Of a DNA stretch of 64,000 nucleotides, positions 1 through 64,000 are shown in pieces. Numbering within the stretch: the stretch's first letter is position 1; each line of letters starts with the position of its first letter. The notes under the pieces are model-generated. The model was not told where the DNA came from and did not search any database. It saw nothing but the letters and a program-made list of their open reading frames with translations. This DNA comes from Acidobacteriota bacterium. GTDB taxonomy: Bacteria > Acidobacteriota > Thermoanaerobaculia > Thermoanaerobaculales > Thermoanaerobaculaceae. The translations under genes were made by a program, and so were the position numbers. The stretch is from the NCBI GenBank assembly GCA_003158745.1, contig PMLC01000029.1, positions 1 to 64,000 on the forward strand, given 5' to 3'.

Positions 1-717
1 GACGCGCCGATGGAGATCTGCATGACCTTCAACGGTGTCGCGGACTCGCTAATCCGGCACGGTTTCGCGCGCCGGGCGGACGCGGCCGAGACGCTCGACC
101 TCCTCGACGTGGCCTGGGGGCGCGATCTCGTACAGTTCGGCGAGAACGTGCGTGAGAGCGTCAGCTTCATCTGCAACTGCTGCGGCTGCTGCTGCGAGGC
201 GATGATCGCGCAGCGCAGGTTCTCGGTGTTGCACCCCGTGCATACCACGAACTTCATCCCGCATCTCGATCCCGAGGCGTGTGCGGGGTGCGGCAAGTGC
301 GTGAACGCCTGCCCGGTGGGGGCGGTGAGCCTGGTCTCCGCCCACGATCCGCACCGCGCGGGGAAGAGGAAGGCCTTTCTCAACGAGGTGCTCTGCCTTG
401 GCTGCGGGGTGTGCGTGCGCAGGTGCAGCAAGGGCGCAATTACGCTGCGCGAGCGGCCGGAGCGGGTCATCACACCGGTGGATTCGGTCCACCGCGTGGT
501 GCTCATGGCCATCGAGAGGGGTAAGCTCGCCGAACTGCTGTTCGACCGCCACTACCTCGCCAGCCACCGCGCGATGGCGGCGCTCCTGGGCGCTATCCTC
601 AAGCTGCCTCCTTTCAAGCAGGCGATGGCAAGCCGCCAGATGCGCTCCCGGTATCTCGAGCGCCTGCTCGAGCGGCATCGGGCGCCGCGTGAGGCCGCTT
701 CGCAGCCGCGGGTGTGA
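1..717 (+). CDS. 4Fe-4S dicluster protein, 5' end cut by window
   Basis: The frame is open to the first base and the first ATG (base 10) has no ribosome binding site, so the gene very likely begins outside the window. The visible part has a cysteine cluster (ICNCCGCCC) followed by two ferredoxin-type 4Fe-4S motifs, CAGCGKCVNACP and CLGCGVCVRRC, then about 90 residues of helical, Arg-rich tail without cysteines. It is probably a cytoplasmic electron-transfer or Fe-S reductase subunit; the partner and substrate cannot be told from this fragment. No membrane segment is visible. It is followed by a repeat-filled gap and then rimO. Sure of the Fe-S clusters, unsure of the family. Confidence 0.75.
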   Translation, partial: DAPMEICMTFNGVADSLIRHGFARRADAAETLDLLDVAWGRDLVQFGENVRESVSFICNCCGCCCEAMIAQRRFSVLHPVHTTNFIPHLDPEACAGCGKCVNACPVGAVSLVSAHDPHRAGKRKAFLNEVLCLGCGVCVRRCSKGAITLRERPERVITPVDSVHRVVLMAIERGKLAELLFDRHYLASHRAMAALLGAILKLPPFKQAMASRQMRSRYLERLLERHRAPREAASQPRV

Positions 718-721
718 TCCG

Positions 722-850
722 GTAGAGGAGCAGGGGAGCCGAGGAGCTGAGGGGCAGAGGGGCAGGGGAGCTAGAGACTCCGCCCGTGGTCTTGCCGTTC
801 CTGGCTCCTCCGCTCCTCTGCGCCCATGCTCCTCTGCTCGTCTTGAACCT
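722..850. repeat. Short tandem repeats, GAGGAGCA family, in inverted halves
   Basis: Purine-rich units close to GAGGAGCA repeat on the left (about 722-775). Their complements repeat on the right (about 808-838), so the transcript could fold into a long imperfect hairpin. A trace of the GGTTCGAA family follows (CTTGAACCTTCGAG). It fills most of the gap between the ferredoxin gene and rimO and may act as a terminator for the former. Confidence 0.6.
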
Positions 851-905
851 TCGAGCCTTGCCGCCGGCGAAGTGCTTCCGGAATGGGCCGTTCGGGACGC
901 GATGT

Positions 906-911
906 TAGAAT
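906..911 (+). promoter_or_regulatory. -10 hexamer TAGAAT for rimO (leaderless candidate)
   Basis: TAGAAT lies 8 nt before the GTG at 920. That spacing would put the transcript start at or next to the start codon. No clear -35 is seen. Confidence 0.4.
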
Positions 912-919
912 CTCTCGCC

Positions 920-2368
920 GTGAAAAAGGCCGCGCGGTCGTCGCGCGCCCCGAATTCAGTCAAGGTCGGAATGATAGGGCTCGGGTGCGCCAAAAACCTG
1001 GTGGACGGGGAGGTCATGCTCGGTCACCTGGTTGAGCGGGGTGCGCGGATTGTGACCGACGTCAACGACGCCGAAGTCGTGATCGTGAACACTTGCGGTT
1101 TCATCGAGGACGCGAAACGCGAGTCCATCGAAGCCATCCTCGAGGTGGCGCAACGGAAGAGCGGCGGGGGCCTGCGCCGCCTGGTCGTGGCGGGGTGCAT
1201 GGCGCAGCGCTACGCCGCGGAGCTCGCCGCCGAGATCCCCGAGATCGACGCCTTCATTGGTCTGGACGAGCTGGACCGGGTCCCCGAGGCGGTGCTCGGC
1301 CGGCTGGGGCGGGCACACGTGCCCGACCAGCACCGGGCGCTGAAGCTGTACGACCATACCGCGCCGCGTCTGCTGGCGACCGGCGGGGTGTACGCCTACC
1401 TCAAGGTCGCGGAGGGGTGCGACAACCCCTGCTCGTTCTGCCACATCCCGCGCATGCGCGGGGCGTTCAGGTCGCGCACGCCGGCATCGCTGGTCGAGGA
1501 GGCCCGCAGGCTCGAGGAGATGGGCGTGCGGGAGCTCGTGCTCATCGCTCAGGACACGACGCGCTACGGCGAGGACCTCGGGCTCGGACGCTCGGGGCTA
1601 CGGCGATTGCTGGAGGACCTTCTTCGCGGCACGGCGATCGGGTGGATCAGGTTCATGTACGCATACCCGGCGACGCTGGACCACGGAATCTTCAAGCTAA
1701 TGGCGCGCGAGAGCCGGCTGGTGCCGTACCTCGACATCCCGCTGCAGCACGCCTCGCGTAAGGTCCTCAAGCTGATGAAGCGCGGCGGCGACGCCGGGAG
1801 CTACCGCGAGCTGATCGCTCGGGCGCGCCAGACGGTCCCCGAGCTTGCCGTGCGGACTACGTTCATCGTCGGGTTCCCGGGCGAAGGCGACGCGGAGTTC
1901 GCAGAGCTCGAGGCGTTCGTGGAAGAGGTCGGCTTCGACCACGTTGGAGTCTTCACCTACTCGTTCCAGGAGGAGAACCCCGGCGCGTCGCTCGGCGACC
2001 CTGTCGCGGCGCACACCAAGGAGCACCGGCGCAAACAGCTCATGAAGCGGCAGGAACGGATCAGCCGCGAGCGCAACAGGACGCTCAAGGGGAGCGAGCT
2101 CGCCGCTATCGTGGAAGGACCGAGCCCGGAGTCGGAGTACCTGCTCGAGGGACGGCTGCGCCGCCAGGCGCCGGAGGTCGACGGCCGGCTGCTGTTCTCG
2201 GAAGGAAGCGCGCGCGCCGGCGACCTCGTCGATGTCCGGATCGAGAAGACCTACGCGTTCGACCTGGTCGGGAAAATTTGCAGGGTCGTGGACCCCGCGT
2301 CTGCTCGGCGGGCACCGGCCATCCCTCAGCTCCTTCCGACGCTCCGATCGACCGCGGGCGGCGACTAG
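920..2368 (+). CDS. rimO: Ribosomal protein S12 methylthiotransferase RimO
   Basis: Radical SAM methylthiotransferase that adds a methylthio group to the conserved aspartate of ribosomal protein S12. The N-terminal UPF0004 domain begins with GLGCAKNLVDGE. The radical SAM cluster motif is GCDNPCSFCHIP (CxxxCxxC), followed by a TRAM domain near the C-terminus. At 482 aa it is slightly longer than usual (about 440), the excess being a short basic N-terminus and a C-terminal tail. The ORF is open far upstream through repeats. I place the start at GTG 920 (MKKAARS...) because a -10-like TAGAAT sits 8 nt before it; ATG 902 is the alternative. It is followed 5 nt later by ribF, suggesting co-transcription. 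MiaB is the nearest alternative, but the N-terminal motif and order favour RimO. Confidence 0.93.
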   Translation: MKKAARSSRAPNSVKVGMIGLGCAKNLVDGEVMLGHLVERGARIVTDVNDAEVVIVNTCGFIEDAKRESIEAILEVAQRKSGGGLRRLVVAGCMAQRYAAELAAEIPEIDAFIGLDELDRVPEAVLGRLGRAHVPDQHRALKLYDHTAPRLLATGGVYAYLKVAEGCDNPCSFCHIPRMRGAFRSRTPASLVEEARRLEEMGVRELVLIAQDTTRYGEDLGLGRSGLRRLLEDLLRGTAIGWIRFMYAYPATLDHGIFKLMARESRLVPYLDIPLQHASRKVLKLMKRGGDAGSYRELIARARQTVPELAVRTTFIVGFPGEGDAEFAELEAFVEEVGFDHVGVFTYSFQEENPGASLGDPVAAHTKEHRRKQLMKRQERISRERNRTLKGSELAAIVEGPSPESEYLLEGRLRRQAPEVDGRLLFSEGSARAGDLVDVRIEKTYAFDLVGKICRVVDPASARRAPAIPQLLPTLRSTAGGD

Positions 2369-2373
2369 CACCT

Positions 2374-3339
2374 ATGGAGATACTGCGCGATCCGGCGCTC
2401 TCGTCCGACCTGCCCCGCGGAGGCGTAATCACGGTCGGCAACTTCGATGGGGTCCACCGCGGCCACCAGCTGCTCCTGGCGGGAGCGGTGGAGCGCGCCC
2501 GGGAGCTTGGCGTGCCGGCCGTGGCCCTCACGTTCGACCCTCACCCGGAGAAGGTGCTGCGCCCCGGGTCGGGCCTCAAGCTCGTGACCACGAGGGCGCA
2601 GAAGGCGCAGCTCCTGGACCGGCTGGGTGTCGACACGCTGGTCGAACTCGGCTTCGACCGTAGGTTCGCCGCGACGACCGCCGCGGAGTTCGCCCGGGAG
2701 TTCCTGTTCCGCAGGCTCGCGCCGGCCGAGGTGAGGCTCGGAACCAACTTCCGTTTCGGCGCCGGACGGATGGGGGACGTGCACTTCCTCTCCGTGTTGG
2801 GGCACGACCTGGGGTTCTCGGTCGTCGGTGTGGAACCCCTGCTCGAGGGCGACGAGATGATCTCCTCGACGCGGCTCCGCCAGGAGATCGCCCACGGTCG
2901 CGCGGACGAGGTGCGGAGCCTTCTCGGTCGCCCGTACTTCGTCGATGGGAAAGTCTACAGGGGCGAACGGATGGGGCGGAAGCTCGGTTTCCCGACGATC
3001 AACGTGGAGGTCGAGAACGAACTCCTGCCGGCTCACGGCGTATACGTCACGGCCGTTCACATCCCGTCGTTCTCTCGCGTGTTCCCCTCGGTGACCAACA
3101 TCGGCGTGCGTCCGACCGTGTACGAGAACTACCACGTCACGGTGGAGAGCCACGTCCTGAACTTCGCCGGCGACGTCTATCGGGAGCCCGTTCGGCTCTA
3201 CTTCCTCAGGCGTGTCCGCGAAGAGATGGTGTTTGCCTCGAGCGTCGAGCTCGTGGCGCAGATCCGGCGCGACGCGGATGTGGCGAGCCTGTACTTCAGC
3301 CGCGAGGGTCTGCCGGAGGAGGAGCTGGTGCGGCGGTGA
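2374..3339 (+). CDS. ribF: Bifunctional riboflavin kinase / FAD synthetase
   Basis: Converts riboflavin to FMN and then FAD in the cytoplasm. The N-terminal nucleotidyltransferase domain shows GNFDGVHRGHQ and the SSTRLR motif. The C-terminal kinase domain shows RGERMGRKLGFPTIN and a GV.PTV stretch. At 321 aa it is normal for the family. The ORF in the track runs further upstream inside rimO; ATG 2374, 5 nt after the rimO stop, is the sensible start. Its stop overlaps the GTG of the next gene (GTGA), which indicates translational coupling. Confidence 0.95.
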   Translation: MEILRDPALSSDLPRGGVITVGNFDGVHRGHQLLLAGAVERARELGVPAVALTFDPHPEKVLRPGSGLKLVTTRAQKAQLLDRLGVDTLVELGFDRRFAATTAAEFAREFLFRRLAPAEVRLGTNFRFGAGRMGDVHFLSVLGHDLGFSVVGVEPLLEGDEMISSTRLRQEIAHGRADEVRSLLGRPYFVDGKVYRGERMGRKLGFPTINVEVENELLPAHGVYVTAVHIPSFSRVFPSVTNIGVRPTVYENYHVTVESHVLNFAGDVYREPVRLYFLRRVREEMVFASSVELVAQIRRDADVASLYFSREGLPEEELVRR

Positions 3340-4325
3340 ACGTGGCGCTGGCGGTCCCGGTCGCCTTCTGGGCAGTCCTCAGTGTTGCCGCGTTCCTGTT
3401 CCTGTGGCTCGATCGTTACCAGTTCGACCTGGTGCCCTGGCTGGCTGGGGTTGCAGCGTGGGGTTTTGCGGGTCCGGCGGTGCTGGCGGCGGTGGGCGCT
3501 CGGCTGCCGCAGTTGCTGACCGCCCCTGTCATGGGCAGCCCGGTTCCGGAGCTCTGGTTGACACTCCCGGCGCTGGCTGTGGTGCTCCCGTGCATCGGAG
3601 TGGCCCTGCCGGTCGCGGCGGTCGCCCGCTCGCGCTTCCTGGAGGGACCCTCGAGCGGCGCCGTCTTCGGGGTCACGGCGGGACTGGCGTTCTCGCTGGG
3701 CATGCACCTTCTCGTCGTGACACGGGCCGCCTGGCATCCGAGTCTGGCCGCGCTGGTCTTCGTGGGTCTCCTCCACGCAGCCGTCGGCGCGGTTCTCGGC
3801 GCCGGAATCGGTCTGGCCAAGCTGGCGGCGCTGCCCCATCTGCGCATCCCCGCTGTCCTGAGCGCGGTGACGGCCGCCGCCGGGATCGGCGCTCTCCTCG
3901 TCCTCGGAGCGGTCTCGTGCTGGACGAACTGGGGCGAAGTCAGCGCTGCCTGCAATCTGGCGCTCGCTGCGCTAGAACTGGCCGTCCTCCTCGGGGTGTT
4001 CGGCTTCTCGATCTCGTACGAGCGGCGAGTGCTTGCCGGTCAACTCGCCGAAGAGGTGGCCCTCGGCGTGCTACCGGGGTGGGCTGTGCAGGTTCTACCG
4101 AGCTACCGGCGCCGCATCTGCTCCGACTGGTGGGAACGGCGGGACGAACGTCGTGAGATCCTCCGGTTGCTCACGGGCCTGGCGTTCAGGAAGTACAGGC
4201 TGCGAAAGCTGCCCGAGAAGCGGGCCCGGCTGTACGGCCTCGAGGTCGGACGGCTTCGACAGCGTGCGCGTCTGCTTCTCGCGCTGCCACCGACGTCGAC
4301 AGCCGCGGCGTCGCGGGAGGAATGA
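3336..4325 (+). CDS. Polytopic membrane protein of unknown function
   Basis: A 329-aa protein, not recognised. The first 230 residues are a series of about seven hydrophobic stretches rich in Ala, Val and Leu, with short loops. The last 90 residues are basic and hydrophilic (RRRICSDWWERRDERREI) and most likely cytoplasmic. No enzyme motif is visible. The GTG start overlaps the ribF stop by 4 nt, so it is expected to be expressed with rimO-ribF. Codon use and GC match the neighbours. It is probably an inner-membrane protein; no transport or catalytic role can be assigned. Confidence 0.8.
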   Translation: MNVALAVPVAFWAVLSVAAFLFLWLDRYQFDLVPWLAGVAAWGFAGPAVLAAVGARLPQLLTAPVMGSPVPELWLTLPALAVVLPCIGVALPVAAVARSRFLEGPSSGAVFGVTAGLAFSLGMHLLVVTRAAWHPSLAALVFVGLLHAAVGAVLGAGIGLAKLAALPHLRIPAVLSAVTAAAGIGALLVLGAVSCWTNWGEVSAACNLALAALELAVLLGVFGFSISYERRVLAGQLAEEVALGVLPGWAVQVLPSYRRRICSDWWERRDERREILRLLTGLAFRKYRLRKLPEKRARLYGLEVGRLRQRARLLLALPPTSTAAASREE

Positions 4326-4352
4326 CCACAGCGGCCGCCGCGCGACCGGTCG

Positions 4353-4422
4353 TATACTGCTGTCCAAAGTCGAGCCAGGGACTGGTGGGCTAGGGTCCAG
4401 CCCAGGCTAATGGAGAGAGACC
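4353..4422 (+). promoter_or_regulatory. metK promoter and structured leader
   Basis: TATACT (4353-4358) is a plausible -10. The leader that follows can form GGGCT (4387-4391) with AGCCC (4399-4403). An outer pairing of AGCC (4373-4376) with GGCT (4405-4408) ends just before the Shine-Dalgarno GGAGAGAG. The fold could mask or expose the ribosome site. It does not match any SAM riboswitch consensus I know. Confidence 0.35.
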
Positions 4423-5619
4423 GTGAACAGCCGAGGAATCCACGTCTTCACGTCGGAGTCGGTGACCGAGGGTCACCCGGACAAGGTTTGCGACCAGATC
4501 TCGGACGCGGTGCTGGACGAGGTGCTGCGCCAGGACATCAAGGCCGACCGCGTCGGCCAGGGGCGGGTTGCCTGCGAGAGCTTCATCACCGTCGGGCTCG
4601 TTATCGTCGGCGGCGAGATCACCACCGACGGGTGGGTCGACGTTCAGGACCTGGTGCGCGGCCTGATCCGCGACATCGGCTACACCGACGCCCGGTACGG
4701 CTTCAACCATGCCACCTGCGGCATCCTCAACGCGATCGGGCGGCAGTCCGGGGACATCGCGCAGGGGGTCGACACCGGCGGCGCCGGCGACCAGGGACTG
4801 ATGGTCGGGTACGCCTGCGACGAGACGCGCGAGCTGATGCCCACGCCGATCACCCTTGCGCACAAACTGACCCGGCGCCTCGCCGAGGTGCGGCGCAAGG
4901 GTGTGCTTCCGTACCTCGGCCCGGACGGCAAATCTCAGGTGACGGTCGAGTACCGGGAGGGGAGGCCGCACCGCATCGACACCGTGGTGATCTCGTCGCA
5001 GCACACCGAGGACATCCTCAACCGGAAGGGCGACCGCATCACGGCCGCGGCGCGCGACGAGATCATCGAGAAGGTCGGCCTCGCGGTGCTGCCGAAGAGG
5101 CTGGTCGACTCGAAGACCCGGTTCCTGGTCAACCCGACCGGGAAGTTCGTCATCGGCGGCCCGCAGTCGGACACCGGCATGACGGGGCGCAAGATCATCG
5201 TGGACACCTACGGCGGCTGGGCTCCGCACGGCGGCGGCGCGTTCTCCGGCAAGGACCCGACAAAGGTGGACCGCTCGGCCACCTACATGGCCCGCCACAT
5301 TGCCAAGAACATCGTCGGCGCGAAGCTCGCGCGCGAAGCTCTCGTGCAACTCGCCTACGCGATTGGCGTTGCGGATCCGGTCTCCGTCATGGTCGATACC
5401 AACGGCACCGGCGTGCTCCCGGACGATAGGCTCACCAAGCTCGTGCGCGAGGTCTTCCCGTTGACGCCGCGCGGCATCATCAAGGAACTCGACCTGCTGC
5501 GGCCGATCTACCGGATAACTGCCAGCTACGGGCACTTCGGCCGGTCGGAGCCCGAGTTTCGCTGGGAGAGCCTCCACCACGTCGACGCCCTCAAAGACGC
5601 CGCTAAACGTCAAGGGTGA
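4423..5619 (+). CDS. metK: S-adenosylmethionine synthetase
   Basis: Makes S-adenosylmethionine from methionine and ATP. It supplies the methyl and radical cofactor used by rimO and by the radical SAM gene at the far end of the window. Family motifs are all present: [16 protein letters not shown] near the N-terminus, GAGDQGLM, and the phosphate loop [17 protein letters not shown]. Length 398 aa is typical. It starts at GTG 4423 behind a good Shine-Dalgarno (GGAGAGAG). The 3' end overlaps the convergent archease gene by 17 bp. Confidence 0.97.
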
Positions 5620-6010
5620 GCATCGCCCCGAAGCGGCCGCCGCGCCGGCGTGGGCGCAGGTCGTGGTACGTCGCCGCCTTGACCTCTATCTCGGGCATCG
5701 TGCCGGCGGGCAGCGGGCCGACCTCGAGGGTCGCCCCGGCTGCGTTCGCCTCGAAGTCCGTCGCGATCTCGTGGCGCACATACAGTGCGAACAGGGCCTC
5801 GTTCACGGCTCGCACGAGTTGTGACGGCAGGTCCTGCGGCCAGGGTCGGATCGCGAACCGGCGCCGTCCTGCGGCCTGCGGTTTCGTGCCCAGGGCCAGT
5901 GTCATAGCGGCGAGAACGGCGTTGCAGATGAGTTCGCGTTCGTTGTCGCCCCAGATCGCGACTCGCAGGTCGGCACCGTGCGCGAGGGTGCGAAACCGCG
6001 GTCGGCTCAT
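5603..6010 (-). CDS. Archease family protein
   Basis: Archease activates RtcB-type RNA ligases by promoting ligase guanylylation. The 135-aa sequence has the family hallmarks: an N-terminal HGADLRV segment with a conserved Asp, a central [11 protein letters not shown] helix, and the C-terminal [13 protein letters not shown] motif. No rtcB is in the window, so the partner must be elsewhere or absent. The gene is convergent with metK and divergent from the next gene. TAAACT stands 7 nt before its ATG, with no Shine-Dalgarno, suggesting a leaderless transcript. Confidence 0.88.
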
Positions 6011-6057
6011 GGTGTGCAGTTTAGCGAACGGCGCTGGTCTGCCGTAAACTGCTAGAA
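6011..6057. promoter_or_regulatory. Divergent promoter region with two TAAACT -10 hexamers
   Basis: This 47-bp gap separates archease (minus strand) from a membrane protein (plus strand). On the minus strand TAAACT (plus 6018-6023) is 7 nt from the archease ATG. On the plus strand TAAACT (6045-6050) is 7 nt from GTG 6058. Both arrangements suit leaderless transcription. Confidence 0.45.
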
Positions 6058-7443
6058 GTGGTCCGTCTCGGATACGTGATCGGTGTCGCGGTGGCCGGGG
6101 CCGCGGCCGTCGCCGGCGTGGCCTTGGTGCGCGGCCGGGGGGTCAGCGGGGGAGCCCGCGCCGTGTCCGATGCGCGTGCCGCCATGGTGCGGCTCGGGTA
6201 CGAGCCGATCGGCGAGCCGACGGCAAGCTTCGAGGGCGACCAGGAGCTGGCGTGGGCACTTGAGCGGGCCAAGCCGGGCCCGGACGGCGTCAGCCTGGCG
6301 CGGGGCGAGGGCGGCGCGCTGCGCTGGCGCGTGGTCTTCCCCGGCGGTGGCGAGACTCAGGTCACCATCGATGGGCTCGTCTGGTCGCTGCGCAGGCCGG
6401 TCCCCACGGCGCCCGGTCCGGACCTCTTTCCATCGCTTGCCCGAGCCCGCGTCGAAGCGGCTGTGGCCCAGGCTGTCACTGACCCGGCAGCGTGGCATCT
6501 CGTGCGCGCGCAGAGTTGGAGGGAAGGCGGTCATACCTGGGAACGGGCCTGGTTCGTCGGCGGTTCCGGGCCGCTCCCGTCGGGCTGGAGACGCGAGCTG
6601 GAGCTGGAGATGGTCGGCTCGACGGTGGTGTCGTGGCGGCGCCTCGTCCACCCCTTCGGCATCGATCTCGGCGTCGTGACCGGTCGCATGGCGGAACTCC
6701 GGATGCTCCGTCGACCGGCGATGCTCGGCCTCGCGATCCTCGTGGTTGGCGTCTTGGTCGCGGGAGCTGAGGCCGTGGCCTACCGTGAAACCGTCGCGCC
6801 GCTTCGCGGGATCGCGTATGGGATTGTGGTCGTGCTCGCCGGCGGTTTTGCGGGTGACGCCCTGACCGCAGCTCCGCTTGAGGGCGTCGTGCTCGCGGCC
6901 GTGATCGCGGTGATGCCCGCATGGACTGCCCTGCCCCGATCGCGGCTCCGCTTCGGCCCGGCAGCCGGCGTGGCGCTGGCCGGGCTGACGCTGGCTGGCC
7001 GCGCGTTCATTCTCGGGGCCGGCGGCTGGGTGCCCGTGACGTCGCCTGTTCCGGCCGACATGGGGGCGAGCCGCCTTCTGGCGGAGTCGTGGGTTCCCGC
7101 CCTTGTGGAGGAGCCCTTGCTCAGGGGGGCGCTGCCCGCGCTGGCCGCTCCGGTGGTCGGGTGGTGGGGGGCGGCTCTGCTCGCTGCGCCGGTCGGCGCG
7201 CTTCTTCATCCACTGCCCGCGGTCCCGTTGCTGTCCTCCATCGCCCTTGAGCTCGTCCTCCAGGCTGGGCTCGCGATCGTGGCCCGGTACGCGGGCGTCG
7301 GGGGGGCCGTGCTCGCGCGTGGGACGTGCGAAGCCCTGGTGAGGAGGGCATCGTTCCCGGTCGGCTCGGAATTTGACCGCATCGCCCTCCTGGGGGTCGC
7401 GGTCGGTGTGGTCTTGTTGCTATGGCCTCGACGCCGCGAGTGA
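6058..7443 (+). CDS. Membrane protein with CPBP-like EEPLLRG motif
   Basis: A 461-aa protein. An N-terminal membrane anchor is followed by a soluble domain of about 190 residues, then eight or so hydrophobic segments. Near residue 350 the motif VEEPLLRGALPAL resembles motif 1 (EExxxR) of CPBP/CAAX-type intramembrane proteases. The later His motifs are weak (GALLHPLP), so activity is doubtful. The start is GTG 6058 with a TAAACT hexamer 7 nt upstream and no Shine-Dalgarno. It overlaps the next gene by 22 bp, so the two are probably one operon. Family assignment is tentative. Confidence 0.7.
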   Translation: MVRLGYVIGVAVAGAAAVAGVALVRGRGVSGGARAVSDARAAMVRLGYEPIGEPTASFEGDQELAWALERAKPGPDGVSLARGEGGALRWRVVFPGGGETQVTIDGLVWSLRRPVPTAPGPDLFPSLARARVEAAVAQAVTDPAAWHLVRAQSWREGGHTWERAWFVGGSGPLPSGWRRELELEMVGSTVVSWRRLVHPFGIDLGVVTGRMAELRMLRRPAMLGLAILVVGVLVAGAEAVAYRETVAPLRGIAYGIVVVLAGGFAGDALTAAPLEGVVLAAVIAVMPAWTALPRSRLRFGPAAGVALAGLTLAGRAFILGAGGWVPVTSPVPADMGASRLLAESWVPALVEEPLLRGALPALAAPVVGWWGAALLAAPVGALLHPLPAVPLLSSIALELVLQAGLAIVARYAGVGGAVLARGTCEALVRRASFPVGSEFDRIALLGVAVGVVLLLWPRRRE

Positions 7444-8672
7444 AACTCCTGCTGGCCGGAGCCGGGGCCGTCGTCCTCGGTGCGGCAGCGCTGACGGTGC
7501 CCATTCCGCCGCGCGGCCAGCCGGCGCCCGAGTCGCCTGAATCGGCCGCCGAGCGGGCTGAGTCCACGCTTCCGGCCCTTGGGGTGCTCTGGGGCAAGGT
7601 CCGCGGCTGGGAGAGGGTCGGTGGGGGTTGGACCGTTTTCTGGCAACCTGCCCACGGGATGTGGGTCGTGCGTGCATGGGTGCCCGACGATGGCGGCGAG
7701 ATCCGATGGCGAATCGAAGCGGCTCCGTGGCTTCCGGGCGCGCGCCTTTCGGAACGTGCGGCTCGTGCGCTAACGGGGTTCGATGCCGGAACGGCGCAGG
7801 AGCGTGAACGGCTCGCTCGCCGCGACTGGCTGCTTGACGGATCGAGGCTACTCGGCGCTCTGCCGGCGGGAGGCGAGCTGCCTGTACGGCAGTTCCGGCA
7901 CCGACCGATCGTGGAGGCGGTGCTGATGGGCCTGCTGCTCGCGGGGGCTGCGGCGCGGCATCTGGTACCCGGCTCTCCTTCGCTGCTCTGGCGGCACGTG
8001 GTTGTCTGGTCATCGGCGCTCCTGGTCCCTCTTCTGCCGTGGCTCTCCGCGCTGGCGCCGCCTTCGTTTCAGCCCGGCGTCCGCCCGTGGGTCGGCGAGC
8101 TCGCGTTCGGAACGGCTGTGACGATTCTGCTTGGCGCACTGCTGTTCGCGGCCCATCGCTTTCCCGCGGTCGCCGGAACTCCTCCAGCCGCCTGGCTGCC
8201 GGCGGCGCTGGCCATCGGTGTGGTGGCAGGCCGGCTGGAGCCCGGGGAGTGGCTGCTGTCGGTGGCCGGGTTGACGTTCGGGATGCCAGCGCTCGCCGCC
8301 CTCGCCGTGCTCGCCGGGTGGCTTGCAGGGCTCGCGGCGGACGGACTCCGAGAGCTGCTGCGCTTCATGGGGGGCGCGCGGGGTTTCGTCCTCGCGTGTC
8401 TCGGCATCGGCGCCGTGGTGGTTGCGGGCCCGTGGCTGAGTGTCGCGTTCGCCGTCGTGGCCGCCGCCGCCAGTGACCGGGGGCGAGGTACGTGGCTGAC
8501 GACCTCTGTGATGTGGGGGTGGGTCGTCGGCAGTCTCTGGTCGCTTGCCGAATGGGAGCCCCCCTTGCAGGACGCTCTCGTGCTCCTGCTCCTCGCGTTT
8601 GGAGTTGCGACCGTCACCGCGCTCGTATCAGGCGTAGGCAGAACCCCTGAGGCGTCGGTCGCAGATCGCTGA
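7422..8672 (+). CDS. Membrane protein, partner of the preceding gene
   Basis: A 416-aa protein, not recognised. Like its upstream neighbour it has an N-terminal hydrophobic anchor, a soluble region of about 140 residues with several Trp (GGWTVFWQP), and then a C-terminal block of hydrophobic segments. The shared layout suggests an old duplication, but no clear sequence similarity is visible by eye. It overlaps the upstream gene by 22 bp. No catalytic motif is seen. Probably an inner-membrane protein working with the product of the preceding gene. Confidence 0.7.
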   Translation: MASTPRVKLLLAGAGAVVLGAAALTVPIPPRGQPAPESPESAAERAESTLPALGVLWGKVRGWERVGGGWTVFWQPAHGMWVVRAWVPDDGGEIRWRIEAAPWLPGARLSERAARALTGFDAGTAQERERLARRDWLLDGSRLLGALPAGGELPVRQFRHRPIVEAVLMGLLLAGAAARHLVPGSPSLLWRHVVVWSSALLVPLLPWLSALAPPSFQPGVRPWVGELAFGTAVTILLGALLFAAHRFPAVAGTPPAAWLPAALAIGVVAGRLEPGEWLLSVAGLTFGMPALAALAVLAGWLAGLAADGLRELLRFMGGARGFVLACLGIGAVVVAGPWLSVAFAVVAAAASDRGRGTWLTTSVMWGWVVGSLWSLAEWEPPLQDALVLLLLAFGVATVTALVSGVGRTPEASVADR

Positions 8673-8708
8673 TCGATTCGACAGGGGCAACCACGCCCAT
8701 TTTGAGGC

Positions 8709-8714
8709 TATCAT
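8709..8714 (+). promoter_or_regulatory. -10 hexamer TATCAT before GTG 8721
   Basis: TATCAT ends 6 nt before the GTG start of the permease gene and there is no Shine-Dalgarno between them. It is a candidate leaderless promoter; no convincing -35 is seen. Confidence 0.4.
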
Positions 8715-8720
8715 CGGCGC

Positions 8721-9902
8721 GTGCGAACGGCCTGGTTCATCGCGGCAAGGCTGCTCCGGAGGCGCGAGACCGCCCTCCTGAGGACGAGTGCGCTCGCGGC
8801 GTTGCTGGCCGTGGCGCTCGGCGTCGCCTCGCTGGTCGTTGTGCTGGCACTGATGAGCGGCTACTCCGCGGCTCTCCGGGCAGGAGTGCTCGCTGCGAGC
8901 GGGCACCTTGTGATTCTCACGACCCCCGGCCTTCCGGCGGACCAGATTGCCGCGGCCGCGACGCGTGTCGCCGCGGTCCCGGGGGTGACCCGGGTTGGCA
9001 CGGTCGTGTACCTCCCCGGAATGCTCTTCCCGCGCACCGGTGGGAGCGCGGAGCTGGTGAGCGTCCGCGCAGGCTCTTCGCCGCCTCCGTTCGCCCACGT
9101 CCGGATCGCTGATGTCGGGGGGCCGCTTCCAGTCGCCGTGGGGCTCGGTGTTGCGCGCAGGCTCGGCGCGCGGGACGGCGATGTGCTGGCACTCCAGGTG
9201 GTGACCGGAGGTGCGCCCCGGGCCGTCACGGTGCGGGTCGGGCAGATATTTTCGACCGGTTTCGCCGAGCTGGACGAGCGGTTCATGGTGGCGGACCTAG
9301 CCGGCCTGCGCCGCCGCGTGTCGTCGTTGCCTGTGGGCGGCCTCGAGGCGTGGCTAGCTGACCCGGACCGAGCCGAAGCGCTGCGCGATCGGGTCGAGGC
9401 GGCGTGCGGCAAGGGATCCATCGTCACCACGTGGCAGGAGAGCAACCGCAACCTCTTCGCCGCGCTGCGCTGGCAGAAGATCTCCCTGGGGCTCGTGCTC
9501 TCGCTCGTGCTCGGGGTCGGCGCTTTCGAAGTGGCGTCCGCGCTCGTGGTCATGGTGACCGAGAAGCGGCGGGCGTTCGGCGTGCTGCTTGCGCTCGGAG
9601 GGCCGCCGAGTCTGGTCCGGCGGACGATCGTGCTGGCCGGGGCAGCGCTCGGTGGCGCCGGAGTCCTGGCTGGAGTGGGGTTGGGCGTGCTCGTCGTGCT
9701 CGTGCTGACGGTGCTCGGCATCCCCCGATTCCCTCCGGACATCGCCAGTATCTACATGGTTGATACCATCCCGTTGCGGCTTCTCCCTGGGGACCTTGCC
9801 TTCGTCCTGGGGCTGAGCATGGTCGAGGTCGTGCTGGCCGCAATGTTGCCCGCGAGTCGGGCCTCGCGCCGAGAACCCGTCGAGGTGCTGCGGTGGGTCT
9901 GA
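8721..9902 (+). CDS. FtsX/LolC-type ABC transporter permease
   Basis: A 393-aa integral membrane subunit of the MacB/FtsX/LolC superfamily. There is one N-terminal membrane helix (about residues 20-45), a periplasmic domain to about residue 250, and three C-terminal helices. The order and the conserved region ALVVMVTEKRRAFGVLLALGG match LolC/LolE, where the complex moves lipoproteins to the outer membrane. FtsX has the same fold but is shorter, about 300 aa. No ATPase gene (LolD or FtsE) is next to it. The downstream LytM gene overlaps by 10 bp; this pairing recalls FtsX with EnvC. I lean to LolC-like by length, with FtsX-like function possible. Confidence 0.78.
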   Translation: MRTAWFIAARLLRRRETALLRTSALAALLAVALGVASLVVVLALMSGYSAALRAGVLAASGHLVILTTPGLPADQIAAAATRVAAVPGVTRVGTVVYLPGMLFPRTGGSAELVSVRAGSSPPPFAHVRIADVGGPLPVAVGLGVARRLGARDGDVLALQVVTGGAPRAVTVRVGQIFSTGFAELDERFMVADLAGLRRRVSSLPVGGLEAWLADPDRAEALRDRVEAACGKGSIVTTWQESNRNLFAALRWQKISLGLVLSLVLGVGAFEVASALVVMVTEKRRAFGVLLALGGPPSLVRRTIVLAGAALGGAGVLAGVGLGVLVVLVLTVLGIPRFPPDIASIYMVDTIPLRLLPGDLAFVLGLSMVEVVLAAMLPASRASRREPVEVLRWV

Positions 9903-10972
9903 ACGACGGGACGTTGTGGGAGGTGCAGTGGCACCCCGGGGGCGGCGGCTCGCTCCGTCGGTTGGTGCTGACGCGGCGCAGTCTTCGCCGCGTGCTCATC
10001 GGGCTCGGGTTCATCGGTCTCCTCGTCGTGGTCGTGATGAGCGCCCTCCCGGTAGGTCTCAAGGGCTTCCTGACCTCGTTCACCGTTGACGCCGCGAAGC
10101 GCGAGAATCGTGCTCTGACGGTTCAGGGCGAGTCGCTTCGTGAGCAGGCCTTGACGGCGGCGGCCCGCGCTTACGACCTCATCCAGCGCGGCCGTCGCAC
10201 GGCATGGGCCCTCGGGACCTCCAGCAAGTCCTGGCAGGAAGCCTGTCCGCCGCCGCCCCAGCAAGGCACGAGCGACCGGGAGGTTCTGGACTGGATCTCC
10301 AAGGGTGGGGACCGCCTCGAGGCGCTGGGGTCCGATCTGGCCACGGCAGGAGGGGGTTCGCCGCGGTGCCCGCTGCCGGCGATGCCCATGGGGGCTCCGC
10401 TGGACCGGCTCAGCGCCGTCCCCGTGTCCCTCTTCGGCTGGCGGCAGTCCCCTTTTACCGGCAAGACCGTGGCCCAGTACGGGATCATTCTGGCTGCGCC
10501 CGAGGGCGAGGTGGTCCACGCCACCGGGGCCGGGCAGGTTCTGTTTGCCGGTGGTGTGAGAGAGCGCAAGGCTAACGAGTGGACGCGCTTCGGCAATGTC
10601 GTCGTGATCGACCACGGCGGCGATGTCGCGACCGTCTTCGGTCACCTGCGCGACGTGCTAGTCAAACGCGGCCAGGTGGTCGCCCGGGGTGACCGTGTTG
10701 GCACCGTGGGCCAGACCGGTTGGACTCAGGTTCCCGCACTGTATTACGAGTTGCGATGGCCCGTTTCGGGCGGGAGCCGCCCGATCGACCCGGGGATGGT
10801 GACGATCTCGCTGCCGGTCGAGGACCTCGACGCGCGCCTTGCGGATCCGACTGCCGGGCTGCCAGCCGGCTGGGCGCTGCTCGAGCACCTCGTAGGCAGC
10901 GGCCTCTCCAGGGGGCCGGCCCACAGGCCCGTCCGTCACGATCCCCAGCATGCGCCCCGCCCCTCGCCCTGA
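9893..10972 (+). CDS. M23/LytM-domain protein with degenerate zinc site
   Basis: A 359-aa protein with one N-terminal membrane helix (about 28-48), a periplasmic linker, and a LytM domain near residues 180-300. Catalytic M23 enzymes use a HxGxD motif, a HxH motif and other ligands. Here the first site reads AQYGII (His and Asp lost) and the last reads ALYYELR (first His lost); only the FGHL histidine is left. It should therefore be a non-hydrolytic regulator, like EnvC or NlpD, which activate amidases. The 10-bp overlap with an FtsX/LolC-type permease suggests the two act together at the cell wall. The C-terminal 50 residues are low-complexity. Confidence 0.82.
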   Translation: MGLNDGTLWEVQWHPGGGGSLRRLVLTRRSLRRVLIGLGFIGLLVVVVMSALPVGLKGFLTSFTVDAAKRENRALTVQGESLREQALTAAARAYDLIQRGRRTAWALGTSSKSWQEACPPPPQQGTSDREVLDWISKGGDRLEALGSDLATAGGGSPRCPLPAMPMGAPLDRLSAVPVSLFGWRQSPFTGKTVAQYGIILAAPEGEVVHATGAGQVLFAGGVRERKANEWTRFGNVVVIDHGGDVATVFGHLRDVLVKRGQVVARGDRVGTVGQTGWTQVPALYYELRWPVSGGSRPIDPGMVTISLPVEDLDARLADPTAGLPAGWALLEHLVGSGLSRGPAHRPVRHDPQHAPRPSP

Positions 10973-10980
10973 ACCTGCCG

Positions 10981-11215
10981 ATCCAGGTTCCCAGGTTCGA
11001 AGGTCCGAAGGTTCAAGACGAGCAGAGGAGCACGGGTGCAGAGGAGCGGAGGAGCTAAGGACGGCGGAGGAGCAGAGGAGCAAGGGAGCAGCGGGGCTCA
11101 GGATGGCAGAGGAGCAGAGGAGCGTGGGAGCCGAGGAGCGACAGACGGCTCAGCTCGACGTTCTTGCTTTCTCCTCTGCACCTCAGCCCCTCTGCTCCTC
11201 TGCTGGTAGGGCGGG
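10981..11215. repeat. Short tandem repeats: GGTTCGAA then GAGGAGCA families
   Basis: The gap of 343 bp before gcvT is largely repeat. About three GGTTCGAA-like units (10985-11012) are followed by many degenerate GAGGAGCA units to about 11140. The complement of the latter (CTCCTCTGC...) follows to about 11215. The opposing halves could form a hairpin that separates the LytM gene from gcvT. No glycine-riboswitch-like sequence was recognised here. Confidence 0.65.
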
Positions 11216-11315
11216 GGAGCGCCGGCGAACGTGAGAGGGTGCCGACGGTGGTGTTGCTGGCCTGAGCGGGGCGGTGATACGCTTCACAATCGGCGTGTCC
11301 GCGCCGGGAGGGCCG

Positions 11316-12422
11316 ATGGACGAGCCACACCTCAAGCGAACCCCACTGTACGAATGCCACGTTGAGGCGAAGGCGCGCATCGTGCCGTTCGCCGGCTTCG
11401 AGATGCCGGTGCAGTACGCGGGGGTGCTGGAGGAGCACCGGGCGGTGCGCACCGCCGTCGGGCTCTTCGACGTCTCGCACATGGGCGAGATCGAAGTCAT
11501 AGGACGTCGCGCGCTGGACTTCGTCCAGTACGTGACCTGCAATGACGCATCGAAGCTCACCGTCGGACGCGCCCAGTACTCGGGTCTCATGACCCCGCGC
11601 GGCACCTTCGTGGACGACCTCCTCGTCCACAAGATGTCCGATGAGCACTACTTCCTCGTCGTCAACGCGGCCAACAAGGACAAGGACTATGCCTACCTCT
11701 GCGCTCAATTGGTGGGCTTCGACGGCGCGGACGTGGTCGATCGCTCGAATGACTACGCGCAGATTGCCGTCCAGGGGCCGAAGGCGCTCCCGACTCTGCA
11801 GAAGCTCACCGTGACCAACCTGGGCGAGATCAAGTACTACCGGTTCGTCCATGGCGCGGTCGATGGTGCCGCGGCGATCATCGCCCGCACCGGCTATACG
11901 GGGGAGGACGGCTTCGAGATCTACGTGGCGCCCGGCGACGCGCCGCGCCTCTGGCGGAAGCTGCTCGCCGCGGGGGCGGAGTTCGGCATCGTCCCTGCCG
12001 GCCTCGGGGCCCGCGACACGCTCCGGTTCGAGGCGTGCATGCCGCTTTATGGCAACGACATCGACGACACGACGACGCCGTTCGAAGCCGGACTGGACTG
12101 GATCGTCAAGCCGGACAAGGGCGGCTTCCTCGGGCGCGAGGCGCTCCTCCGGCAGCGGGGAGACGGCATCCGCCGCAAATTGACGGGGTTCGAGATGACG
12201 GGCCGCGGCATCGCCCGGCATGGGTACCCGATCTGGGCCGGCGGCAAGGAGGTCGGAACGGTCACCTCGGGCACGCACTCGCCGACCCTCGGGAAAGCGC
12301 TCGGGATGGGGTACGTTCCAGTGAGACTCTCCGAGGTCGGCTCGTCGTTCGAGGTCGAGATTCGAGAACAAAAGGTAGCAGCTCGGGTCGTGGAGATGCC
12401 GTTCTACCGCCGCGCGCGGTAG
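11316..12422 (+). CDS. gcvT: Glycine cleavage system T protein (aminomethyltransferase)
   Basis: T protein of glycine decarboxylase. It takes the aminomethyl group from lipoyl-GcvH and makes methylene-tetrahydrofolate plus ammonia. Conserved stretches include the N-terminal TPLYECHVEAKARIVPFAGF, the DVSHMGEIE motif and AARDTLRFEACMPLYGND. At 368 aa it is normal. The track ORF starts earlier, but ATG 11316 has a GGGAGGG Shine-Dalgarno. First of four genes in the order T-H-PA-PB. Confidence 0.96.
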   Translation: MDEPHLKRTPLYECHVEAKARIVPFAGFEMPVQYAGVLEEHRAVRTAVGLFDVSHMGEIEVIGRRALDFVQYVTCNDASKLTVGRAQYSGLMTPRGTFVDDLLVHKMSDEHYFLVVNAANKDKDYAYLCAQLVGFDGADVVDRSNDYAQIAVQGPKALPTLQKLTVTNLGEIKYYRFVHGAVDGAAAIIARTGYTGEDGFEIYVAPGDAPRLWRKLLAAGAEFGIVPAGLGARDTLRFEACMPLYGNDIDDTTTPFEAGLDWIVKPDKGGFLGREALLRQRGDGIRRKLTGFEMTGRGIARHGYPIWAGGKEVGTVTSGTHSPTLGKALGMGYVPVRLSEVGSSFEVEIREQKVAARVVEMPFYRRAR

Positions 12423-12444
12423 CGGATTGCGAGAGGAGCAGGGC

Positions 12445-12834
12445 ATGGCACAACCGAACGATCGTCTCTATACGAAGACGCACGAGTGGGTGAAGGTCGC
12501 CGGCGGCGAAGCCTCCGTCGGCATCACCCAGTACGCACAGGAGCAGCTGGGCGACGTCGTCTTCGTCGAGCTTCCGGCCGCCGGCAAGAAGGTGGACAAG
12601 GGTGCGGCGCTGGGAAACATCGAGTCCGTGAAGGCCGTCTCGGAGGTCTTCTCCCCGGTTGCCGGCGAGGTGACCACCGCCAACGGCGAGCTCGAGGCCC
12701 ACCCCGAGCTCATCAACCGGGATCCCTACGGCGGCGGCTGGCTTGTGCGGCTCTCGGTCGCCCCCGGCGCTTCGGACGGGCTCATGGACGCCGCGGCGTA
12801 CGAGGCGTTCCTCGCCGAAGAGGGCGCGCACTGA
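12445..12834 (+). CDS. gcvH: Glycine cleavage system H protein
   Basis: The lipoyl-carrying shuttle of glycine decarboxylase, 129 aa. The lipoylated lysine is in GNIESVKAVSEV. ATG 12445 is preceded by GAGGAGCAGGGC, a good ribosome site; the earlier TTG in the track is unlikely. The stop overlaps the start of gcvPA by one base (TGATG), so the two are translationally coupled. The lipoyl group is re-oxidised by lipoamide dehydrogenase, probably lpdA at 20.7-22.1 kb. Confidence 0.97.
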   Translation: MAQPNDRLYTKTHEWVKVAGGEASVGITQYAQEQLGDVVFVELPAAGKKVDKGAALGNIESVKAVSEVFSPVAGEVTTANGELEAHPELINRDPYGGGWLVRLSVAPGASDGLMDAAAYEAFLAEEGAH

Positions 12835-14189
12835 TGCACCGCTACCTGGCGGGGGAGGACGATCGCCGGAAGATGCTGGATGCGGTCGGGTGCGCCTCGG
12901 TGGAGGAGCTGCTCGCCTCGATCCCGCAGGAAGTGCGCTGCGGGGCCCTTGACCTGCCGCCGGCGGCCAGCGAGGAGGAGGTTCGCCGACAGTTCTGGGC
13001 ATACGCGATCGCCAACTCGGCGCCCGAGTGCTTCGCGAGCTTCCTGGGCGCGGGCGTCTACCGGCACATCGCTCCCGCGGTCGCCGACGCGATGCTGCAG
13101 CGGGGCGAGTTCTTCACCGCGTACACGCCCTACCAGCCCGAGGTCAGCCAGGGTACGCTCCAGGCTGTCTTCGAGTTCCAGACGTTCGTGTGCCAGCTCA
13201 CCCAGCTCGACGTCGCCAACGCCTCGCTCTACGACGGCGCGACGGCGGTTGTCGAGGCCGTGATGATGGCAGCCCGCGTGCTGCCCAAGCGGCGCAGGGT
13301 GGTGGTGGCGGGCGCCTTCCACCCCGATTGGAGCGCTGTGCTCGACACATACTGTGAGCCGATGGGGTTGGCGATCACCCGGGTCGGCTGGGGCGCCGAC
13401 GGCCGAGTGGATGGGGGAGAGCTTGCGGGCGCGCTCGGCAACGACGTCTGTGCGGTGGTGGTGCAGTCGCCGAACTTCCTCGGTGTTGTCGAGGACCTCA
13501 GCACGCTCGGCCCGGCCATCGCGGGTTCGGGCGCGCTCGGCGTTCACGCGGTCGCAGAGGCCACGTCGCTCGGTTTGCTAGCGCCCGGCGGCCGGTTCGG
13601 CTTCGACGTCGTGTGCGGCGAGATGCAGGCGTTCGGACTCCCTGCTGCCTTCGGCGGCCCGCTGTTGGGGTTCTTCGCGACCAAGCAGGCGCATGTGCGT
13701 CAGATGCCGGGGCGGCTGGTGGGTGAAACTTTGGACTCGAGCGGGCGGCGCGGCTTCGTGCTGACTCTCTCGACCCGCGAGCAGCACATCCGGCGAGCCA
13801 AGGCGACCTCGAACATCTGCACCAACCACGGACTGATGGCCTTGGCGGCGACGATCGTGCTGTCGTTGCTGGGCAGGAAGGGCGTCCGCGACGTGGCGCT
13901 CGCCTCGCATGCCACGGCGGAGTACCTGAAAGCCGGGGTCAGGGACCAGGGGTCAGGGGCCAGGGCAAGGCTCGCGTTCCCGCAGAGCCCGACGTACAAC
14001 GAGTTCCTCGTGTTGCACGACGACCCCGACGTGCTCCTGGCGCGCCTCAAGGCCGAGGGGATCCTCGGCGGCGTGTCCACGACCCGCTTCGGCGACTCGT
14101 GGCCGAAGGGACTCCTCGTTGCGGCCACCGAGCGCAACACGAGAGAAGAGTGCAACCGTCTCCTAGATGCTCTGCGGAGGTTGGGATGA
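12834..14189 (+). CDS. gcvPA: Glycine dehydrogenase (decarboxylating) subunit 1
   Basis: N-terminal half of the split P protein; it pairs with GcvPB to form the PLP-dependent decarboxylase. The frame runs back into gcvH, but ATG 12834 overlaps the gcvH stop and gives a 451-aa protein of normal size. Family segments seen include ASFLGAGVYRHIAP, YTPYQPEVSQGTLQ and TSNICTNHGLMALAA. Near residue 370 an in-frame run of short repeats (13934-13968) encodes VRDQGSGARA. This replaces the usual short loop and seems to be a recent insertion that kept the frame. Confidence 0.95.
   Translation: MHRYLAGEDDRRKMLDAVGCASVEELLASIPQEVRCGALDLPPAASEEEVRRQFWAYAIANSAPECFASFLGAGVYRHIAPAVADAMLQRGEFFTAYTPYQPEVSQGTLQAVFEFQTFVCQLTQLDVANASLYDGATAVVEAVMMAARVLPKRRRVVVAGAFHPDWSAVLDTYCEPMGLAITRVGWGADGRVDGGELAGALGNDVCAVVVQSPNFLGVVEDLSTLGPAIAGSGALGVHAVAEATSLGLLAPGGRFGFDVVCGEMQAFGLPAAFGGPLLGFFATKQAHVRQMPGRLVGETLDSSGRRGFVLTLSTREQHIRRAKATSNICTNHGLMALAATIVLSLLGRKGVRDVALASHATAEYLKAGVRDQGSGARARLAFPQSPTYNEFLVLHDDPDVLLARLKAEGILGGVSTTRFGDSWPKGLLVAATERNTREECNRLLDALRRLG
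13934..13968. repeat. CAGGGGT-family short repeats inside gcvPA
   Basis: Four or five degenerate CAGGGGT/CAGGGAC units in a row lie within the coding frame of gcvPA. The same family recurs in the gap at 62838-62990. The run adds about ten residues to a surface-loop position just before the conserved LAFP segment. Confidence 0.6.
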
Positions 14190-14283
14190 AGACAGTCGTT
14201 CCCCGCCTGCCCGCCCAGTCGACAGTTGACGGTCGACAGTCCCGCCGCAAGAAGAATCCCGTAACCAAGCTCGGAGGTGGCGC

Positions 14284-15765
14284 ATGAACGGCTCGAGGAC
14301 TTTGCGCGAGCCCGAGCGGCTGATCTTCGAACGATCATCGCAGGGCCGCGTCGGCTACCAGCTCCCTGCGCTCGAGGTGCCGCCGGTCGATCCCTCTGCG
14401 ACCTTGCCGGCCGCCCTTCTGCGCGGCGAGATCGAGGGGATGCCCGAGGTAAGCGAGGTCGATGTCGTGCGCCACTTCACGCGTCTGTCGAAGTGGAACT
14501 ACAGCGTCGACGAAGGGCTCTACCCGCTCGGTTCCTGCACGATGAAGTACAACCCGCGCATCAACGAGGAGTTGGCCCGCCTGGCCGGCATCGCCCAGCT
14601 CCACCCCCTCCAGCCCGAGGACCAGGTTCAGGGGGCCCTCGCGCTCATGTGGGAGTTGGAGCAGGCGCTTGTCGCAGTGACCGGCATGCCCAAGGTGACG
14701 CTGCAGCCCGCCGCAGGAGCACACGGCGAGCTCGCCGGAATGCTGATGATCCGCAAGGCACTCATGGACCGGGGCGAGCATCGGAAGCTCGTACTGATAC
14801 CGGACTCGGCCCACGGCACGAACCCTGCTTCGGCGGTTTTCGCCGGTTTCGAGACGGTGGAGATCGCGTCGACGGCCCAGGGGACGCTCGACCTGGCGGT
14901 GCTCGCGAGGCACCTCGACGGAGGCGACGTGGCCGCGCTCATGGTCACCGTCCCAAACACCCTCGGGGTGTTCGAGCCTGAGATCGTCAAGACGGCGGGG
15001 TTGCTCCACGAGAAGGGCGCGTACCTGTACATGGACGGCGCCAACCTCAACAGCTTCGTCGGAATCGCGTACCCGGGGAAGATGGGCGCCGACGCGCTGC
15101 ACATCAACCTGCACAAGACGTTCTCGACCCCTCACGGCGGGGGCGGTCCCGGGGCGGGGCCGGTCGCGGTCTCCCAGGCCCTGGTGTCGTACCTGCCGGT
15201 ACCGACCGTCGAGAAGGTGGGTGGACGCTACACGCTGTCCTACGACCGGCCGAAGAGCATCGGGAAGGTGCGCGGCTTCTACGGGAACTTCGGGATGCTG
15301 GTCCGAGCGCTGGCGTACATCCGCTCCCTGGGGCGGGACGGCCTGAAGTCCATGTCCGAAGGCGCGGTCCTCAACGCGAACTACATCAGGAAGCGGCTCG
15401 AGGGCGACTACCACCTGCAGTACGACGGGCCGAGCCTCCACGAAGTGGTGTTCGACGATACGTTCCAGGCCGCGTCCGGCGTGAAGAACGTGGACATCGC
15501 CAAACGCCTCCTCGACTACGGCTTCCACCCGCCGACGATGTCCTTCCCGCTGATCGTCCACGGTGCGCTCATGATCGAACCCACCGAGAGCGATGGAATC
15601 GACGAGCTGGACGCATTCATCGCGGCGATGAAGACGATCGCCGTGGAGGCGAAGGAGAACCCGGAGCTTGTGAAGGGCGCGCCCTACACCACCCCGGTGG
15701 CGCGGCTCGACGAGGTGAGGGCGGCTCGGCAGCCCGTGCTGCGCTGGCAGAGAACGAAGAGCTGA
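14284..15765 (+). CDS. gcvPB: Glycine dehydrogenase (decarboxylating) subunit 2
   Basis: C-terminal half of the split P protein, carrying the PLP lysine in HINLHKTFSTPHGGGGPG. At 493 aa it is normal for the family. Other family segments are LYPLGSCTMKYNP and HGTNPASA. Shine-Dalgarno CTCGGAGGTGGCGC lies just before ATG 14284. The 94-bp gap to gcvPA holds a few TGACAGT-family repeats (14215-14240). Split P subunits are usual in many thermophiles, Firmicutes and Acidobacteria. Confidence 0.96.
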   Translation: MNGSRTLREPERLIFERSSQGRVGYQLPALEVPPVDPSATLPAALLRGEIEGMPEVSEVDVVRHFTRLSKWNYSVDEGLYPLGSCTMKYNPRINEELARLAGIAQLHPLQPEDQVQGALALMWELEQALVAVTGMPKVTLQPAAGAHGELAGMLMIRKALMDRGEHRKLVLIPDSAHGTNPASAVFAGFETVEIASTAQGTLDLAVLARHLDGGDVAALMVTVPNTLGVFEPEIVKTAGLLHEKGAYLYMDGANLNSFVGIAYPGKMGADALHINLHKTFSTPHGGGGPGAGPVAVSQALVSYLPVPTVEKVGGRYTLSYDRPKSIGKVRGFYGNFGMLVRALAYIRSLGRDGLKSMSEGAVLNANYIRKRLEGDYHLQYDGPSLHEVVFDDTFQAASGVKNVDIAKRLLDYGFHPPTMSFPLIVHGALMIEPTESDGIDELDAFIAAMKTIAVEAKENPELVKGAPYTTPVARLDEVRAARQPVLRWQRTKS

Positions 15766-15818
15766 GGCGGCCTCGCCGGGCACCGTCCGGCTCGGACGAC
15801 ATCGTGGAGGGGGGATTG

Positions 15819-16451
15819 ATGCAGCGCGTGCATGTGTTCGTCGACTATTGGAACTTCCAGCTCCGATGGAATGAGCGCGCCGGCGAGGCGCGCTGCAACT
15901 GGGCCCACCTTCCCGCCGTGCTGCTGGAGAAGCTCGGCACGCTACCGCTGTCGGACGACGTGGACTTCCAGGGGATGCGGGTCTACGCATCGTGCGACCC
16001 CGATGACGAGAACCTGCGCCGCTGGCTGGAGAACTTCCTCGAGCGACAGCCGGGGACCAGCGTTGTGACCCTCGAGCGCCGGCGGCGCTTCGACCACATC
16101 CGCTGCCGCGGCTGCGGGTACGAGACCGGCACCTGCCCCTCGTGCGGGCAGCCGCTCGTGTGGTCGGCGGAGAAAGGGGTCGAAGCGGCCCTGATCACCG
16201 ACCTCTACGAGCTCGCGTGGTCGGATGCTCTCGACGTGGCGATCGTGGTCTCCTCGGACAGCGACTTCGTCTTCCCTGTGGTGGGTCTTCAGGGGCGCGG
16301 AATCAAGGTCGTCAACGCCGCGTGGCGGGGCGCCGGCCAGGAAATCGCGCGCGCGGCCTGGGCGACTCTCGACCTCGACGAGCTGATCCCGCGCCTGGTG
16401 CGCGAGCCGAGCGCCGCCGACCGCAAGGCCGTCGTCGAGACACACCCGTAG
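15819..16451 (+). CDS. NYN-domain (PIN-like) protein with zinc ribbon
   Basis: A 210-aa protein of the NYN/LabA group, a PIN-like fold often linked to RNA cleavage. It opens with VHVFVDYWNFQ, giving the first acidic residue. It has EKGVEAALITDLYEL and then VVSSDSDFVFPV with the last acidic pair, so the putative metal site is intact. Between them a CRGCGYETGTCPSCG zinc ribbon is inserted. ATG 15819 is chosen over GTG 15804 because GGAGGGGGG precedes it at the right distance. It follows gcvPB but is probably unrelated to it in function. The substrate is unknown. Confidence 0.85.
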   Translation: MQRVHVFVDYWNFQLRWNERAGEARCNWAHLPAVLLEKLGTLPLSDDVDFQGMRVYASCDPDDENLRRWLENFLERQPGTSVVTLERRRRFDHIRCRGCGYETGTCPSCGQPLVWSAEKGVEAALITDLYELAWSDALDVAIVVSSDSDFVFPVVGLQGRGIKVVNAAWRGAGQEIARAAWATLDLDELIPRLVREPSAADRKAVVETHP

Positions 16452-16486
16452 GGCAGCGCGTTCGAAGGTCCGCAGGCTGGTGGCAG

Positions 16487-16590
16487 CAGTGAAGAGTTAA
16501 GAGTGAGGAGTTGAGAGTTGGAAGGTAGGGCTGGTCCGTGCTCTGATGGCTTCTTGTCCTCAACTCTTCACTCTGAACTCCTAACTTGCC
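16487..16590. repeat. Inverted GAGTTGA-family short repeats
   Basis: Heptamer-like units (GAGTTAA, GAGTGAG, GAGTTGA, GAGTTGG) run from 16487. Their complements run from about 16558 to the end of the MauE gene. A hairpin across the convergent gap between the NYN gene and the MauE gene is likely and could serve as a two-way terminator. Confidence 0.55.
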
Positions 16591-17024
16591 TGGGGGGAGC
16601 GGTGCTTGGGAGGGAATAGGAGCATGACGAGCGCGGCGACGAGCATCGGGAGATCGCGCAGGACGAGGAACCACGAATTGTGGGTTTCCTGGGCGCTCGC
16701 CGAGAAGCAGCCGCAGGCCACGTCCACGCCGCGCACGGCGTTGATCCCGAGCGCGACCTCGAACATGAGGAGCAGCACGGTGGCCCACAGCGCCGCTGCG
16801 CGGCGCCCGAAGCCCAAGAGCAGGCACGCACCGACGAGCAGCTCGAGCCACGGCATGTAGATCGCCATCAGGTCGATCGGGCCGGCGGGCAGGATCCGGT
16901 ACCCCCAGATGATCGTCACCAGGGGCCGCGGGTCGAGGATTTTGCCCCAGGCGGCGTACAGGAAGATGCCCCCGAGCGCGAGGCCGAGCAGCCGGTGCAG
17001 CCAACGGTTTCGCAGGAAGCTCAC
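16581..17024 (-). CDS. MauE/DoxX-family membrane protein
   Basis: A 147-aa protein with four membrane helices. It matches the MauE/DoxX group: a GKILDPRP segment after the first helix, and a CGCFS cysteine pair in the loop before the last. MauE-type proteins help disulfide or redox maturation of periplasmic proteins. It overlaps the upstream rhodanese-like gene by 4 bp on the same strand, so both are one operon. Together with the diheme and propeller genes, divergent from them, this looks like a small envelope redox locus. Confidence 0.78.
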   Translation of the reverse strand: MSFLRNRWLHRLLGLALGGIFLYAAWGKILDPRPLVTIIWGYRILPAGPIDLMAIYMPWLELLVGACLLLGFGRRAAALWATVLLLMFEVALGINAVRGVDVACGCFSASAQETHNSWFLVLRDLPMLVAALVMLLFPPKHRSPQAS

Positions 17025-17500
17025 CGGGTCTCCCCCCGCTCGAGCGGCAGGCCCGCCGCTTCCCAGGCCGACACGCCTCCCATCAGTACGTTCGGCGGGG
17101 AGAGCCCGCGGCGGTGGAGCTCCTGGGCGAGCAGCTGCTCGATGTCGGCCTCCTCGCTGGCGCCGTACACGACGACGGCGTCAGCAGAGCGCAGCTGCGC
17201 CAGACGATCGGCGGTCAGCTGCTTCTGAAGATCGGTGTAGGAGATCTCCTCCGCGCCGGGCACGTGCCCGACCGCAAACTCGGTTTTTGATCGTGTGTCG
17301 AGGAAGACGACCCTCGGGAGCGAGGTGCGCATCGAGTCGGCGGAGCCGGCGTCGATAAGCTGGAAGTCGACCCCCGTGGCGGGCGGCTCGTGACCCTTGC
17401 CCCACCACGCGAGGTGGCGCCCGGGCACGAGGTTCGCCGCGGTCCCCAGCACCAGGACGGCCACGAGGATCAGGCCGGCATCGCGAAGGAGTCCACGCAT
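17021..17500 (-). CDS. Membrane-anchored rhodanese-like protein without catalytic cysteine
   Basis: A 159-aa protein. One N-terminal helix (RDAGLILVAVLVLG) anchors a periplasmic rhodanese domain with VVFLDTRSKTEFAVGHVPGA and GGVSAWEAAGLPL. The active-site loop, normally with a cysteine, reads VVYGASEEAD, so sulfur transfer is not expected; a binding or scaffold role is more likely. The track ORF runs far upstream; ATG 17500 gives the expected short anchor. It overlaps MauE by 4 bp and is divergent from the diheme gene. Confidence 0.82.
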   Translation of the reverse strand: MRGLLRDAGLILVAVLVLGTAANLVPGRHLAWWGKGHEPPATGVDFQLIDAGSADSMRTSLPRVVFLDTRSKTEFAVGHVPGAEEISYTDLQKQLTADRLAQLRSADAVVVYGASEEADIEQLLAQELHRRGLSPPNVLMGGVSAWEAAGLPLERGETR

Positions 17501-17513
17501 CGCCGCAGGAGGG

Positions 17514-17519
17514 TACCAT
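17514..17519 (+). promoter_or_regulatory. -10 hexamer TACCAT before ATG 17527
   Basis: TACCAT ends 7 nt before the ATG of the diheme gene. A GGAGGG just upstream is 13 nt from the ATG, too far for a usual ribosome site. A leaderless start is therefore possible. Confidence 0.35.
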
Positions 17520-17526
17520 ACCGCCG

Positions 17527-17862
17527 ATGCGCACATCGAGGCGGCTCCTGGTCTGGCTGGCGGCGGTCGCGGCCCTCGGGGCGGTGGCGTTGTGGACAAC
17601 GTCCGGCAAGCCGCCGCGCCTGCCCGCCGACCAGGACCACCGTGTCGATCAGACCGAGACAGGTTGCCTGCACTGTCACGTCCACACCGGCGCGCATCCG
17701 CGGCCGACCGATCACCCGCCGCGCGATGACTGCTTTTCCTGCCACCGCGACGCGCACGGGGTGCTGTACCCCCGGCAAGGGGCGTCGACCGACCTGCCGG
17801 GCGGCTGGAAGGACGACCCGCGGCTTGCGGGCAGGGTGGGCATGAAAGGCGGAGGTCGATGA
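17527..17862 (+). CDS. Small periplasmic diheme c-type protein
   Basis: A 111-aa protein with an N-terminal signal anchor (RRLLVWLAAVAALGAVAL) and two heme-c motifs, CLHCH and CFSCH, spaced about 26 residues apart. Nearby His residues (HVHTGAHP, HRDAHG) could be distal ligands. It is probably an electron carrier in the envelope. Its last codons overlap the ATG of the propeller gene (ATGA), so the two are co-translated. No cytochrome maturation gene is nearby. Confidence 0.78.
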   Translation: MRTSRRLLVWLAAVAALGAVALWTTSGKPPRLPADQDHRVDQTETGCLHCHVHTGAHPRPTDHPPRDDCFSCHRDAHGVLYPRQGASTDLPGGWKDDPRLAGRVGMKGGGR

Positions 17863-19037
17863 ACCGGTTCTTTGGGAGGTTCGAAGGTTCAGAGGTTCGA
17901 AGGTTCGAAGGTTCGCAAAGAAGCGGCTCTAAGGTAAGAGGGAAGAGGGGAAAGGAAAGACCCGGAGACCGCAGCACGGGCTGGGCGTGGAACCCGTGGG
18001 CCTTGTTCCTCGCAGCTGTGGCGCTGGCCGTGGCAACGGCCGGTGCGGCGCCACCGGCGCCCCGTTTCCCGGGGGCGACCACGACGTTGGCGGCGAACCG
18101 GGCCGACGGCCGGCTCGCCGTTCTCCAGGCGGGTACGCTCTCGGTGTACCGGGGCGAGAACGCGGAAGCGCCGTCGGCGTCGTTCGAGATTCCCGGCAAG
18201 GACCCGGCCGTGATCGAGTTCCGCGGCAACCAAATCCTCTACACGACGCACGGAGTGAACGACATGCCGGTCATCTTCGTGGCGGTGAGCGTGGACGGCC
18301 GGGAGCGACTGGCGTGGCCCAACTCAGGCATCTCGGAGCTCTTCCCGACCGACACGAGCCGCCTTACGTTGGACGGGAAAGGCATCTACGGTTTCCTGGT
18401 CCTCGATCCGCCGGCCAGGGCGTTCTTCGGTCTGGCGGACGACATACCGCTTGGCGCCGGCGTGGCGGCAACGTACCGTTTTGCGGGTGAGAAGCTCCTC
18501 GCGCGCGGCTCCGAGGCGTTCGCCGGCCTCGTCGCGCTCTCGGCCGACGACATGCTGCTGGCGCTCAAGGGAGGAGGCTTGATGCGGTACCGCTCTCCTG
18601 GAGGGGTCGCGTGGAAGCGAGAGGGGAGCGGCGGCGGCTGGGGGATCGCCGATGTGGACCTTGCGGGTGGCCTCGTCGTCGCGATCGATGCTGCGGGGCT
18701 GGCCGTCGCGACCGGCCTCGAGAAGGGCGAGCCACGCTGGCGCTGCGCCGTTGCGGGCGCCCCGGTCCGGGACGCCCGGACGATGCCCGACGGTAAGCTG
18801 CTCGTCCTTACCGGGGGGAGCGACCCCAAGGTCGCGGCGCTTGACCCCGCGACCGGACGGCGGTCCAGAAGCCAGCTCACCGACCTTTGCGAGGGTCAGG
18901 GGCTTTCGAAGGCTCTCGCCGACTGCCTGTCGAAGGCGCAGTCGCTGTCCGAGATCGTGAGCGTCGCGACTCCAGGCGGATCGGCGTGGCTCATCCGCGG
19001 CGCGGACGGGTGGTACGAGGTCCGCGACTCCCGGTAG
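17859..19037 (+). CDS. Exported beta-propeller-like protein; repeat in N-terminus
   Basis: A 392-aa protein, not assigned to a named family. After a signal segment (WALFLAAVALAVATAGA) come several blade-like repeats rich in Gly and Asp, with PQQ-type phrases such as ARTMPDGKLLVLTGG and VAALDPATG. This suggests a periplasmic propeller scaffold. The ATG overlaps the diheme stop by 4 nt. The first 25 codons are made of GGTTCGAA-family short repeats read in frame (RFEGSEVRRFEGS), so the signal peptide is pushed 45 residues from the start. Either the repeat grew inside the gene or translation begins later, at an unmarked codon. Confidence 0.68.
   Translation: MNRFFGRFEGSEVRRFEGSQRSGSKVRGKRGKERPGDRSTGWAWNPWALFLAAVALAVATAGAAPPAPRFPGATTTLAANRADGRLAVLQAGTLSVYRGENAEAPSASFEIPGKDPAVIEFRGNQILYTTHGVNDMPVIFVAVSVDGRERLAWPNSGISELFPTDTSRLTLDGKGIYGFLVLDPPARAFFGLADDIPLGAGVAATYRFAGEKLLARGSEAFAGLVALSADDMLLALKGGGLMRYRSPGGVAWKREGSGGGWGIADVDLAGGLVVAIDAAGLAVATGLEKGEPRWRCAVAGAPVRDARTMPDGKLLVLTGGSDPKVAALDPATGRRSRSQLTDLCEGQGLSKALADCLSKAQSLSEIVSVATPGGSAWLIRGADGWYEVRDSR
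17877..17917. repeat. GGTTCGAA-family short repeats at start of propeller gene
   Basis: Four or five GGTTCGAA units with small changes lie directly after the first codons of the propeller gene. The same family is found at about 10985, 16459 and 48950. Confidence 0.6.
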
Positions 19038-19156
19038 CTCCGCCCACGTCTTCGCTCGCTGCGGCGAGTCCGGCAGCGCGGCTCTTCCCCTCGGCTCCTC
19101 GGCCCCTCAGCTCCTCTGCGTGTCTCTTCGTGCCGCCGACCACTGACCACGGTCTC

Positions 19157-20548
19157 TCAGTCGAGGTCAAACTCGCCCGCTTCGAGAACCGCCTTGACCA
19201 CGGCCATGAACTGGTCCGCGGTCGCACCGTCGACCACACGGTGGTCGAACGAGAGGGCCAGGTAGACCATGTCGCGGATGCCGATCGATTCGCGGCCCAT
19301 CTCGTCGGTGACCACTACCGGCCGGCGCTGGATGCTCCCCGTGGACAGGATGGCGACGTTGGGCTGGTTGATGATCGGCAGCCCGTACAGGCCGCCGTAC
19401 GGGCCGGGATTCGTGACCGAGAACGTCGAGCCCTGGACGTCTTCAGGCTTGAGTTGCTTGTTGCGGGCGCGGGTCGCGAGGTCCGTGACGGCGCGCTGCA
19501 GTCCGATGAGGGATAGCTCCTCGGCGTGCCTGACCACCGGCACGATCAGCCCGTGCGGGAGGGCCACCGCGACACCGATGTTGATGTGGCGGTGGTAGAC
19601 GATCTCATTGCCGTCGAGAGACGCGTTGGCGACGGGAAACTCCTTGAGACCTTCCATGACTGCGGCAAGAAAGAACGGCGTGTAGGTGAGCTTCAGTCCG
19701 TGCTTCGCCTCGAACGCCGTGCGCCCCCCTTCCCGCAGAGCGACGACCCTCGACATGTTCGCCTCGAACACTGTGTTGACGTGCGGCGACGTCCGGCGCG
19801 AGGCCACCATGTGCTCGGCGATCTTCTGGCGCATGACCGACATCGGCTCGCGCAGCTCTTCGCCGGTGAAAGCCCCGGATGGGCCGAGGGTGGCGCCGGA
19901 GATCGGGGGCGTGCCGTGGCTCGGGGGCGCCGGGACGGGCGCCAGACGCGGCGCAGCCGCCTTCGGACCGGCCGACCGGGCCGGCGCCGGCGGGGTGGCC
20001 TTGCTCGCCTGAACGTAGGAGAGGATGTCGTCCTTGGTCACGCGGCCGTGGATCCCGGTCCCGGGCACGGCGGCAAGGTCCACCCCGTGCTCGCCTGCGA
20101 TGCGACGAACCAGCGGCGAGGAGCGCCGGCGCAGGGCCTCGGCCTCGCCGGCCGTCGGCTCGGCCGGTTCGAGAGCGGCGGGAGCCGGAGCGGGCGCCAT
20201 GGGAGGCGGCGCGACCGGCGCCGGCGGGGCTGCCGAGACCGGAGGCGGCACCAGAGCCGCGGCCGGTACCGCTTTGGGCGCGGGCGCCGATGTGGCCGTT
20301 TCGCCGGCCTGATCGATCTCGATCACGCCGATCACGGTCTCGACCGCGACAGTGGCTCCCGGCCCGTGGAGTATCCTCCCGAGCTTCCCGCTTGCCGGGG
20401 CAGGTACCTCGGCGTCCACCTTGTCTGTCGAGATCTCGAGCAGAGGCTCGTCCTTAGCGACCTCGTCACCCTCGTTCTTGAACCAGCGGACGACCGTCCC
20501 CTCGGTGATCGACTCGCCCATCTGCGGCATCAAGACGTTGACCGGCAT
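19157..20548 (-). CDS. 2-oxo acid dehydrogenase dihydrolipoyl acyltransferase (E2)
   Basis: E2 core of a 2-oxo acid dehydrogenase complex, 463 aa. It has one lipoyl domain (lysine in EISTDKVDAEVP), an Ala/Pro-rich linker, a peripheral subunit-binding domain (SPLVRRIAGEHGVDLAAVPGTG), a second linker, and the catalytic domain with SFDHRVVDGATADQF. The substrate (pyruvate, 2-oxoglutarate or branched-chain) cannot be fixed; the EISTDKVD lipoyl motif is seen in SucB and BkdB types. ATG 20548 follows GAGGGGG; the six-codon longer form is less likely. lpdA lies upstream on the same strand; no E1 genes are seen. Confidence 0.92.
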   Translation of the reverse strand: MPVNVLMPQMGESITEGTVVRWFKNEGDEVAKDEPLLEISTDKVDAEVPAPASGKLGRILHGPGATVAVETVIGVIEIDQAGETATSAPAPKAVPAAALVPPPVSAAPPAPVAPPPMAPAPAPAALEPAEPTAGEAEALRRRSSPLVRRIAGEHGVDLAAVPGTGIHGRVTKDDILSYVQASKATPPAPARSAGPKAAAPRLAPVPAPPSHGTPPISGATLGPSGAFTGEELREPMSVMRQKIAEHMVASRRTSPHVNTVFEANMSRVVALREGGRTAFEAKHGLKLTYTPFFLAAVMEGLKEFPVANASLDGNEIVYHRHINIGVAVALPHGLIVPVVRHAEELSLIGLQRAVTDLATRARNKQLKPEDVQGSTFSVTNPGPYGGLYGLPIINQPNVAILSTGSIQRRPVVVTDEMGRESIGIRDMVYLALSFDHRVVDGATADQFMAVVKAVLEAGEFDLD

Positions 20549-20565
20549 ACGTGCCCCCTCTTTCA

Positions 20566-20694
20566 AAGGCGACAGTTGACAGTTGACGGTTGACAGTCAA
20601 AGGCTGAAAGCAGAGTGCTGAAACCACCTTCGGCCTTGACCACGTTCCCTCTTGCTCCTGACTGTGAACTGTTGACTGTCAACTGTTAACTCCT
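20566..20694. repeat. TGACAGT-family short repeats between E2 and E3
   Basis: Heptamers close to TGACAGT repeat at 20566-20596. Their complements (TGTTGACTGTCAACTGT) repeat at 20660-20693. The inverted halves could form a hairpin in the 146-bp gap between lpdA and the E2 gene. Confidence 0.6.
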
Positions 20695-22098
20695 CTAGAA
20701 GTGGATCATGTGCCCGTGCACGCCCTCGGCCGCTTCGTGAATTGCCTCGTGCAGCGTCGGGTGAGCGTGGATGGTGTGGACAAGCTCCTCGGCGGTCAGC
20801 TCGCCGCGCAGCGCGGCCTCGGCCTCGGCGATAAGCTCGGTCGCGCAGGGGCCTACGATGTGAACGCCGAGGATCTCGTCGTACTTTGCCTCACCAACGA
20901 TCTTCACGAAGCCGGTCGACTCGCCGAGAATCGACGCTTTGCTGCTGGCCGAGAACGGGAATACCCCGGTGCGCACGTCGTACCCGGCCTCCCGCGCCCT
21001 GGGCTCGGAGAGCCCGATGGAAGCCACCTCCGGCCAGCAATACGTGCAGGAGGGCACCTGGTCGTAGTCGATGGGGCGCGGGTTGGCTCTCGCGATATGT
21101 TCGACGGCGAGAACACCCTGCATCGAGGCCACATGGGCGAGCCAGGGGGTGCGGAGCAGGTCCCCGATTGCGTACACCCCCTCTTCGTGCGTTCGGCAGA
21201 ACTCGTCCACCACGATGCGGCCGCGCTCGACCTGCGCCTTCGTGTTCTCGATGCCGACCCCGTTGAAGTTGGCGACCCGGCCCACGGCCAGCAGCAGGCG
21301 CTCGGCCTCGAGCTGGAGCGTCTCACCCTTGGCGGTCACCGCTCTGCAGCGCACGACCTCGCCGTCGACCCTGGCTTCCTCCACGCGCGTGGCGGTGTAA
21401 ACCGTGATCCCCTGGCGGCGGAACGCCTTGTTCACCTCGGCGGAGAGGTCCGGGTCCTCGAGCGGCAGCACGCGGTCCAGCAACTCCACGACGGTGACCT
21501 GGGAGCCGAAACGCGCGAAGATCGAGGCGAACTCCATTCCCACCGCCCCACCCCCGAGCACCAGGAGCCGCGGAGGAACTTCCGCCAGTTCGAGAATGTG
21601 GTCCGAGTTGATGATCCGGTCGCCGTCGGCGGTGATGAACGGCAGGTCGCCGCAGCGAGATCCGGTCGCCAGGATGATGTTCTTTGCGAGACGCTTCTCC
21701 ACCGAGCCGTCGGGTCGTGTGATCTCGACCGCATGGTTGCCGGCGAGCTTGCCGGTGCCCTGCACCCAGGCGACCTTGTTCTTCCGGAGGAGGAACTCCA
21801 CGCCCTTTGAGCTCTTCGTCACGACCCTGGTCTTGTGCGCCTGCGCGGCCTTGAGGTCGAGCTTGACCTCGCCGCAGACGACCCCGAACCTGGCGCCGTC
21901 GCGCGCCTGTTGGAGCAGGTCGGCGGTGTGGAGCAGGGCCTTGGTCGGAATACAGCCTCGGTGGAGGCAGGTCCCGCCGAGGAAGGGGTCCTGCTCGACC
22001 ACGCACGTGTCGAGGCCGAGCTGCCCTGCCCGGATCGCGGCGACGTAGCCGCCGGGTCCGGATCCGATGATCACAAGGTCGTGCTGGGTTTCGAGCAT
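20695..22098 (-). CDS. lpdA: Dihydrolipoyl dehydrogenase (E3)
   Basis: FAD enzyme that re-oxidises dihydrolipoyl groups with NAD. It has GSGPGGYVAAIRAGQLG for FAD binding and the redox disulfide in GGTCLHRGCIPTK. It also has a second nucleotide fold (LVLGGGAVGMEFAS) and the C-terminal HAHPTLHEAIHEA with the catalytic His-Glu pair. Length 467 aa is typical. A strong GGGAGGGGG precedes the ATG. It can serve both the 2-oxo acid complex (E2 gene next) and the glycine cleavage system encoded at 11-16 kb. Confidence 0.96.
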   Translation of the reverse strand: MLETQHDLVIIGSGPGGYVAAIRAGQLGLDTCVVEQDPFLGGTCLHRGCIPTKALLHTADLLQQARDGARFGVVCGEVKLDLKAAQAHKTRVVTKSSKGVEFLLRKNKVAWVQGTGKLAGNHAVEITRPDGSVEKRLAKNIILATGSRCGDLPFITADGDRIINSDHILELAEVPPRLLVLGGGAVGMEFASIFARFGSQVTVVELLDRVLPLEDPDLSAEVNKAFRRQGITVYTATRVEEARVDGEVVRCRAVTAKGETLQLEAERLLLAVGRVANFNGVGIENTKAQVERGRIVVDEFCRTHEEGVYAIGDLLRTPWLAHVASMQGVLAVEHIARANPRPIDYDQVPSCTYCWPEVASIGLSEPRAREAGYDVRTGVFPFSASSKASILGESTGFVKIVGEAKYDEILGVHIVGPCATELIAEAEAALRGELTAEELVHTIHAHPTLHEAIHEAAEGVHGHMIHF

Positions 22099-22285
22099 CG
22101 CGCCCCCTCCCTCTGCGACTGGAACCGCTTTGTGCGGCGACTCATTCTAGCTTGGAAGGTCGCCCGGTGGTCCCGCACGGTTGCGGCATGACTTCTCGGC
22201 GACACACGAACAACTCGCGTTTCGCGGACACGGTTGCCGGCGGAGCATCCTCAAAAGCAGCGCCGCCCGGCGGAGTTCCTTCCAG

Positions 22286-22633
22286 TTAGGGGTCTGCCAC
22301 GATGATCCTCGGCGAGGAACCACCCTCGGCAAGGTCGCCGCCGCCCTCAGCCGGGACGTAAACCGAGTAGGGGTAGGAACCCAGATCTGCGTTGATCACA
22401 AACAAGGTCTTCTTCCTGTTCTTCTCTTGCTTGCTATTCTCTTGCGCAACTGCCCTAACTGCCTCGGGGAACATGATCTCAAAATCCGGCACCAAGGAAA
22501 CAAACCTCACGAGGGCTCGAGGGTGGACCACGAGCCGGCCGGGCTCGACCCGGTACTTGCAGCCTTCCTTGTAGATCACCACCTTGTGGATGCAACCACG
22601 TTCCTCACACTTGGACTTCTTGCTTGCCGCCAT
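22286..22633 (-). CDS. Small hypothetical protein, cupredoxin-like beta fold possible
   Basis: A 115-aa protein, not recognised. It opens with a basic, Cys-containing stretch (MAASKKSKCEERGC). It then has alternating beta-like segments: VEPGRLVVHPRALVRFVS, SYPYSVYVPAEGG and SSPRIIVADP. This layout recalls cupredoxin-type beta sandwiches, but there is no Cys-His-Met copper set, so metal binding is not claimed. ATG 22633 follows AAGGAAGG; the longer version in the track is less likely. It lies 32 bp after the kinase-TPR gene on the same strand and probably shares its transcript. Confidence 0.7.
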   Translation of the reverse strand: MAASKKSKCEERGCIHKVVIYKEGCKYRVEPGRLVVHPRALVRFVSLVPDFEIMFPEAVRAVAQENSKQEKNRKKTLFVINADLGSYPYSVYVPAEGGGDLAEGGSSPRIIVADP

Positions 22634-22665
22634 ATTGATTCCTTCCTTGGCCAGTTCGGCCTGTC

Positions 22666-25299
22666 TCACTTCTTACCCTTCTGTTTCTGGGCCTTGATCA
22701 GAGCCGCGAATTGCGGGTCCTTCTTGAGCTCTTGCAGCGACGGATCGGCCTCGACCTCGGCGAAAGGGCAGCCGAGTCGCAACGCCGTGGCGATCCACTC
22801 GATGGTCCGCTCGCGGTCACCCAGGTCCGCGTAGACCAGCGCGATCTGACGCGCAAGGTCTCCCTGCTGCTTGCCGTCAGCTTCGAGCCTTTTCAGGTAA
22901 ACCTGCGCCTGGTCCTTATCACCGAGCGCCGCGTGGTAGCTCGCGAGGTCCACGATGACCTGGGGGTCTCGGGGGTCAACGGAGAGGCTCTTCTTGGCCA
23001 GCTCAATTGCCTTGGAGAGGGCCTGTCGTCCCTTGGTTTCCTGGCCCGAGATGTGTTGATACCTGGTGCCGAGGTTTCCCCACAAGACGTAGTCGTGGTC
23101 GTCAATGGCCAGAGCCTTCTCGAACATGGTGGCTGCCTCCCGTGAATTGGCACGCTGGGACGCCAGGGTCCCGAGGTTCGAGTAGGCGATGTAGTTCGGC
23201 CTCGCATCGGCCGAGCGCTCGAACATGAGGCGTGCTTCGTCCCAGCGCGACAGATCGAAGTAGAGCGCACCGAGGTCGTTGAGGAGCAGGTAGTTCTCAG
23301 GGGTCAGCTCGAGCGCATTTCGGTACTCCTGCTCCGCCTCCCGGTGCCGGCTCTGGAGCCAGTAGAACCGAGCCAGGCGCGAATACCCCAGCCAGTAGTC
23401 AGGCTGGAGCGCGATGGCTTTCTTGAAGGCCGCCTCGGCCTCCGGCGCCTTCTGGAGCTTTGCATAGGCTCGGCCCAGCTCGACGAGTGCCTGAGCATTT
23501 GAAGGAGCCAGCTTGAGGGCGTGCTGGAAGGCGGTGGCCGCCTCCTCGTACTTCCCGGTGGCAACGCTGATCAAGCCGAGCAGGACCTGGACCTGTGGCA
23601 GGGATTCGTCGAGCCGCGCCGTCTTTTGGCACGCTGCAACGGCCTCCTCGACGGCAGCCGGATCTTTGGTGTTCCTGTAGAGCGCGAGGTAAGCCTCGCC
23701 CAGCGCCGCCTGTGCCAGGGTGAAATTGGGGTCGAGCGCGGTGGCGCGCTTGAGCATCGTGATGGCGACCTCGGGATCGGACGGTCCCAGACTGTTTTGC
23801 AGAGCGCCCAGGGCATGCACGTACGCGTCCTGGGCCTCGGAATTGGCCGTACCTCCGACCGCCAGTTTCCTGCGCGCCTCGGGCCGAAGCTCCAATTCGA
23901 GCATGTCCATAACCGCCACGAGGACGCGGTCTTCGACGGCGTTCAGATTCGAGAGGGGCTCGTCGATGACCCGGGACCGGAGCTGGCGCGACCTCTCAGT
24001 GTCAATGAGGTTGAGGGCCAGTCGAACGCTGTTGCGACCGCGCTGAACGGAGCCGGTCACCGCGAGGTTGGTTCCGAAGACTCGTCGGGCATCGCTCGGC
24101 GCCCTGATCGCTCGTGCCGTGAGTTCGCTTTGGGGCACCACCCACAATGAGCCTTGAAAGCTCTCGACCTGCGTGAGCTGGCTCGTGAGGATCTCGGTAA
24201 GGCCGTCGCAGAAAGCCCGGTTGGCGGGGTCCTCACCTACGTTGGCGAAAGGAAGCACGGCCAGATGCTGCTGGCCCGGAACCGCCGGGATGTGCAGCGC
24301 GTCCCTGACCACTTTCCGTCCCAGGGGCGTGATCGCCAGCAGGGCGGCAACGATCACGGCCACGGCCGCCGGCAACACGATCGCGGGCCGAAGCGCGCGG
24401 CGCAGCCGCGCCGGAAGACGGCGCCGACGCCTGCCCGGTTGGTCGGTAGGCAGATCCCAGAGGGTTCGTGCGGTTGCGAGGCCCAGCGCCCGTGGGACAT
24501 TCTCCAGGTCGGCGATGAGCTCCGCAGCGGTCTGATAGCGCGCCGCGGGGTCCTTCGCGAGGCAGCGCGCGACCGTTGCGAGGAGCTGCGGCGGGAGGTC
24601 CGGCCGCAGCTCGGCGAGCGGGCGAAGTTCGTCGTAGACGACGGCGTGGAGGGTCGCAGCGTCGGTGCCCCCGCCGAACGGCAGCCGGCCGGAGACCATC
24701 TCGTAGATCACAACGCCGAGCGACCAGAGGTCGGAGCGGCAGTCGGCCACGAGGCCGCGGGCCTGCTCCGGCGACATGTAGGCTGCGGTACCGACGACCT
24801 GCCCGCTCAGGGTCAGGCGCGCGTGCCCGGCGAGCGAGGCGAGCCCGAAGTCCACGATCTTGACCAGGCCGTCACTGGTCAGCATCAGGTTGCCCGGCTT
24901 GATGTCGCGGTGGACGACGCCGTGGCGGTGGGCCTGACCGAGCCCGACGGCAACCTGGACGGCGACGGAGAGGGCCTCCTCAACGGTCAGCGGTCCGCGT
25001 GCGAGCCTCGCCCGCAGAGGCTCGCCGTCCACGTAGGCCATGCAGATGAAGACCTGGCCACCGGGGGTCTCGTCGATCTCGTGGATTGTGCATATGTTGG
25101 GGTGGTCGATCGAGCCCGCGGCCTGCGCCTCGTGCGTGAAGCGCTCGCGCGAGGCCGGGTGGCTGGTGAGCTCAGGCGGCAGGAACTTGAGGGCGACGAA
25201 GCGCTTGAGGCGCGAGTCTTCGGCCTTGTAGACGACTCCCATCCCGCCGCCACCGAGCCTCTCGAGCACCCGGTAGTGAGAGACTGTCATGCCGATCAC
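22666..25299 (-). CDS. Transmembrane Ser/Thr protein kinase with TolB-like and TPR domains
   Basis: An 877-aa receptor-like kinase. The N-terminal Hanks-type kinase (about 10-270) is complete: GGGGMGVVYKA glycine loop, VALKF lysine, HRDIKPGNL catalytic loop, VDFGLAS, and MSPEQARG. One membrane helix near 310 (PAIVLPAAVAVIVAALLA) is followed by a TolB/FlgO-like domain (AVLPFANVGEDP, VTGSVQR). At least eight TPR repeats make up the rest outside the membrane. The start is GTG 25299 (MIGMTVSHY) behind GAGGGGGG; ATG 25290 is possible. This layout is frequent in Acidobacteria. The targets are unknown. Confidence 0.92.
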   Translation of the reverse strand: MIGMTVSHYRVLERLGGGGMGVVYKAEDSRLKRFVALKFLPPELTSHPASRERFTHEAQAAGSIDHPNICTIHEIDETPGGQVFICMAYVDGEPLRARLARGPLTVEEALSVAVQVAVGLGQAHRHGVVHRDIKPGNLMLTSDGLVKIVDFGLASLAGHARLTLSGQVVGTAAYMSPEQARGLVADCRSDLWSLGVVIYEMVSGRLPFGGGTDAATLHAVVYDELRPLAELRPDLPPQLLATVARCLAKDPAARYQTAAELIADLENVPRALGLATARTLWDLPTDQPGRRRRRLPARLRRALRPAIVLPAAVAVIVAALLAITPLGRKVVRDALHIPAVPGQQHLAVLPFANVGEDPANRAFCDGLTEILTSQLTQVESFQGSLWVVPQSELTARAIRAPSDARRVFGTNLAVTGSVQRGRNSVRLALNLIDTERSRQLRSRVIDEPLSNLNAVEDRVLVAVMDMLELELRPEARRKLAVGGTANSEAQDAYVHALGALQNSLGPSDPEVAITMLKRATALDPNFTLAQAALGEAYLALYRNTKDPAAVEEAVAACQKTARLDESLPQVQVLLGLISVATGKYEEAATAFQHALKLAPSNAQALVELGRAYAKLQKAPEAEAAFKKAIALQPDYWLGYSRLARFYWLQSRHREAEQEYRNALELTPENYLLLNDLGALYFDLSRWDEARLMFERSADARPNYIAYSNLGTLASQRANSREAATMFEKALAIDDHDYVLWGNLGTRYQHISGQETKGRQALSKAIELAKKSLSVDPRDPQVIVDLASYHAALGDKDQAQVYLKRLEADGKQQGDLARQIALVYADLGDRERTIEWIATALRLGCPFAEVEADPSLQELKKDPQFAALIKAQKQKGKK

Positions 25300-25465
25300 G
25301 CTTCGAGGCCCCCCTCTTCTCGTGGTCCGTGGACGATCGTCATCCGAGCATGGTGCGTCGAGTTGGTTCTATGTCTCCATATCGCTCAGCTCGAGAGGTT
25401 TGTCAAGTTCGGGCAGATACTTGCAGGTGTGCGCCCTTTTCTCGCAGGGACGCGTCTCTGCGCGC

Positions 25466-25471
25466 GATAAT
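25466..25471 (+). promoter_or_regulatory. -10 hexamer GATAAT before ATG 25478
   Basis: GATAAT ends 6 nt before the ATG, in a short AT-rich stretch, and no Shine-Dalgarno is present. It is a leaderless promoter candidate in the 178-bp gap divergent from the kinase gene. Confidence 0.45.
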
Positions 25472-25477
25472 TACATC

Positions 25478-27643
25478 ATGCACTCCGCTCCTCCCAGGCG
25501 GGCGTCTGTAGGGGCGCTGATGGCGCTCGGGTTCGGGACGGCCGTTGCCCAGGCGGTGCTCCTCCGCGAGGCGATGGCGGCCCTCGGTGGTTCCGAGTTG
25601 GCGTGGGGTGCCGTGCTGGCGCTCTGGCTTGCGGGGATGGGACTCGGGGCGTGGGCCGGGGCGCGGCGTTCGGTCGGAGCGCTGACCTCCGCGGGCCCGG
25701 TCCTGGTTCTGGCGCTGACCGCGGTCGGGGTCGTGCTGATGCGCTTCTCTCCCGCGCTCGCCGGCGCAGGCGTCGGCGAGGCCGGCACGGCGTGGCGCGG
25801 CGCCTGGCTCTGGGCCTCGGCGGTCGTCGCCCCGGCAGTCGTCGGCGGGTGGTGTTTCCCGGTGGCGGCGGCCCGGCTTGCTCCTCGGGACGAAGCCGGA
25901 CAGGCGTACGCGCTCGAGAGCGGCGGGGCAACCGTCGGAGGCCTCGTCTTCACGTTTCTGCTGGCTCCGCTCGGCTCTGCGGGAGCGGTGTGTGTGGCGG
26001 CCGGCGTCTGCGGCGCCGCCTGGCTGACGATGGGCAACCGCCGGCAGCTCGCGGCGCTCCCGCTGCTGGCTGGAATCGTGCTCGTCGGCCCGGCGGACCG
26101 GGCGCTGGCCCACGCGGGGTGGCGCTTCTCGGAGCGCCTGGGGTCGCTCGCCGACTGGCGCGAGACCCGCATGGAGCGCCTCGAACTCGCATCCGGCCGG
26201 CCGGCGGCGCTGTACGCGGACGGCAGGCTCGCGGCGACGTTCCCGGACCGCTACTCGACGGTCGCGCGCGCCCACCTGATGATGCTGCTCCACCCGAACC
26301 CGGCCCGCGTGGCGGCGGTCGGCGCTCTCGCCGACGGCAGCGTCGTCACGATGCTCCGGCACCCGGTGGCGCGGCTTGTCGCCGCCGAGGAAGATCCCGG
26401 GCTCGCCGCAGTGCTGCCGCGCTGGTTCGGGCCCCCTCTCACCGACGCTTTGGCCAACCCGCGACTGACGGTCGCGACCGGCGACCCGCTCCGCCTGATC
26501 CGGAGCGGCGGGCCGTGGGACCTCGTGGTGCTTGCCGACCCGGACCCGACGACGTTGCGCACGAACCGTACACGAACGGTCGAGTTTTTCCGGGCCTGCG
26601 AGCGCGCCCTGGCCCCGGGCGGCGTGCTGGTCGTGCGGGTCGGCGTGAGCGACACCTACCTCGGCGGCGGCGGGGGCCGTCTCCTCACCGTCCTGTTCGC
26701 GACGCTCAGGGCAGTCTTCCCGGCGGCGAGTGCGATTCCCGGCGAGGAAGTGCTCCTGGTGGCTGGCCGTGCGGCGGCGGGGCTCGCGATCGACCCCGCG
26801 ACGATCGCGGCCCGGTGGCGCGAGCGGGGGATCCGTGATCCAGACTTCGATCCCGACGTCCTGCCGCTCCTCGTCGACCCGGGAAGGGCCGGGTCCCTTG
26901 CGGAGTTCCTGTGGAGCGCGGACGCCCCGGCGAACACCGCCCAGCATCCCCGCGCCGTCCTCCTGGCGGCAGCGTTGCACGAGGCGAGGGGAGCGCCGCC
27001 GATCCTGACCGCGGCGCGGGCCCTCGAGGGGTGCTCCCCGCTGCCGCTCGTCGTCTGCCTCGTGCTGGTCGTCACGGTCCTCCTGATCTGCGGCGCCCGG
27101 CGTGTCTCCCTGGGTATCAGTTCAGGCGCGGTCGTCGGCTTCGCCTCGATGGGTTGGTGGCTGCTCCTGCTGGCGTGCTGGCAGGCAACGATGGGCTCGG
27201 TGTACGGCGAGGTGGGCGCTCTCTCGGCAGCCTTCATGGCGGGCACGGCGGTTGGGGCGATCGGCGGACGCCGTTGGCTCGTGCCTTCCGAAAAGAACCT
27301 GGCATGCGTGCTGGCTGGCGGGGCCGCCGTGTCCCTCGCGATCGGGATCGGCGTGCCCCTCTCGTTTCCCAGGGCGGCCATCGTGCCGTTGCTCGCGCTC
27401 GGCGGTGGGCTCACGGGCGCAGCGTTTCCTTCGGTGGCGGCGCTGGCGGGAGGGCGGTCGTCCGCGCGCGGGGTCGGGTGGGGGTTCGCCGCGGACGAGG
27501 CGGGAGCCGCCTTCGCCGCCCTGGCGGTTGGGCTGCTGATCGTCCCCTGGGCGGGAATCGCTGCGGCCGGCGCAGTGATTGCCATCCTCGAGGTGGGCGC
27601 CGCCGCGGCGCTGCTGCTGTCGACGCGCCGCCGCCGCGCGTAG
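25478..27643 (+). CDS. Membrane-embedded spermidine-synthase-like protein
   Basis: A 721-aa protein. About six membrane helices (residues 10-210) come first. A spermidine synthase/SAM-methyltransferase-like fold lies at about 220-430, and another block of helices runs from about 515 to the end. It matches the fused transporter/spermidine synthase family. The SAM-binding glycine motif, normally GGGDGG, is altered to VGALADG, while an Asp-Pro pair (VLADPDP) remains where the catalytic Asp is expected. Activity is therefore uncertain. It starts at ATG 25478 with a -10-like GATAAT 6 nt before it. The fRMsr gene follows 22 bp later. Confidence 0.78.
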   Translation: MHSAPPRRASVGALMALGFGTAVAQAVLLREAMAALGGSELAWGAVLALWLAGMGLGAWAGARRSVGALTSAGPVLVLALTAVGVVLMRFSPALAGAGVGEAGTAWRGAWLWASAVVAPAVVGGWCFPVAAARLAPRDEAGQAYALESGGATVGGLVFTFLLAPLGSAGAVCVAAGVCGAAWLTMGNRRQLAALPLLAGIVLVGPADRALAHAGWRFSERLGSLADWRETRMERLELASGRPAALYADGRLAATFPDRYSTVARAHLMMLLHPNPARVAAVGALADGSVVTMLRHPVARLVAAEEDPGLAAVLPRWFGPPLTDALANPRLTVATGDPLRLIRSGGPWDLVVLADPDPTTLRTNRTRTVEFFRACERALAPGGVLVVRVGVSDTYLGGGGGRLLTVLFATLRAVFPAASAIPGEEVLLVAGRAAAGLAIDPATIAARWRERGIRDPDFDPDVLPLLVDPGRAGSLAEFLWSADAPANTAQHPRAVLLAAALHEARGAPPILTAARALEGCSPLPLVVCLVLVVTVLLICGARRVSLGISSGAVVGFASMGWWLLLLACWQATMGSVYGEVGALSAAFMAGTAVGAIGGRRWLVPSEKNLACVLAGGAAVSLAIGIGVPLSFPRAAIVPLLALGGGLTGAAFPSVAALAGGRSSARGVGWGFAADEAGAAFAALAVGLLIVPWAGIAAAGAVIAILEVGAAAALLLSTRRRRA

Positions 27644-27665
27644 GATGCGGTGCGGGGAGGGATCG

Positions 27666-28127
27666 ATGGAGCCTGGCCAGAAGAAGGCGCGATACGCGCG
27701 GGTTGCCGAGCAGCTGAAAGAGCTCTTCGGCGCGACCCGCGATCCCGAGGCCCGGATGGCGACTGAGGCGGCGCTCCTGCACGCTAAGCTGCCGGGCTTC
27801 CTTTGGACGGGCTGGTACCTCCTTCGCGGCGGCGAATTGACCGTAGGCCCGTATCAGGGCCTGCTGGCGTGCCTCGTGCTCAAGGCGCACGCGGGCGTCT
27901 GCTGGGCCGGGATCGAGCGAGGCGAGACCGTGATCGTGCCCGACGTGCACGCATTCCCCGAACACATCGCGTGCGACGCGCGCTCGCGTTCGGAGATCGT
28001 GGTACCGGTACGCGATCCCTCCGGCGTCATCGTGGGCGTCCTCGACGTGGACTCCGAGGAGCACGCTCACTTCGACGAGGCCGACCGCGAGGGCCTCGAA
28101 GCCGTTGTCGCGCTGATCTTCGCCTGA
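27666..28127 (+). CDS. Free methionine-(R)-sulfoxide reductase (GAF domain)
   Basis: Reduces free methionine-R-sulfoxide, an oxidative-stress repair step in the cytoplasm. The 153-aa GAF domain carries the family signature GPYQGLLACLVL, GVCWAGIERGETV and VPDVHAFPEHIACDARSRSEIVVP. The three conserved cysteines (LAC, GVC, IAC) are all present. The usual GVCG is GVCW here, a small change. ATG 27666 follows GGGGAGGG; the earlier ATG overlaps nothing useful. It lies 22 bp after the membrane spermidine-synthase-like gene. Confidence 0.92.
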   Translation: MEPGQKKARYARVAEQLKELFGATRDPEARMATEAALLHAKLPGFLWTGWYLLRGGELTVGPYQGLLACLVLKAHAGVCWAGIERGETVIVPDVHAFPEHIACDARSRSEIVVPVRDPSGVIVGVLDVDSEEHAHFDEADREGLEAVVALIFA

Positions 28128-28205
28128 CTGCGCTCCGTGGCGCCTGGACGGGTTGCCGGTAGAAGGTGGTGTGCCGGCTCCTGGCTGCCGAGTCCTTTGC
28201 CCGGT

Positions 28206-28245
28206 GTGCTTGTGAACAACGAATTGTGTTGAATTGCACAAGCAC
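28206..28245. promoter_or_regulatory. 9-bp perfect inverted repeat in AT-rich gap
   Basis: GTGCTTGTG (28206-28214) and CACAAGCAC (28237-28245) are exact complements around a 22-bp AT-rich spacer. There is no following T-run, so a terminator is less likely than an operator. The 585-bp gap between fRMsr and the MFS gene is much richer in AT than its surroundings. Confidence 0.4.
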
Positions 28246-28322
28246 AAAACAGCTCTGAATTGTTCTTGATTTTGTGCACACTTGCACGAGCAGCCCATGG
28301 AGTCTCAACGATTTATGTGTTC

Positions 28323-28351
28323 TTGACACCGGAAAATAATCAGCCTATGTT
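28323..28351 (+). promoter_or_regulatory. Sigma70-type promoter for the OFA-porin-acs genes
   Basis: TTGACA (28323-28328) is separated by 17 bp from TATGTT (28346-28351). This is the best -35/-10 pair seen in the window. It lies about 360 bp before the MFS start, leaving a long leader with no ORF I would trust. Confidence 0.6.
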
Positions 28352-28712
28352 TCGCGTAAATTTTCGCTGGGGCGGGGCAAGTCTCGAGGTGCACTGCTTT
28401 ACGGAGCGGATGTCCCCGAGAGGGGTCGTCGGGCAAAGGGGGCGAGAAGCCGGTGGGCAAGGCGTGGCGGGCGCAGTCTTTTTCAACGATGCCTGGGGCC
28501 GGTCGAAATGCGGTCGGCGTTTCCGGGCGACGACGCTTCAGGCGGCGGAGATGAATCGCGGCCCGGCGGCGTTCCTCGGCGGGGGCAGCCCGGCGTTGGC
28601 GCGAACGCACCTTCGCCCGTCGGGCGGAAGTTCTGAAGGTCAAATGTCGCACTCTCGCTCCCGGCGGCGAATCAGCTGGCGGCGGCGGGAGGCAAGAAGA
28701 AGGGGGGGGAGA

Positions 28713-29963
28713 ATGAGCAACACCGTCGGTGCGCAATCGGAAGGCCACCTGAATCGATGGTGGCACGTGGTGGGCGGGCTCTGCATGAACCTCGCTCTGG
28801 GGTCGCTTTACGCTTGGAGCGTCTTCGTCGCGCCTCTCGAAAAGGAGTTCGGCTGGAAGCGAGCGGACACCTCGACGGTGTTCACCGTGGCTATCGTGGT
28901 CTTCGCTCTGAGCTTCATCCTCGCGGGCCGGCTGCAGGACAAGTTCGGACCGTTCCGTGTTTCCCTGACGGGCAGCGTCTTTCTCACGCTGGGCTTCCTG
29001 CTCTGCACGAGGACGAGCAGCCTGACCTACCTCATCGTCTGCTTCGGGGTGCTGGTCGGGATCGGCAACGGCTTCGGCTACGCGACGCCGATCCCCGTCA
29101 TGGCCAAGTGGTTCCCGGACAAGCGCGGACTGGCGGTCGGTCTGGCAGTGGCCGGCTACGGCGGCGGATCGGCGATCTTCGGACCGATGGCGAACCTGTG
29201 GCTGATCCCCACCTACGGGTGGCGCACCACGTTCGCCGTTCTCGGAGTCGTGTTCTTCGGCATGACCCTTATCGGAGCGTTCCTGCTCAAGAACCCGCCC
29301 GTAGGGTACCGGCCTACGGGCTGGGTACCGGTGCCGGCGTCGAAGGCAGCGGCGACGGCCTACGAGTTCTCGCCGGGCCAGATGTGGCGCACCGCGCCGG
29401 CCTACTTCATGTGGATCGCGTATGCCCTGGGCACTTCGGCGGGTCTCATGGTCATCAGCCAGCTGGTCCCGTTCGCCAAGAGCATGAAGATCCCGAGCGA
29501 GGCCCTTCAAACCATGACCCTGTTCGTCGGTGCCGTCGGCAGCGCCTCGGGTCGGGTGCTCTCGGGCTGGATGTCGGACGCCCTCGGGCGGCTCAACGTG
29601 CTTCGCCTGATGATTGGGATTTCCGCAGTGGCGATGCCGCTCCTGTACCTGACCGGCGGCACTGTCGCGATGTTGTACGTCATGGTGTTTATCGTCTACT
29701 GGTGTTTCGGGACGCAACTGTCGGTGAACGCGTCGACGAGCTCCGATTTCTGGGGCACGAAGAACGCCGGCATCAACTACGGGATCCTGTTCAGCGCCTA
29801 TGGCGTTGCGGGCATCATCGGACCCAAGATCGGCGGCGCGCTCTTCGATCAGTACAAGAACTACCAGGCCGCGTTCTATACCGCCGGCGCGCTTGCAGTC
29901 GTTGCCCTCGTCTTCGAGTTCCTTGCGAAGCGGCCATCGACTCCGACGGGCAGCGGCGTATGA
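28713..29963 (+). CDS. MFS transporter, oxalate/formate antiporter (OFA) family
   Basis: A 416-aa inner-membrane carrier with 12 predicted helices. OFA-family features are the first-helix LGSLYAWSVF motif, FALSFILAGRLQDKFGP, and GNGFGYATPIPVMAKWFPDKRG. Family members carry oxalate, formate or other small carboxylates. With a porin and acetyl-CoA synthetase downstream, acetate or another short acid is a fair guess, but the substrate is not shown. ATG 28713 follows a GGGGGGGAGA ribosome site; the upstream ORF extension is not used. Confidence 0.88.
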   Translation: MSNTVGAQSEGHLNRWWHVVGGLCMNLALGSLYAWSVFVAPLEKEFGWKRADTSTVFTVAIVVFALSFILAGRLQDKFGPFRVSLTGSVFLTLGFLLCTRTSSLTYLIVCFGVLVGIGNGFGYATPIPVMAKWFPDKRGLAVGLAVAGYGGGSAIFGPMANLWLIPTYGWRTTFAVLGVVFFGMTLIGAFLLKNPPVGYRPTGWVPVPASKAAATAYEFSPGQMWRTAPAYFMWIAYALGTSAGLMVISQLVPFAKSMKIPSEALQTMTLFVGAVGSASGRVLSGWMSDALGRLNVLRLMIGISAVAMPLLYLTGGTVAMLYVMVFIVYWCFGTQLSVNASTSSDFWGTKNAGINYGILFSAYGVAGIIGPKIGGALFDQYKNYQAAFYTAGALAVVALVFEFLAKRPSTPTGSGV

Positions 29964-30133
29964 AGGCGGCAAGCCGGGTCGAGGCGGGCCGGACGGGAAA
30001 CCCTCGCCGTTTCGTCGACGGGGGCGAAGTGCTTCGGATTGGTCCGCCACCTCTCTGCGGCTTTGATGACGACGGAGGAGTTGAGATGTCGGGAACGATG
30101 AGAATCGAACGACCCCAAGGGAAGGGAGAATGC

Positions 30134-31225
30134 ATGAAAGGGAGACTCTACCTGCTGATTCTGGCCGCGGCGTTCGGATACATCTTCGGTCTTGCGGCCC
30201 CCGCAAACGCGCAATGGTCGATCGCCACGGCCGACGGAAAGTCCAACTTGAACCTGGGCTTCCTGTCGCAGCTCCAGTACGAGGGGTTGGATAATGCCGC
30301 GGCGACTCATACGGGTCAGAACCTGTTTTTGAGGCGCCTGCGGCTGATCGCGGGCGGGAAGATCAACGACAATCTGTCGTTCTTCTTCGAGACCGACAGC
30401 CCAAACCTGGGAAAGGGGACGGCAGAAGGGACGAAGACGGCCAGCACGATGACGATTCAGGACTTCGTGTTGACTTACTCGTTCTCCAACGAATTCAAGC
30501 TCGACGGCGGGATGCTGCTGGTGCCGGTGTCGCACAACGCCCAGCAGAGCGCCGCGTCGCTGCTCCTGGTGGACTACGGGCCGTACAGCTTCCAGCACTC
30601 GACCCCGCTCAATTCGGTCGTCGGTCGGGACTACGGCCTTCAGGCGCGCGGCTACCTGGCGGATAACCACCTCGAGTACCGCCTTGCGGTGCTCCAGGGG
30701 AACCGCGGCACCACCTCGACCATGCCGTTTAGGACCACGGCGCGCGTCGTCTGGTACCCGTTCGAGGCGGACACCGGCTTCTTCTACACCGGGACGACGC
30801 TCGGCAAGAAACAGATCCTCGCAATCGGCGGGAGCTACGACGAGCAGCAAAACTACAAGGCCTACAGTGGCGACATCTTCCTCGACCAGCCGGTCGGCGG
30901 CGGCAACTCGTTGACGCTCCAGGCCGACTACACGAACTTCGACGGCGGCACCACATTCGTCACGCTCCCGCAGCAGAAGGCGTTGCTCGTTGAGGGCGGT
31001 TTCTTCGTTGCCAGCGCGAAGGCGAGCCCGATCGTCCAGTTCAGCAAGCTCACGTACGACAGCGAAACCAGCACCTACGAGAATCAGCAGAAGATCGCCG
31101 GCGGCGTCGCTGTGTATTTCAACGGCCACCGGAACAACCTCAAGGCGCTGGTTGAGCAGATCAAGCAGGACAACGCCCCCAACCGCATGCAATACGTCGT
31201 GCAGTGGCAGGTCTTCACGTACTAG
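30134..31225 (+). CDS. Outer-membrane porin, OprO/OprP-like
   Basis: A 363-aa beta-barrel protein with a clear Sec signal peptide (MKGRLYLLILAAAFGYIF...ANAQ). Alternating aromatic and polar strands follow (NLFLRRLRLIAGGKINDNLSF, TTARVVWYPF), ending in VQWQVFTY with an aromatic last residue, as expected for barrel assembly. It resembles phosphate-selective or general porins of the O/P family; selectivity cannot be read. ATG 30134 follows AAGGGAGAA. It is located between the carrier and acs, so probably admits the same small acid. Confidence 0.85.
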   Translation: MKGRLYLLILAAAFGYIFGLAAPANAQWSIATADGKSNLNLGFLSQLQYEGLDNAAATHTGQNLFLRRLRLIAGGKINDNLSFFFETDSPNLGKGTAEGTKTASTMTIQDFVLTYSFSNEFKLDGGMLLVPVSHNAQQSAASLLLVDYGPYSFQHSTPLNSVVGRDYGLQARGYLADNHLEYRLAVLQGNRGTTSTMPFRTTARVVWYPFEADTGFFYTGTTLGKKQILAIGGSYDEQQNYKAYSGDIFLDQPVGGGNSLTLQADYTNFDGGTTFVTLPQQKALLVEGGFFVASAKASPIVQFSKLTYDSETSTYENQQKIAGGVAVYFNGHRNNLKALVEQIKQDNAPNRMQYVVQWQVFTY

Positions 31226-31281
31226 CGGGACACGTGCGGCCCGGCCTCCTGGCAGGGCCTAATCGAAAGGGAGGTTTGCAG

Positions 31282-33255
31282 ATGGCACCTGAGAAACCGA
31301 AGTCAGCGATCGAGACCCTGCAGGTGGACGTCAAGAAATACCCCCCGCCGGCGGCCTTCGCCGCGCAGGCGAACGCGAAACCGGAGATCTACGACCAGGA
31401 ACTGGAAGCTTTCTGGGACAAGGAGGCAAAGTCTCGGATCTCGTGGTTCAAGCCGTACCACAAGGTCCTCGAGTGGAACCTGCCGTACGCGAAATGGTTC
31501 GTCGGCGGCGAGCTCAACATCTGCTACAACTGCGTGGACCGCCACGTCGAAGCCGGGAAGGGCGCCAAGGTCGCGTACTACTGGGAGGGCGAGGGCGTCG
31601 GGGAACGCAAGACGATCACGTACTCCGACCTCCTCAAGGACGTGGTGAAGCTCACCAACGGCCTGAGGAAGCTCGGCGTCAAGAAAGGCACGCACTGCGG
31701 TATCTACATCGCCATGGTGCCGGAGCTGCCGGTGCTGATGCTGGCGCTCGCCCGCATCGGCGCGCCGTTTACGGTGGTGTTCGCGGGCTTCTCCCCGGAC
31801 TCGCTCGCGGACCGCTTCAACGACATGGAAGTGGAGTTCGTGTTCACCCAGAACGAAGGCCTGCGCGGGGGCAAGCGGCTGCCCCTCAAGGCCAACGTGG
31901 ACGAGGCCCTCAAGCAGGTTCCCACGGTGAAGAAGATGGTCGTCTACAAGCGCACCGACGGGGCCACGGCGATGCAGGTCGGGCGCGACCTCTGGTGGCA
32001 CGACGTGACCGCCGGGCAGAGCGATGACCCGAAGAGCTGCCCATGCGAGTCTCTCGACTCCGAGCACATGCTGTACCTCCTCTACACCAGCGGCACCACG
32101 GCCAAGCCCAAGGGGATCATGCACACGACCGGCGGGTACCTGGTCGGAACCGCCACGACCCACCACTACATCTTCGACATCAAGCCCGATGACGTGTACT
32201 GGTGCGCCGCCGACATCGGCTGGGTTACCGGCCACAGCTACATCGTCTATGGTCCGCTGGCGAACGGCTGCACCGGCGTGATCTACGAGGGCACCCCGAA
32301 CTTTCCCAACGCCGAACGCTGGTGGGACATCATCGAGCGCTACAAGGTCTCCATCCTCTACACCGCGCCCACCGCGATCCGCGCCCACATGAAGTGGGGC
32401 CCGCAGCACGCGGCCAAGCACGACCTCAAATCGCTCCGGCTGCTCGGCTCGGTCGGCGAGCCGATCAACCCCGAGGCGTGGGAGTGGTACCACGAGCACA
32501 TCGGGGGGCGGCGATGCCCCATCGTGGACACGTGGTGGCAGACCGAGACCGGCATGATCCTGATCACGCCTCTTCCGGGGATCACGACGCTCAAGCCCGG
32601 ATCCGCGACGAAACCGTTCCCGGGCCTGGTGGTCGCGGTCGTCAACGACAAGGGGGAGGAAGTCCCACTCGGTGGCGGAGGCTACCTCGTCTTGAAGTCG
32701 CCGTGGCCGGCCATGCTGCGCGGGATCTACAAGGCGCCGGAGCGCTACGTCCAGACGTACTGGAGCCGGTTCCCGGGGATGTACTTCGCCGGCGACGGCG
32801 CCAGGATGGATAAGGACGGCGACCTCTGGTTGATGGGCCGCGTGGACGACGTCATGAACGTGTCCGGTCACCGCATCTCCACGATCGAGGTCGAGAGCGC
32901 CCTGGTCGACCACCCCAAGGTCGCGGAGGCGGCCGTGTGCGGCCGCGCCGACGCCCTCACCGGGCAGGCGATCGTCGCATTCGTCACCCTCAAGTCCGGG
33001 TTCGAAGCGACGCCGGAGATGCTCGCCGAATTGCGTGAGCACGTCGGCAAGAAGATCGGCGCCCTCGCCAAGCCAGCCAACATCGTTTTCACGCCGGACC
33101 TCCCCAAGACGAGGTCGGGCAAGATCATGCGACGCCTGCTGCGCGACGTTGCGGAAAACCGACCTCTCGGCGACACCACAACGCTCGCCGACGCGGCGGT
33201 GGTCAAGGAGATCGCCACGAGGGCCGTTACGGAGGCGACGCAGCACGAGGTGTGA
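31282..33255 (+). CDS. acs: Acetyl-CoA synthetase
   Basis: AMP-forming acetate-CoA ligase, 657 aa. The AMP-binding loop is YTSGTTAKPKGI. The acetate-pocket and tail motifs (VDTWWQTETGMI, GRVDDVMNVSGHRIST) are present. The C-terminal TRSGKIMRRLLRD holds the lysine that is acetylated to switch Acs off in other bacteria. ATG 31282 follows AAAGGGAGG. It forms a likely uptake-and-activation operon with the carrier and porin. The acu-like genes at 41.5-46.1 kb encode the probable acetylation and deacetylation enzymes for it. Confidence 0.96.
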   Translation: MAPEKPKSAIETLQVDVKKYPPPAAFAAQANAKPEIYDQELEAFWDKEAKSRISWFKPYHKVLEWNLPYAKWFVGGELNICYNCVDRHVEAGKGAKVAYYWEGEGVGERKTITYSDLLKDVVKLTNGLRKLGVKKGTHCGIYIAMVPELPVLMLALARIGAPFTVVFAGFSPDSLADRFNDMEVEFVFTQNEGLRGGKRLPLKANVDEALKQVPTVKKMVVYKRTDGATAMQVGRDLWWHDVTAGQSDDPKSCPCESLDSEHMLYLLYTSGTTAKPKGIMHTTGGYLVGTATTHHYIFDIKPDDVYWCAADIGWVTGHSYIVYGPLANGCTGVIYEGTPNFPNAERWWDIIERYKVSILYTAPTAIRAHMKWGPQHAAKHDLKSLRLLGSVGEPINPEAWEWYHEHIGGRRCPIVDTWWQTETGMILITPLPGITTLKPGSATKPFPGLVVAVVNDKGEEVPLGGGGYLVLKSPWPAMLRGIYKAPERYVQTYWSRFPGMYFAGDGARMDKDGDLWLMGRVDDVMNVSGHRISTIEVESALVDHPKVAEAAVCGRADALTGQAIVAFVTLKSGFEATPEMLAELREHVGKKIGALAKPANIVFTPDLPKTRSGKIMRRLLRDVAENRPLGDTTTLADAAVVKEIATRAVTEATQHEV

Positions 33256-33297
33256 AGACCGTGGACCGCGGTCGGTGGACTGTGAAAACCGAAACAC

Positions 33298-33337
33298 GGG
33301 GCCGTTTCCGGAAAAATGGAAGCGGCCCCGCTTCTGC
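33298..33337 (+). terminator. Strong hairpin after acs
   Basis: GGGGCCGTTTCC pairs with GGAAGCGGCCCC around an 8-nt A-rich loop, a 12-bp stem with one G-U pair, followed by CTTCT rather than a long T-run. It lies 42 bp after the acs stop and is the likely end of the OFA-porin-acs transcript. Confidence 0.6.
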
Positions 33338-33391
33338 AAGCAGGTCATCGTTGCTCCCGTTTGTCGCCTTTGCGGGGGCTGATGCGTGAGA

Positions 33392-33423
33392 CGTGTTCTT
33401 GTTGGGCGGGCGCGAGGAACACG
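33392..33423. promoter_or_regulatory. 7-bp inverted repeat before the Spy-like gene
   Basis: CGTGTTC (33392-33398) and GAACACG (33417-33423) are exact complements 18 bp apart, in the 470-bp gap between acs and the Spy-like gene. It could be an operator for the efflux operon. The rest of this gap shows no gene or clear promoter. Confidence 0.3.
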
Positions 33424-33727
33424 ACCGTCACTATGAATACCTCCGCGCACCCCAGGTAACACTGTCCTCAAGCTGAGCATGTAGACTCCTTTCCATGACG
33501 ACGCTCCAAGTCCAGCGTTGTCCTCCTCTGCCTCGACAAGCCGGGCTGACGCCTCCGGCCGTTCATCTGGATCGCCGCACTCGCGCACTTCGGTAGTTCA
33601 GTGTCTTCTCACTGTGGCCCTGCGCCCGCGAACTCCCGGCGGTCAATGTAACGGTCGAAGCGCTCGCTCCGTCTCTAGGGGAAGGGGAGGCGCCTGCTGC
33701 CGCGCCGCCGAGAAGAGGAGACAAACC

Positions 33728-34192
33728 ACGAAGATCCGTCAGCTAATCGTGGCAACGCTTGCAACCGTGGCACTTCTCGTGCCAACGGTGATGTGGGCCA
33801 CTGGTCATTTAGGGCATGGCGGCATGGGGTTCGGCATGGGAGCCGGGCCGTTCGCGATGGGCGGCGGCAGCATCCTGCACCTCGCTGACAAGCTCGACCT
33901 CAGCAGCGACCAGGTCACGAAGATCAAGGGCATCATCTCCGCAGCCCAGGCCGCCAACAAGCCGACCCGTGACCAGCTCAAGGCCAACCAGCAGGCGTTC
34001 GATGCGTCGCACAACCCTGCGCAGTTCGACGCGAACGCGGTCAACGCCTACATCGCGCAGCAGACGCCCCTGATGCAGCAGCTCGTCGTGAGCGGGTTCC
34101 AGACCGAGGCCAACGTGCTCGCTCTGCTCACACCGGCCCAAATCACTCAGTACAACCAATTGCGCACTCAGGCCGCCCAGTGGAAGCAGTAG
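33728..34192 (+). CDS. Spy/CpxP-like periplasmic protein (ACG start proposed)
   Basis: A 154-aa exported protein. The signal segment is IRQLIVATLATVALLVP; a Gly/Met/His stretch follows (GHGGMGFGMGAGPFAMGG). The rest is helical, ending in the LTPAQITQYNQLR motif (LTxxQ) typical of Spy and CpxP chaperones. The only sensible start by ribosome site (AGAGGAGA, 6 nt away) and by signal shape is ACG 33728, which would read MKIRQLI. The next canonical choice, GTG 33749, has no ribosome site and loses the basic residues. It lies just before an efflux system, as metal- or stress-responsive Spy-like genes often do. Confidence 0.72.
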   Translation, partial: TKIRQLIVATLATVALLVPTVMWATGHLGHGGMGFGMGAGPFAMGGGSILHLADKLDLSSDQVTKIKGIISAAQAANKPTRDQLKANQQAFDASHNPAQFDANAVNAYIAQQTPLMQQLVVSGFQTEANVLALLTPAQITQYNQLRTQAAQWKQ

Positions 34193-34412
34193 GGCTCCGG
34201 CCGGTCCCGGCCTCAGGAAGATTGGTCGCATGAGGTCGATCACGGGTGAGCGTCGTCCTCAGCGCCCATCCGCGGGAATCTCTCGAGGTTTGCAGGCCAA
34301 GCGACGGGGAAGGCCATCTCGGCTTCCTTGGCACGTCTCCCCCAACAGGTTTCTTGCCCCTCTATGCTCCGAGGGCTGACATCGACAACGCTGAGAAAGG
34401 AAATTCCTATCC

Positions 34413-35846
34413 ATGTCGTTCTTACGCCGCAACGTTCTCTGGCTCTTGGCCGCGGTCCTCGCAATTCTCGCCGTCGCAGGCCTTCTCTGGTGGCGGGCGA
34501 GAAGCCAGAAGTCCCAATACGTCACGGCTGCGGTGACGCGCGGCACCATCCAGCGCAGCGTCGCCATGACCGGCGCGCTCAATCCGGTTGTCACGGTGCA
34601 GGTCGGATCCTACGTCTCCGGCACGATCAAGACGCTTGGGTGCGACTACAACACGGAGGTCGTGGTCGGCCAGGTCTGCGCGACGATCGATCCCGTCCCG
34701 TTCCAGCTCATCGTCGATCAGGACCAGGCCGCGGTGGGCGTGGCCGAGGCGCAACTGGAGAAGGATCGCGCCGCCCTGACCTACGCGAGAATCGCCTTCG
34801 AACGGGATTCGAAGCTGTTGACGCAGGGCACCGTGTCGCAGGACACGGTGGACAACGACAAGAGCGTCATGGACCAGACGACCGCCCAGATAGGTCTCGA
34901 CGAAGCGACGATCGTCAACAAAGTGGCCACGCTGAAGGCGGCGCAGGTAAACCTGGCCTACACCAACATCGTGTCGCCGGTGGTAGGCACGGTGATCACG
35001 CGCGCCATCGACGTCGGGCAGACGGTAGCCGCGAGCCTGACCAGCCCGACCCTGTTCCTCATCGGCCGGGACCTCACGAAGATGCAGGTCGACACCAACG
35101 TGAGCGAGGCCGATGTCGGCGCAGTTCGCGTCGGGCAGAATGCGCTGTTCACCGTGCAGGCATACCCGAGCCGGACTTTTCGGGGCAAGGTCACGACGAT
35201 CCGTCATGGGCCGATCACAGTGCAGAACGTCGTCACCTATGACGTCGTCGTAGCCGTGGACAACCCGGACCGCGCGCTGTTCCCCGGCATGACCGCCGAC
35301 ACCCATATCGTGATCGACGAGCACGACGACGTGCTGCGCGTCCCGTTGCCGGCGGTGCGCTTCAATCCGGAGGGTATCGGTCGCCTGCGGGGAGGCGGAT
35401 CCCGCCGAGACGAGGGACGCCCAGAGGCGCCAAGCGAAAGTGGCACCGAGACGCGCGCCGGCGAAGGTGGGCGCGCGGGCGTCGGGCAAAGGGGCAGCGC
35501 CCGCCCCGAGGAGGCCGGCAGATTTGGAGACAGGCCCGCCGGTTCGGGCTCCGGGAGGCCCGGCGGCACGGGGCGCTGGGGCGAGGGCCGGCTCGCGGGC
35601 GCGAGTGCGCGCCGCAGCCGGGTCTGGGTGCTCAGCGGCGACGGCACGTTACGCCCCGTCCCGGTTACCACGGGCATCGACGACGGCGCCTTGATCGAGG
35701 TTTCCGGCGAGGACCTGAAACCGGGCGACAGGGTGGTGGTCAATCAGGCCAACTCCTCCGAGCAGGGGCGCGCCGGTGCGAGTCCCAACCCAAACCCCGC
35801 GTTCCGCCAGGGACAGGGTCAGGGCCCAGCGGGACCGCGACTGTGA
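34413..35846 (+). CDS. MacA-like periplasmic adaptor of a tripartite efflux pump
   Basis: A 477-aa membrane-fusion protein. An N-terminal anchor (LLAAVLAILAVAGLLWW) is followed by a barrel-sandwich domain (GSYVSGTIKTLG), a helical hairpin with many Gln/Asp, and beta-barrel segments. It matches the HlyD/MacA group. Between about residues 325 and 410 there is an unusual stretch of about 85 residues of Gly, Arg, Glu and Pro, with no hydrophobic core, before the membrane-proximal end. Its stop overlaps the MacB GTG by 4 bp. AAAGGA before the ATG is a weak ribosome site. Confidence 0.9.
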   Translation: MSFLRRNVLWLLAAVLAILAVAGLLWWRARSQKSQYVTAAVTRGTIQRSVAMTGALNPVVTVQVGSYVSGTIKTLGCDYNTEVVVGQVCATIDPVPFQLIVDQDQAAVGVAEAQLEKDRAALTYARIAFERDSKLLTQGTVSQDTVDNDKSVMDQTTAQIGLDEATIVNKVATLKAAQVNLAYTNIVSPVVGTVITRAIDVGQTVAASLTSPTLFLIGRDLTKMQVDTNVSEADVGAVRVGQNALFTVQAYPSRTFRGKVTTIRHGPITVQNVVTYDVVVAVDNPDRALFPGMTADTHIVIDEHDDVLRVPLPAVRFNPEGIGRLRGGGSRRDEGRPEAPSESGTETRAGEGGRAGVGQRGSARPEEAGRFGDRPAGSGSGRPGGTGRWGEGRLAGASARRSRVWVLSGDGTLRPVPVTTGIDDGALIEVSGEDLKPGDRVVVNQANSSEQGRAGASPNPNPAFRQGQGQGPAGPRL

Positions 35847-37939
35847 GCGCGCCGAAGGAGCCGCGCGCGGTGACGGCCGACCCGGTAATCGCGGTCCGCG
35901 ACGTGACCAAGGTCTATCAGCTGGGCGACCAGGAAGTCCACGCCCTCCGGGGCATCAGGCTGACGATCGAGCGCGGTGAGTTCGTCGCCATCATGGGCGC
36001 ATCGGGTTCGGGGAAGTCCACCCTGATGAACATCATCGGTTGCCTCGACCAGCCGACCGCTGGTGAGTACCTGCTGGACGGGATCGATGTCGCCGGTCTG
36101 GATGAGCCCGCTCTGGCCCGAATCCGCAGCCGCCGGATCGGCTTCGTCTTTCAGAGCTTCAACTTGCTGGCTCGGACCAGCGCTGCTGAAAACGTCGCAC
36201 TGCCGTTGTTCTACTCGGGCCAGCTGACCGGCAGCGCCGGCAAGGTACGCGACACGCTGGCCTTGCTTGGACTATCCGACCGCGAGCACAACCATCCAAA
36301 CCAGCTTTCCGGCGGCCAGCAGCAGCGCGTGGCGATCGCCCGCGCGCTGATCAACAGCCCGACGATCCTGCTCGCCGACGAGCCGACAGGCAACCTCGAT
36401 TCGCAGACGGCCAAAGAGATCATGGGGACGATCCGGGCGCTCAACCGGGAACGCGGCCTGACGGTTGTGCTCGTCACCCACGAACGAGCGATGGCCGAGT
36501 TTGCCGACCGCGTCGTCACCCTCAGCGACGGCCTCGTCCTGTCCGACGAGCGGAAGACCGAGAAGACCGTGGCGCCCCATCTGTCGGCGACGGCAGCCCG
36601 CGACGGCCTGCAAACGGCGCCACTCTCCGAAGTGCGGTCCTTCCTCTGGATGGCGTTTCTCGCCGCCGGGCGAGGGCTCGGCCGCAACAAGTTGCGTTCG
36701 GCGCTGACCATGCTCGGCATCTTCATCGGCGTCGCCGCTCTCATCGCAATGCTGGCGGTCGGCGAAGGGGCGCGCGCGGCCCTCCAGAAGCAGCTCGAGA
36801 GCCTGGGCACCAACCTGCTCATCGTGCTGCCGGGGACGACCCGCGCCAACGGCGTGCGGGCAGGCATCGGCAGCGCCACCAGCCTCATGGTGACCGACGG
36901 CGCCGCGATCCTGGAGGAAGACTCCGCCGTCGCCGACATCAGCTACGTGAACCGCCAGTCCGCCCAGGTGGTCAACAGCAACCTGAACTGGTCGACGAGC
37001 GTGCAGGGAGTCACCCCAAGCTATCTGTCGATCCGGGATTGGCCGGTGGTCGCGGGCCGCAAGCTCGACGATCAGGACGAAGACAATGCCAGGACGGTCT
37101 GTTTGCTGGGTCAGACCGTGCTCGCCAATCTCTTCGGCGAGTTCGAGGACCCGGTGGGCGCCACCATTCGCGTCAAGAACGTGGACATGCAGGTAGTGGG
37201 CGTGCTTGGCATCAAGGGTCACTCGGCGTCGGGGCAGGACCAGGACGACACCGTCCTCATTCCGTTCCGCACGTCGCAGGAGAGGGTCCTTGGGTCGGCC
37301 GCCCCCAACTCGGTGCAGAGCCAGTCGACGATTTTCTTCACGCCGCCCAATCCGTTCGGCATCCAGCCCAAGCTGACGGGGTTCGTGCACACCATGTACG
37401 TGCAGGCGCGCAGCACGGAGCTGGTCAAGACGGCGCTGCAACAGGTGACGCAGACGCTCGAACGGCGTCATCGGATCAAGCCCGGTCAGCCCGACGACTT
37501 CGCCGTGCGCGATCTGACCGAGATCGCCGAGGTGGCGGAGGCAAGCAGCCGCGTCATGGAGCTGCTGCTCGCCGCGATCGCCTCGATCTCGCTTCTCGTC
37601 GGCGGCATCGGCATCATGAACATCCTGCTCGTCTCGGTCACCGAGCGCACGCGGGAGATCGGCATTCGGATGGCGATCGGTGCCCGGCGCGTTCACGTCC
37701 TTCTCCAGTTCCTCATCGAGGCGGCACTGCTCAGCCTGATGGGTGGCGGGGCCGGCGTGCTGACCGGCGCCGTCGCATCGAAGGTCATCTCGCGGGTGGC
37801 CGGCTGGCCGACGTTGCTCCATCCGATGGTGGTGCTCGCGGCCTTTCTGTTCTCGGCGGCGATCGGCCTCTTCTTCGGGTACTACCCGGCGCGTCAAGCC
37901 TCCCTGCTGAATCCCATCGACGCCCTGCGCTATGAATGA
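35843..37939 (+). CDS. MacB-type ABC transporter (ATPase-permease fusion)
   Basis: A 698-aa protein. The N-terminal ATPase has GASGSGKST (Walker A), LSGGQQQR (signature), ILLADEPTGNLDS (Walker B) and the VTHE switch. A first membrane helix near 285 (ALTMLGIFIGVAALIAMLAVG) opens a MacB-type periplasmic domain, followed by three C-terminal helices. MacB proteins drive outward transport of macrolides, peptides or heme-like compounds through a TolC-type channel. It starts at GTG 35843, overlapping the adaptor stop, and its stop lies beside the outer-membrane factor gene. Confidence 0.93.
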   Translation: MSAPKEPRAVTADPVIAVRDVTKVYQLGDQEVHALRGIRLTIERGEFVAIMGASGSGKSTLMNIIGCLDQPTAGEYLLDGIDVAGLDEPALARIRSRRIGFVFQSFNLLARTSAAENVALPLFYSGQLTGSAGKVRDTLALLGLSDREHNHPNQLSGGQQQRVAIARALINSPTILLADEPTGNLDSQTAKEIMGTIRALNRERGLTVVLVTHERAMAEFADRVVTLSDGLVLSDERKTEKTVAPHLSATAARDGLQTAPLSEVRSFLWMAFLAAGRGLGRNKLRSALTMLGIFIGVAALIAMLAVGEGARAALQKQLESLGTNLLIVLPGTTRANGVRAGIGSATSLMVTDGAAILEEDSAVADISYVNRQSAQVVNSNLNWSTSVQGVTPSYLSIRDWPVVAGRKLDDQDEDNARTVCLLGQTVLANLFGEFEDPVGATIRVKNVDMQVVGVLGIKGHSASGQDQDDTVLIPFRTSQERVLGSAAPNSVQSQSTIFFTPPNPFGIQPKLTGFVHTMYVQARSTELVKTALQQVTQTLERRHRIKPGQPDDFAVRDLTEIAEVAEASSRVMELLLAAIASISLLVGGIGIMNILLVSVTERTREIGIRMAIGARRVHVLLQFLIEAALLSLMGGGAGVLTGAVASKVISRVAGWPTLLHPMVVLAAFLFSAAIGLFFGYYPARQASLLNPIDALRYE

Positions 37940-37976
37940 GATTGATGACGCGAGACCGGTGGAAAGGGGCTGGCGC

Positions 37977-39464
37977 GTGACGACTCGATTGACCAGAGCG
38001 ATGAAGAGGATTCGAGGCGGCGCCGCGTTCGCCTTCTGCCTGGCACTGACGCTGGCGCTCGACGGCTGCCTCGTGGGCCCGAGCTTCAACCGGCCGGCGC
38101 CTCCGGACGTTGCCGCGTACCTGCCGCCGGAATCTCCGGCGGCGCAGCCGGAGAGCGGCGCCGACGCGGCGCAGCACATCGCGCTCGGAGAGCGCATCCC
38201 GGCGCAATGGTGGGCGTTGTTCCACAGCTCGCGCCTCGACGAGACGCTGCGCCAGGTCATCGCCGCCAACTACACGCTGGCCGCGGCCAAGGCCACCCTC
38301 GCGCAGGCCCAGGAGGCGATCGTCGAGGCCCGCGCCGCGCTCTACCCGCAGGTCGACTTCGGCGCGTCGGCGCGCCGTTCGAGGTCCTCGACGGGGTTCG
38401 GCACGACTGCGAGTCTCTTCTCCTTCGGCCCCAGTGTCAGCTACTCGATCGACGCGTTCGGGGGGGCACGGCGACACATCGAACAGGAAACGGCTCTCGC
38501 GGAGAACCAACGCTACCAGCTCGACGCGGCGTACCTCACCCTGACCGGTGGCTCCGTCACTCAGGCGATCACCATCGCCTCGACGAACTTCCAGATCGCG
38601 ACCGTGCAGGACCTGATCAGCAACGATCAAAAGAACCTCGACCTCGTGCAGGGTGAGTTCGACGCCGGCAAGGTGGCCCGGAGCGAGGTGCTGACCGCCG
38701 AGGCGCAGCTGGCGGGCGACCGCACGCAACTGGCTCCGCTGCATCAGCAGCTGAGCGTCGCCCGTCATGCGCTGGCCGTTCTTGCCGGCCAGGCCCCGGG
38801 CCGGTGGGCGCCATCGGATTTCGCGATTGACGAGCTCACACTGCCCGAAAACGTGCCCGTCAGCCTCCCTTCGGAGCTCGTCCATCAGCGCCCCGACATC
38901 CTGGCTTCGGAGGCGTTGCTCCACGCCGACAGCGCGGCGATCGGAATGGCGACCGCGCAGCTGTACCCCTCGATCACTCTCTCCGCATCCCTCAGCCAGG
39001 AGGCGCAGTCGCTCGCCAGTCTGGTGCGCTCGGCGAGCCGGGCATGGGATGCGAGTGCAGGCGTCGACGCGCCGTTGTCCCGCGGGGGCGCCCTGCGAGC
39101 GCAGCAGCGCGCCGCGATCGACGCGTACAATGCCGAGCTCGCGACCTATCAGCAGACGATTCTGCTGGCCTTCGGCCAGGTGGCGGACGTCTTGAGCGCT
39201 CTCGAGCACGATGCCGAGCTAGTGTCAGCGTCCCACCGCTCGGTCGACATCGCCGGCGCCTCGCTGGCGCTGCAACGATCAGGCTATGCGGCGGGGAAGA
39301 CGAGCGCGCTCCAGTTGATCGTCGCCGAGAACACCTATTCCAGCGCGCGCCTCGGCTACGTGCGCGCCATCGGCCAGCGCCTGTCGGACACGGCTCAGCT
39401 CTTCATCGCCCTTGGCGGCGGCTGGTGGAACGAAGGCGATTCGGCGCTGTTTTCCGGGTCGTAG
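37977..39464 (+). CDS. NodT-family outer-membrane efflux lipoprotein
   Basis: TolC-like outer-membrane factor of the MacAB pump, 495 aa from the start chosen. A lipoprotein signal ends in LALDGC, with the cysteine to be lipidated, followed by GPSFNRP, the usual NodT opening. Two OEP-type repeats follow, with coiled helical segments (SRLDETLRQVIAANYTLA, SELVHQRPDILASEALL). I place the start at GTG 37977 because AAAGGGG precedes it; ATG 37932, which overlaps the macB stop, is the alternative and would give a 46-residue leader. Last gene of the Spy-MacA-MacB-NodT group. Confidence 0.9.
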   Translation: MTTRLTRAMKRIRGGAAFAFCLALTLALDGCLVGPSFNRPAPPDVAAYLPPESPAAQPESGADAAQHIALGERIPAQWWALFHSSRLDETLRQVIAANYTLAAAKATLAQAQEAIVEARAALYPQVDFGASARRSRSSTGFGTTASLFSFGPSVSYSIDAFGGARRHIEQETALAENQRYQLDAAYLTLTGGSVTQAITIASTNFQIATVQDLISNDQKNLDLVQGEFDAGKVARSEVLTAEAQLAGDRTQLAPLHQQLSVARHALAVLAGQAPGRWAPSDFAIDELTLPENVPVSLPSELVHQRPDILASEALLHADSAAIGMATAQLYPSITLSASLSQEAQSLASLVRSASRAWDASAGVDAPLSRGGALRAQQRAAIDAYNAELATYQQTILLAFGQVADVLSALEHDAELVSASHRSVDIAGASLALQRSGYAAGKTSALQLIVAENTYSSARLGYVRAIGQRLSDTAQLFIALGGGWWNEGDSALFSGS

Positions 39465-39682
39465 AGTCGCCGAGCGCCATTCGTGCTCCAGCAATCGCCG
39501 GCATGAGCGGTGACCCTGCCTATGGTGTGGGCCCTGGCCATAATCGATCTCTCGTCGCTCCTGGGCCTGATCGACATCGGATCCTGCGCGGCGGGATCGC
39601 CCTGGCATGGGCGTGCTCGAAGCCGGCTCAGGCCATGGGTCGAGCGCGTCGTGCTAACGTCTTGAGCGGGTCGCGGGTCCTG

Positions 39683-41398
39683 ATGAGCGAGCGAAGATAC
39701 TCGGAACGGTGGCGGTCCGATCCGCGGTGGCTGCGAGCCGCCGCGTTGGGTAGCGTGTGGGCGGCGTCGGAGATCATCCTTGGCAGCTTCCTGCACAACC
39801 TCAAGGTCCCTTTCCGTGGTCACGCACTCACTGCAATTGCGGTGCTCCTGGTTTCGGGAGCCCAGCGGAGGTGGGGGCAGCGGGGCGTCGTCGCCCGTGC
39901 GGGGCTCGTCGCCGCGATCATGAAGTCGGCCTCGCCGAGCGCGGTGCTGCTCGGCCCGATGCTCGCAATCGGCATGGAGGGATTCGCCTTCGAGCTGGGC
40001 CTCGCCCTCGGAAGGGGAGGACTGTTTGGGTGCCTGATAGGCGGCGTCCTCGCGATGTCGTGGACATTGCTGCATCTGCTCCTCAGCCTGCTCCTCAGCT
40101 ACGGCGGCAACCTCATCGAGGTTTACCGCCAGCTCGTTCTCCTTGCCGGGCAGCAGTTGGGCCCCGTACCGGCCGGCGCAGCAGGTCCGATCGCTGTCCT
40201 CGCGCTGATTAACATGTCGATCGGCGCCGCAGCCGCTCTTACCGGTTGGCGGGTCGGCGGCCGCACCGACGCCACGACCTCTTCGGTGGCCGCAGCGGCG
40301 TCGCCCCCGCGGCAGGTGTACCGACCCGCCGTCACGGCCCGTCCGAGCCTCATCATGCTCGTGCTCGTCGTCGTCGCTCTTCCGCTGGGACTGGTGGCCC
40401 TGTCCCGGGTGACGCTGCCGGTGGCGTGCGCAGGCATGGCGGCCGCGCTCGGAGCCGGCGCGCTCCGTTACCGGAGAGCGTTTCGCCGACTCGCGAGGCC
40501 CGGGTTCTGGATAGGTGTGCTGACGATCGCCGTGACCGCCATGCTGGTTGGAAGGTTAGCGTCACGGCAGTCGCTGGGCCTGGCAATCTCCGTCGGCGCC
40601 GCAATGGTGCTGCGGGCGATCTTCGTGGCCGCGTGCTTCGCGTCGATCGATGTCGAGCTGGCGCATCCAGGCCTGCGGGCCTCGCTCGAGCGTCACGGAG
40701 CGGGATCGCTGCTGGGCGCCGCCGAGGCAGCGTTCGCCACGCTCCCCGAAATCATCGCGAGCGTACCCTCCGGCCGGGACCTCGTGAGGCGGCCGGCTGC
40801 AGCTCTCGCGTCGATGCTTCCCAGGCTGGACGCCCTGGTGGACGGATTCACCCCCGACCCAGAACGGGGCCGGGTTGTCGTCCTCACCGGCGAACGGGGG
40901 TCGGGGAAGACCACGCTCGCCGCGGAGACCGTCGAGCGTCTTCGAGGAGCGGGCTTCAAGGTCGGTGGCATCTTGGCGCCGGGCACCTTCCGCGACGGGA
41001 CGCGTTTCTCGTTTGATCTCTTGGACCTTGCCTCGGGCGACAGTCTCCCCTTCGGCTGTCGTGAGCCGCGGCAGGGATGGTCCGAGGAGAAGTGTTTCTG
41101 GGTGAACCCGGCAGGGCTCGCGCTCGGTCGCGTTGCGCTCGCTCGCTCCGAGGTGGACGTGGTTGTCGTGGACGAGGTGGGGCCGTGGGAACTGGTGGGG
41201 TCCGGTTGGTCCCGCGACCTCGATGCGCTCGTCGGTCGAGGGGTGCCGCTCCTCATTGTGGTGCGCCACGCGTGTCTCTCGGCTGTGGTTTCGCGGTGGC
41301 GCCTGGAAGGCGCGCCGGTCTTCGAGGTGAGCGAGGCCAGCGCGGACCGGATCGCGGAGCTGCTCGTGGCGGCGGCGGCGCGCCGGCCGCCCCACTAG
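39683..41398 (+). CDS. Membrane protein fused to THEP1-type NTPase, ECF-like
   Basis: A 571-aa protein with a rare layout. Residues about 20-190 hold about five helices resembling an ECF transporter substrate-binding (S) component. Residues about 220-370 hold further helices and an amphipathic ending (EAAFATLPEIIASVP) recalling an EcfT-type coupling protein. The C-terminal 175 residues are a THEP1-family nucleoside triphosphatase with GERGSGKTT (Walker A) and VVVDEVGPWEL (Walker B). It may be a self-contained uptake system driven by the NTPase, but the S/T resemblance is by layout and feel, while the NTPase call is firm. Start ATG 39683 has only a weak ribosome site; ATG 39635 is possible. 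The gap from the NodT gene is about 220 bp. Confidence 0.75.
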   Translation: MSERRYSERWRSDPRWLRAAALGSVWAASEIILGSFLHNLKVPFRGHALTAIAVLLVSGAQRRWGQRGVVARAGLVAAIMKSASPSAVLLGPMLAIGMEGFAFELGLALGRGGLFGCLIGGVLAMSWTLLHLLLSLLLSYGGNLIEVYRQLVLLAGQQLGPVPAGAAGPIAVLALINMSIGAAAALTGWRVGGRTDATTSSVAAAASPPRQVYRPAVTARPSLIMLVLVVVALPLGLVALSRVTLPVACAGMAAALGAGALRYRRAFRRLARPGFWIGVLTIAVTAMLVGRLASRQSLGLAISVGAAMVLRAIFVAACFASIDVELAHPGLRASLERHGAGSLLGAAEAAFATLPEIIASVPSGRDLVRRPAAALASMLPRLDALVDGFTPDPERGRVVVLTGERGSGKTTLAAETVERLRGAGFKVGGILAPGTFRDGTRFSFDLLDLASGDSLPFGCREPRQGWSEEKCFWVNPAGLALGRVALARSEVDVVVVDEVGPWELVGSGWSRDLDALVGRGVPLLIVVRHACLSAVVSRWRLEGAPVFEVSEASADRIAELLVAAAARRPPH

Positions 41399-41411
41399 GA
41401 ACCGGAGTTGA

Positions 41412-41448
41412 GTGTAGCGGCCGCCCGCCGGGCGACCGGTCTTCCGCC
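41412..41448. repeat. 37-bp inverted repeat, left copy
   Basis: This segment starting GTGTAGCGGCCGCCCGCC is repeated in inverted orientation at 44106-44142 with one mismatch. The two copies bracket the GNAT/acyl-CoA synthetase gene. A diverged stretch of the same sequence is seen at about 4331-4352, before metK. Confidence 0.75.
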
Positions 41449-41563
41449 AAGCCTGCACGATTGCCCACAGCGGGCCCCTACATTAGAAAGCGGAGTCTTG
41501 TGTAACCGCCGCACGCCAAGAAAGGCGGTATCCTGAGGTTGCGAAAAGCTGGAGGACGCGGGG

Positions 41564-43990
41564 ATGTTCAGGATCATCACGGACGCCAAGCAGTTCCGCG
41601 AGTACGTGTTGCTCCGAGACGGGGAGGGCGTGCTGCTCCGTATGGCGACGCCTGCGGACGTGCCGGCCATCGACGCGCTCCTCGCCAGGGTGTCCCGGCA
41701 GAGCCTGCGGATGCGATTCATGGGCGGGATGGCCCAGGCTCCCCGCCAGTTCGTAAGCGGGCTGTGCGGCGAGGATTTGCGGGACCGCGCCTGTCTCCTG
41801 GCGGTGATCGGCGAGGAGCCTGAGGTCAGGATCGTCGGCTTCGGCAACTACGTCGGGCTCGGTACTCGCAACACCGCCGAGGTGGCGTTTCTGGTGGACG
41901 ACGAGTTCCAGGGCCGGGGGATCAGTACGCTCCTCCTTGAGCGCCTCGCCGGGCTCGCCGCCGGGGTCGGGTTCGTCGGCTTCGAGGCCGACGTGCTCTT
42001 CGAGAACCAGCCGATGCTCAACGTGTTCCGCGATTCCGGGTTCGAGGGGCGCCAGGTGATGGACGGTGGCAGCTACCACGTCGAGTTCCCCGTCGCCGGA
42101 GCGGTTGCGCTCCGCGAGAGGGCCGAGTTGCGGGAGCAGATCGCCGCCGCCGCCTCGGTGGCCCGCCTCCTGCGCCCTCGCGTCGTGGCGGTGGTGGGCG
42201 CCTCGCGCGAGCCGGGCGGCGTCGGCCACCTCATCTTCCGGCACATCCTCGCCAGCGACTTCACCGGGACGGTGTACCCGGTCAACCACCAGGCGGCGTC
42301 GGTGCACGGCGTGCGGGCGTACCCGAGTGTCGCCGAAGTTCCGGAGAAGCCGGACCTGGTCGTGGTGGCCGTCCCCGCCGCGAAGGTCGTCCAGGTGGTG
42401 GAGGAGGCGCTCCGCGCCGGGGCCGGCGGCCTCGTCGTCGTGACCTCCGGGTTCGCCGAGGCCGGGCCGGACGGCGCGGCGCTGCAAGCCCGCCTGGTAG
42501 ACGTCGTGCGCTCCCAGGGCGCGCGCCTCGTGGGGCCGAACTGTCTCGGCCTGCTCAACACGGACCCTGAGATCAGCCTCAACGCCAGCCTCGCGCCCAC
42601 GCTGCCGCCGTTGGGCCGGGTCGGTTTCTTCTCCCACTCGGCGGCGCTCGGGGTCGTGATCCTGCAATACGCGGCCGAGCGCGGGCTCGGCTTCTCCACG
42701 TTCGTCTCGGCGGGGAACAGGGCCGACGTTTCCGGCAACGACCTGCTGCAGTACTGGGAGGAGGACCCGGCCACCGACGTCGCCATGCTCTACCTGGAGG
42801 CGTTCGGCAACGCGCGCCGCTTCGCGCGCGTCGCGCGCCGGGTCGCGCGGCGCAAGCCGGTGCTGTGCGTGAAGAGCGCCCGCAGCCGCGCCGGGCTGTC
42901 CGCGGCCCGCGCCCACATCGGCGCGACGCCGCTCTCCGACGTGGACGTGGACGTGCTCTTCCTCCAGGCCGGCGTAATCCGCGTGGACACCCTCGAGGAG
43001 CTCTTCGACGCCGCGGTCCTGCTGGCCCACCAGCCGCTGCCGGCGGGGAACCGCGTCGCCATCGTGGGCAACTCCGGAGGGGTCGTCACCATCACGGCCG
43101 ACGCCTGCGAGGCCCGTGGGCTGGAGGTGCCGAAGGCGGGGCTCGTCGACCTCGGCGCGCTGGCTGGCCCGGAGGACTACCGGCACGCCCTGCAGAAGGC
43201 GCTCGAGGACCCCGGAGTGGACGCGGCAATCGCGATTTTCCTCTGCGTCGGCAAGTGCGACCCCGAGCTCGCGGCCCGCGGGATCCGGCGCGGCGTGGTC
43301 GGCGCCGAGAAGAAGAGCGGCGTCGCGAAACCGGTGCTGCTTTGCCTCATGGGCGCGACCGGGCTCGTCAACTTTGCCTTCGAGCACGGAGGTGCGGCCG
43401 CCGACCGCAAGACCACGTTCCCCTCGTATCGCTTCCCCGAGGCGGCCGCCCGCGCCCTCGCGCACGCCGCGGCGTACGCTGCCTACCGCCGCCAACCGCC
43501 GGGCCGGCTGGTCTGGTTCGATGATGCCGACCCGGCCGCCGCGCGCAAGAAGCTCGAGGCTGCCCTGGCCGGCGGCGTCCCGGCAGAGGGAGTGACGTGG
43601 CTCAACGGCGATCAGGCGGCCGGGATCCTGAGTTGCTTCGGCATCGAGGCGTTGAGCGGCGGCTGGATATCCGGGCGCGACTACGTCCTCGGCGTGAGCG
43701 TCCGCCCGCACCCCGACTTCGGCCCGCTCGTCGTCCTGCGGCGCGGCGAGGAGCCCGTCGTCGAGCGAATCACCCCTCTGACCGACCAGGACGTGCGGGG
43801 GATGCTCGATGCGGTGGGCCTGCCGGTCGACGGCGGCGAGGCCGAGCTGCTGTGCCGGCTCTCGCAGCTCGTGGAGGAGCTTCCGTGGCTGGCCGAAATG
43901 CACGGCGACCTGGTGCCGGCGGCCCCGGGCGGGAGCGGCAAGCCGGCGCTGGGCGGCGATCTACGCGTCGCGTTCACCGCGCCCGCCTGA
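41564..43990 (+). CDS. GNAT-acyl-CoA synthetase (Pat-like) lysine acetyltransferase
   Basis: An 808-aa protein. Residues about 5-180 are a GNAT acetyltransferase domain (DDEFQGRGISTLLL acetyl-CoA loop). The rest is an NDP-forming acyl-CoA synthetase, with a CoA-binding fold (VVAVVGASREPGGVGH) and ligase domains (GPNCLGLLN, FFSHSAALGV, CVKSARSRAG, RAHIGA). The C-terminal ATP-grasp is about 100 residues short and lacks the usual Lys/His ATP segment, so the ligase half should be a sensor, not an enzyme. Pat proteins with an N-terminal GNAT acetylate and inactivate acetyl-CoA synthetase. GGAGG precedes ATG 41564. acuB- and acuC-like genes follow. Confidence 0.88.
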   Translation: MFRIITDAKQFREYVLLRDGEGVLLRMATPADVPAIDALLARVSRQSLRMRFMGGMAQAPRQFVSGLCGEDLRDRACLLAVIGEEPEVRIVGFGNYVGLGTRNTAEVAFLVDDEFQGRGISTLLLERLAGLAAGVGFVGFEADVLFENQPMLNVFRDSGFEGRQVMDGGSYHVEFPVAGAVALRERAELREQIAAAASVARLLRPRVVAVVGASREPGGVGHLIFRHILASDFTGTVYPVNHQAASVHGVRAYPSVAEVPEKPDLVVVAVPAAKVVQVVEEALRAGAGGLVVVTSGFAEAGPDGAALQARLVDVVRSQGARLVGPNCLGLLNTDPEISLNASLAPTLPPLGRVGFFSHSAALGVVILQYAAERGLGFSTFVSAGNRADVSGNDLLQYWEEDPATDVAMLYLEAFGNARRFARVARRVARRKPVLCVKSARSRAGLSAARAHIGATPLSDVDVDVLFLQAGVIRVDTLEELFDAAVLLAHQPLPAGNRVAIVGNSGGVVTITADACEARGLEVPKAGLVDLGALAGPEDYRHALQKALEDPGVDAAIAIFLCVGKCDPELAARGIRRGVVGAEKKSGVAKPVLLCLMGATGLVNFAFEHGGAAADRKTTFPSYRFPEAAARALAHAAAYAAYRRQPPGRLVWFDDADPAAARKKLEAALAGGVPAEGVTWLNGDQAAGILSCFGIEALSGGWISGRDYVLGVSVRPHPDFGPLVVLRRGEEPVVERITPLTDQDVRGMLDAVGLPVDGGEAELLCRLSQLVEELPWLAEMHGDLVPAAPGGSGKPALGGDLRVAFTAPA

Positions 43991-44350
43991 TATCGACGGT
44001 CGTTCGAACGTGCCGTTTTCGCCGCATTGCACGCCCATTCGCAGGCGGTGCTGAACAGGAAAAAGCGGCCGGCCGCTGGCCGGCCGTCGGCACTCATGCG
44101 GTCTCGGCGGAAGACCGGCCGCCCGGCGGGCGGCCGCTACACATGGCTGCGTGTTTCGCGTAGGGATGGGATTGCCTCGTCGTCCCGCCGGAGGCGCCCT
44201 TCTCGCGATGAACAAGTTCTCTATGACGGACGGTCAAATGATGGGAGCGGTGGTAGCCGCAGCGGCGTTCGCGAAGATCAGGGCTAGAATTGCCCCGAGG
44301 AAACCGGGGCAGACGATCGGAATCGGGGGGATCACCGGGGGAGGTGCCGT
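43991..44350. other. 360-bp gap with palindromes, no gene supported
   Basis: It begins with a 14-bp perfect palindrome (AGCGGCCGGCCGCT, 44064-44077) set in more GGCC-rich sequence, followed by the right 37-bp inverted repeat. The remaining 200 bp before acuB has a small ORF (44151-44372) that overlaps acuB out of frame and has no ribosome site; I do not call it. Confidence 0.5.
44106..44142. repeat. 37-bp inverted repeat, right copy
   Basis: Reverse complement of the 41412-41448 segment with a single mismatch. It ends with CGGCCGCTACAC. Confidence 0.75.
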
Positions 44351-44977
44351 ATGTTCGTGCGAGACATCATGACGACCGCCGTCATTACGGTCGCGCCTGA
44401 CGCGACGCTGGAGCAGGTGTGCGAAATCATGCACGCCAGGAATATCCGCCACCTGCCGGTGGTCGAAGGCGGTCGGCTCGTAGGCGTGATCACGGACCGC
44501 GACGTCCACAGCGCGACGAGCGCCCTGTGCCTGACGCCCTCGCAACCGAAGGGCCTCGTGCGCGAAGCCATGGCGAAGGAGGTGAAGACCGCCCACGCGC
44601 TCGACCCGGTGGAGGACGCGGCCCGCACGATGCGTTCACTCAAGATCGGCTGCCTCCCCGTGCTGGACGGCGAGACGCTCGTAGGGATCATCACCGGGAT
44701 CGACCTGCTTGACGCCCTGTTGCGGCTCACCGGCGTCGACCAGCCCTCGGGGCGTATCGAAGTCAGGCTGCCGGACCGCCCGGGCGGGCTCGCGAGACTG
44801 ACCGCGCTCATCGCCGACCGCCTGCTCAACGTCCACTCGATCCTGACGTATCCGGAGGGCGGCCAGGTGCGGACCGTGCTGCGCGTCAACACCCTCGAGA
44901 CGCGTCACCTCGCCGAGGCGCTGCGGGGCGCGGGGTTCGAAGTGCTGTGGCCGGTCGACAAGCCATGGCGGAGCTGA
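44351..44977 (+). CDS. acuB: AcuB-like CBS-ACT regulatory protein
   Basis: A 208-aa cytoplasmic protein. Two CBS domains (about 7-60 and 75-135, RNIRHLPVVEGGRLVGVIT and KIGCLPVLDGETLVGIIT) bind adenine nucleotides in this family. A C-terminal ACT domain (RLPDRPGGLARLTALIADR) is a small-molecule sensor. This is the AcuB layout of Bacillus, where acuABC controls acetyl-CoA synthetase. GGGGGAGG stands before ATG 44351. Its last 13 bp overlap acuC. Its effect on the acetylase or deacetylase is not established. Confidence 0.88.
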   Translation: MFVRDIMTTAVITVAPDATLEQVCEIMHARNIRHLPVVEGGRLVGVITDRDVHSATSALCLTPSQPKGLVREAMAKEVKTAHALDPVEDAARTMRSLKIGCLPVLDGETLVGIITGIDLLDALLRLTGVDQPSGRIEVRLPDRPGGLARLTALIADRLLNVHSILTYPEGGQVRTVLRVNTLETRHLAEALRGAGFEVLWPVDKPWRS

Positions 44978-46098
44978 TCTACGGCCCGTCGTACAGGGCC
45001 TACGACCTCGGCCCCGAGCACCCGTTCAGCCCCGAGCGGCAGGAGATGGCGCTGGACCTGGTCGCGGCGCTCGGGCACACGGTGCAGCGGATCGAGCCCG
45101 AGCCCGCCACGCGAGAGGAAATCCTGACCGTTCACGACGAGGGGTACGTCCGCGCGGTCGAGGCGCTCTCCGCGGGCGAGCCGCTCGACGACGCCGCGGC
45201 TCTCGGGCTCGGCACGCCGGACACCCCCGTCTTCCCCGGGATCGACCTGGCGGTGCGGTCCCTCGTGGGTGGCACACTGACCGGCGCCCGCCTCGTGAGC
45301 GAGGGGAGGGCCACGCGGGTGCTGCAGTTCGGGGGCGGGCTGCACCACGCCCACCCAGCAAGCGCTTCGGGATTCTGCGTCTACAACGACCTCGCGGTGG
45401 CGATCAAGCACCTGACCGCGAACGGCCTCTGGGTAAGTTACATCGACATCGACGTGCACCACGGCGACGGCGTACAGGCGGCGTTCTACAAGGACGACAA
45501 GGTGCAGACGATCAGTCTGCACGAGTCGGGCCAGTACCTCTTCCCCGGCACCGGCGCGATCCACGAGCTCGGCGACGGCATGGGCCGGGGCCTCAAGATC
45601 AACCTGCCGCTCGAGCCGTTCACCGACGCCCAGAGCTACCTCGAGGTGTTTGAGATGCTCGTCCCGCGCGCCGTGGAGGCGTTCGGTCCGCACGTCCTGG
45701 TCGTGCAGGCCGGTGCCGACGCCCACTTCGACGATCCCCTGGCGGACCTGGCTCTCACGACGCAGGCATACGAGAAGCTGTACCGCCGCATCCTCGATCT
45801 GGCGGACCAGTTCACCGAAGGACGGGTGCTGGTCACGCTTGGAGGCGGCTACTCGCTCCACGCGGCGGCCAGGGTCTGGACGATCCTGTACCTGGTCATG
45901 AACGATCTCCCGGTTCCGGGCGCGATACCGAAGGCCTGGGCCGCGAAGTGGGCGGAACGGCTCGGAGGCAAGACGGCCGCCACGCTCCACGACGCCGACC
46001 CGCCCTACGAACGCCTGCCGAATCGGGACGAGATCGCCCAGCGCAACCAGGTCGTGGCCAAGCGCCTCATCGACGCCCTGATGCCGTATTGGTTCTGA
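44965..46098 (+). CDS. acuC: AcuC-like class I histone deacetylase family protein
   Basis: A 377-aa zinc-dependent deacetylase. The catalytic core is HHAHPASASGFCVYND and YIDIDVHHGDGVQ, with the expected His pair and Asp/His zinc ligands. A later QAGADAHFDDPL gives the last Asp, and GGGYSLHAAAR is the glycine loop. AcuC of Bacillus removes acetyl groups from acetyl-CoA synthetase. ATG 44965 is preferred over the earlier GTG-like start. It overlaps acuB by 13 bp. It is the opposing enzyme to the Pat-like gene upstream. Confidence 0.92.
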   Translation: MAELIYGPSYRAYDLGPEHPFSPERQEMALDLVAALGHTVQRIEPEPATREEILTVHDEGYVRAVEALSAGEPLDDAAALGLGTPDTPVFPGIDLAVRSLVGGTLTGARLVSEGRATRVLQFGGGLHHAHPASASGFCVYNDLAVAIKHLTANGLWVSYIDIDVHHGDGVQAAFYKDDKVQTISLHESGQYLFPGTGAIHELGDGMGRGLKINLPLEPFTDAQSYLEVFEMLVPRAVEAFGPHVLVVQAGADAHFDDPLADLALTTQAYEKLYRRILDLADQFTEGRVLVTLGGGYSLHAAARVWTILYLVMNDLPVPGAIPKAWAAKWAERLGGKTAATLHDADPPYERLPNRDEIAQRNQVVAKRLIDALMPYWF

Positions 46099-46130
46099 TG
46101 CAGAGTACTCGCCCTCGATGGAGAAAGCGC

Positions 46131-46215
46131 TGTCATTGCGAGCGAGGCGACGAAGCAATCTCGTCCAGTTCGGCGGGATTGCCGCGTCGAAGCTGCGCGG
46201 CTCCTCGCGATGACA
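46131..46215. repeat. 85-bp TGTCATTGCGAG palindromic element
   Basis: TGTCATTGCGAG at the left pairs with CTCGCGATGACA at the right, with one mismatch. Inner sequence (CGACGAAGCAATCTCG ... GGGATTGCCGCGTCGAAGC) is also partly inverted. Elements opening with TCATTGCGAG are scattered in many unrelated bacteria. A half copy (CTCGCGATGACC) follows near 46255. Confidence 0.7.
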
Positions 46216-46318
46216 GAGTGGCGGGACAGCGAGTCGACCGCGTCGATCTCAGTGGTCTCGCGATGACCATGAGAACGCTGCGTTTGAGCAAGATCGGTTT
46301 GAGCATCGCGGGGGGATC

Positions 46319-47092
46319 TTGACGGACGAGCAGCTGACCTTGTCTTCCGATCCGAGCGCACCGCGGATCTCGCTCGTGGTCCCGGCGCACGACGAGGAGA
46401 GGTACCTGCCCGACCTTCTCGATACCGTCGATCGGGCGCGATCGCGCTATGCGCAGGGGCCGGGCGCGGTCGAGGTCATCGTCTCCGACAACGCCTCGAC
46501 GGACCGCACCGCCGAGATCGCCGCGCTGCGCGGGTGCCGGGTCGTCTATGTCGCCAAACGCGCGATTGCCGCCGCCCGCAACGGCGGCGCCAGGATCGCC
46601 CGTGGCGAAGTCCTCACCTTCGTGGATGCCGACACGAGGATCCGCCCCGAGACGTTCAACGCGATCGACGCGGCGATCGCTTCGGACCGCGTGGTCGGCG
46701 GCGCCACCGGCGTCCGTCTCGACCGCATGTCGCTCGGGATCGCCTGCACTCACGTCCTGTTGATCCCCATGGTCTGGGTCACCGGCTTCGACACGGGCGT
46801 CGTATTCCTCCGGCGGGCCGACTTCGAGGCGATCGGCGGCTACGACGAGAGCATCCGGTGGGGCGAGGACGTGCGGCTCATGGTCGCGATGTGGAGGCTC
46901 GGCCGCTCGCGCGGGCAGAGGCTCGTGCGCCTGCGTCCGGTCAAGGCGATCGCCTCGGCGCGGAAGTTCGACGAGCACGGCGACTGGCACTACTTTGCGC
47001 TGGTCGCCCGCGCGATCCCCTGGCTTTTCGGGAACAGAGGCCCCGCGGACCGGATCGCCGACCGCTACTGGTACGGCGACCGGAGGCGCTAG
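46319..47092 (+). CDS. Family 2 glycosyltransferase
   Basis: A 257-aa GT-A-fold transferase. It opens with ISLVVPAHDEERYLPDLL, has VIVSDNASTDRTAEIA for nucleotide binding, and TFVDADTRIRP as the DxD metal motif. Later GWGED-like RWGEDVRLM gives the catalytic acid. No membrane helix is clear, so it is cytoplasmic or peripheral. The sugar and acceptor are unknown. The start is TTG 46319, with GGGGGG 4 nt upstream; no ATG is available. No other polysaccharide gene is near, so its pathway cannot be placed. Confidence 0.82.
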   Translation: MTDEQLTLSSDPSAPRISLVVPAHDEERYLPDLLDTVDRARSRYAQGPGAVEVIVSDNASTDRTAEIAALRGCRVVYVAKRAIAAARNGGARIARGEVLTFVDADTRIRPETFNAIDAAIASDRVVGGATGVRLDRMSLGIACTHVLLIPMVWVTGFDTGVVFLRRADFEAIGGYDESIRWGEDVRLMVAMWRLGRSRGQRLVRLRPVKAIASARKFDEHGDWHYFALVARAIPWLFGNRGPADRIADRYWYGDRRR

Positions 47093-47220
47093 CGTAGAGG
47101 CGCTCCGGATCCACGCGGCGTTTGCAGACGCGGGGAAACGGAGCGATCTCGCCGATCTCGGCAGAACCGTGAGTTAGGGCGGGAACAAACCCCGCCCTGG
47201 TCTCGCTCCCTCTCCCGCAC

Positions 47221-47500
47221 GCGGGGGAGGAATCCACGCCGGGTTGGCCCACGCCCGGTCGTTCACCCTTTCCCGCGTGCGGGAGAGGGCCGGGGTGAGG
47301 GCCTAATTGAGCGGTACCGAACCCCTCACATCGCCTTCCCTGGAAGCGGGGGAGGAATCCACGCCGGGTTGGCCCACGCCCGGTCGTTCACCCTCTCCCG
47401 CGTGCGGGAGAGGGCCGGGGTGAGGGCCCGGTTAAGCGGTACCGAACCCCTCACATCGCCTTCCCCGGAAGCGGGGGAGGAATCCGCGCAGGGCTTGCGT
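47221..47500. repeat. 125-bp tandem repeat (two copies plus part)
   Basis: Units begin at 47221, 47346 and 47471, an exact 125-bp period; the third is cut short. Each full unit holds a hairpin like CCCTCTCCCGC-GT-GCGGGAGAGGG. Copies differ at a few bases only. The 436-bp gap from the glycosyltransferase to the carrier is nearly all this repeat. Confidence 0.85.
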
Positions 47501-47511
47501 GGCGGCACTTT

Positions 47512-47529
47512 GTATTAGATATAATATCC
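47512..47529 (+). promoter_or_regulatory. Putative GntR operator before the carrier gene
   Basis: GTATTAGATATAATATCC contains the palindrome GATAT-A-ATATC. It shares 15 of 18 bases with the inverted site at 52947-52964. It lies 20 bp before the carrier ATG, where a bound regulator would block transcription. Confidence 0.55.
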
Positions 47530-47549
47530 CGCCGACAGGGAGACCCCCC

Positions 47550-48938
47550 ATGGCCAAGAAGAGTCCCGACGTCTTCGTGATCGCGTTCACGCTGATCCTG
47601 CTGGCCGCGATTGCCACCTGGGTGCTGCCGGGCGGCTCGTACACGCGCCAGAAGGAGACCGTGGGCGGCTCGGTCCGCGAGGTGGTCGTCCCCGGGACGT
47701 TCCACGTCGAGCCGAGCAAGCCGCAGGTCGCCGCGATCCTGCTCGCCCCGATGCGTGGCTTCCTGCGAATGGGGGCGATCATCGGGCTCATCTTCATCGT
47801 CGGGGGCGCCTTCAACATCCTCAACGACACCGGCGCGATCGCCGCGGGCATTCACCAGCTCGTCAAACTCCTCGGGAACCGGAGCTTCCTGATCATCCCC
47901 ATCGTGATGACGGTCTTCTCCTTCTTCGGGGGCGCGTACGGAATGGCGGAGGAGGCGATCCCGTTCGCCCTCATCTTCGTCCCGCTGGCGCTCGCGCTGG
48001 GCTACGACTCGATCGTGGGCGTGTGTCTCTCGTTCGTCGCCGCGGGGGTCGGCTTCTCGGCCGGGTTCCTCAACCCGTTCACCGTGCAGATCTCACAGGG
48101 GATCGCGGGGGTGCCGCTCGGCTCCGGGATCAAGTACCGCCTCGTGATCTGGACCCTCGCGACGGTGCTGGCGATCGTCTGGGTGATGATCTACGCAGCG
48201 CGCGTCAAGGCCGACCCGAAACGCTCGGTGATGTACGAGCTCGACCAGCAGCGCCGCGAGGATCTCGCCAACGCCGAGGCCGAGCAGCCGGTGTTCACCT
48301 GGCGCCACGGCCTCTGCCTGCTCGTCCTCGCCGCCACCGTCGTCGGCCTGATTGTGGGCTCGACGGTCTACAGCTGGTACATGGTGGAGTTCGCGGGCCT
48401 GTTCTTCGCGATGGGCCTCGCCTGCGGGATCGCGGGCGGCATCGGGCCGAACAAGCTCGCCAAGTCGTTCATCGCGGGCGCCAAGGACCTCGCCAGCGCG
48501 GCGCTGATCGTCGCGTTCGCGGGGGGGATCGTCGTGATCCTGGAGGACGGGCACATCCTCGACACGATCCTCTACGGCATGGCCTCGGTCACCTCGCACT
48601 TCGGCGGCATCCTCGCGGCGCAGTCGATGTACGTGCTGCAGTGCATCCTCAACTTCTTCATCCCGTCGGGCTCGACCAAGGCCGTGCTCACGATGCCGCT
48701 GCTCGCGCCGCTGGCGGACCTCTCCGGGATCACGCGGCAGACGCTGGTGCTCGCGTATCAGCTAGGCGCCGGCTTCAACAGCATGATCCTTCCCACCTCG
48801 GCGGTCACCGTGGGCACGCTCGCGCTCGCCAAGATCCCGTACGAGCGCTGGTTCAAGTGGAACTGGCCGCTGCAGGTGGCGCTGTTCGTGTTCTCCCTGC
48901 TCGCGCTCGTCTGGCCGGCGGTGACGCACTGGAACTAG
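47550..48938 (+). CDS. YfcC-family carrier (DcuC superfamily)
   Basis: A 462-aa inner-membrane protein with about 12 helices. It matches the YfcC/ArcD-like carriers of the C4-dicarboxylate/basic amino-acid group: GAFNILNDTGAI, FSFFGGAYGMAEEAIPF, NPFTVQISQGIAG and the closing FIPSGSTKAVLTMPLLAPL. The substrate is likely an amino acid or peptide. ATG 47550 follows ACAGGGAGA. A GntR-type operator candidate overlaps its promoter. With the Ntn hydrolase and cyanophycinase controlled by the same site, it may import breakdown products. Confidence 0.88.
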   Translation: MAKKSPDVFVIAFTLILLAAIATWVLPGGSYTRQKETVGGSVREVVVPGTFHVEPSKPQVAAILLAPMRGFLRMGAIIGLIFIVGGAFNILNDTGAIAAGIHQLVKLLGNRSFLIIPIVMTVFSFFGGAYGMAEEAIPFALIFVPLALALGYDSIVGVCLSFVAAGVGFSAGFLNPFTVQISQGIAGVPLGSGIKYRLVIWTLATVLAIVWVMIYAARVKADPKRSVMYELDQQRREDLANAEAEQPVFTWRHGLCLLVLAATVVGLIVGSTVYSWYMVEFAGLFFAMGLACGIAGGIGPNKLAKSFIAGAKDLASAALIVAFAGGIVVILEDGHILDTILYGMASVTSHFGGILAAQSMYVLQCILNFFIPSGSTKAVLTMPLLAPLADLSGITRQTLVLAYQLGAGFNSMILPTSAVTVGTLALAKIPYERWFKWNWPLQVALFVFSLLALVWPAVTHWN

Positions 48939-48949
48939 GGAGCGGGGGA

Positions 48950-49030
48950 GTTCGAAGGTTCGGAAGTTCGCAGGTTCGAAGGTTCAACAGCGGCAGAGGA
49001 GCAGACGGGCAGAGGAGCAGGGGAGCGCGA
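48950..49030. repeat. Short tandem repeats, GGTTCGAA and GAGGAGCA families
   Basis: After the carrier stop, four GGTTCGAA-like units (48950-48990) run into GAGGAGCA-like units to about 49025. The order of families is the same as at 10981-11215. The rest of the 283-bp gap holds only the LRR promoter. Confidence 0.6.
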
Positions 49031-49186
49031 GGACGGCCGTTATCACGAGCGGACAGCGCTCGAACCGGCTTCCGCCAGACTCGTACCCAACCCACTGAAA
49101 GCCAAAAAGGTGAGAAGAAGGTGATACCTATGCGGAACGACAGGCTAAGTCCTCGCTCTGACCAACCCGATCCGCAGCCGCCGACG

Positions 49187-49214
49187 TTGAACGCTGCCCC
49201 AATTGCACTATCCT
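49187..49214 (+). promoter_or_regulatory. Promoter of the LRR gene (leaderless)
   Basis: TTGAAC (49187-49192), a 16-bp spacer and TATCCT (49209-49214) end 7 nt before ATG 49222. The transcript would begin at or within a base or two of the start codon. Confidence 0.5.
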
Positions 49215-49221
49215 CGACGGC

Positions 49222-51411
49222 ATGAAGAACAACTTCTCAGGTCGGACGCTGGCTGTACCTTTGGCGAGCCTCGCGTTCCTGATTAGTCCCACCCACGCTA
49301 ATGCTGCCATCCCGGCCAGCGAACGTCAGGCGCTGGTTGCTCTGTACAACGCCACGGACGGTGAACGGTGGGCCTATGGCACCCAGTGGAACGGGACGGT
49401 TGGGACGGAATGCACATGGGACGGCGTCACATGTGATGCCGAGGGGACCACGGTCACCGCTCTTTCACTGCGGAGGCGTGGTTTGCAGGGTCACCTGCCT
49501 GTGTCTATCGCCCAGCTCACAAACCTCGAGACCCTCGACCTCGGGGAGCTCAACGCCCTTGAGGGTCCGGTTCCACTCGAGCTCTGCCGTCTCTCGAAGC
49601 TGCGGAAGCTCCTCTTGGACGGCAACGGACTCTCGGGGCCCATCCCACCTCAGATCGCCAGCCTGCGAAACCTGGAAGTGCTCGAACTATCCTTTAACAG
49701 CCTATCCGGTTCGATTCCGGTCGAGCTGGCGCAGCTCGCCAATCTCGAGCGCCTCGAACTCGAAGGGAACAACCTCCTAGGAGTAATCCCGGCCCAGCTC
49801 GGCAAGCTATCCCGCCTCACGTGGCTCAACCTGGATCGCACGAAGATCTGGGGCACGATCCCGCCGGAACTAGGCCGGCTCACCAACCTCACCTACCTCA
49901 AGCTCAAGTCCAACCAGCTGTCCGGCTCGATCCCGCGCGAGCTCGGGAACCTCGTTGCCCTTGAATACCTGGGGCTAGGCCACAATCAACTCTCCGGCCC
50001 CATTCCTGCCGAACTCGGGAGGTTGCCCAGGGTGCGCATAATCGATCTCTCCTACAACCAGCTCGAGGGTTCGATACCTGATGGCCTGAGCGCGCTTGCC
50101 CAGCACGTCTTGCTGAGTCTGGACTTCAGACACAACAAGTTCAGCGGCCCGATCCCCCCCGAGCTGGGGAACATGCCGTACCTGGAGGGTCTGAATCTCT
50201 CGGCCAACCAGCTCACGGGTCCGATACCGCCGGAACTTGGCAAGCTCCAGGCGGGCGGGGGCGTCTCGCTTGACCTCTCGGCGAACCACCTCACGGGCTC
50301 GATCCCGCCGGAGCTTGGCAATCTGAACGCGGTCTACCTGAACCTCTCCTCGAATCTCCTCACTGGCCCGATCCCGACAGAGATCGGGAAGATCACACGA
50401 CTTAACCAACTTGACCTCTCCGCGAACCGCCTCTCTGGGCCGATTCCTAGTGAGCTGGGACAGCTTCGATTCCTGCTGCTGCTCGATCTCTCAATTAACG
50501 AGCTGAGCGGCCCGATCCCATTCACGCTCGCAACCGCCACCTCGATGCTCGAGTTGAACCTCAGCTACAACCGCCTGAGCGGCCCCATACCAGGTGAGTT
50601 TGGGAGCGTGAAGCACCTTCGGCATCTTGACCTCTCGACCAACCAACTCACGGGTCTGATCCCGCCTGAGCTTGGCAAGCTCCAGGTGGACCTGGGCGTC
50701 TCCCTCAACCTCTCGGTCAACCACCTCACGGGCTCAATCCCGCCCGAGCTTGGCAATCTGAACGCGGTCTACCTGAACCTCTCCTCGAATCTCCTCACTG
50801 GTCCGATCCCGACAGAACTCGGGAAGATCAAACGCCTCAACTACCTCGACCTCTCGGTGAATCAGCTCACAGGTCATATTCCCCCCGAACTCGGCACGCT
50901 GGTCCGGATGGGGAAGCTCAAGCTCTGCGGCAACGCGCTCGCGGGCGAGATTCCCAAGACGCTGGAGGCCATGGATACGCCCACGCGCCGTGTCCAGTCG
51001 ATCGACATCCGTTGGAACGCGCTCCATACGGTGGACGCCGCCCTCGGGACGTTCCTCGAATCCAAGGAAGTCGATGGCGACTGGTCCGCCACGCAGACCG
51101 TTCCACCGAGCGATGTGAGCGTGAGCGTTGAGGCACCGGACTCGATCACGCTCAGTTGGGCGCCGGTGAGCTACACGGCCAACCCCGGTTACTATCGGAT
51201 CTACGCATCAGCGGTCAGCGGCGGTCCATATCAGCTCGTAGCCACCACCAGAAGCAAGGCCGACGCCTCATGGCTGGTCACGGGGCTTCATGGGGAGACG
51301 TTGTACCTCGTGATCGACACCGTCACCGAGCAGCACGTGCACAACCCAGGCCCCGTCGAGAGCGACCATTCGAAGGAAGTCTACGCACAACTGACCGCCC
51401 GAATGAGGTAG
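49222..51411 (+). CDS. Secreted plant-type leucine-rich-repeat protein with Fn3 end
   Basis: A 729-aa protein with a Sec signal (LAVPLASLAFLISPTHANA). An N-terminal cap follows, like that of plant LRR receptor kinases (ALVALYNATDGERW, CTWDGVTCD). About 20 LRRs of 24 residues read LxGxIPxELGxLxxLxxLxL, the plant-specific form. A C-terminal fibronectin type III-like domain (PDSITLSWAPVSY) ends it. There is no kinase or membrane anchor. The middle has a 145-residue duplicated block: bases about 50230-50400 are nearly identical to 50665-50835. The gene looks leaderless. Role unknown; surface binding is plausible. Confidence 0.9.
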   Translation: MKNNFSGRTLAVPLASLAFLISPTHANAAIPASERQALVALYNATDGERWAYGTQWNGTVGTECTWDGVTCDAEGTTVTALSLRRRGLQGHLPVSIAQLTNLETLDLGELNALEGPVPLELCRLSKLRKLLLDGNGLSGPIPPQIASLRNLEVLELSFNSLSGSIPVELAQLANLERLELEGNNLLGVIPAQLGKLSRLTWLNLDRTKIWGTIPPELGRLTNLTYLKLKSNQLSGSIPRELGNLVALEYLGLGHNQLSGPIPAELGRLPRVRIIDLSYNQLEGSIPDGLSALAQHVLLSLDFRHNKFSGPIPPELGNMPYLEGLNLSANQLTGPIPPELGKLQAGGGVSLDLSANHLTGSIPPELGNLNAVYLNLSSNLLTGPIPTEIGKITRLNQLDLSANRLSGPIPSELGQLRFLLLLDLSINELSGPIPFTLATATSMLELNLSYNRLSGPIPGEFGSVKHLRHLDLSTNQLTGLIPPELGKLQVDLGVSLNLSVNHLTGSIPPELGNLNAVYLNLSSNLLTGPIPTELGKIKRLNYLDLSVNQLTGHIPPELGTLVRMGKLKLCGNALAGEIPKTLEAMDTPTRRVQSIDIRWNALHTVDAALGTFLESKEVDGDWSATQTVPPSDVSVSVEAPDSITLSWAPVSYTANPGYYRIYASAVSGGPYQLVATTRSKADASWLVTGLHGETLYLVIDTVTEQHVHNPGPVESDHSKEVYAQLTARMR

Positions 51412-51580
51412 GATCGGATGCCTCTAGTATGTACTTAGCTGATTTGTAGTCGTGGCCTCTCATTTGCCGAGACTTGCTGAGAGAATGACGGTCACGGTCG
51501 CTCAGCCGGCCCGTCTGAGCTTGCCGCCTTTGCTCCTCTGCTCCTCCGCCCCTCTGCTCCTCTGCTGCAGCGAACGAGCT
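51412..51580. other. Convergent gap with GAGGAGCA-family repeats
   Basis: This 169-bp gap lies between the ends of the LRR and Ntn hydrolase genes. From about 51522 to 51562 it has CTCCTCTGC units (complement of GAGGAGCA). No gene is seen; the repeat may work as a shared terminator. Confidence 0.5.
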
Positions 51581-52810
51581 CTACTTCCCCTCCGCCTTCG
51601 GGGCGATAGCCTGTATCTCGGTGAGGGTGCGCTCCGCAAGCTGGTCCTGGAGGCACGACACCTCTTGCGGCGCCGGCGCCTCCTTTCGCCAATCGGCGAG
51701 GGCGGCCTCGGCGTGGCGGAAGTTCTCGGCCTCGCTCTTGAGCAGGCGGGGCTCGAGCGCCGAGTCGGAGGCGGCGAACGCGTCGGCGCGGATGAACTTC
51801 TTCAGCTCGCCGCGGGTCTCGGGGTAGAACACCGTCCGCACGGCGTCGAGCGCCTGCGTCATCTCCGAGGCCTTGAGCGCCGGCGCGAGCGCCGACGGCA
51901 CCCTCGCGGCCCGCACCCACACGGGGACCGCCGCGCCGGTGATCGGCTGGCCGACGATCACCCACAACGTCGCGAGCAGGGGATCCTCGCCCGGGCGCAC
52001 GCCCTCGAACAGCGCGACGGAGGCGGTGTCGAACCTGCAGACGCTGTCGGCGGTGTAGGCCCAGTGCGCGCCTGCCGGCAGGCCCTTGGCGGGGTACGAG
52101 CCGATACGGACGTTGGCGACGTCGCGCGCGGGACCGGAGAGCAGGGTCGGGGCGGCGAGCGCCTTGGCCTTGACGAGCTCGTCGAGCAGCGAGGTGGCCC
52201 GCTCCCGCCGGAGGAAGCCGGACCCGTCCTCGGTGTCGCCCGAGTCGCTGTAGTTGGTGCGCACGATGAACCCGTTGGGCGCGACCTTGGGGTCGGTGGC
52301 GTCGAAGCGTTTGTGTGCCTTGCGGCCGGTCTCGAAGATCGCCGCGCCCCCTTTGGCGTCGATGACGCCGAAGTTGGCCATCACGTCGCGGCCGCCGTCC
52401 GTCTTGTCGAGCAGCGCCTGGAACTCCTCCACGGTGGCGCACGACTGCAGCGCAAGGCGCATGAGCTGGCCCTCGGCGACCGAGTCGCCCTTGTCGAGGT
52501 TGTAGGAGGCGGAGTTCATGATCGCGAACCCCTGGGCGTTGATCCCGGCCCAGATATCGAGCCCGGCCGGGTCGGCGGAGTTGACCACGCCCACGAACGG
52601 GTAGCGCCCGGTGGCGTCGTACACGACCTGGTTCTGCTTGTTGTCGGCGTCGCGGTTCTTCCAGAGGAGCGGGCGGCCGTTGGCGGTCGCCTGGCCCGAG
52701 ACCACCGCCGTGGTGCAGGCGCGAGCGTCGTTCACGAAGGCCATGCCGAGAGCGACTGCCAGGCAGAGGCTCAGGAACAAGAGGGTGCGATCCACATTCT
52801 TCGGGGTCAT
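51581..52810 (-). CDS. Exported Ntn hydrolase, C45-like (N-terminal Cys)
   Basis: A 409-aa amide hydrolase of the N-terminal nucleophile type. The signal peptide (LLFLSLCLAVALGMAFVNDARA) ends exactly before CTTAVVSGQATANGRPLLWKNRD, so ordinary signal removal exposes Cys32 as nucleophile. The pattern resembles C45/linear-amide hydrolases that act on amides, acyl-amino acids or peptides. An ideal AAGGAGGAG precedes the ATG. It is divergent from gntR, with the operator-like site between. With a carrier and a cyanophycinase under the same site, a role in peptide or amide use is likely. Confidence 0.8.
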   Translation of the reverse strand: MTPKNVDRTLLFLSLCLAVALGMAFVNDARACTTAVVSGQATANGRPLLWKNRDADNKQNQVVYDATGRYPFVGVVNSADPAGLDIWAGINAQGFAIMNSASYNLDKGDSVAEGQLMRLALQSCATVEEFQALLDKTDGGRDVMANFGVIDAKGGAAIFETGRKAHKRFDATDPKVAPNGFIVRTNYSDSGDTEDGSGFLRRERATSLLDELVKAKALAAPTLLSGPARDVANVRIGSYPAKGLPAGAHWAYTADSVCRFDTASVALFEGVRPGEDPLLATLWVIVGQPITGAAVPVWVRAARVPSALAPALKASEMTQALDAVRTVFYPETRGELKKFIRADAFAASDSALEPRLLKSEAENFRHAEAALADWRKEAPAPQEVSCLQDQLAERTLTEIQAIAPKAEGK

Positions 52811-52946
52811 GACTCCTCCTTGGAGCGGGGTTGGGGTGTCGGCTGAGGCGGGGAAAAGCGTTCCCGTGAGCGCAGGGCGGCGCCGCCGGTGTCGCCTGCG
52901 CCCCGCTTGACTCGTACGGCGTGGTGGGCTAGCGTCGGCACGGATT

Positions 52947-52964
52947 GGATTTTATATCAAATAT
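52947..52964 (-). promoter_or_regulatory. Putative GntR operator between Ntn hydrolase and gntR
   Basis: On the minus strand this reads ATATTTGATATAAAATCC and matches 15 of 18 bases of the site at 47512-47529. It lies 14 bp before the gntR ATG and 136 bp before the hydrolase, so one bound regulator could act on both. Confidence 0.55.
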
Positions 52965-52977
52965 CGGAGACGATCGG

Positions 52978-53664
52978 ATGTCGGACGAAACCACTCCTCC
53001 AGCTCACAAGCAGCTTCCTCAGTGGATCGCGGAACAGATCCGCGCGGAGATCCTGGAAGGCCGCCTCAAGCCCGGCGAGTGGCTGCGCCAGGAGAGGCTC
53101 GCCCAGGAGCACGGCGTCAGCCAGATGCCGGTCCGGGAGGCTCTCAAGAAGCTCGCCTCCGAGGGTCTCGTGGAGCACGTGCCCTACCGAGGGGTGCGGG
53201 TCGTGGAGTTCTCGGTCGCCGACGTCGAGGACCTGTACACCTGCCGGTCCTTCATCGAGGGGATGGCGGCGCGCTTCGCGGCGGCGAGCATCTCGGACGA
53301 GGAGCTCGACGAGCTGAGGGCGCTCGCGACGCGGATGGCGGCGTGCGAGACGCCCAAGGACCTGCACGAGTACCGGGAGTTGAACCGGCGCTTCCACGGA
53401 GTGATCTTCACCGCAAGCCGACGCTCGTACCTGGTGCGGACGCTGGCGCAACTGTGGTCGGCGTTCCCCACGATGCTCTGGAGCAACGTGCCGCGCGTCG
53501 CGATCGCCTCGGTCCCGGAGCGCGACCAGCCCGACGTCGAGGAACACGCGGCGATCATCGCCGCGCTCGCCGCGCGCGACCCGGCTGCCGCCGAGCGCGC
53601 CGTCCGCACCCACATCGAGGCGGCGGGCAAGTCTCTGCTCGGTGCCGTGGAGACCCAGCAATGA
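52978..53664 (+). CDS. GntR-family regulator, FadR/FCD subfamily
   Basis: A 228-aa repressor. The N-terminal winged helix shows LKPGEWLRQERLAQEHGVSQMPVREALKKLASEGLVEHVPYRGVRV. The C-terminal FCD domain has the metal-binding Asp/His set (DLHEYRELNRRFH, EEHAAIIAAL, HIEAAG). Effectors are often organic acids or amino acids. ATG 52978 follows GGAGAC. A matching 18-bp site before it and before the carrier gene suggests it controls both and itself. It lies 74 bp before the cyanophycinase gene, likely the same transcript. Confidence 0.93.
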   Translation: MSDETTPPAHKQLPQWIAEQIRAEILEGRLKPGEWLRQERLAQEHGVSQMPVREALKKLASEGLVEHVPYRGVRVVEFSVADVEDLYTCRSFIEGMAARFAAASISDEELDELRALATRMAACETPKDLHEYRELNRRFHGVIFTASRRSYLVRTLAQLWSAFPTMLWSNVPRVAIASVPERDQPDVEEHAAIIAALAARDPAAAERAVRTHIEAAGKSLLGAVETQQ

Positions 53665-53738
53665 ACCGCTCCGAGGTGGAATTCTCGCCCACGGAAACCA
53701 GCGGTACCTACCTCTTCCCTCGACAAGGAGGCCTCATC

Positions 53739-54602
53739 ATGCGGCGGACTCTCGCTCTCATCGGCTCGGTGATGGTCGCGGTGGCGGCAACCGCCGCCGG
53801 TCCCTCTCCCAAGGGCAACCTGGTCCTCATCGGCGGCGGCGACAAGCCGAAGGACGCGATGATCAAGTTCATCGAGCTGGCCGGCGGCCCGAAGGCCTCC
53901 ATCGTGGCCATCCCGACCGCTTCCGAGGAAGCGGACGCGGCCTCCTACTACGTGAAGCTCTTCAAGGAGGAGTTCGGGTGCACCAACGTTGTGGCGCTCG
54001 ACATCAAGGCGAAGGCCGACGCGATGCGGCCGGATTTCGCGCAGCGCGCCGCCGAGGCGGGCGGCATCTTCTTCGGAGGCGGGGACCAGGTCCGCATCAC
54101 GAACGCGATTCTCGGCACGCCGGTTGGCGCGGCGATCGCGAGGGCGTTCGAGCGCGGCGCGGTCGTCGGCGGCACGTCGGCCGGGACGGCGTGCCAGAGC
54201 GACCCGATGATCACGGGCGAGGGAGACTTCACGGTGATCAAGGCCAACACGGTCGAGCTGAAGCCGGGGCTCGGATTCTTTCGCGGGGTGATCGTGGACC
54301 AGCACTTCATCAAGCGCCAGCGGGAGAACCGTTTGCTGGCGGTGATCCTGGAGCACCCCGACCTGCTCGGCGTGGCCGTGGACGAGGAGGCCGCGGTCTG
54401 GGTGCGCCCCGACCAGACGTTCACCGTGCTCGGCAAGAGCTCGGTCGTCGTGATCGACGCATCGAACGCGAAGGTCGGCCGGCAGCCGGGCGAGAAGGGG
54501 CAGGACCGCCTTGGGGCCCACGGCCTGAAGGTCGACATCCTCATGCCGGGCGAGGCATACGACCTCAAGACCCGGGCAGTGGTGACCGCTCCGGCCAAAT
54601 AG
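53739..54602 (+). CDS. Exported cyanophycinase-like peptidase (S51)
   Basis: A 287-aa protein with a short signal peptide (TLALIGSVMVAVAATAAG). It has the peptidase S51 fold of cyanophycinase: LVLIGGGDKPKDAM, GGIFFGGGDQ, the nucleophile elbow GGTSAGTA (Ser), and VDQHF. Cyanophycinase cuts the Asp-Arg polymer cyanophycin to beta-Asp-Arg; export suggests it digests polymer from other cells. AAGGAGG stands 7 nt before ATG 53739. No cyanophycin synthetase is in the window. It follows gntR and shares a regulon with the carrier and the Ntn hydrolase. Confidence 0.88.
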   Translation: MRRTLALIGSVMVAVAATAAGPSPKGNLVLIGGGDKPKDAMIKFIELAGGPKASIVAIPTASEEADAASYYVKLFKEEFGCTNVVALDIKAKADAMRPDFAQRAAEAGGIFFGGGDQVRITNAILGTPVGAAIARAFERGAVVGGTSAGTACQSDPMITGEGDFTVIKANTVELKPGLGFFRGVIVDQHFIKRQRENRLLAVILEHPDLLGVAVDEEAAVWVRPDQTFTVLGKSSVVVIDASNAKVGRQPGEKGQDRLGAHGLKVDILMPGEAYDLKTRAVVTAPAK

Positions 54603-54657
54603 CGCTGAACTCCCCGTCCCGGTGTAGGTGCGGGGCTTGTTCCCGCCCTGTCGTTCA

Positions 54658-54681
54658 CCCTCTCCCGCGAGCGGGAGAGGG
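54658..54681. terminator. Two-way hairpin CCCTCTCCCGC/GCGGGAGAGGG
   Basis: An 11-bp perfect stem lies between the convergent cyanophycinase and radical SAM genes. It has the same core as the hairpin in the 125-bp repeat at 47.2 kb. Confidence 0.55.
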
Positions 54682-54709
54682 GAGGTGGGGGGCTCGCGCT
54701 GGCTCTGCT

Positions 54710-55846
54710 CTACGACCACACGCCGGGGATGGCGCGGGCGCAACTCGGGCAGCGGCCCTTCGTGAGGCGGTTCTCCATGACCTGGAACCCAACCCGCCGG
54801 ATGAGCTGGCCGCCACAGCCCGGGCAGACGGTGCTCTCGCCGGCGTGACCGGGGACGTTGCCGAGGTAGGCGAACGCGAGCCCTTCGGCCTTTGCGATCT
54901 GCCAGGCTCGCTCCAGCGAATCGAGCGGGGTGGGCGGGAGGTTGGTGAGGCGGTACGTCGGGTGAAAGCGTGTGAAGTGCACCGGCACCTCGGCACCGAG
55001 GGTCGTCTTGACCCAGCGAGAGAGGGTACGGACCTCCGCTTCGGAGTCGTTGAGCTCCGGAAGTAGCAGCACGACGATCTCGAGCCAGGTCCCGCTGGCC
55101 TTGATCGCCTCGATCGACTTGAGGACGGGTTTCAGCTCGCCACGCACGACGTCCTTGTAGAAGCGTTCGGAGAATGCCTTGAGGTCCACCTTCATCGCGA
55201 CGAGCGACGGGAGCACCTCCTTGAGGGGCTTCTCCTGGATGTAGCCGTTGGAGACCACCGTGGAGCGGATACCGAGCTTCCGTCCCTCGATGGCGGTGTC
55301 GCGCACGTACTCCCAGAACACGACAGGCTCGGAGTAGGTGGCGGACAGCAGCGGCACGCCGTTGTTGCGCGCGATCTTGGCGAGCGCCTCGGGCGGCAGG
55401 TACGTGGCAGCGACCTGCTCCGGCCTGAACTGTGAGATCTCCCAGTTCTGGCAGAACTTGCACTCGACGTTGCAGCCCGCGGTGGCGTACGACAGCGCCT
55501 GCGAGCCGGGCAGGACATGGAAGAAAGGTTTCTTCTCGATCGGGTCCAGGTGAACGGTGCAGGCGAGGGAGTGGACGAGCGTGTTGTAGACGCCGCCGCG
55601 GTTCTCGCGGACACCGCACCCGCCGCGCTCGGCATCGGCGACTTGGCAGCCGCGGGGGCAGAGCTGGCACTCGACGCGCGAGTCGGGGAGCTTCTTGTAC
55701 CAGGACGCCTCGCGGGCCGGCAGCTCGTCGGGGGGAACGGGAGCGCCGACCGTCGGCGAGGCGGCTTTGCTCCGGCGCGGAAGGAGCGCGGCGGCCGCTC
55801 CGGCGCAGGTGGCCACGGCAAGCTGCCGGCGGCTCAGGCTGCCCAT
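54710..55846 (-). CDS. AmmeMemoRadiSam radical SAM enzyme with Tat-type signal
   Basis: A 378-aa radical SAM protein of the AmmeMemoRadiSam set (PflA-like). The cluster motif is CNVECKFC (C125, C129, C132). An upstream cysteine group (ECQLCPRGCQ...GGCGVR) and a C-terminal zinc ribbon (CPGCGG...CPSCA) are typical. The N-terminus carries SRRQLA plus a hydrophobic run (VATCAGAAAALL), a twin-arginine signal, which is unusual for a radical SAM enzyme. The reaction is unknown. Its ATG overlaps the stop of the upstream DUF362 gene by one base. The partners MEMO and AMMECR1 are fused in the gene at 59.6-61.1 kb. Confidence 0.92.
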   Translation of the reverse strand: MGSLSRRQLAVATCAGAAAALLPRRSKAASPTVGAPVPPDELPAREASWYKKLPDSRVECQLCPRGCQVADAERGGCGVRENRGGVYNTLVHSLACTVHLDPIEKKPFFHVLPGSQALSYATAGCNVECKFCQNWEISQFRPEQVAATYLPPEALAKIARNNGVPLLSATYSEPVVFWEYVRDTAIEGRKLGIRSTVVSNGYIQEKPLKEVLPSLVAMKVDLKAFSERFYKDVVRGELKPVLKSIEAIKASGTWLEIVVLLLPELNDSEAEVRTLSRWVKTTLGAEVPVHFTRFHPTYRLTNLPPTPLDSLERAWQIAKAEGLAFAYLGNVPGHAGESTVCPGCGGQLIRRVGFQVMENRLTKGRCPSCARAIPGVWS

Positions 55847-56820
55847 TACGCGCGCACCTCCACGATTCCTGCCGGGTCCGCGACGCCGAGACCGTAGCGC
55901 GCGGCGGTGGCGAGGAAGCGCGGCGGGCGTCCGGCCGCTTCAAGCGATGGCATGCCTTTCCGCTGACGCTCGGCATCGATGACCTTCCAGGCCCAGGCGT
56001 CCGCGGCGACCGGGTCGGTGGAGGCCGCGATCAGACCGAGGGGCCAGACGGCATCCGGGCGGTACGCCGGTCCGCCGTGGCACTGCGCCGTGACGCCGTC
56101 GAGGACAACGAGGCGCAGCTTGCCCTTGACGAACGGGTGGTTCAGGACGTCGGCGACGTATGGATCGCAGTTGTGGTCGTGGTACTTGTTTGGGTTGTGG
56201 ATCAGGCCGTACAAGTTCTTCAAGCCTGCCGACACCCCGGCGAGGTCGTGGTCCTTGACGACGCCGAACGACACCAGCGCACTGCAGGTCGTCGACACCA
56301 GTCGGGCGAAGCACGAGCCGATCTGGCCGGAGGCGGTGGGTTCGCGGTCGTAGTCGTTGTCGATGCCGTAGCACAGCCAATCGCCGTCGTCCCGGCGTAC
56401 GGGGAACCGGGAACGGGCGAGCTCGCGGCTCGAGCGGTCGAACACGATGATGCGGTGCGACGGGATTCCGCGCTGGTGGAGTAGCCCGGCGAGCGCCGAC
56501 ACCAGCTCGACACGTGGTGACATGCCGGGGCCGGCGATGGAGTTGACCTTGACCCCCACGATGTCCTCCGGGAGGAACAGGGCCTCGACGGCGTCGCGGG
56601 CCGTCGCAAGCCCCGTGCACGCGACGAGCGCCGCGCTCAAGGCTCGCTCGGCCGCTGCGGGATCGAGCGGTCCGCCGCCCGCGCCGGGGGGCAGCGGCGC
56701 GAGCCCCACGCGGCCGCGCACCCGCGGAGGTCTGGCCGCAGCGCCCGCGCCGCGGGCCAACCCGGCCACGCCGAGACCGGCAATTCGTACCAACTCGCGG
56801 CGACTGATCGTTCGGCCCAC
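55846..56820 (-). CDS. DUF362 protein with Tat-type signal (copy 1)
   Basis: A 324-aa protein of the DUF362 family, which often occurs with Fe-S proteins. The N-terminus has ISRRELVRIAGLGVAG, a twin-arginine signal. Family parts seen are VGVKVNSIAG, ALVSFGVVKDHDLAGVS and ASTDPVAADAWAW. The start is GTG 56820 with AGGGGGAGA before it; the longer ORF start is rejected. It is coupled to the radical SAM gene by TAATG. It is divergent from the kinase gene. Substrate and cofactor are unknown. Confidence 0.87.
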   Translation of the reverse strand: MGRTISRRELVRIAGLGVAGLARGAGAAARPPRVRGRVGLAPLPPGAGGGPLDPAAAERALSAALVACTGLATARDAVEALFLPEDIVGVKVNSIAGPGMSPRVELVSALAGLLHQRGIPSHRIIVFDRSSRELARSRFPVRRDDGDWLCYGIDNDYDREPTASGQIGSCFARLVSTTCSALVSFGVVKDHDLAGVSAGLKNLYGLIHNPNKYHDHNCDPYVADVLNHPFVKGKLRLVVLDGVTAQCHGGPAYRPDAVWPLGLIAASTDPVAADAWAWKVIDAERQRKGMPSLEAAGRPPRFLATAARYGLGVADPAGIVEVRA

Positions 56821-56891
56821 GTGTCTCCCCCTGGGCGAGGATACGCCTGTTGCGGGTCTCAGGATCCCTCCGGGCTTTGTGAGAAACTGTT

Positions 56892-56897
56892 TATAAT
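56892..56897 (+). promoter_or_regulatory. Consensus -10 TATAAT before the kinase gene
   Basis: A perfect TATAAT ends 9 nt before ATG 56907. No Shine-Dalgarno is present, so the transcript is probably leaderless or nearly so. No clear -35 is seen. Confidence 0.5.
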
Positions 56898-56906
56898 CGG
56901 GACACG

Positions 56907-59246
56907 ATGCACGGACCGCCGGGGCCCACCACGAAGACCCTGCCATTTCTTGCTGTCGGGAGCGAAACCGTCACACCTCAGTTCGCGCTGCCGGCGCGAT
57001 GGCAGATCACCCGATTGCTCGGCGCCGGCGGGCAGGCCGAGGTCTGGCTCGCTCGCGACCAGGAGCTGGACGAGTGGGTGGCGGTGAAGGTCTTCCGCGG
57101 GGACATATCCGACACCCGCCGCGAGTGCATGCGCCGAGAGGTCCGGCTCGGCCGGTCGCTGTCCCACCCCAATCTGGTCCGGGTCTACGAGCTGATCGAG
57201 GCCGGGGAGCACCTCGCTGTTTCGATGGAGTGGGTGCGCGAGGGAAGTCTCGCGTCCTGCCTCGAGGACGGACCGCTGGAGATCGGGAGGGTCATCGCCG
57301 TCGCGGACGAGGCGCTCTCGGTGCTCGCGTACTTGCACGACCAGGGGATCGTGCACCGCGACGTCAAGCCTTCAAACCTGTTGCTGGACGACCGCGGTCG
57401 CGTGCGTCTCGCCGACCTCGGACTCGCGCGGCCGCTCGAGCCCGGCTCGGACCTGACGACGACGGCGACGACCGTCGGGACGCCGGGGTTCATGAGCCCC
57501 GAGCAGATCCGCGGCACGGAGCTGACCCCCGCATCCGACCTCTATTCGCTGGGCGTGGCCCTGTTCCATTTGCTGACGGGGCGCATGCCGTCCGAGGGCA
57601 ACTCGGGGTTCGAGATCGCGGACAGGCACCTGCACAAAGAGCCGCCAAGCCCTCGGTCGCAGCGGCCGGAGTGCCCGGCGTGGCTGGCGCATTTCGTCTT
57701 GCGCCTGATGGAGAAGTCGCCGCGCGATCGGTGGCCCGACGCGGCCCGGGCCCTGGACGCGCTCCGCCGCAGGCGCGTGATGGCGTCCCCCCGGACCTGG
57801 CGCCGAGCAGCGGCGGGCGCGGCGGCGGTGGGGGTCGTCGCCGTCGCGGCGACGTGGGCCGTCCGTCACCTCCATCCGCTCCCGGCCGGTGTGCGAGTCG
57901 TCGGGAATGACGTGGTGGTCAGCGACGCCTCGGGGCATCAACTTTGGCGGAAGACGTTCCCCGGAGACGCACCGACGGCGGCTGTTGGCGACGTCCTCGG
58001 TGGGGGGCCTCAGGTAGCCATCGGGTTCGGAACGGCCGGGAGACCCGGCGACGTCCCCGACCTCGCCATCTTCTCCCCGGATGGCCGAGAGCTCGAGCGG
58101 ATCTGTTCGACCGGCGCGACCTTTCCCCTGTATTTCCCTGATTTCGAGAATCGTGTCGGAGTGACATGGCCTTCGATGATCGATCTGGACGGCGACGGGA
58201 AGCCGGAGCTCGTCTGGAGGACCAACCACGCCGTCTGGTACCCGTCGCTGGTTGGCGCCTGGAACCCGCGCGCCGGTCTTTCGCCGAGCGTGCTGTTCGT
58301 GAATTCCGGGACGATCCACGGGGTCTCCGGCGCCGACCTCGGCGGCGAGCGCCGGACGCTCGTCATCTCGGCGATCAACAACCCCCTGGGGTACCAGAGG
58401 GTGGTGGCGCTCGTGGAGCCGGTCCACCAGGCAGGTTCCGCCTACCAAGAGGGGTTCTCTCCCGACCTTTTCGGGGAGTGGAGTTCCGCCCCCCGCAACG
58501 GCGTGGTCCCGGTGCGCGCGTTCACACCCATCGGGCCGGCGGGCGGTGTCGCCCTGGTGCTGGCGGCCGGCCCCTCCGGCATCGTGCTCGACGTGGACCG
58601 TCGGCGAATCGAGCTCGATGCCGACGCCAACCCGAGGGGCTTTCCCCTCTACGGCGCGGGGTCCGCCGGTCGCACCCGGTTCTGGAACGAGCTGGCGGCG
58701 GCGTGCCTCGACCTCGCAGGCGGCAGGGGGGATTCGCGCGCGGTCGTGGCGGGGCTTCGGGAGCGGCACGCGGCCGCGCTTGCGGAGCCGCCGATGGAGC
58801 TGGCGCTTACCCTGATGCTGGCTCGTTCGCTGGCCCAGGCGGGAAACCACGGGGCCGCGATCGACCTGCTGCAGACCGCGCTCGCCGCGACGCCCGACGA
58901 CCTCGACCTCTTGCTGCGTCTCGGCGAGCAGCTCGCGGCAGTGGGGAACTACGGTGCCGCGATGGATGCGCTGGCGCGTGCACACCGGGTCAATATCGTG
59001 GGGCGCAACCCGCTGGACGCCGCGGTGTCCCGCGCCGAACTGGCGGCCGCCTCGGGCGACGAGGTGCGCTTCCGGCAGGTCGTCGAGTACTCGAGGGCGA
59101 GCAGTGAAGGCGGGTTCCGGGATGTCGAGAGCCAACTCCTGGCCTTCTGGGCGTTCTGCCGCGGAGAGTGGGGGGCCCAGGATCTCGTCGAGGAGGCCGA
59201 CGACCACAACGTGCCGATCGTCACGGTGCTGCGCGCGTGGGCGTGA
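56907..59246 (+). CDS. Ser/Thr kinase with membrane helix and propeller/TPR part, cut by TGA
   Basis: A 779-aa product up to an in-frame TGA. The kinase domain (about 30-290) is intact: GAGGQAEVWLA, AVKVF, HRDVKPSNLLL, ADLGLAR and MSPEQIRG. A helix near 310 (AAAVGVVAVAATWAV) leads to a beta-propeller region with an FG-GAP phrase (IDLDGDGKPELVW), then TPR-type helices. The same frame stays open after the stop for another 113 codons of TPR-like sequence, so the gene is probably a nonsense-broken, read-through or wrongly sequenced form of an about 893-aa protein. It lies inside the AmmeMemoRadiSam cluster on the opposite strand. Confidence 0.85.
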   Translation: MHGPPGPTTKTLPFLAVGSETVTPQFALPARWQITRLLGAGGQAEVWLARDQELDEWVAVKVFRGDISDTRRECMRREVRLGRSLSHPNLVRVYELIEAGEHLAVSMEWVREGSLASCLEDGPLEIGRVIAVADEALSVLAYLHDQGIVHRDVKPSNLLLDDRGRVRLADLGLARPLEPGSDLTTTATTVGTPGFMSPEQIRGTELTPASDLYSLGVALFHLLTGRMPSEGNSGFEIADRHLHKEPPSPRSQRPECPAWLAHFVLRLMEKSPRDRWPDAARALDALRRRRVMASPRTWRRAAAGAAAVGVVAVAATWAVRHLHPLPAGVRVVGNDVVVSDASGHQLWRKTFPGDAPTAAVGDVLGGGPQVAIGFGTAGRPGDVPDLAIFSPDGRELERICSTGATFPLYFPDFENRVGVTWPSMIDLDGDGKPELVWRTNHAVWYPSLVGAWNPRAGLSPSVLFVNSGTIHGVSGADLGGERRTLVISAINNPLGYQRVVALVEPVHQAGSAYQEGFSPDLFGEWSSAPRNGVVPVRAFTPIGPAGGVALVLAAGPSGIVLDVDRRRIELDADANPRGFPLYGAGSAGRTRFWNELAAACLDLAGGRGDSRAVVAGLRERHAAALAEPPMELALTLMLARSLAQAGNHGAAIDLLQTALAATPDDLDLLLRLGEQLAAVGNYGAAMDALARAHRVNIVGRNPLDAAVSRAELAAASGDEVRFRQVVEYSRASSEGGFRDVESQLLAFWAFCRGEWGAQDLVEEADDHNVPIVTVLRAWA

Positions 59247-59588
59247 CTCGCCCGCGGTGGAGACGCCGCTGCGACTGCTCGGCAGGCGCAGAGCCTCGCG
59301 GAAAACCCCGAGATCCGCAACGCGGCCGAGCTTCTGCGGGCGGCCGCGCTGGTGCGGAGCGGGCAGGCAGGGATCGCCAGGGGGATCGCGAGCGGCGCTC
59401 TCGCGGCCCTCGAGCGCAAGGCGCGAACGGGCATCGAGGCGCAGTGCCTGGTGCCCCTTGCCGAGAGGGTCAATGGCGACGCTGCGGCAGCGCTCGGCGA
59501 CACGGCGGCGGCGGAAGGCCACTGGGCGAGAGCGCTGCGGCTCGCTCCGCGCTGCTGGTTCGGGCGGCCACCAACCCCGTCGCGGTGA
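59247..59588 (+). pseudogene. Detached C-terminal TPR piece of the kinase gene
   Basis: In the same frame as the kinase and directly after its TGA, codons 59247-59588 read LARGGDAAATARQAQSLA... with the helical, Ala-rich pattern of TPR repeats and no stop until 59586. No ribosome site or good start is at its head (the first ATG-like GTG is internal). It is best explained as the lost end of the kinase. The last ten residues (WFGRPPTPSR) look out of pattern. Confidence 0.6.
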
Positions 59589-59595
59589 GCCCGCG

Positions 59596-61119
59596 TTACT
59601 CGTGCTCGCCGAAGACCTGCGCGGTGAAAACCTCGAAGCGCGCGCCGCTTCGCCATGCGTCAGGAGCGAGCCCGGCCTTCTGGGAGAGCGCCGACAGGAA
59701 CGTCGAGAGGTCCCACCCGGTCTCGGTGGCCACCTGCGGGAGGAACACCGCGCCCCGTCCGGACTTCGTCAGCACCACGCCGTGCTTGCCCAGGACGATG
59801 TCCTCGGGGCCGCCCACCGGGCGCATCGGGGAGAGCACCGACACCTCGACCGCAACCTCGTCGAGCTCCGATGCGGCTAGTTCTGGAAAGCGCGGGTCGT
59901 GGGCCGCGGAGACGGCCGCGCCGATCACCGAGTCGACGAGGGGCTCGCGCGCCTCCATGGAGCCGATGCAGCCGCGCAGCTTCCCCTCTTTGCGCGCTTT
60001 GGCTCCCGTGTTGTTCACGGTGACGAAGACGCCGGAGAGCGCCGCGAGGTTGCCTGCCACCGGGTGCGCGGCGAACCAGTCGGCAAGCTGTCCCTGGTGA
60101 GTGAGGTGGGTCGCGAGCGTGGCCCTGGCCAGCTCCACGACCGCCTTCTCCTCCGGCTTGCTCAGCTCGGTCGGGTGAGGCGGCGCGGGGTCGTCGCGCC
60201 AGGAGCCCCAGCTTCCCGTGAAGTCGACGCCGGCGTACGCGACCACCTGCGACCAGTCGCCGCTGACCTCCGCGGAGGTGGTCACGTCGGCAACGGCCCC
60301 TGAGCCCTGGAAGGCGTGGGCGAGCAGCTCGAGCAGCACCGTGATCGGCCGGGCGCCGCACACCGTGTCGCCGCTCGTCTCGATCTGCTGCGAGAAGCCG
60401 AGCGGGTCGATGGCCGCCGCGCGACCGGCGGTCGAGCGGGCGAGCGCCACCAGCTTGGGTCCAAGGGTGTGATCGGTCGCAAAGGGCCTGTAGTCGTAGG
60501 CAGCCCCGTGATGGGTGAAGTCCGAGGAGGCCACCACGATGGTGCCCGGTCCGAGGAGATCGGCCAGGCGCCGGGCCATGGCGACGGCGAGGGCCAGATC
60601 GGTCGCGTGTCCGACGACGATCGGCACGATCGGGACCGGCCCGACCGTGGCTAGGAGGAACGGAAGCTCGACCTCGAGACTGTGCTCGCGTACGTGCGCG
60701 CTCGCAGGCCCTCTGAACTCGGGCAGCGCGGCGAGCTTTGCGACCGCCTCGCGGTCTACGGGCATCTCGCCGAGGGGCGTCGCGAACGCGGTGACGTCGC
60801 GGTCCGGCAGCGCGCCTCCCGCGAACCCTGCGTAGTGCGAGGGACCGAGGATGATCACCCGGGTGGGCTTGGAGCCGGCGAGCGGAGCGAACGCCTTGCC
60901 CGCCGTGGCGCCGGAGAAGACGTAGCCCGCGTGGGGGGCGATCACGGCAACCGAAGCCTGGGCCGCGCCCTTCCCCGCAGCAAGGAACCCACGCACCTCG
61001 CCCTCGAGCTGGCGGGCGTCACCAGGGTAGAAAGCTCCCGCCACGGCGGGCGGGCGGACCTCGGCTCGGACCATGTTCGTGAACATGAGCACCCCCAGGA
61101 TCAGCGCAGCGTTCCTCAT
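59596..61119 (-). CDS. Exported MEMO-AMMECR1 fusion (AmmeMemoRadiSam B+A)
   Basis: A 507-aa fusion of two of the three AmmeMemoRadiSam proteins. A Sec signal (LILGVLMFTNMVRA) precedes a MEMO-like domain (about 20-300). Its expected metal-site residues are present: APHAGYVFSG (H63), GPSHY (H95), SSDFTHHG and TVCGARPI (C254). The AMMECR1 domain (about 320-507) has KLRGCIGSMEAR and PRFPELAASELDEVAVEVS. Export of both domains is unusual. The reaction is unknown. Upstream, on the same strand, are an inverted-repeat element and the polyferredoxin. ATG 61119 has no clear ribosome site. Confidence 0.93.
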   Translation of the reverse strand: MRNAALILGVLMFTNMVRAEVRPPAVAGAFYPGDARQLEGEVRGFLAAGKGAAQASVAVIAPHAGYVFSGATAGKAFAPLAGSKPTRVIILGPSHYAGFAGGALPDRDVTAFATPLGEMPVDREAVAKLAALPEFRGPASAHVREHSLEVELPFLLATVGPVPIVPIVVGHATDLALAVAMARRLADLLGPGTIVVASSDFTHHGAAYDYRPFATDHTLGPKLVALARSTAGRAAAIDPLGFSQQIETSGDTVCGARPITVLLELLAHAFQGSGAVADVTTSAEVSGDWSQVVAYAGVDFTGSWGSWRDDPAPPHPTELSKPEEKAVVELARATLATHLTHQGQLADWFAAHPVAGNLAALSGVFVTVNNTGAKARKEGKLRGCIGSMEAREPLVDSVIGAAVSAAHDPRFPELAASELDEVAVEVSVLSPMRPVGGPEDIVLGKHGVVLTKSGRGAVFLPQVATETGWDLSTFLSALSQKAGLAPDAWRSGARFEVFTAQVFGEHE

Positions 61120-61160
61120 GCAGGGATTGATAAGTCCGCGAGACGAAAAGTGCAACTTTG

Positions 61161-61343
61161 AAGCCCGGAAACCCCAGGTGTTTTCTGTTGCGAGGGCGGA
61201 TCTTGCTGCGCTGGCGGGCGTACTCAGGGCTCGAACCGTGCCGCTGTACCGCAGAAGTATGGCTCCGGCTCTTCGCCTACGGGCGCCCGCCATCATCAGC
61301 ATCCCCGCCCTCTCGCGACGAAACCAACTGGGGTTTCCGGGCT
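61161..61343. repeat. 183-bp element with 17-bp perfect terminal inverted repeats
   Basis: AAGCCCGGAAACCCCAG (61161-61177) is exactly inverted at 61327-61343. The similarity goes on inward (GCGAGGGCGG against CCGCCCTCTCGCG, and GGCGGGCGTA against TACGGGCGCCCGCC). The whole element can fold into one long hairpin. It fills the gap between the polyferredoxin and the MEMO-AMMECR1 gene. It has no ORF and is MITE-like in form. Confidence 0.75.
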
Positions 61344-61346
61344 TGG

Positions 61347-62834
61347 TCACTTCGGCAAACCTCCGGCCAGGAGCCGGTTCAGGGGATCGCGCGTCTCGCC
61401 GACAGAGTAGACGCGGATTGCGGCCTCCTCGCCGACGGGGCACTTGTTCTCGCAGATGCCGCAGCCGACGCACTTGGCCACGTCGACGCGCGGGCGCTGG
61501 AGCTTCCGGGACGCGCCGTCGCGCCCGGCCTCGTCGACGGTCTCGAACCAGATCGCCTTTGGGTCGGTCGGGCACATCTCCTCGCAGACGATGCACGGCG
61601 TGCCCATCGCCCACGGTAGGCAGCGGCCCCGGTCCACAAAGGCGGTGCCGATGCTCACCGGGGGCTTGCCGTCGTACCCGGTCTTGCGCGCCGGGGTGAG
61701 CCTGGTTATTGCTCCCGTCGGGCAAACCTCGCCGCAGCGGGTGCACGCGAACTCGCACCACCCTCGGCGCGGAACGACCACCGGCGTCCAGAAGCCCTCG
61801 ACTCCGGCCTGGCCAATCGCGGAGTGGATCGCGCTCGTGGGACAGGCCTGCTGGCAGAGCGAGCACTTGACGCAACGCTGCAGGAACTCCGCCTCGCCGA
61901 GCGAGCCGGGCGGGCGCAGTAGACGCGGGCGCGCGGCTTCGCGGCCGCCGCCGGTGGCTCGGAGGAGCGGGGCCACGGCGATCGACCCGAGGACGGTTCC
62001 CAAGAGGTAGCGCCTCGAGAGGTCGGGCTCTTTGGGGGGGGCCGGCAGGGCGGGCAATGCCTGGTAGGTTATCGCCTGCTCGGGGCACGCCGGCAGGCAG
62101 TTGAGGCAGACCAAGCACTCGCCGACGCGATGGCTCCCGAGCGGCTCGTCGGCGCCCTGGCACGCGAAGGTGCAGAGTTTGCACGACGTGCAGGCGTCGC
62201 CTGCGCGGTGGATGCGGCACACCGCGAACCGGGCGAAGACGCCCAGCAGTGCGCCGAGCGGGCAGAACCCCCGGCAGAACATGCGCGGAATCCACCGGCT
62301 CGCCACCAGGATTCCGAGCAGCAGCACCGCCGCGACCCACCCGCCCGGCGCCGGCCGGCCGCCGGGAAGCAGGGGCCAGAGGCCCGAGGCGAGGCCGCGC
62401 GCCGTCAGCGACAGGGGGTCGAGCAGGCCCGTCTGCAGCGTCCCGGCGAGGGCGCCGACGAGCAGGGCGGCGAGGGCGTAGTACTTGATCGCGTACCAGC
62501 GGCGGTAGCGATTGACGTGCAGGCTCTCGCGCCGCGTGCGCGGCGAGAAGAGCCGGCTCGAGAGCTGCTGCAGAGTTCCGAGGGGACACACCCATCCGCA
62601 GAACGCCCGCCCGAATAGAAGCGTGAGCGCGATCAGGACAGACCCCCACACAAGTGCGCCCGGAAGGGTGCCCGAACCGAACGTCACGCCGACCGCAGAG
62701 AGCGGGTCGCCGTGGTGGAAGGCGGAGAACGGAAGGTCGCGAGCGTCCCCCGCCGCGAGGCGCGCCAGCAGCCAGAGGAACACTACCAGGAAGAACGCCT
62801 GGTAGAGCACGCGGATGCGGATGGTCCACCTCAC
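61347..62834 (-). CDS. NapH/NapG-like membrane polyferredoxin fusion
   Basis: A 495-aa protein. The N-terminal half is NapH-like: four membrane helices, the CGWVCPLG and CRGFCPLG motifs, and two ferredoxin clusters (CTSCKLCTFACQ, CLVCLNCLPACP). A second signal-like helix with SRRYLLGTVLGSIAVAPLL follows in mid-chain. A NapG/MauM-like half with four more cluster motifs (CVKCSLCQQACP, CTRCGEVCP, CIVCEEMCP, CVGCGICENKCP) ends it. It likely moves electrons from quinol to a periplasmic acceptor. The start is GTG 62834; the longer ORF is made of repeats. Confidence 0.88.
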   Translation of the reverse strand: MRWTIRIRVLYQAFFLVVFLWLLARLAAGDARDLPFSAFHHGDPLSAVGVTFGSGTLPGALVWGSVLIALTLLFGRAFCGWVCPLGTLQQLSSRLFSPRTRRESLHVNRYRRWYAIKYYALAALLVGALAGTLQTGLLDPLSLTARGLASGLWPLLPGGRPAPGGWVAAVLLLGILVASRWIPRMFCRGFCPLGALLGVFARFAVCRIHRAGDACTSCKLCTFACQGADEPLGSHRVGECLVCLNCLPACPEQAITYQALPALPAPPKEPDLSRRYLLGTVLGSIAVAPLLRATGGGREAARPRLLRPPGSLGEAEFLQRCVKCSLCQQACPTSAIHSAIGQAGVEGFWTPVVVPRRGWCEFACTRCGEVCPTGAITRLTPARKTGYDGKPPVSIGTAFVDRGRCLPWAMGTPCIVCEEMCPTDPKAIWFETVDEAGRDGASRKLQRPRVDVAKCVGCGICENKCPVGEEAAIRVYSVGETRDPLNRLLAGGLPK

Positions 62835-62837
62835 GGC

Positions 62838-62990
62838 AGGGCTCCGGGATCCGGGGTCCGGGGTCGGGGACAACAAAGAGAGCATGTCCGGTGTCCGGTG
62901 GCCATGGTGGGGCAAGAACCCGTCGGCTTTTTGCCGGCCGAGCGGGGTTGGGCGGCCCTGACCCCTGATCCCTGACCCCGGACCCCTCTC
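62838..62990. repeat. CAGGGGT/CCGGGGT-family short repeats
   Basis: Units such as GGATCCGGGGTCCGGGGTCGGGG (62847 on) and TGACCCCTGATCCCTGACCCC (62960 on) are opposed, able to form a hairpin. The same family sits inside gcvPA at 13934. They fill the gap between the DUF362 and polyferredoxin genes. Confidence 0.6.
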
Positions 62991-62991
62991 T

Positions 62992-63975
62992 TCATGCCGT
63001 CCCCAGTTCCTTGACCAGGGCGAGGTCGGCGCGGCCGAGGCCACGGCGCTCGGCTTCGGCGATGAACCCGAGGCCCTCGGGCTTGTGGCCGAGGAGCGAC
63101 GCGCCCCACGCGTCGGCCAGCACCGGGTCGGTCGCGGCGAGGACGGCGCCCACCGGCAGGACGTCCGCCAGGCTGCCTCCGACGGGTCCGTTGGCTGCGA
63201 GCACCCGGGTCGCGTCAACGACGGTGAGCGTCGGCCGGAAGGTGGCGCCGAGCTCCGCCACCGCCCTGTTGATGTCCTGGTGCAAACGGTTGCGTCCCTT
63301 GCCAAGGACCCCGAACCAGTTCTTCATGCCGAGCGTCACGCGCGAGAGGCTGTGGTGCTTGACCACCGGGACGTTGATGACGCGATCGGCGCGGAGCAGC
63401 TCCTCGACGACTTGGAGCCCCGCCGAGAGCCCGGGCAGCGCGGCCGTTGCCAGGTGCAAGCGACCGGATTCGATGACCTCGGCCCCGGCTGCGGTCGCCG
63501 CCGCTTGGATGCCGGAGCGCGCGAAGCAGCGGCGAGGGTCGTTGCAGGAGATGTCGGTGACCACGACCCGGCGCGCGCCCGCGGCAATGCACAGCCTGAC
63601 AATTTCGGCCACGACCTGCGGATCGGTGTTCGCGGCCTGCTCGGGCAGGCGGTCCCACCCGACGTTCGGCTTGACGAGCACGGTCTCGCCCTTGCGGACG
63701 AAACGCTCCATCCCGCCCATCGCCGCCACCGCGCGCCGGACGTTCCCCGCGGGATCGCTCCCGCGGGCCGCCGCCGCCGTTCCGGTGCCCGGCTGTGGGA
63801 CGCGCCAGTCGGGGATCGCGGAGGCGCTTGCCGAGACGGTTCGGCGGTCGTGGAAGGTCGCGAAGCCGGCGCCGACGGCCGCGGCCGCGACGGCCGTCGA
63901 CGACAGCCGGAGCAGTGCCTCGCGCCGGGTGACCTTGGGCGTGGACGGGCCGCTCACGGCCGCCCTTTCAGCCAC
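62992..63975 (-). CDS. DUF362 protein with Tat-type signal (copy 2)
   Basis: A 327-aa protein of the same broad DUF362 family as copy 1. The N-terminus has VTRREALLRLSSTAVAAAAVG, a twin-arginine signal. Family parts are VLVKPNVGWDRLP, VVVTDISCNDPRRCF, NVPVVKHHSLSRVTLGMKNWFG and AATDPVLADAWGA. GTG 63975 is taken as start, with AGCAGG directly before it; the gene reaches within 25 bp of the window edge. It is the first of a minus-strand run with the polyferredoxin and the MEMO-AMMECR1 fusion. Confidence 0.87.
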   Translation of the reverse strand: MAERAAVSGPSTPKVTRREALLRLSSTAVAAAAVGAGFATFHDRRTVSASASAIPDWRVPQPGTGTAAAARGSDPAGNVRRAVAAMGGMERFVRKGETVLVKPNVGWDRLPEQAANTDPQVVAEIVRLCIAAGARRVVVTDISCNDPRRCFARSGIQAAATAAGAEVIESGRLHLATAALPGLSAGLQVVEELLRADRVINVPVVKHHSLSRVTLGMKNWFGVLGKGRNRLHQDINRAVAELGATFRPTLTVVDATRVLAANGPVGGSLADVLPVGAVLAATDPVLADAWGASLLGHKPEGLGFIAEAERRGLGRADLALVKELGTA

Positions 63976-64000
63976 CCTGCTGCGACGGTGGCGAGCGCCT

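Follow-up and report, generated by a model that had tools for sequence, protein, structure and literature searches.

A candidate importer of the molybdenum cofactor in Acidobacteriota: a one-chain, ECF-related membrane protein with a THEP1-type NTPase domain

Introduction

ECF transporters are known systems, whereas an importer of the molybdenum cofactor (Moco) is not known, as far as the literature searched shows; no bacterial Moco transporter was found in the open-licence literature that we searched. Searches of the same literature for a link between ECF transporters and Moco, or between THEP1 and transport, also returned none, which is not proof of absence. Solitary S components of the BioY and BtuM types function without an ECF module. 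A survey of about 5900 organisms found 305 bacteria that have Moco-dependent enzymes but lack a complete Moco pathway, a combination left unexplained (PMC6147048). According to a review of Moco movement, uptake of exogenous Moco has been neither examined nor observed outside Caenorhabditis elegans (PMC9793310). The THEP1 enzyme of Aquifex aeolicus is soluble, and its function has not been known since its structure was solved (PMC1079890). That structure was assigned to the ASCE NTPases rather than to the kinases, the purified enzyme hydrolyses ATP at just 5e-3 per second, and a Walker B motif with Asp-Glu is part of the family description (PMC1079890).

Here, we analysed a stretch of 64,000 nucleotides (the window; contig PMLC01000029.1) from an Acidobacteriota bacterium of the order Thermoanaerobaculales, in which one gene joins two membrane blocks to a THEP1-type NTPase. 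The reading that we favour, and consider moderately probable, is that this gene encodes a one-chain ECF-derived importer scavenging Moco (the Mo or W pyranopterin cofactor) or a close derivative. Genomes, loci and families are cited by our own labels (G, L and f).

Results

Architecture of the fused protein

The gene at 39683..41398 on the forward strand encodes a single protein of 571 aa, a fusion of S-like, T-like and THEP1 parts. Its likeliest start codon is the ATG at 39683, upstream of which the open frame extends into a TolC-type gene ending at 39464. The S-like membrane block spans residues about 13-193 (39719..40261, forward strand) and is supported by hhalign, invariant columns and the Foldseek match to 5edl. 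The T-like membrane block spans residues about 222-389 (40346..40849, forward strand), was placed by sequence comparison and is without a C-terminal coupling motif. The THEP1-type NTPase domain (PF03266, PF10649) occupies residues about 396-560 (40868..41362, forward strand), with the Walker A motif GERGSGKTT at residues 403-411 (40889..40915, forward strand) and the Walker B motif VVVDEVGPWEL, whose Asp-Glu is typical of THEP1, at residues 494-504 (41162..41194, forward strand). The predicted structure of membrane residues 1-393 has a mean pLDDT of 88.4 and a pTM of 0.82; it contains helices at 14-192, a linker of lower confidence at about 193-222, helices at 223-325 and then short helices to 389. 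A Pfam and NCBIfam search gave no family match for the fused membrane part.

A search for the same fusion, proposed in the first-pass annotation, returned full-length co-linear homologues from about 70 down to 34% identity. Those in other Acidobacteria share about 70, 69 and 53% identity with the window protein, and others occur in Gemmatimonadota (49%), Elusimicrobia (39%), Deltaproteobacteria (38%) and Aminicenantes (about 34%). Their presence across five lineages indicates that the fusion is real and old and does not stem from a frame that is open by chance.

Directly upstream of the fused gene, MacA-, MacB- and TolC-type genes stand in a row at 34413-39464, probably an unrelated efflux set. 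At 41564-43990, one protein combines an acetyltransferase-like N-terminus with an ADP-forming acyl-CoA-synthetase-like remainder, as read by eye. Assigning a function from the window gene's neighbours was dropped because neighbours vary even inside the genus.

Split relatives and ECF ancestry

Two families of the window's order, f1 and f2, carry S and T in separate genes, arranged as double ABC ATPase, S, T~THEP1. In these operons, the ATPase gene (440 aa) encodes two ABC_tran domains, S is about 190 aa long and T~THEP1 about 375 aa, and the last two genes overlap by 4 bases. The split T of L008 lies above the curated CbiQ cut-off (PF02361, E = 1.1e-6, 28.9 bits vs 25), and a second split T nearly reaches it. 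A further set, in G285, consists of THEP1 (first gene), AA', S and T, with a divergent DUF364/DUF4213 gene.

The S-like block aligned with the split S genes over 186 columns (hhalign 99.7%, E = 3e-25), and residues E30, G34, P43, G46, K81, G141 and G181 are invariant in the fused and split forms. The sole sensible Foldseek match of the membrane model was the ECF S component 5edl, with a probability of 1.00, a TM(target) of 0.56 and an rmsd of 4.2 over 187 columns, but an E-value of 0.67. MFS proteins, the top Foldseek matches of the whole membrane model, were rejected (rmsd >20, probability <=0.44). One split S gave a sub-threshold match (5e-4) to the S-type family Trep_Strep. A profile search of the S half against the sequences of solved structures returned chance matches only, and no S component of known substrate was matched by sequence. 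There is thus moderate support for the S-like block adopting the six-helix S component fold of ECF transporters.

The T-like block aligned with split T over 125 columns (hhalign 89%, E = 2e-6), the alignment halting before the RVRS...ALRGH region, and positions 204-358 of the fused-family profile (A2) matched the EcfT-type protein of G285 at 8.6e-8. Against Pfam, the fused T-like block had no direct CbiQ match. In profile searches against solved-structure sequences, split T found weak EcfT matches (0.49 and 0.76) and the fused T half chance matches only. Modelled alone, the T half had no Foldseek match among solved structures, and its identity as T therefore rests on sequence. Structure prediction, named as a check in the first-pass annotation, was favourable for the S half, which resembles 5edl at an E-value of 0.67, and not for the T half.

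By sequence comparison, then, the membrane blocks of the window protein appear to be ECF-derived. This bears out the earlier description of one S-like and one T-like block, which are homologous to the S and T genes of an ECF operon, and also of ECF-likeness as such, given the split T above the CbiQ cut-off with a double ABC ATPase adjoining it.

Lost coupling motif and the THEP1 domain

The C-terminus of split T carries the motifs AHRVRS and AAALRGHS, which we take, from what is known of EcfT, to be the Arg motifs through which T would bind the ABC ATPases; the segment NAQRARG of an EcfT in the PDB aligns to the first. The fused T ends before the ALRGH motif, and of the first motif it retains just RRP. 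Among the genes adjacent to fused genes, no ABC gene was found, although an ABC partner may lie elsewhere in the genome. That the fused protein relies on a general ECF module was rejected on the distribution of CbiQ: CbiQ-type proteins are missing from four genomes with fused or S+T genes (G117, G066, G383 and G385), and the sole CbiQ of the window's genome (G000) sits in a NikR-CbiM-CbiQ-CbiO set that is dedicated to Ni/Co. This uptake set, with a NikR-like regulator, CbiM, CbiQ and CbiO, is located at L093 (G000:C51), 1939-5971.

The attached NTPase was correctly recognized in the first-pass annotation. Residues 399-559 match PF03266 (THEP1/NTPase_1) with an E-value of 1.7e-20 and 74 bits vs a cut-off of 23.9, and the profile, Walker A and Walker B with the catalytic Glu are all present in the window protein. 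The same residues match DUF2478 (PF10649) more weakly (1.7e-9, 37.9 vs a cut-off of 22.3), and the MobB profile scored 15.7, under its cut-off of 26.6.

THEP1 is a repeated partner of S/T. It is joined to T in the split form and to S-T in the window protein, it is a separate gene overlapping or adjoining S+T in G177 and G066, and in G072 it stands separately inside a Mo-hydroxylase operon; the Flavobacteriaceae homologue L028 has no THEP1 attached. At L030, L031 and L033 (Acetothermia/Bipolaricaulota), which are NTPase-only matches, no S or T match was found nearby, so these are generic THEP1 genes and the THEP1 family has other uses. There, the stand-alone THEP1 adjoins alanine-racemase-like and FAD-oxidoreductase-like genes. 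An NTPase apart from any membrane partner, which the first-pass annotation had held to count against its reading, was thus encountered in these generic THEP1 genes and not in relatives of the membrane part.

The same annotation had assigned THEP1 the role of driver in place of the ABC ATPases. The co-occurrence of THEP1 and ABC ATPases in the split form indicates that THEP1 is no substitute for them; moreover, THEP1 is a separate gene beside S/T in G285, G177 and G066 and is not attached in L028. Of the proposed one-chain ECF-like transporter driven by THEP1, the ECF-derived chain is supported and the THEP1 drive is not. A one-chain transporter of any substrate that runs on THEP1 in place of ABC ATPases would fit the missing adjacent ABC genes, the lost ALRGH motif, the four CbiQ-free genomes and the commitment of the only G000 CbiQ to nickel/cobalt. 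This is nonetheless unlikely, in view of the split relatives that hold both kinds of ATPase, the separate or unattached THEP1 elsewhere, the very slow ATP hydrolysis by Aquifex THEP1 (PMC1079890), and stand-alone S genes, which suggest that S may work without an ATPase. We likewise consider it unlikely that THEP1 is the energy source of transport.

The lost ABC genes and coupling motif, together with the T-half model that matches no fold, could also describe a former transporter that has become a membrane-anchored sensor or an assembly platform for Mo enzymes. We regard this as improbable: the residues of the S half are strongly conserved between the fused and the transporting split forms, and a TonB receptor adjoins a fused gene.

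Molybdenum and tungsten gene neighbourhoods

Of 37 genomes, 12 have a Mo-enzyme gene within 5 kb of their S/T genes, where 0.67 would be expected (p = 9e-12); after close relatives were collapsed, 9 remained (p = 4e-8). Both p-values are optimistic, the genomes being related metagenome assemblies. The operon annotated in G072 contains genes for MocA-like, MoCoBD large subunit, 2Fe-2S, FAD, S, DUF364/4213, XdhC and THEP1 proteins; G269 and G314 were assigned to the same type by gene layout and MoCoBD position, the annotation itself having been done on G072. In G122, formate dehydrogenase and FdhD genes accompany S+T and a ModE-like regulator. G161 has S with 2Fe-2S, MoCoBD and FAD-type subunits, and G145 has the order molybdopterin oxidoreductase, S, MobA-like gene. 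A molybdopterin oxidoreductase is near S or S+T in G257, G028 and G388, a molybdo-hydroxylase directly follows the ECF operon in G005 and G007, and a MocA-like gene adjoins T~THEP1 in G018. S-only members of the family occur in Mo-enzyme operons with no neighbouring T or ABC genes.

Among the fused genes, that of L024 lies 2 to 5 kb from a molybdopterin oxidoreductase gene, and those of L025 and L027 have a DUF364 gene directly 5'. The window gene has no Mo gene among its neighbours (MacAB-TolC upstream, an acyl-CoA-synthetase-like gene downstream), and most fused genes likewise have no adjacent Mo gene. We consider a link between the S/T family and Mo/Moco highly probable. The suggestion in the first-pass annotation that an imported nucleotide-like compound is processed fits this molybdopterin link.

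Two further gene arrangements were observed at these loci. A selenocysteine tRNA and a SelB-like gene lie between the fused gene and a formate-dehydrogenase-like gene in L024 (4938-6985). In L088 (4383-7781), a frame of 1132 aa combines a molybdopterin oxidoreductase with a class-V aminotransferase and adjoins a histidine-specific methyltransferase gene of the ergothioneine type.

Carriers and gaps in the Moco pathway

The window's genome, 96% complete, has no MoaA, MoaC, MoaE or MoeA, and contains three molybdo-hydroxylase gene sets with intact domains and the catalytic KGxGE, as well as XdhC and a MocA-like gene. Among the carriers in the order, MoaC is absent in 15 of 16 and MoaA and MoeA are also absent in 14 of 16, with MoCoBD_1 enzymes (molybdo-hydroxylases) present in all 16. 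MoaC is present in 8 of the 11 non-carriers and absent in 3, one of which (G017) has no MoCoBD_1 gene, the other two (G008 and G029) being fragmented assemblies. The difference in MoaC absence between carriers and non-carriers of the order is significant (Fisher p = 6e-4, and 2e-4 among molybdo-hydroxylase carriers), as it is among 347 genomes sampled evenly across the phylum (12 of 21 carriers vs 38 of 326 others, p = 2.5e-6), although the genomes are related metagenome assemblies and p-values that treat them as independent are optimistic. The carriers without MoaC are spread over families f1, f2, f27, f38, f56, f70 and f83, which argues against one inherited event. About one third of all carriers have MoaC (e.g., G066, G117, G331, G382 and G285), so the system serves more than auxotrophs.

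MoaE is absent throughout the order, including in MoaC-positive genomes, and is thus uninformative here. G001, G010, G011, G013, G014, G016, G019, G023 and G024 have MoaA, MoaC and MoeA but no PF02391 MoaE, so the order may use a divergent molybdopterin synthase.

G012 and G381, which keep MoeA and lack MoaA and MoaC, show what import of metal-free molybdopterin would predict. If molybdopterin in this form, or cPMP, were imported, THEP1 or DUF364 would take over absent steps such as that of MoeA; this reading could further draw on the distant similarity of THEP1 to MobB and DUF2478 and on an earlier prediction that DUF364 handles pterin-like compounds. The MoeA-less genomes would, however, then require an undiscovered Mo insertase, and we hold this alternative to be improbable compared with the import of Moco itself.

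A Moco riboswitch and TonB receptors

A single Moco riboswitch (RF01055, 63.2 bits vs a cut-off of 36) was found, at L086 in G192, on the reverse strand at 8765-8889. G192 is without MoaA, MoaC, MoaE and MoeA. The riboswitch is directly 5' of a TonB-receptor gene and on the strand of that gene; the S gene diverges from the same region, so that the riboswitch is not ahead of it. Its P3 stem is absent, a form of the Moco riboswitch that Regulski et al. associated with the tungsten cofactor (PMC2408646). Control of the E. coli moaA RNA needs MoeA, that is, the finished cofactor, and TonB goes unmentioned in the text of this original riboswitch paper (PMC2408646). No other Moco riboswitch was present in the loci scanned, the window included; the riboswitch search suggested by the first-pass annotation thus yielded this one case.

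At L024, a TonB-receptor gene ends 4 bases upstream of the fused gene, and among the four receptors compared, this one is closest to the L086 receptor (215 bits, vs 72 for a receptor adjacent to a nickel system). In L095 (G012:C49), a NikR-like regulator, a TonB receptor and further ECF-type genes are clustered, probably a nickel uptake set that includes a receptor in the outer membrane.

These receptors would also suit a metal chelate. An ECF-derived importer of molybdate, tungstate or a metallophore-type chelate, with DUF364 handling the chelator, would have the identical Mo/W neighbourhoods, and DUF364/DUF4213, a family tied to rare-metal transport (PMC2954201), adjoins several members; strong ModA-type matches were not found in the order carriers. 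We nevertheless consider such a substrate rather unlikely. Most order carriers have no MoeA, MoaA, MoaC or MoaE, which leaves no known path from imported molybdate to the cofactor, and the class of riboswitch detected beside one S gene depends in E. coli on MoeA activity, and so on Moco rather than molybdate (PMC2408646).

Discussion

Proposed pathway

We propose a pathway for cofactor scavenging in which Moco or the tungsten cofactor (Tuco) is the substrate with reasonable probability, and in which the S/T family presumably acts in import. Passage through the outer membrane would depend, in some genomes, on a TonB receptor. At the inner membrane, Moco would be bound and carried across by the S-like half. 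In the split forms, the ABC ATPases would drive transport via T; in the fused form, the drive may be capture at the inner side, or THEP1, and the T-like half may be a remnant or a modified scaffold. At the inner face, THEP1 might perform an ATP-dependent capture of the cofactor or its hand-over to MocA/XdhC and the apo-enzymes, MocA and XdhC then finishing the cofactor for the hydroxylases. That THEP1 acts on the cofactor at all is a tentative proposal, slightly short of an even chance. A role as cofactor-trapping kinase was rated lower, since the Aquifex structure was assigned to the ASCE NTPases rather than the kinases (PMC1079890). The boldest version seems to us doubtful: one polypeptide would bring intact Moco or tungsten cofactor over the inner membrane without any ABC ATPase, with THEP1 supplying the power or acting as the gate. 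Moco is chemically fragile outside proteins, and this counts against the Moco-import reading.

Comparison with known systems

Uptake of outside Moco has its precedent in Caenorhabditis elegans, which obtains it from dietary bacteria and is the only case named in PMC9793310; C. elegans is an animal, however, and its uptake of Moco has not been linked to an ECF-type protein. ModABC, WtpABC and TupABC supply the same enzymes as the system proposed here, but they are classical ABC oxyanion importers, and the order carriers have no strong ModA-type matches. The THEP1 of Aquifex aeolicus shares with the window domain its Walker A, the DE-G-P-x-E-L Walker B, domain length and profile; it is soluble, whereas the window THEP1 is the tail of a putative membrane transporter protein. 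Solitary S components (BioY, BtuM) resemble the S-only members of the S/T family in standing without adjacent T/ABC genes, but there is no sequence match, and the window protein additionally has a T-like block and THEP1.

ECF transporters are matched by the split relatives, whose operon combines a double ABC ATPase with S and T and among which one T exceeds the CbiQ cut-off, and the S half resembles 5edl in fold. The window protein differs from them in having S and T in one chain with THEP1 attached, in standing without an adjacent ABC gene and in its lost coupling motif, and no Mo/Moco context has been reported for ECF transporters in the open-licence literature searched. The S/T family joins orphan molybdoprotein bacteria, Moco uptake and the role of THEP1 in one testable proposal, and places a candidate transporter gene where the Moco pathway is missing. 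Were import driven by THEP1, it would represent a new mechanistic type of bacterial cofactor importer and would give THEP1 a role. If the proposal is true, Moco would join vitamins and Ni/Co among the substrates of ECF-type transport, and the fused protein would be an example of an ECF unit that shed its ABC ATPases.
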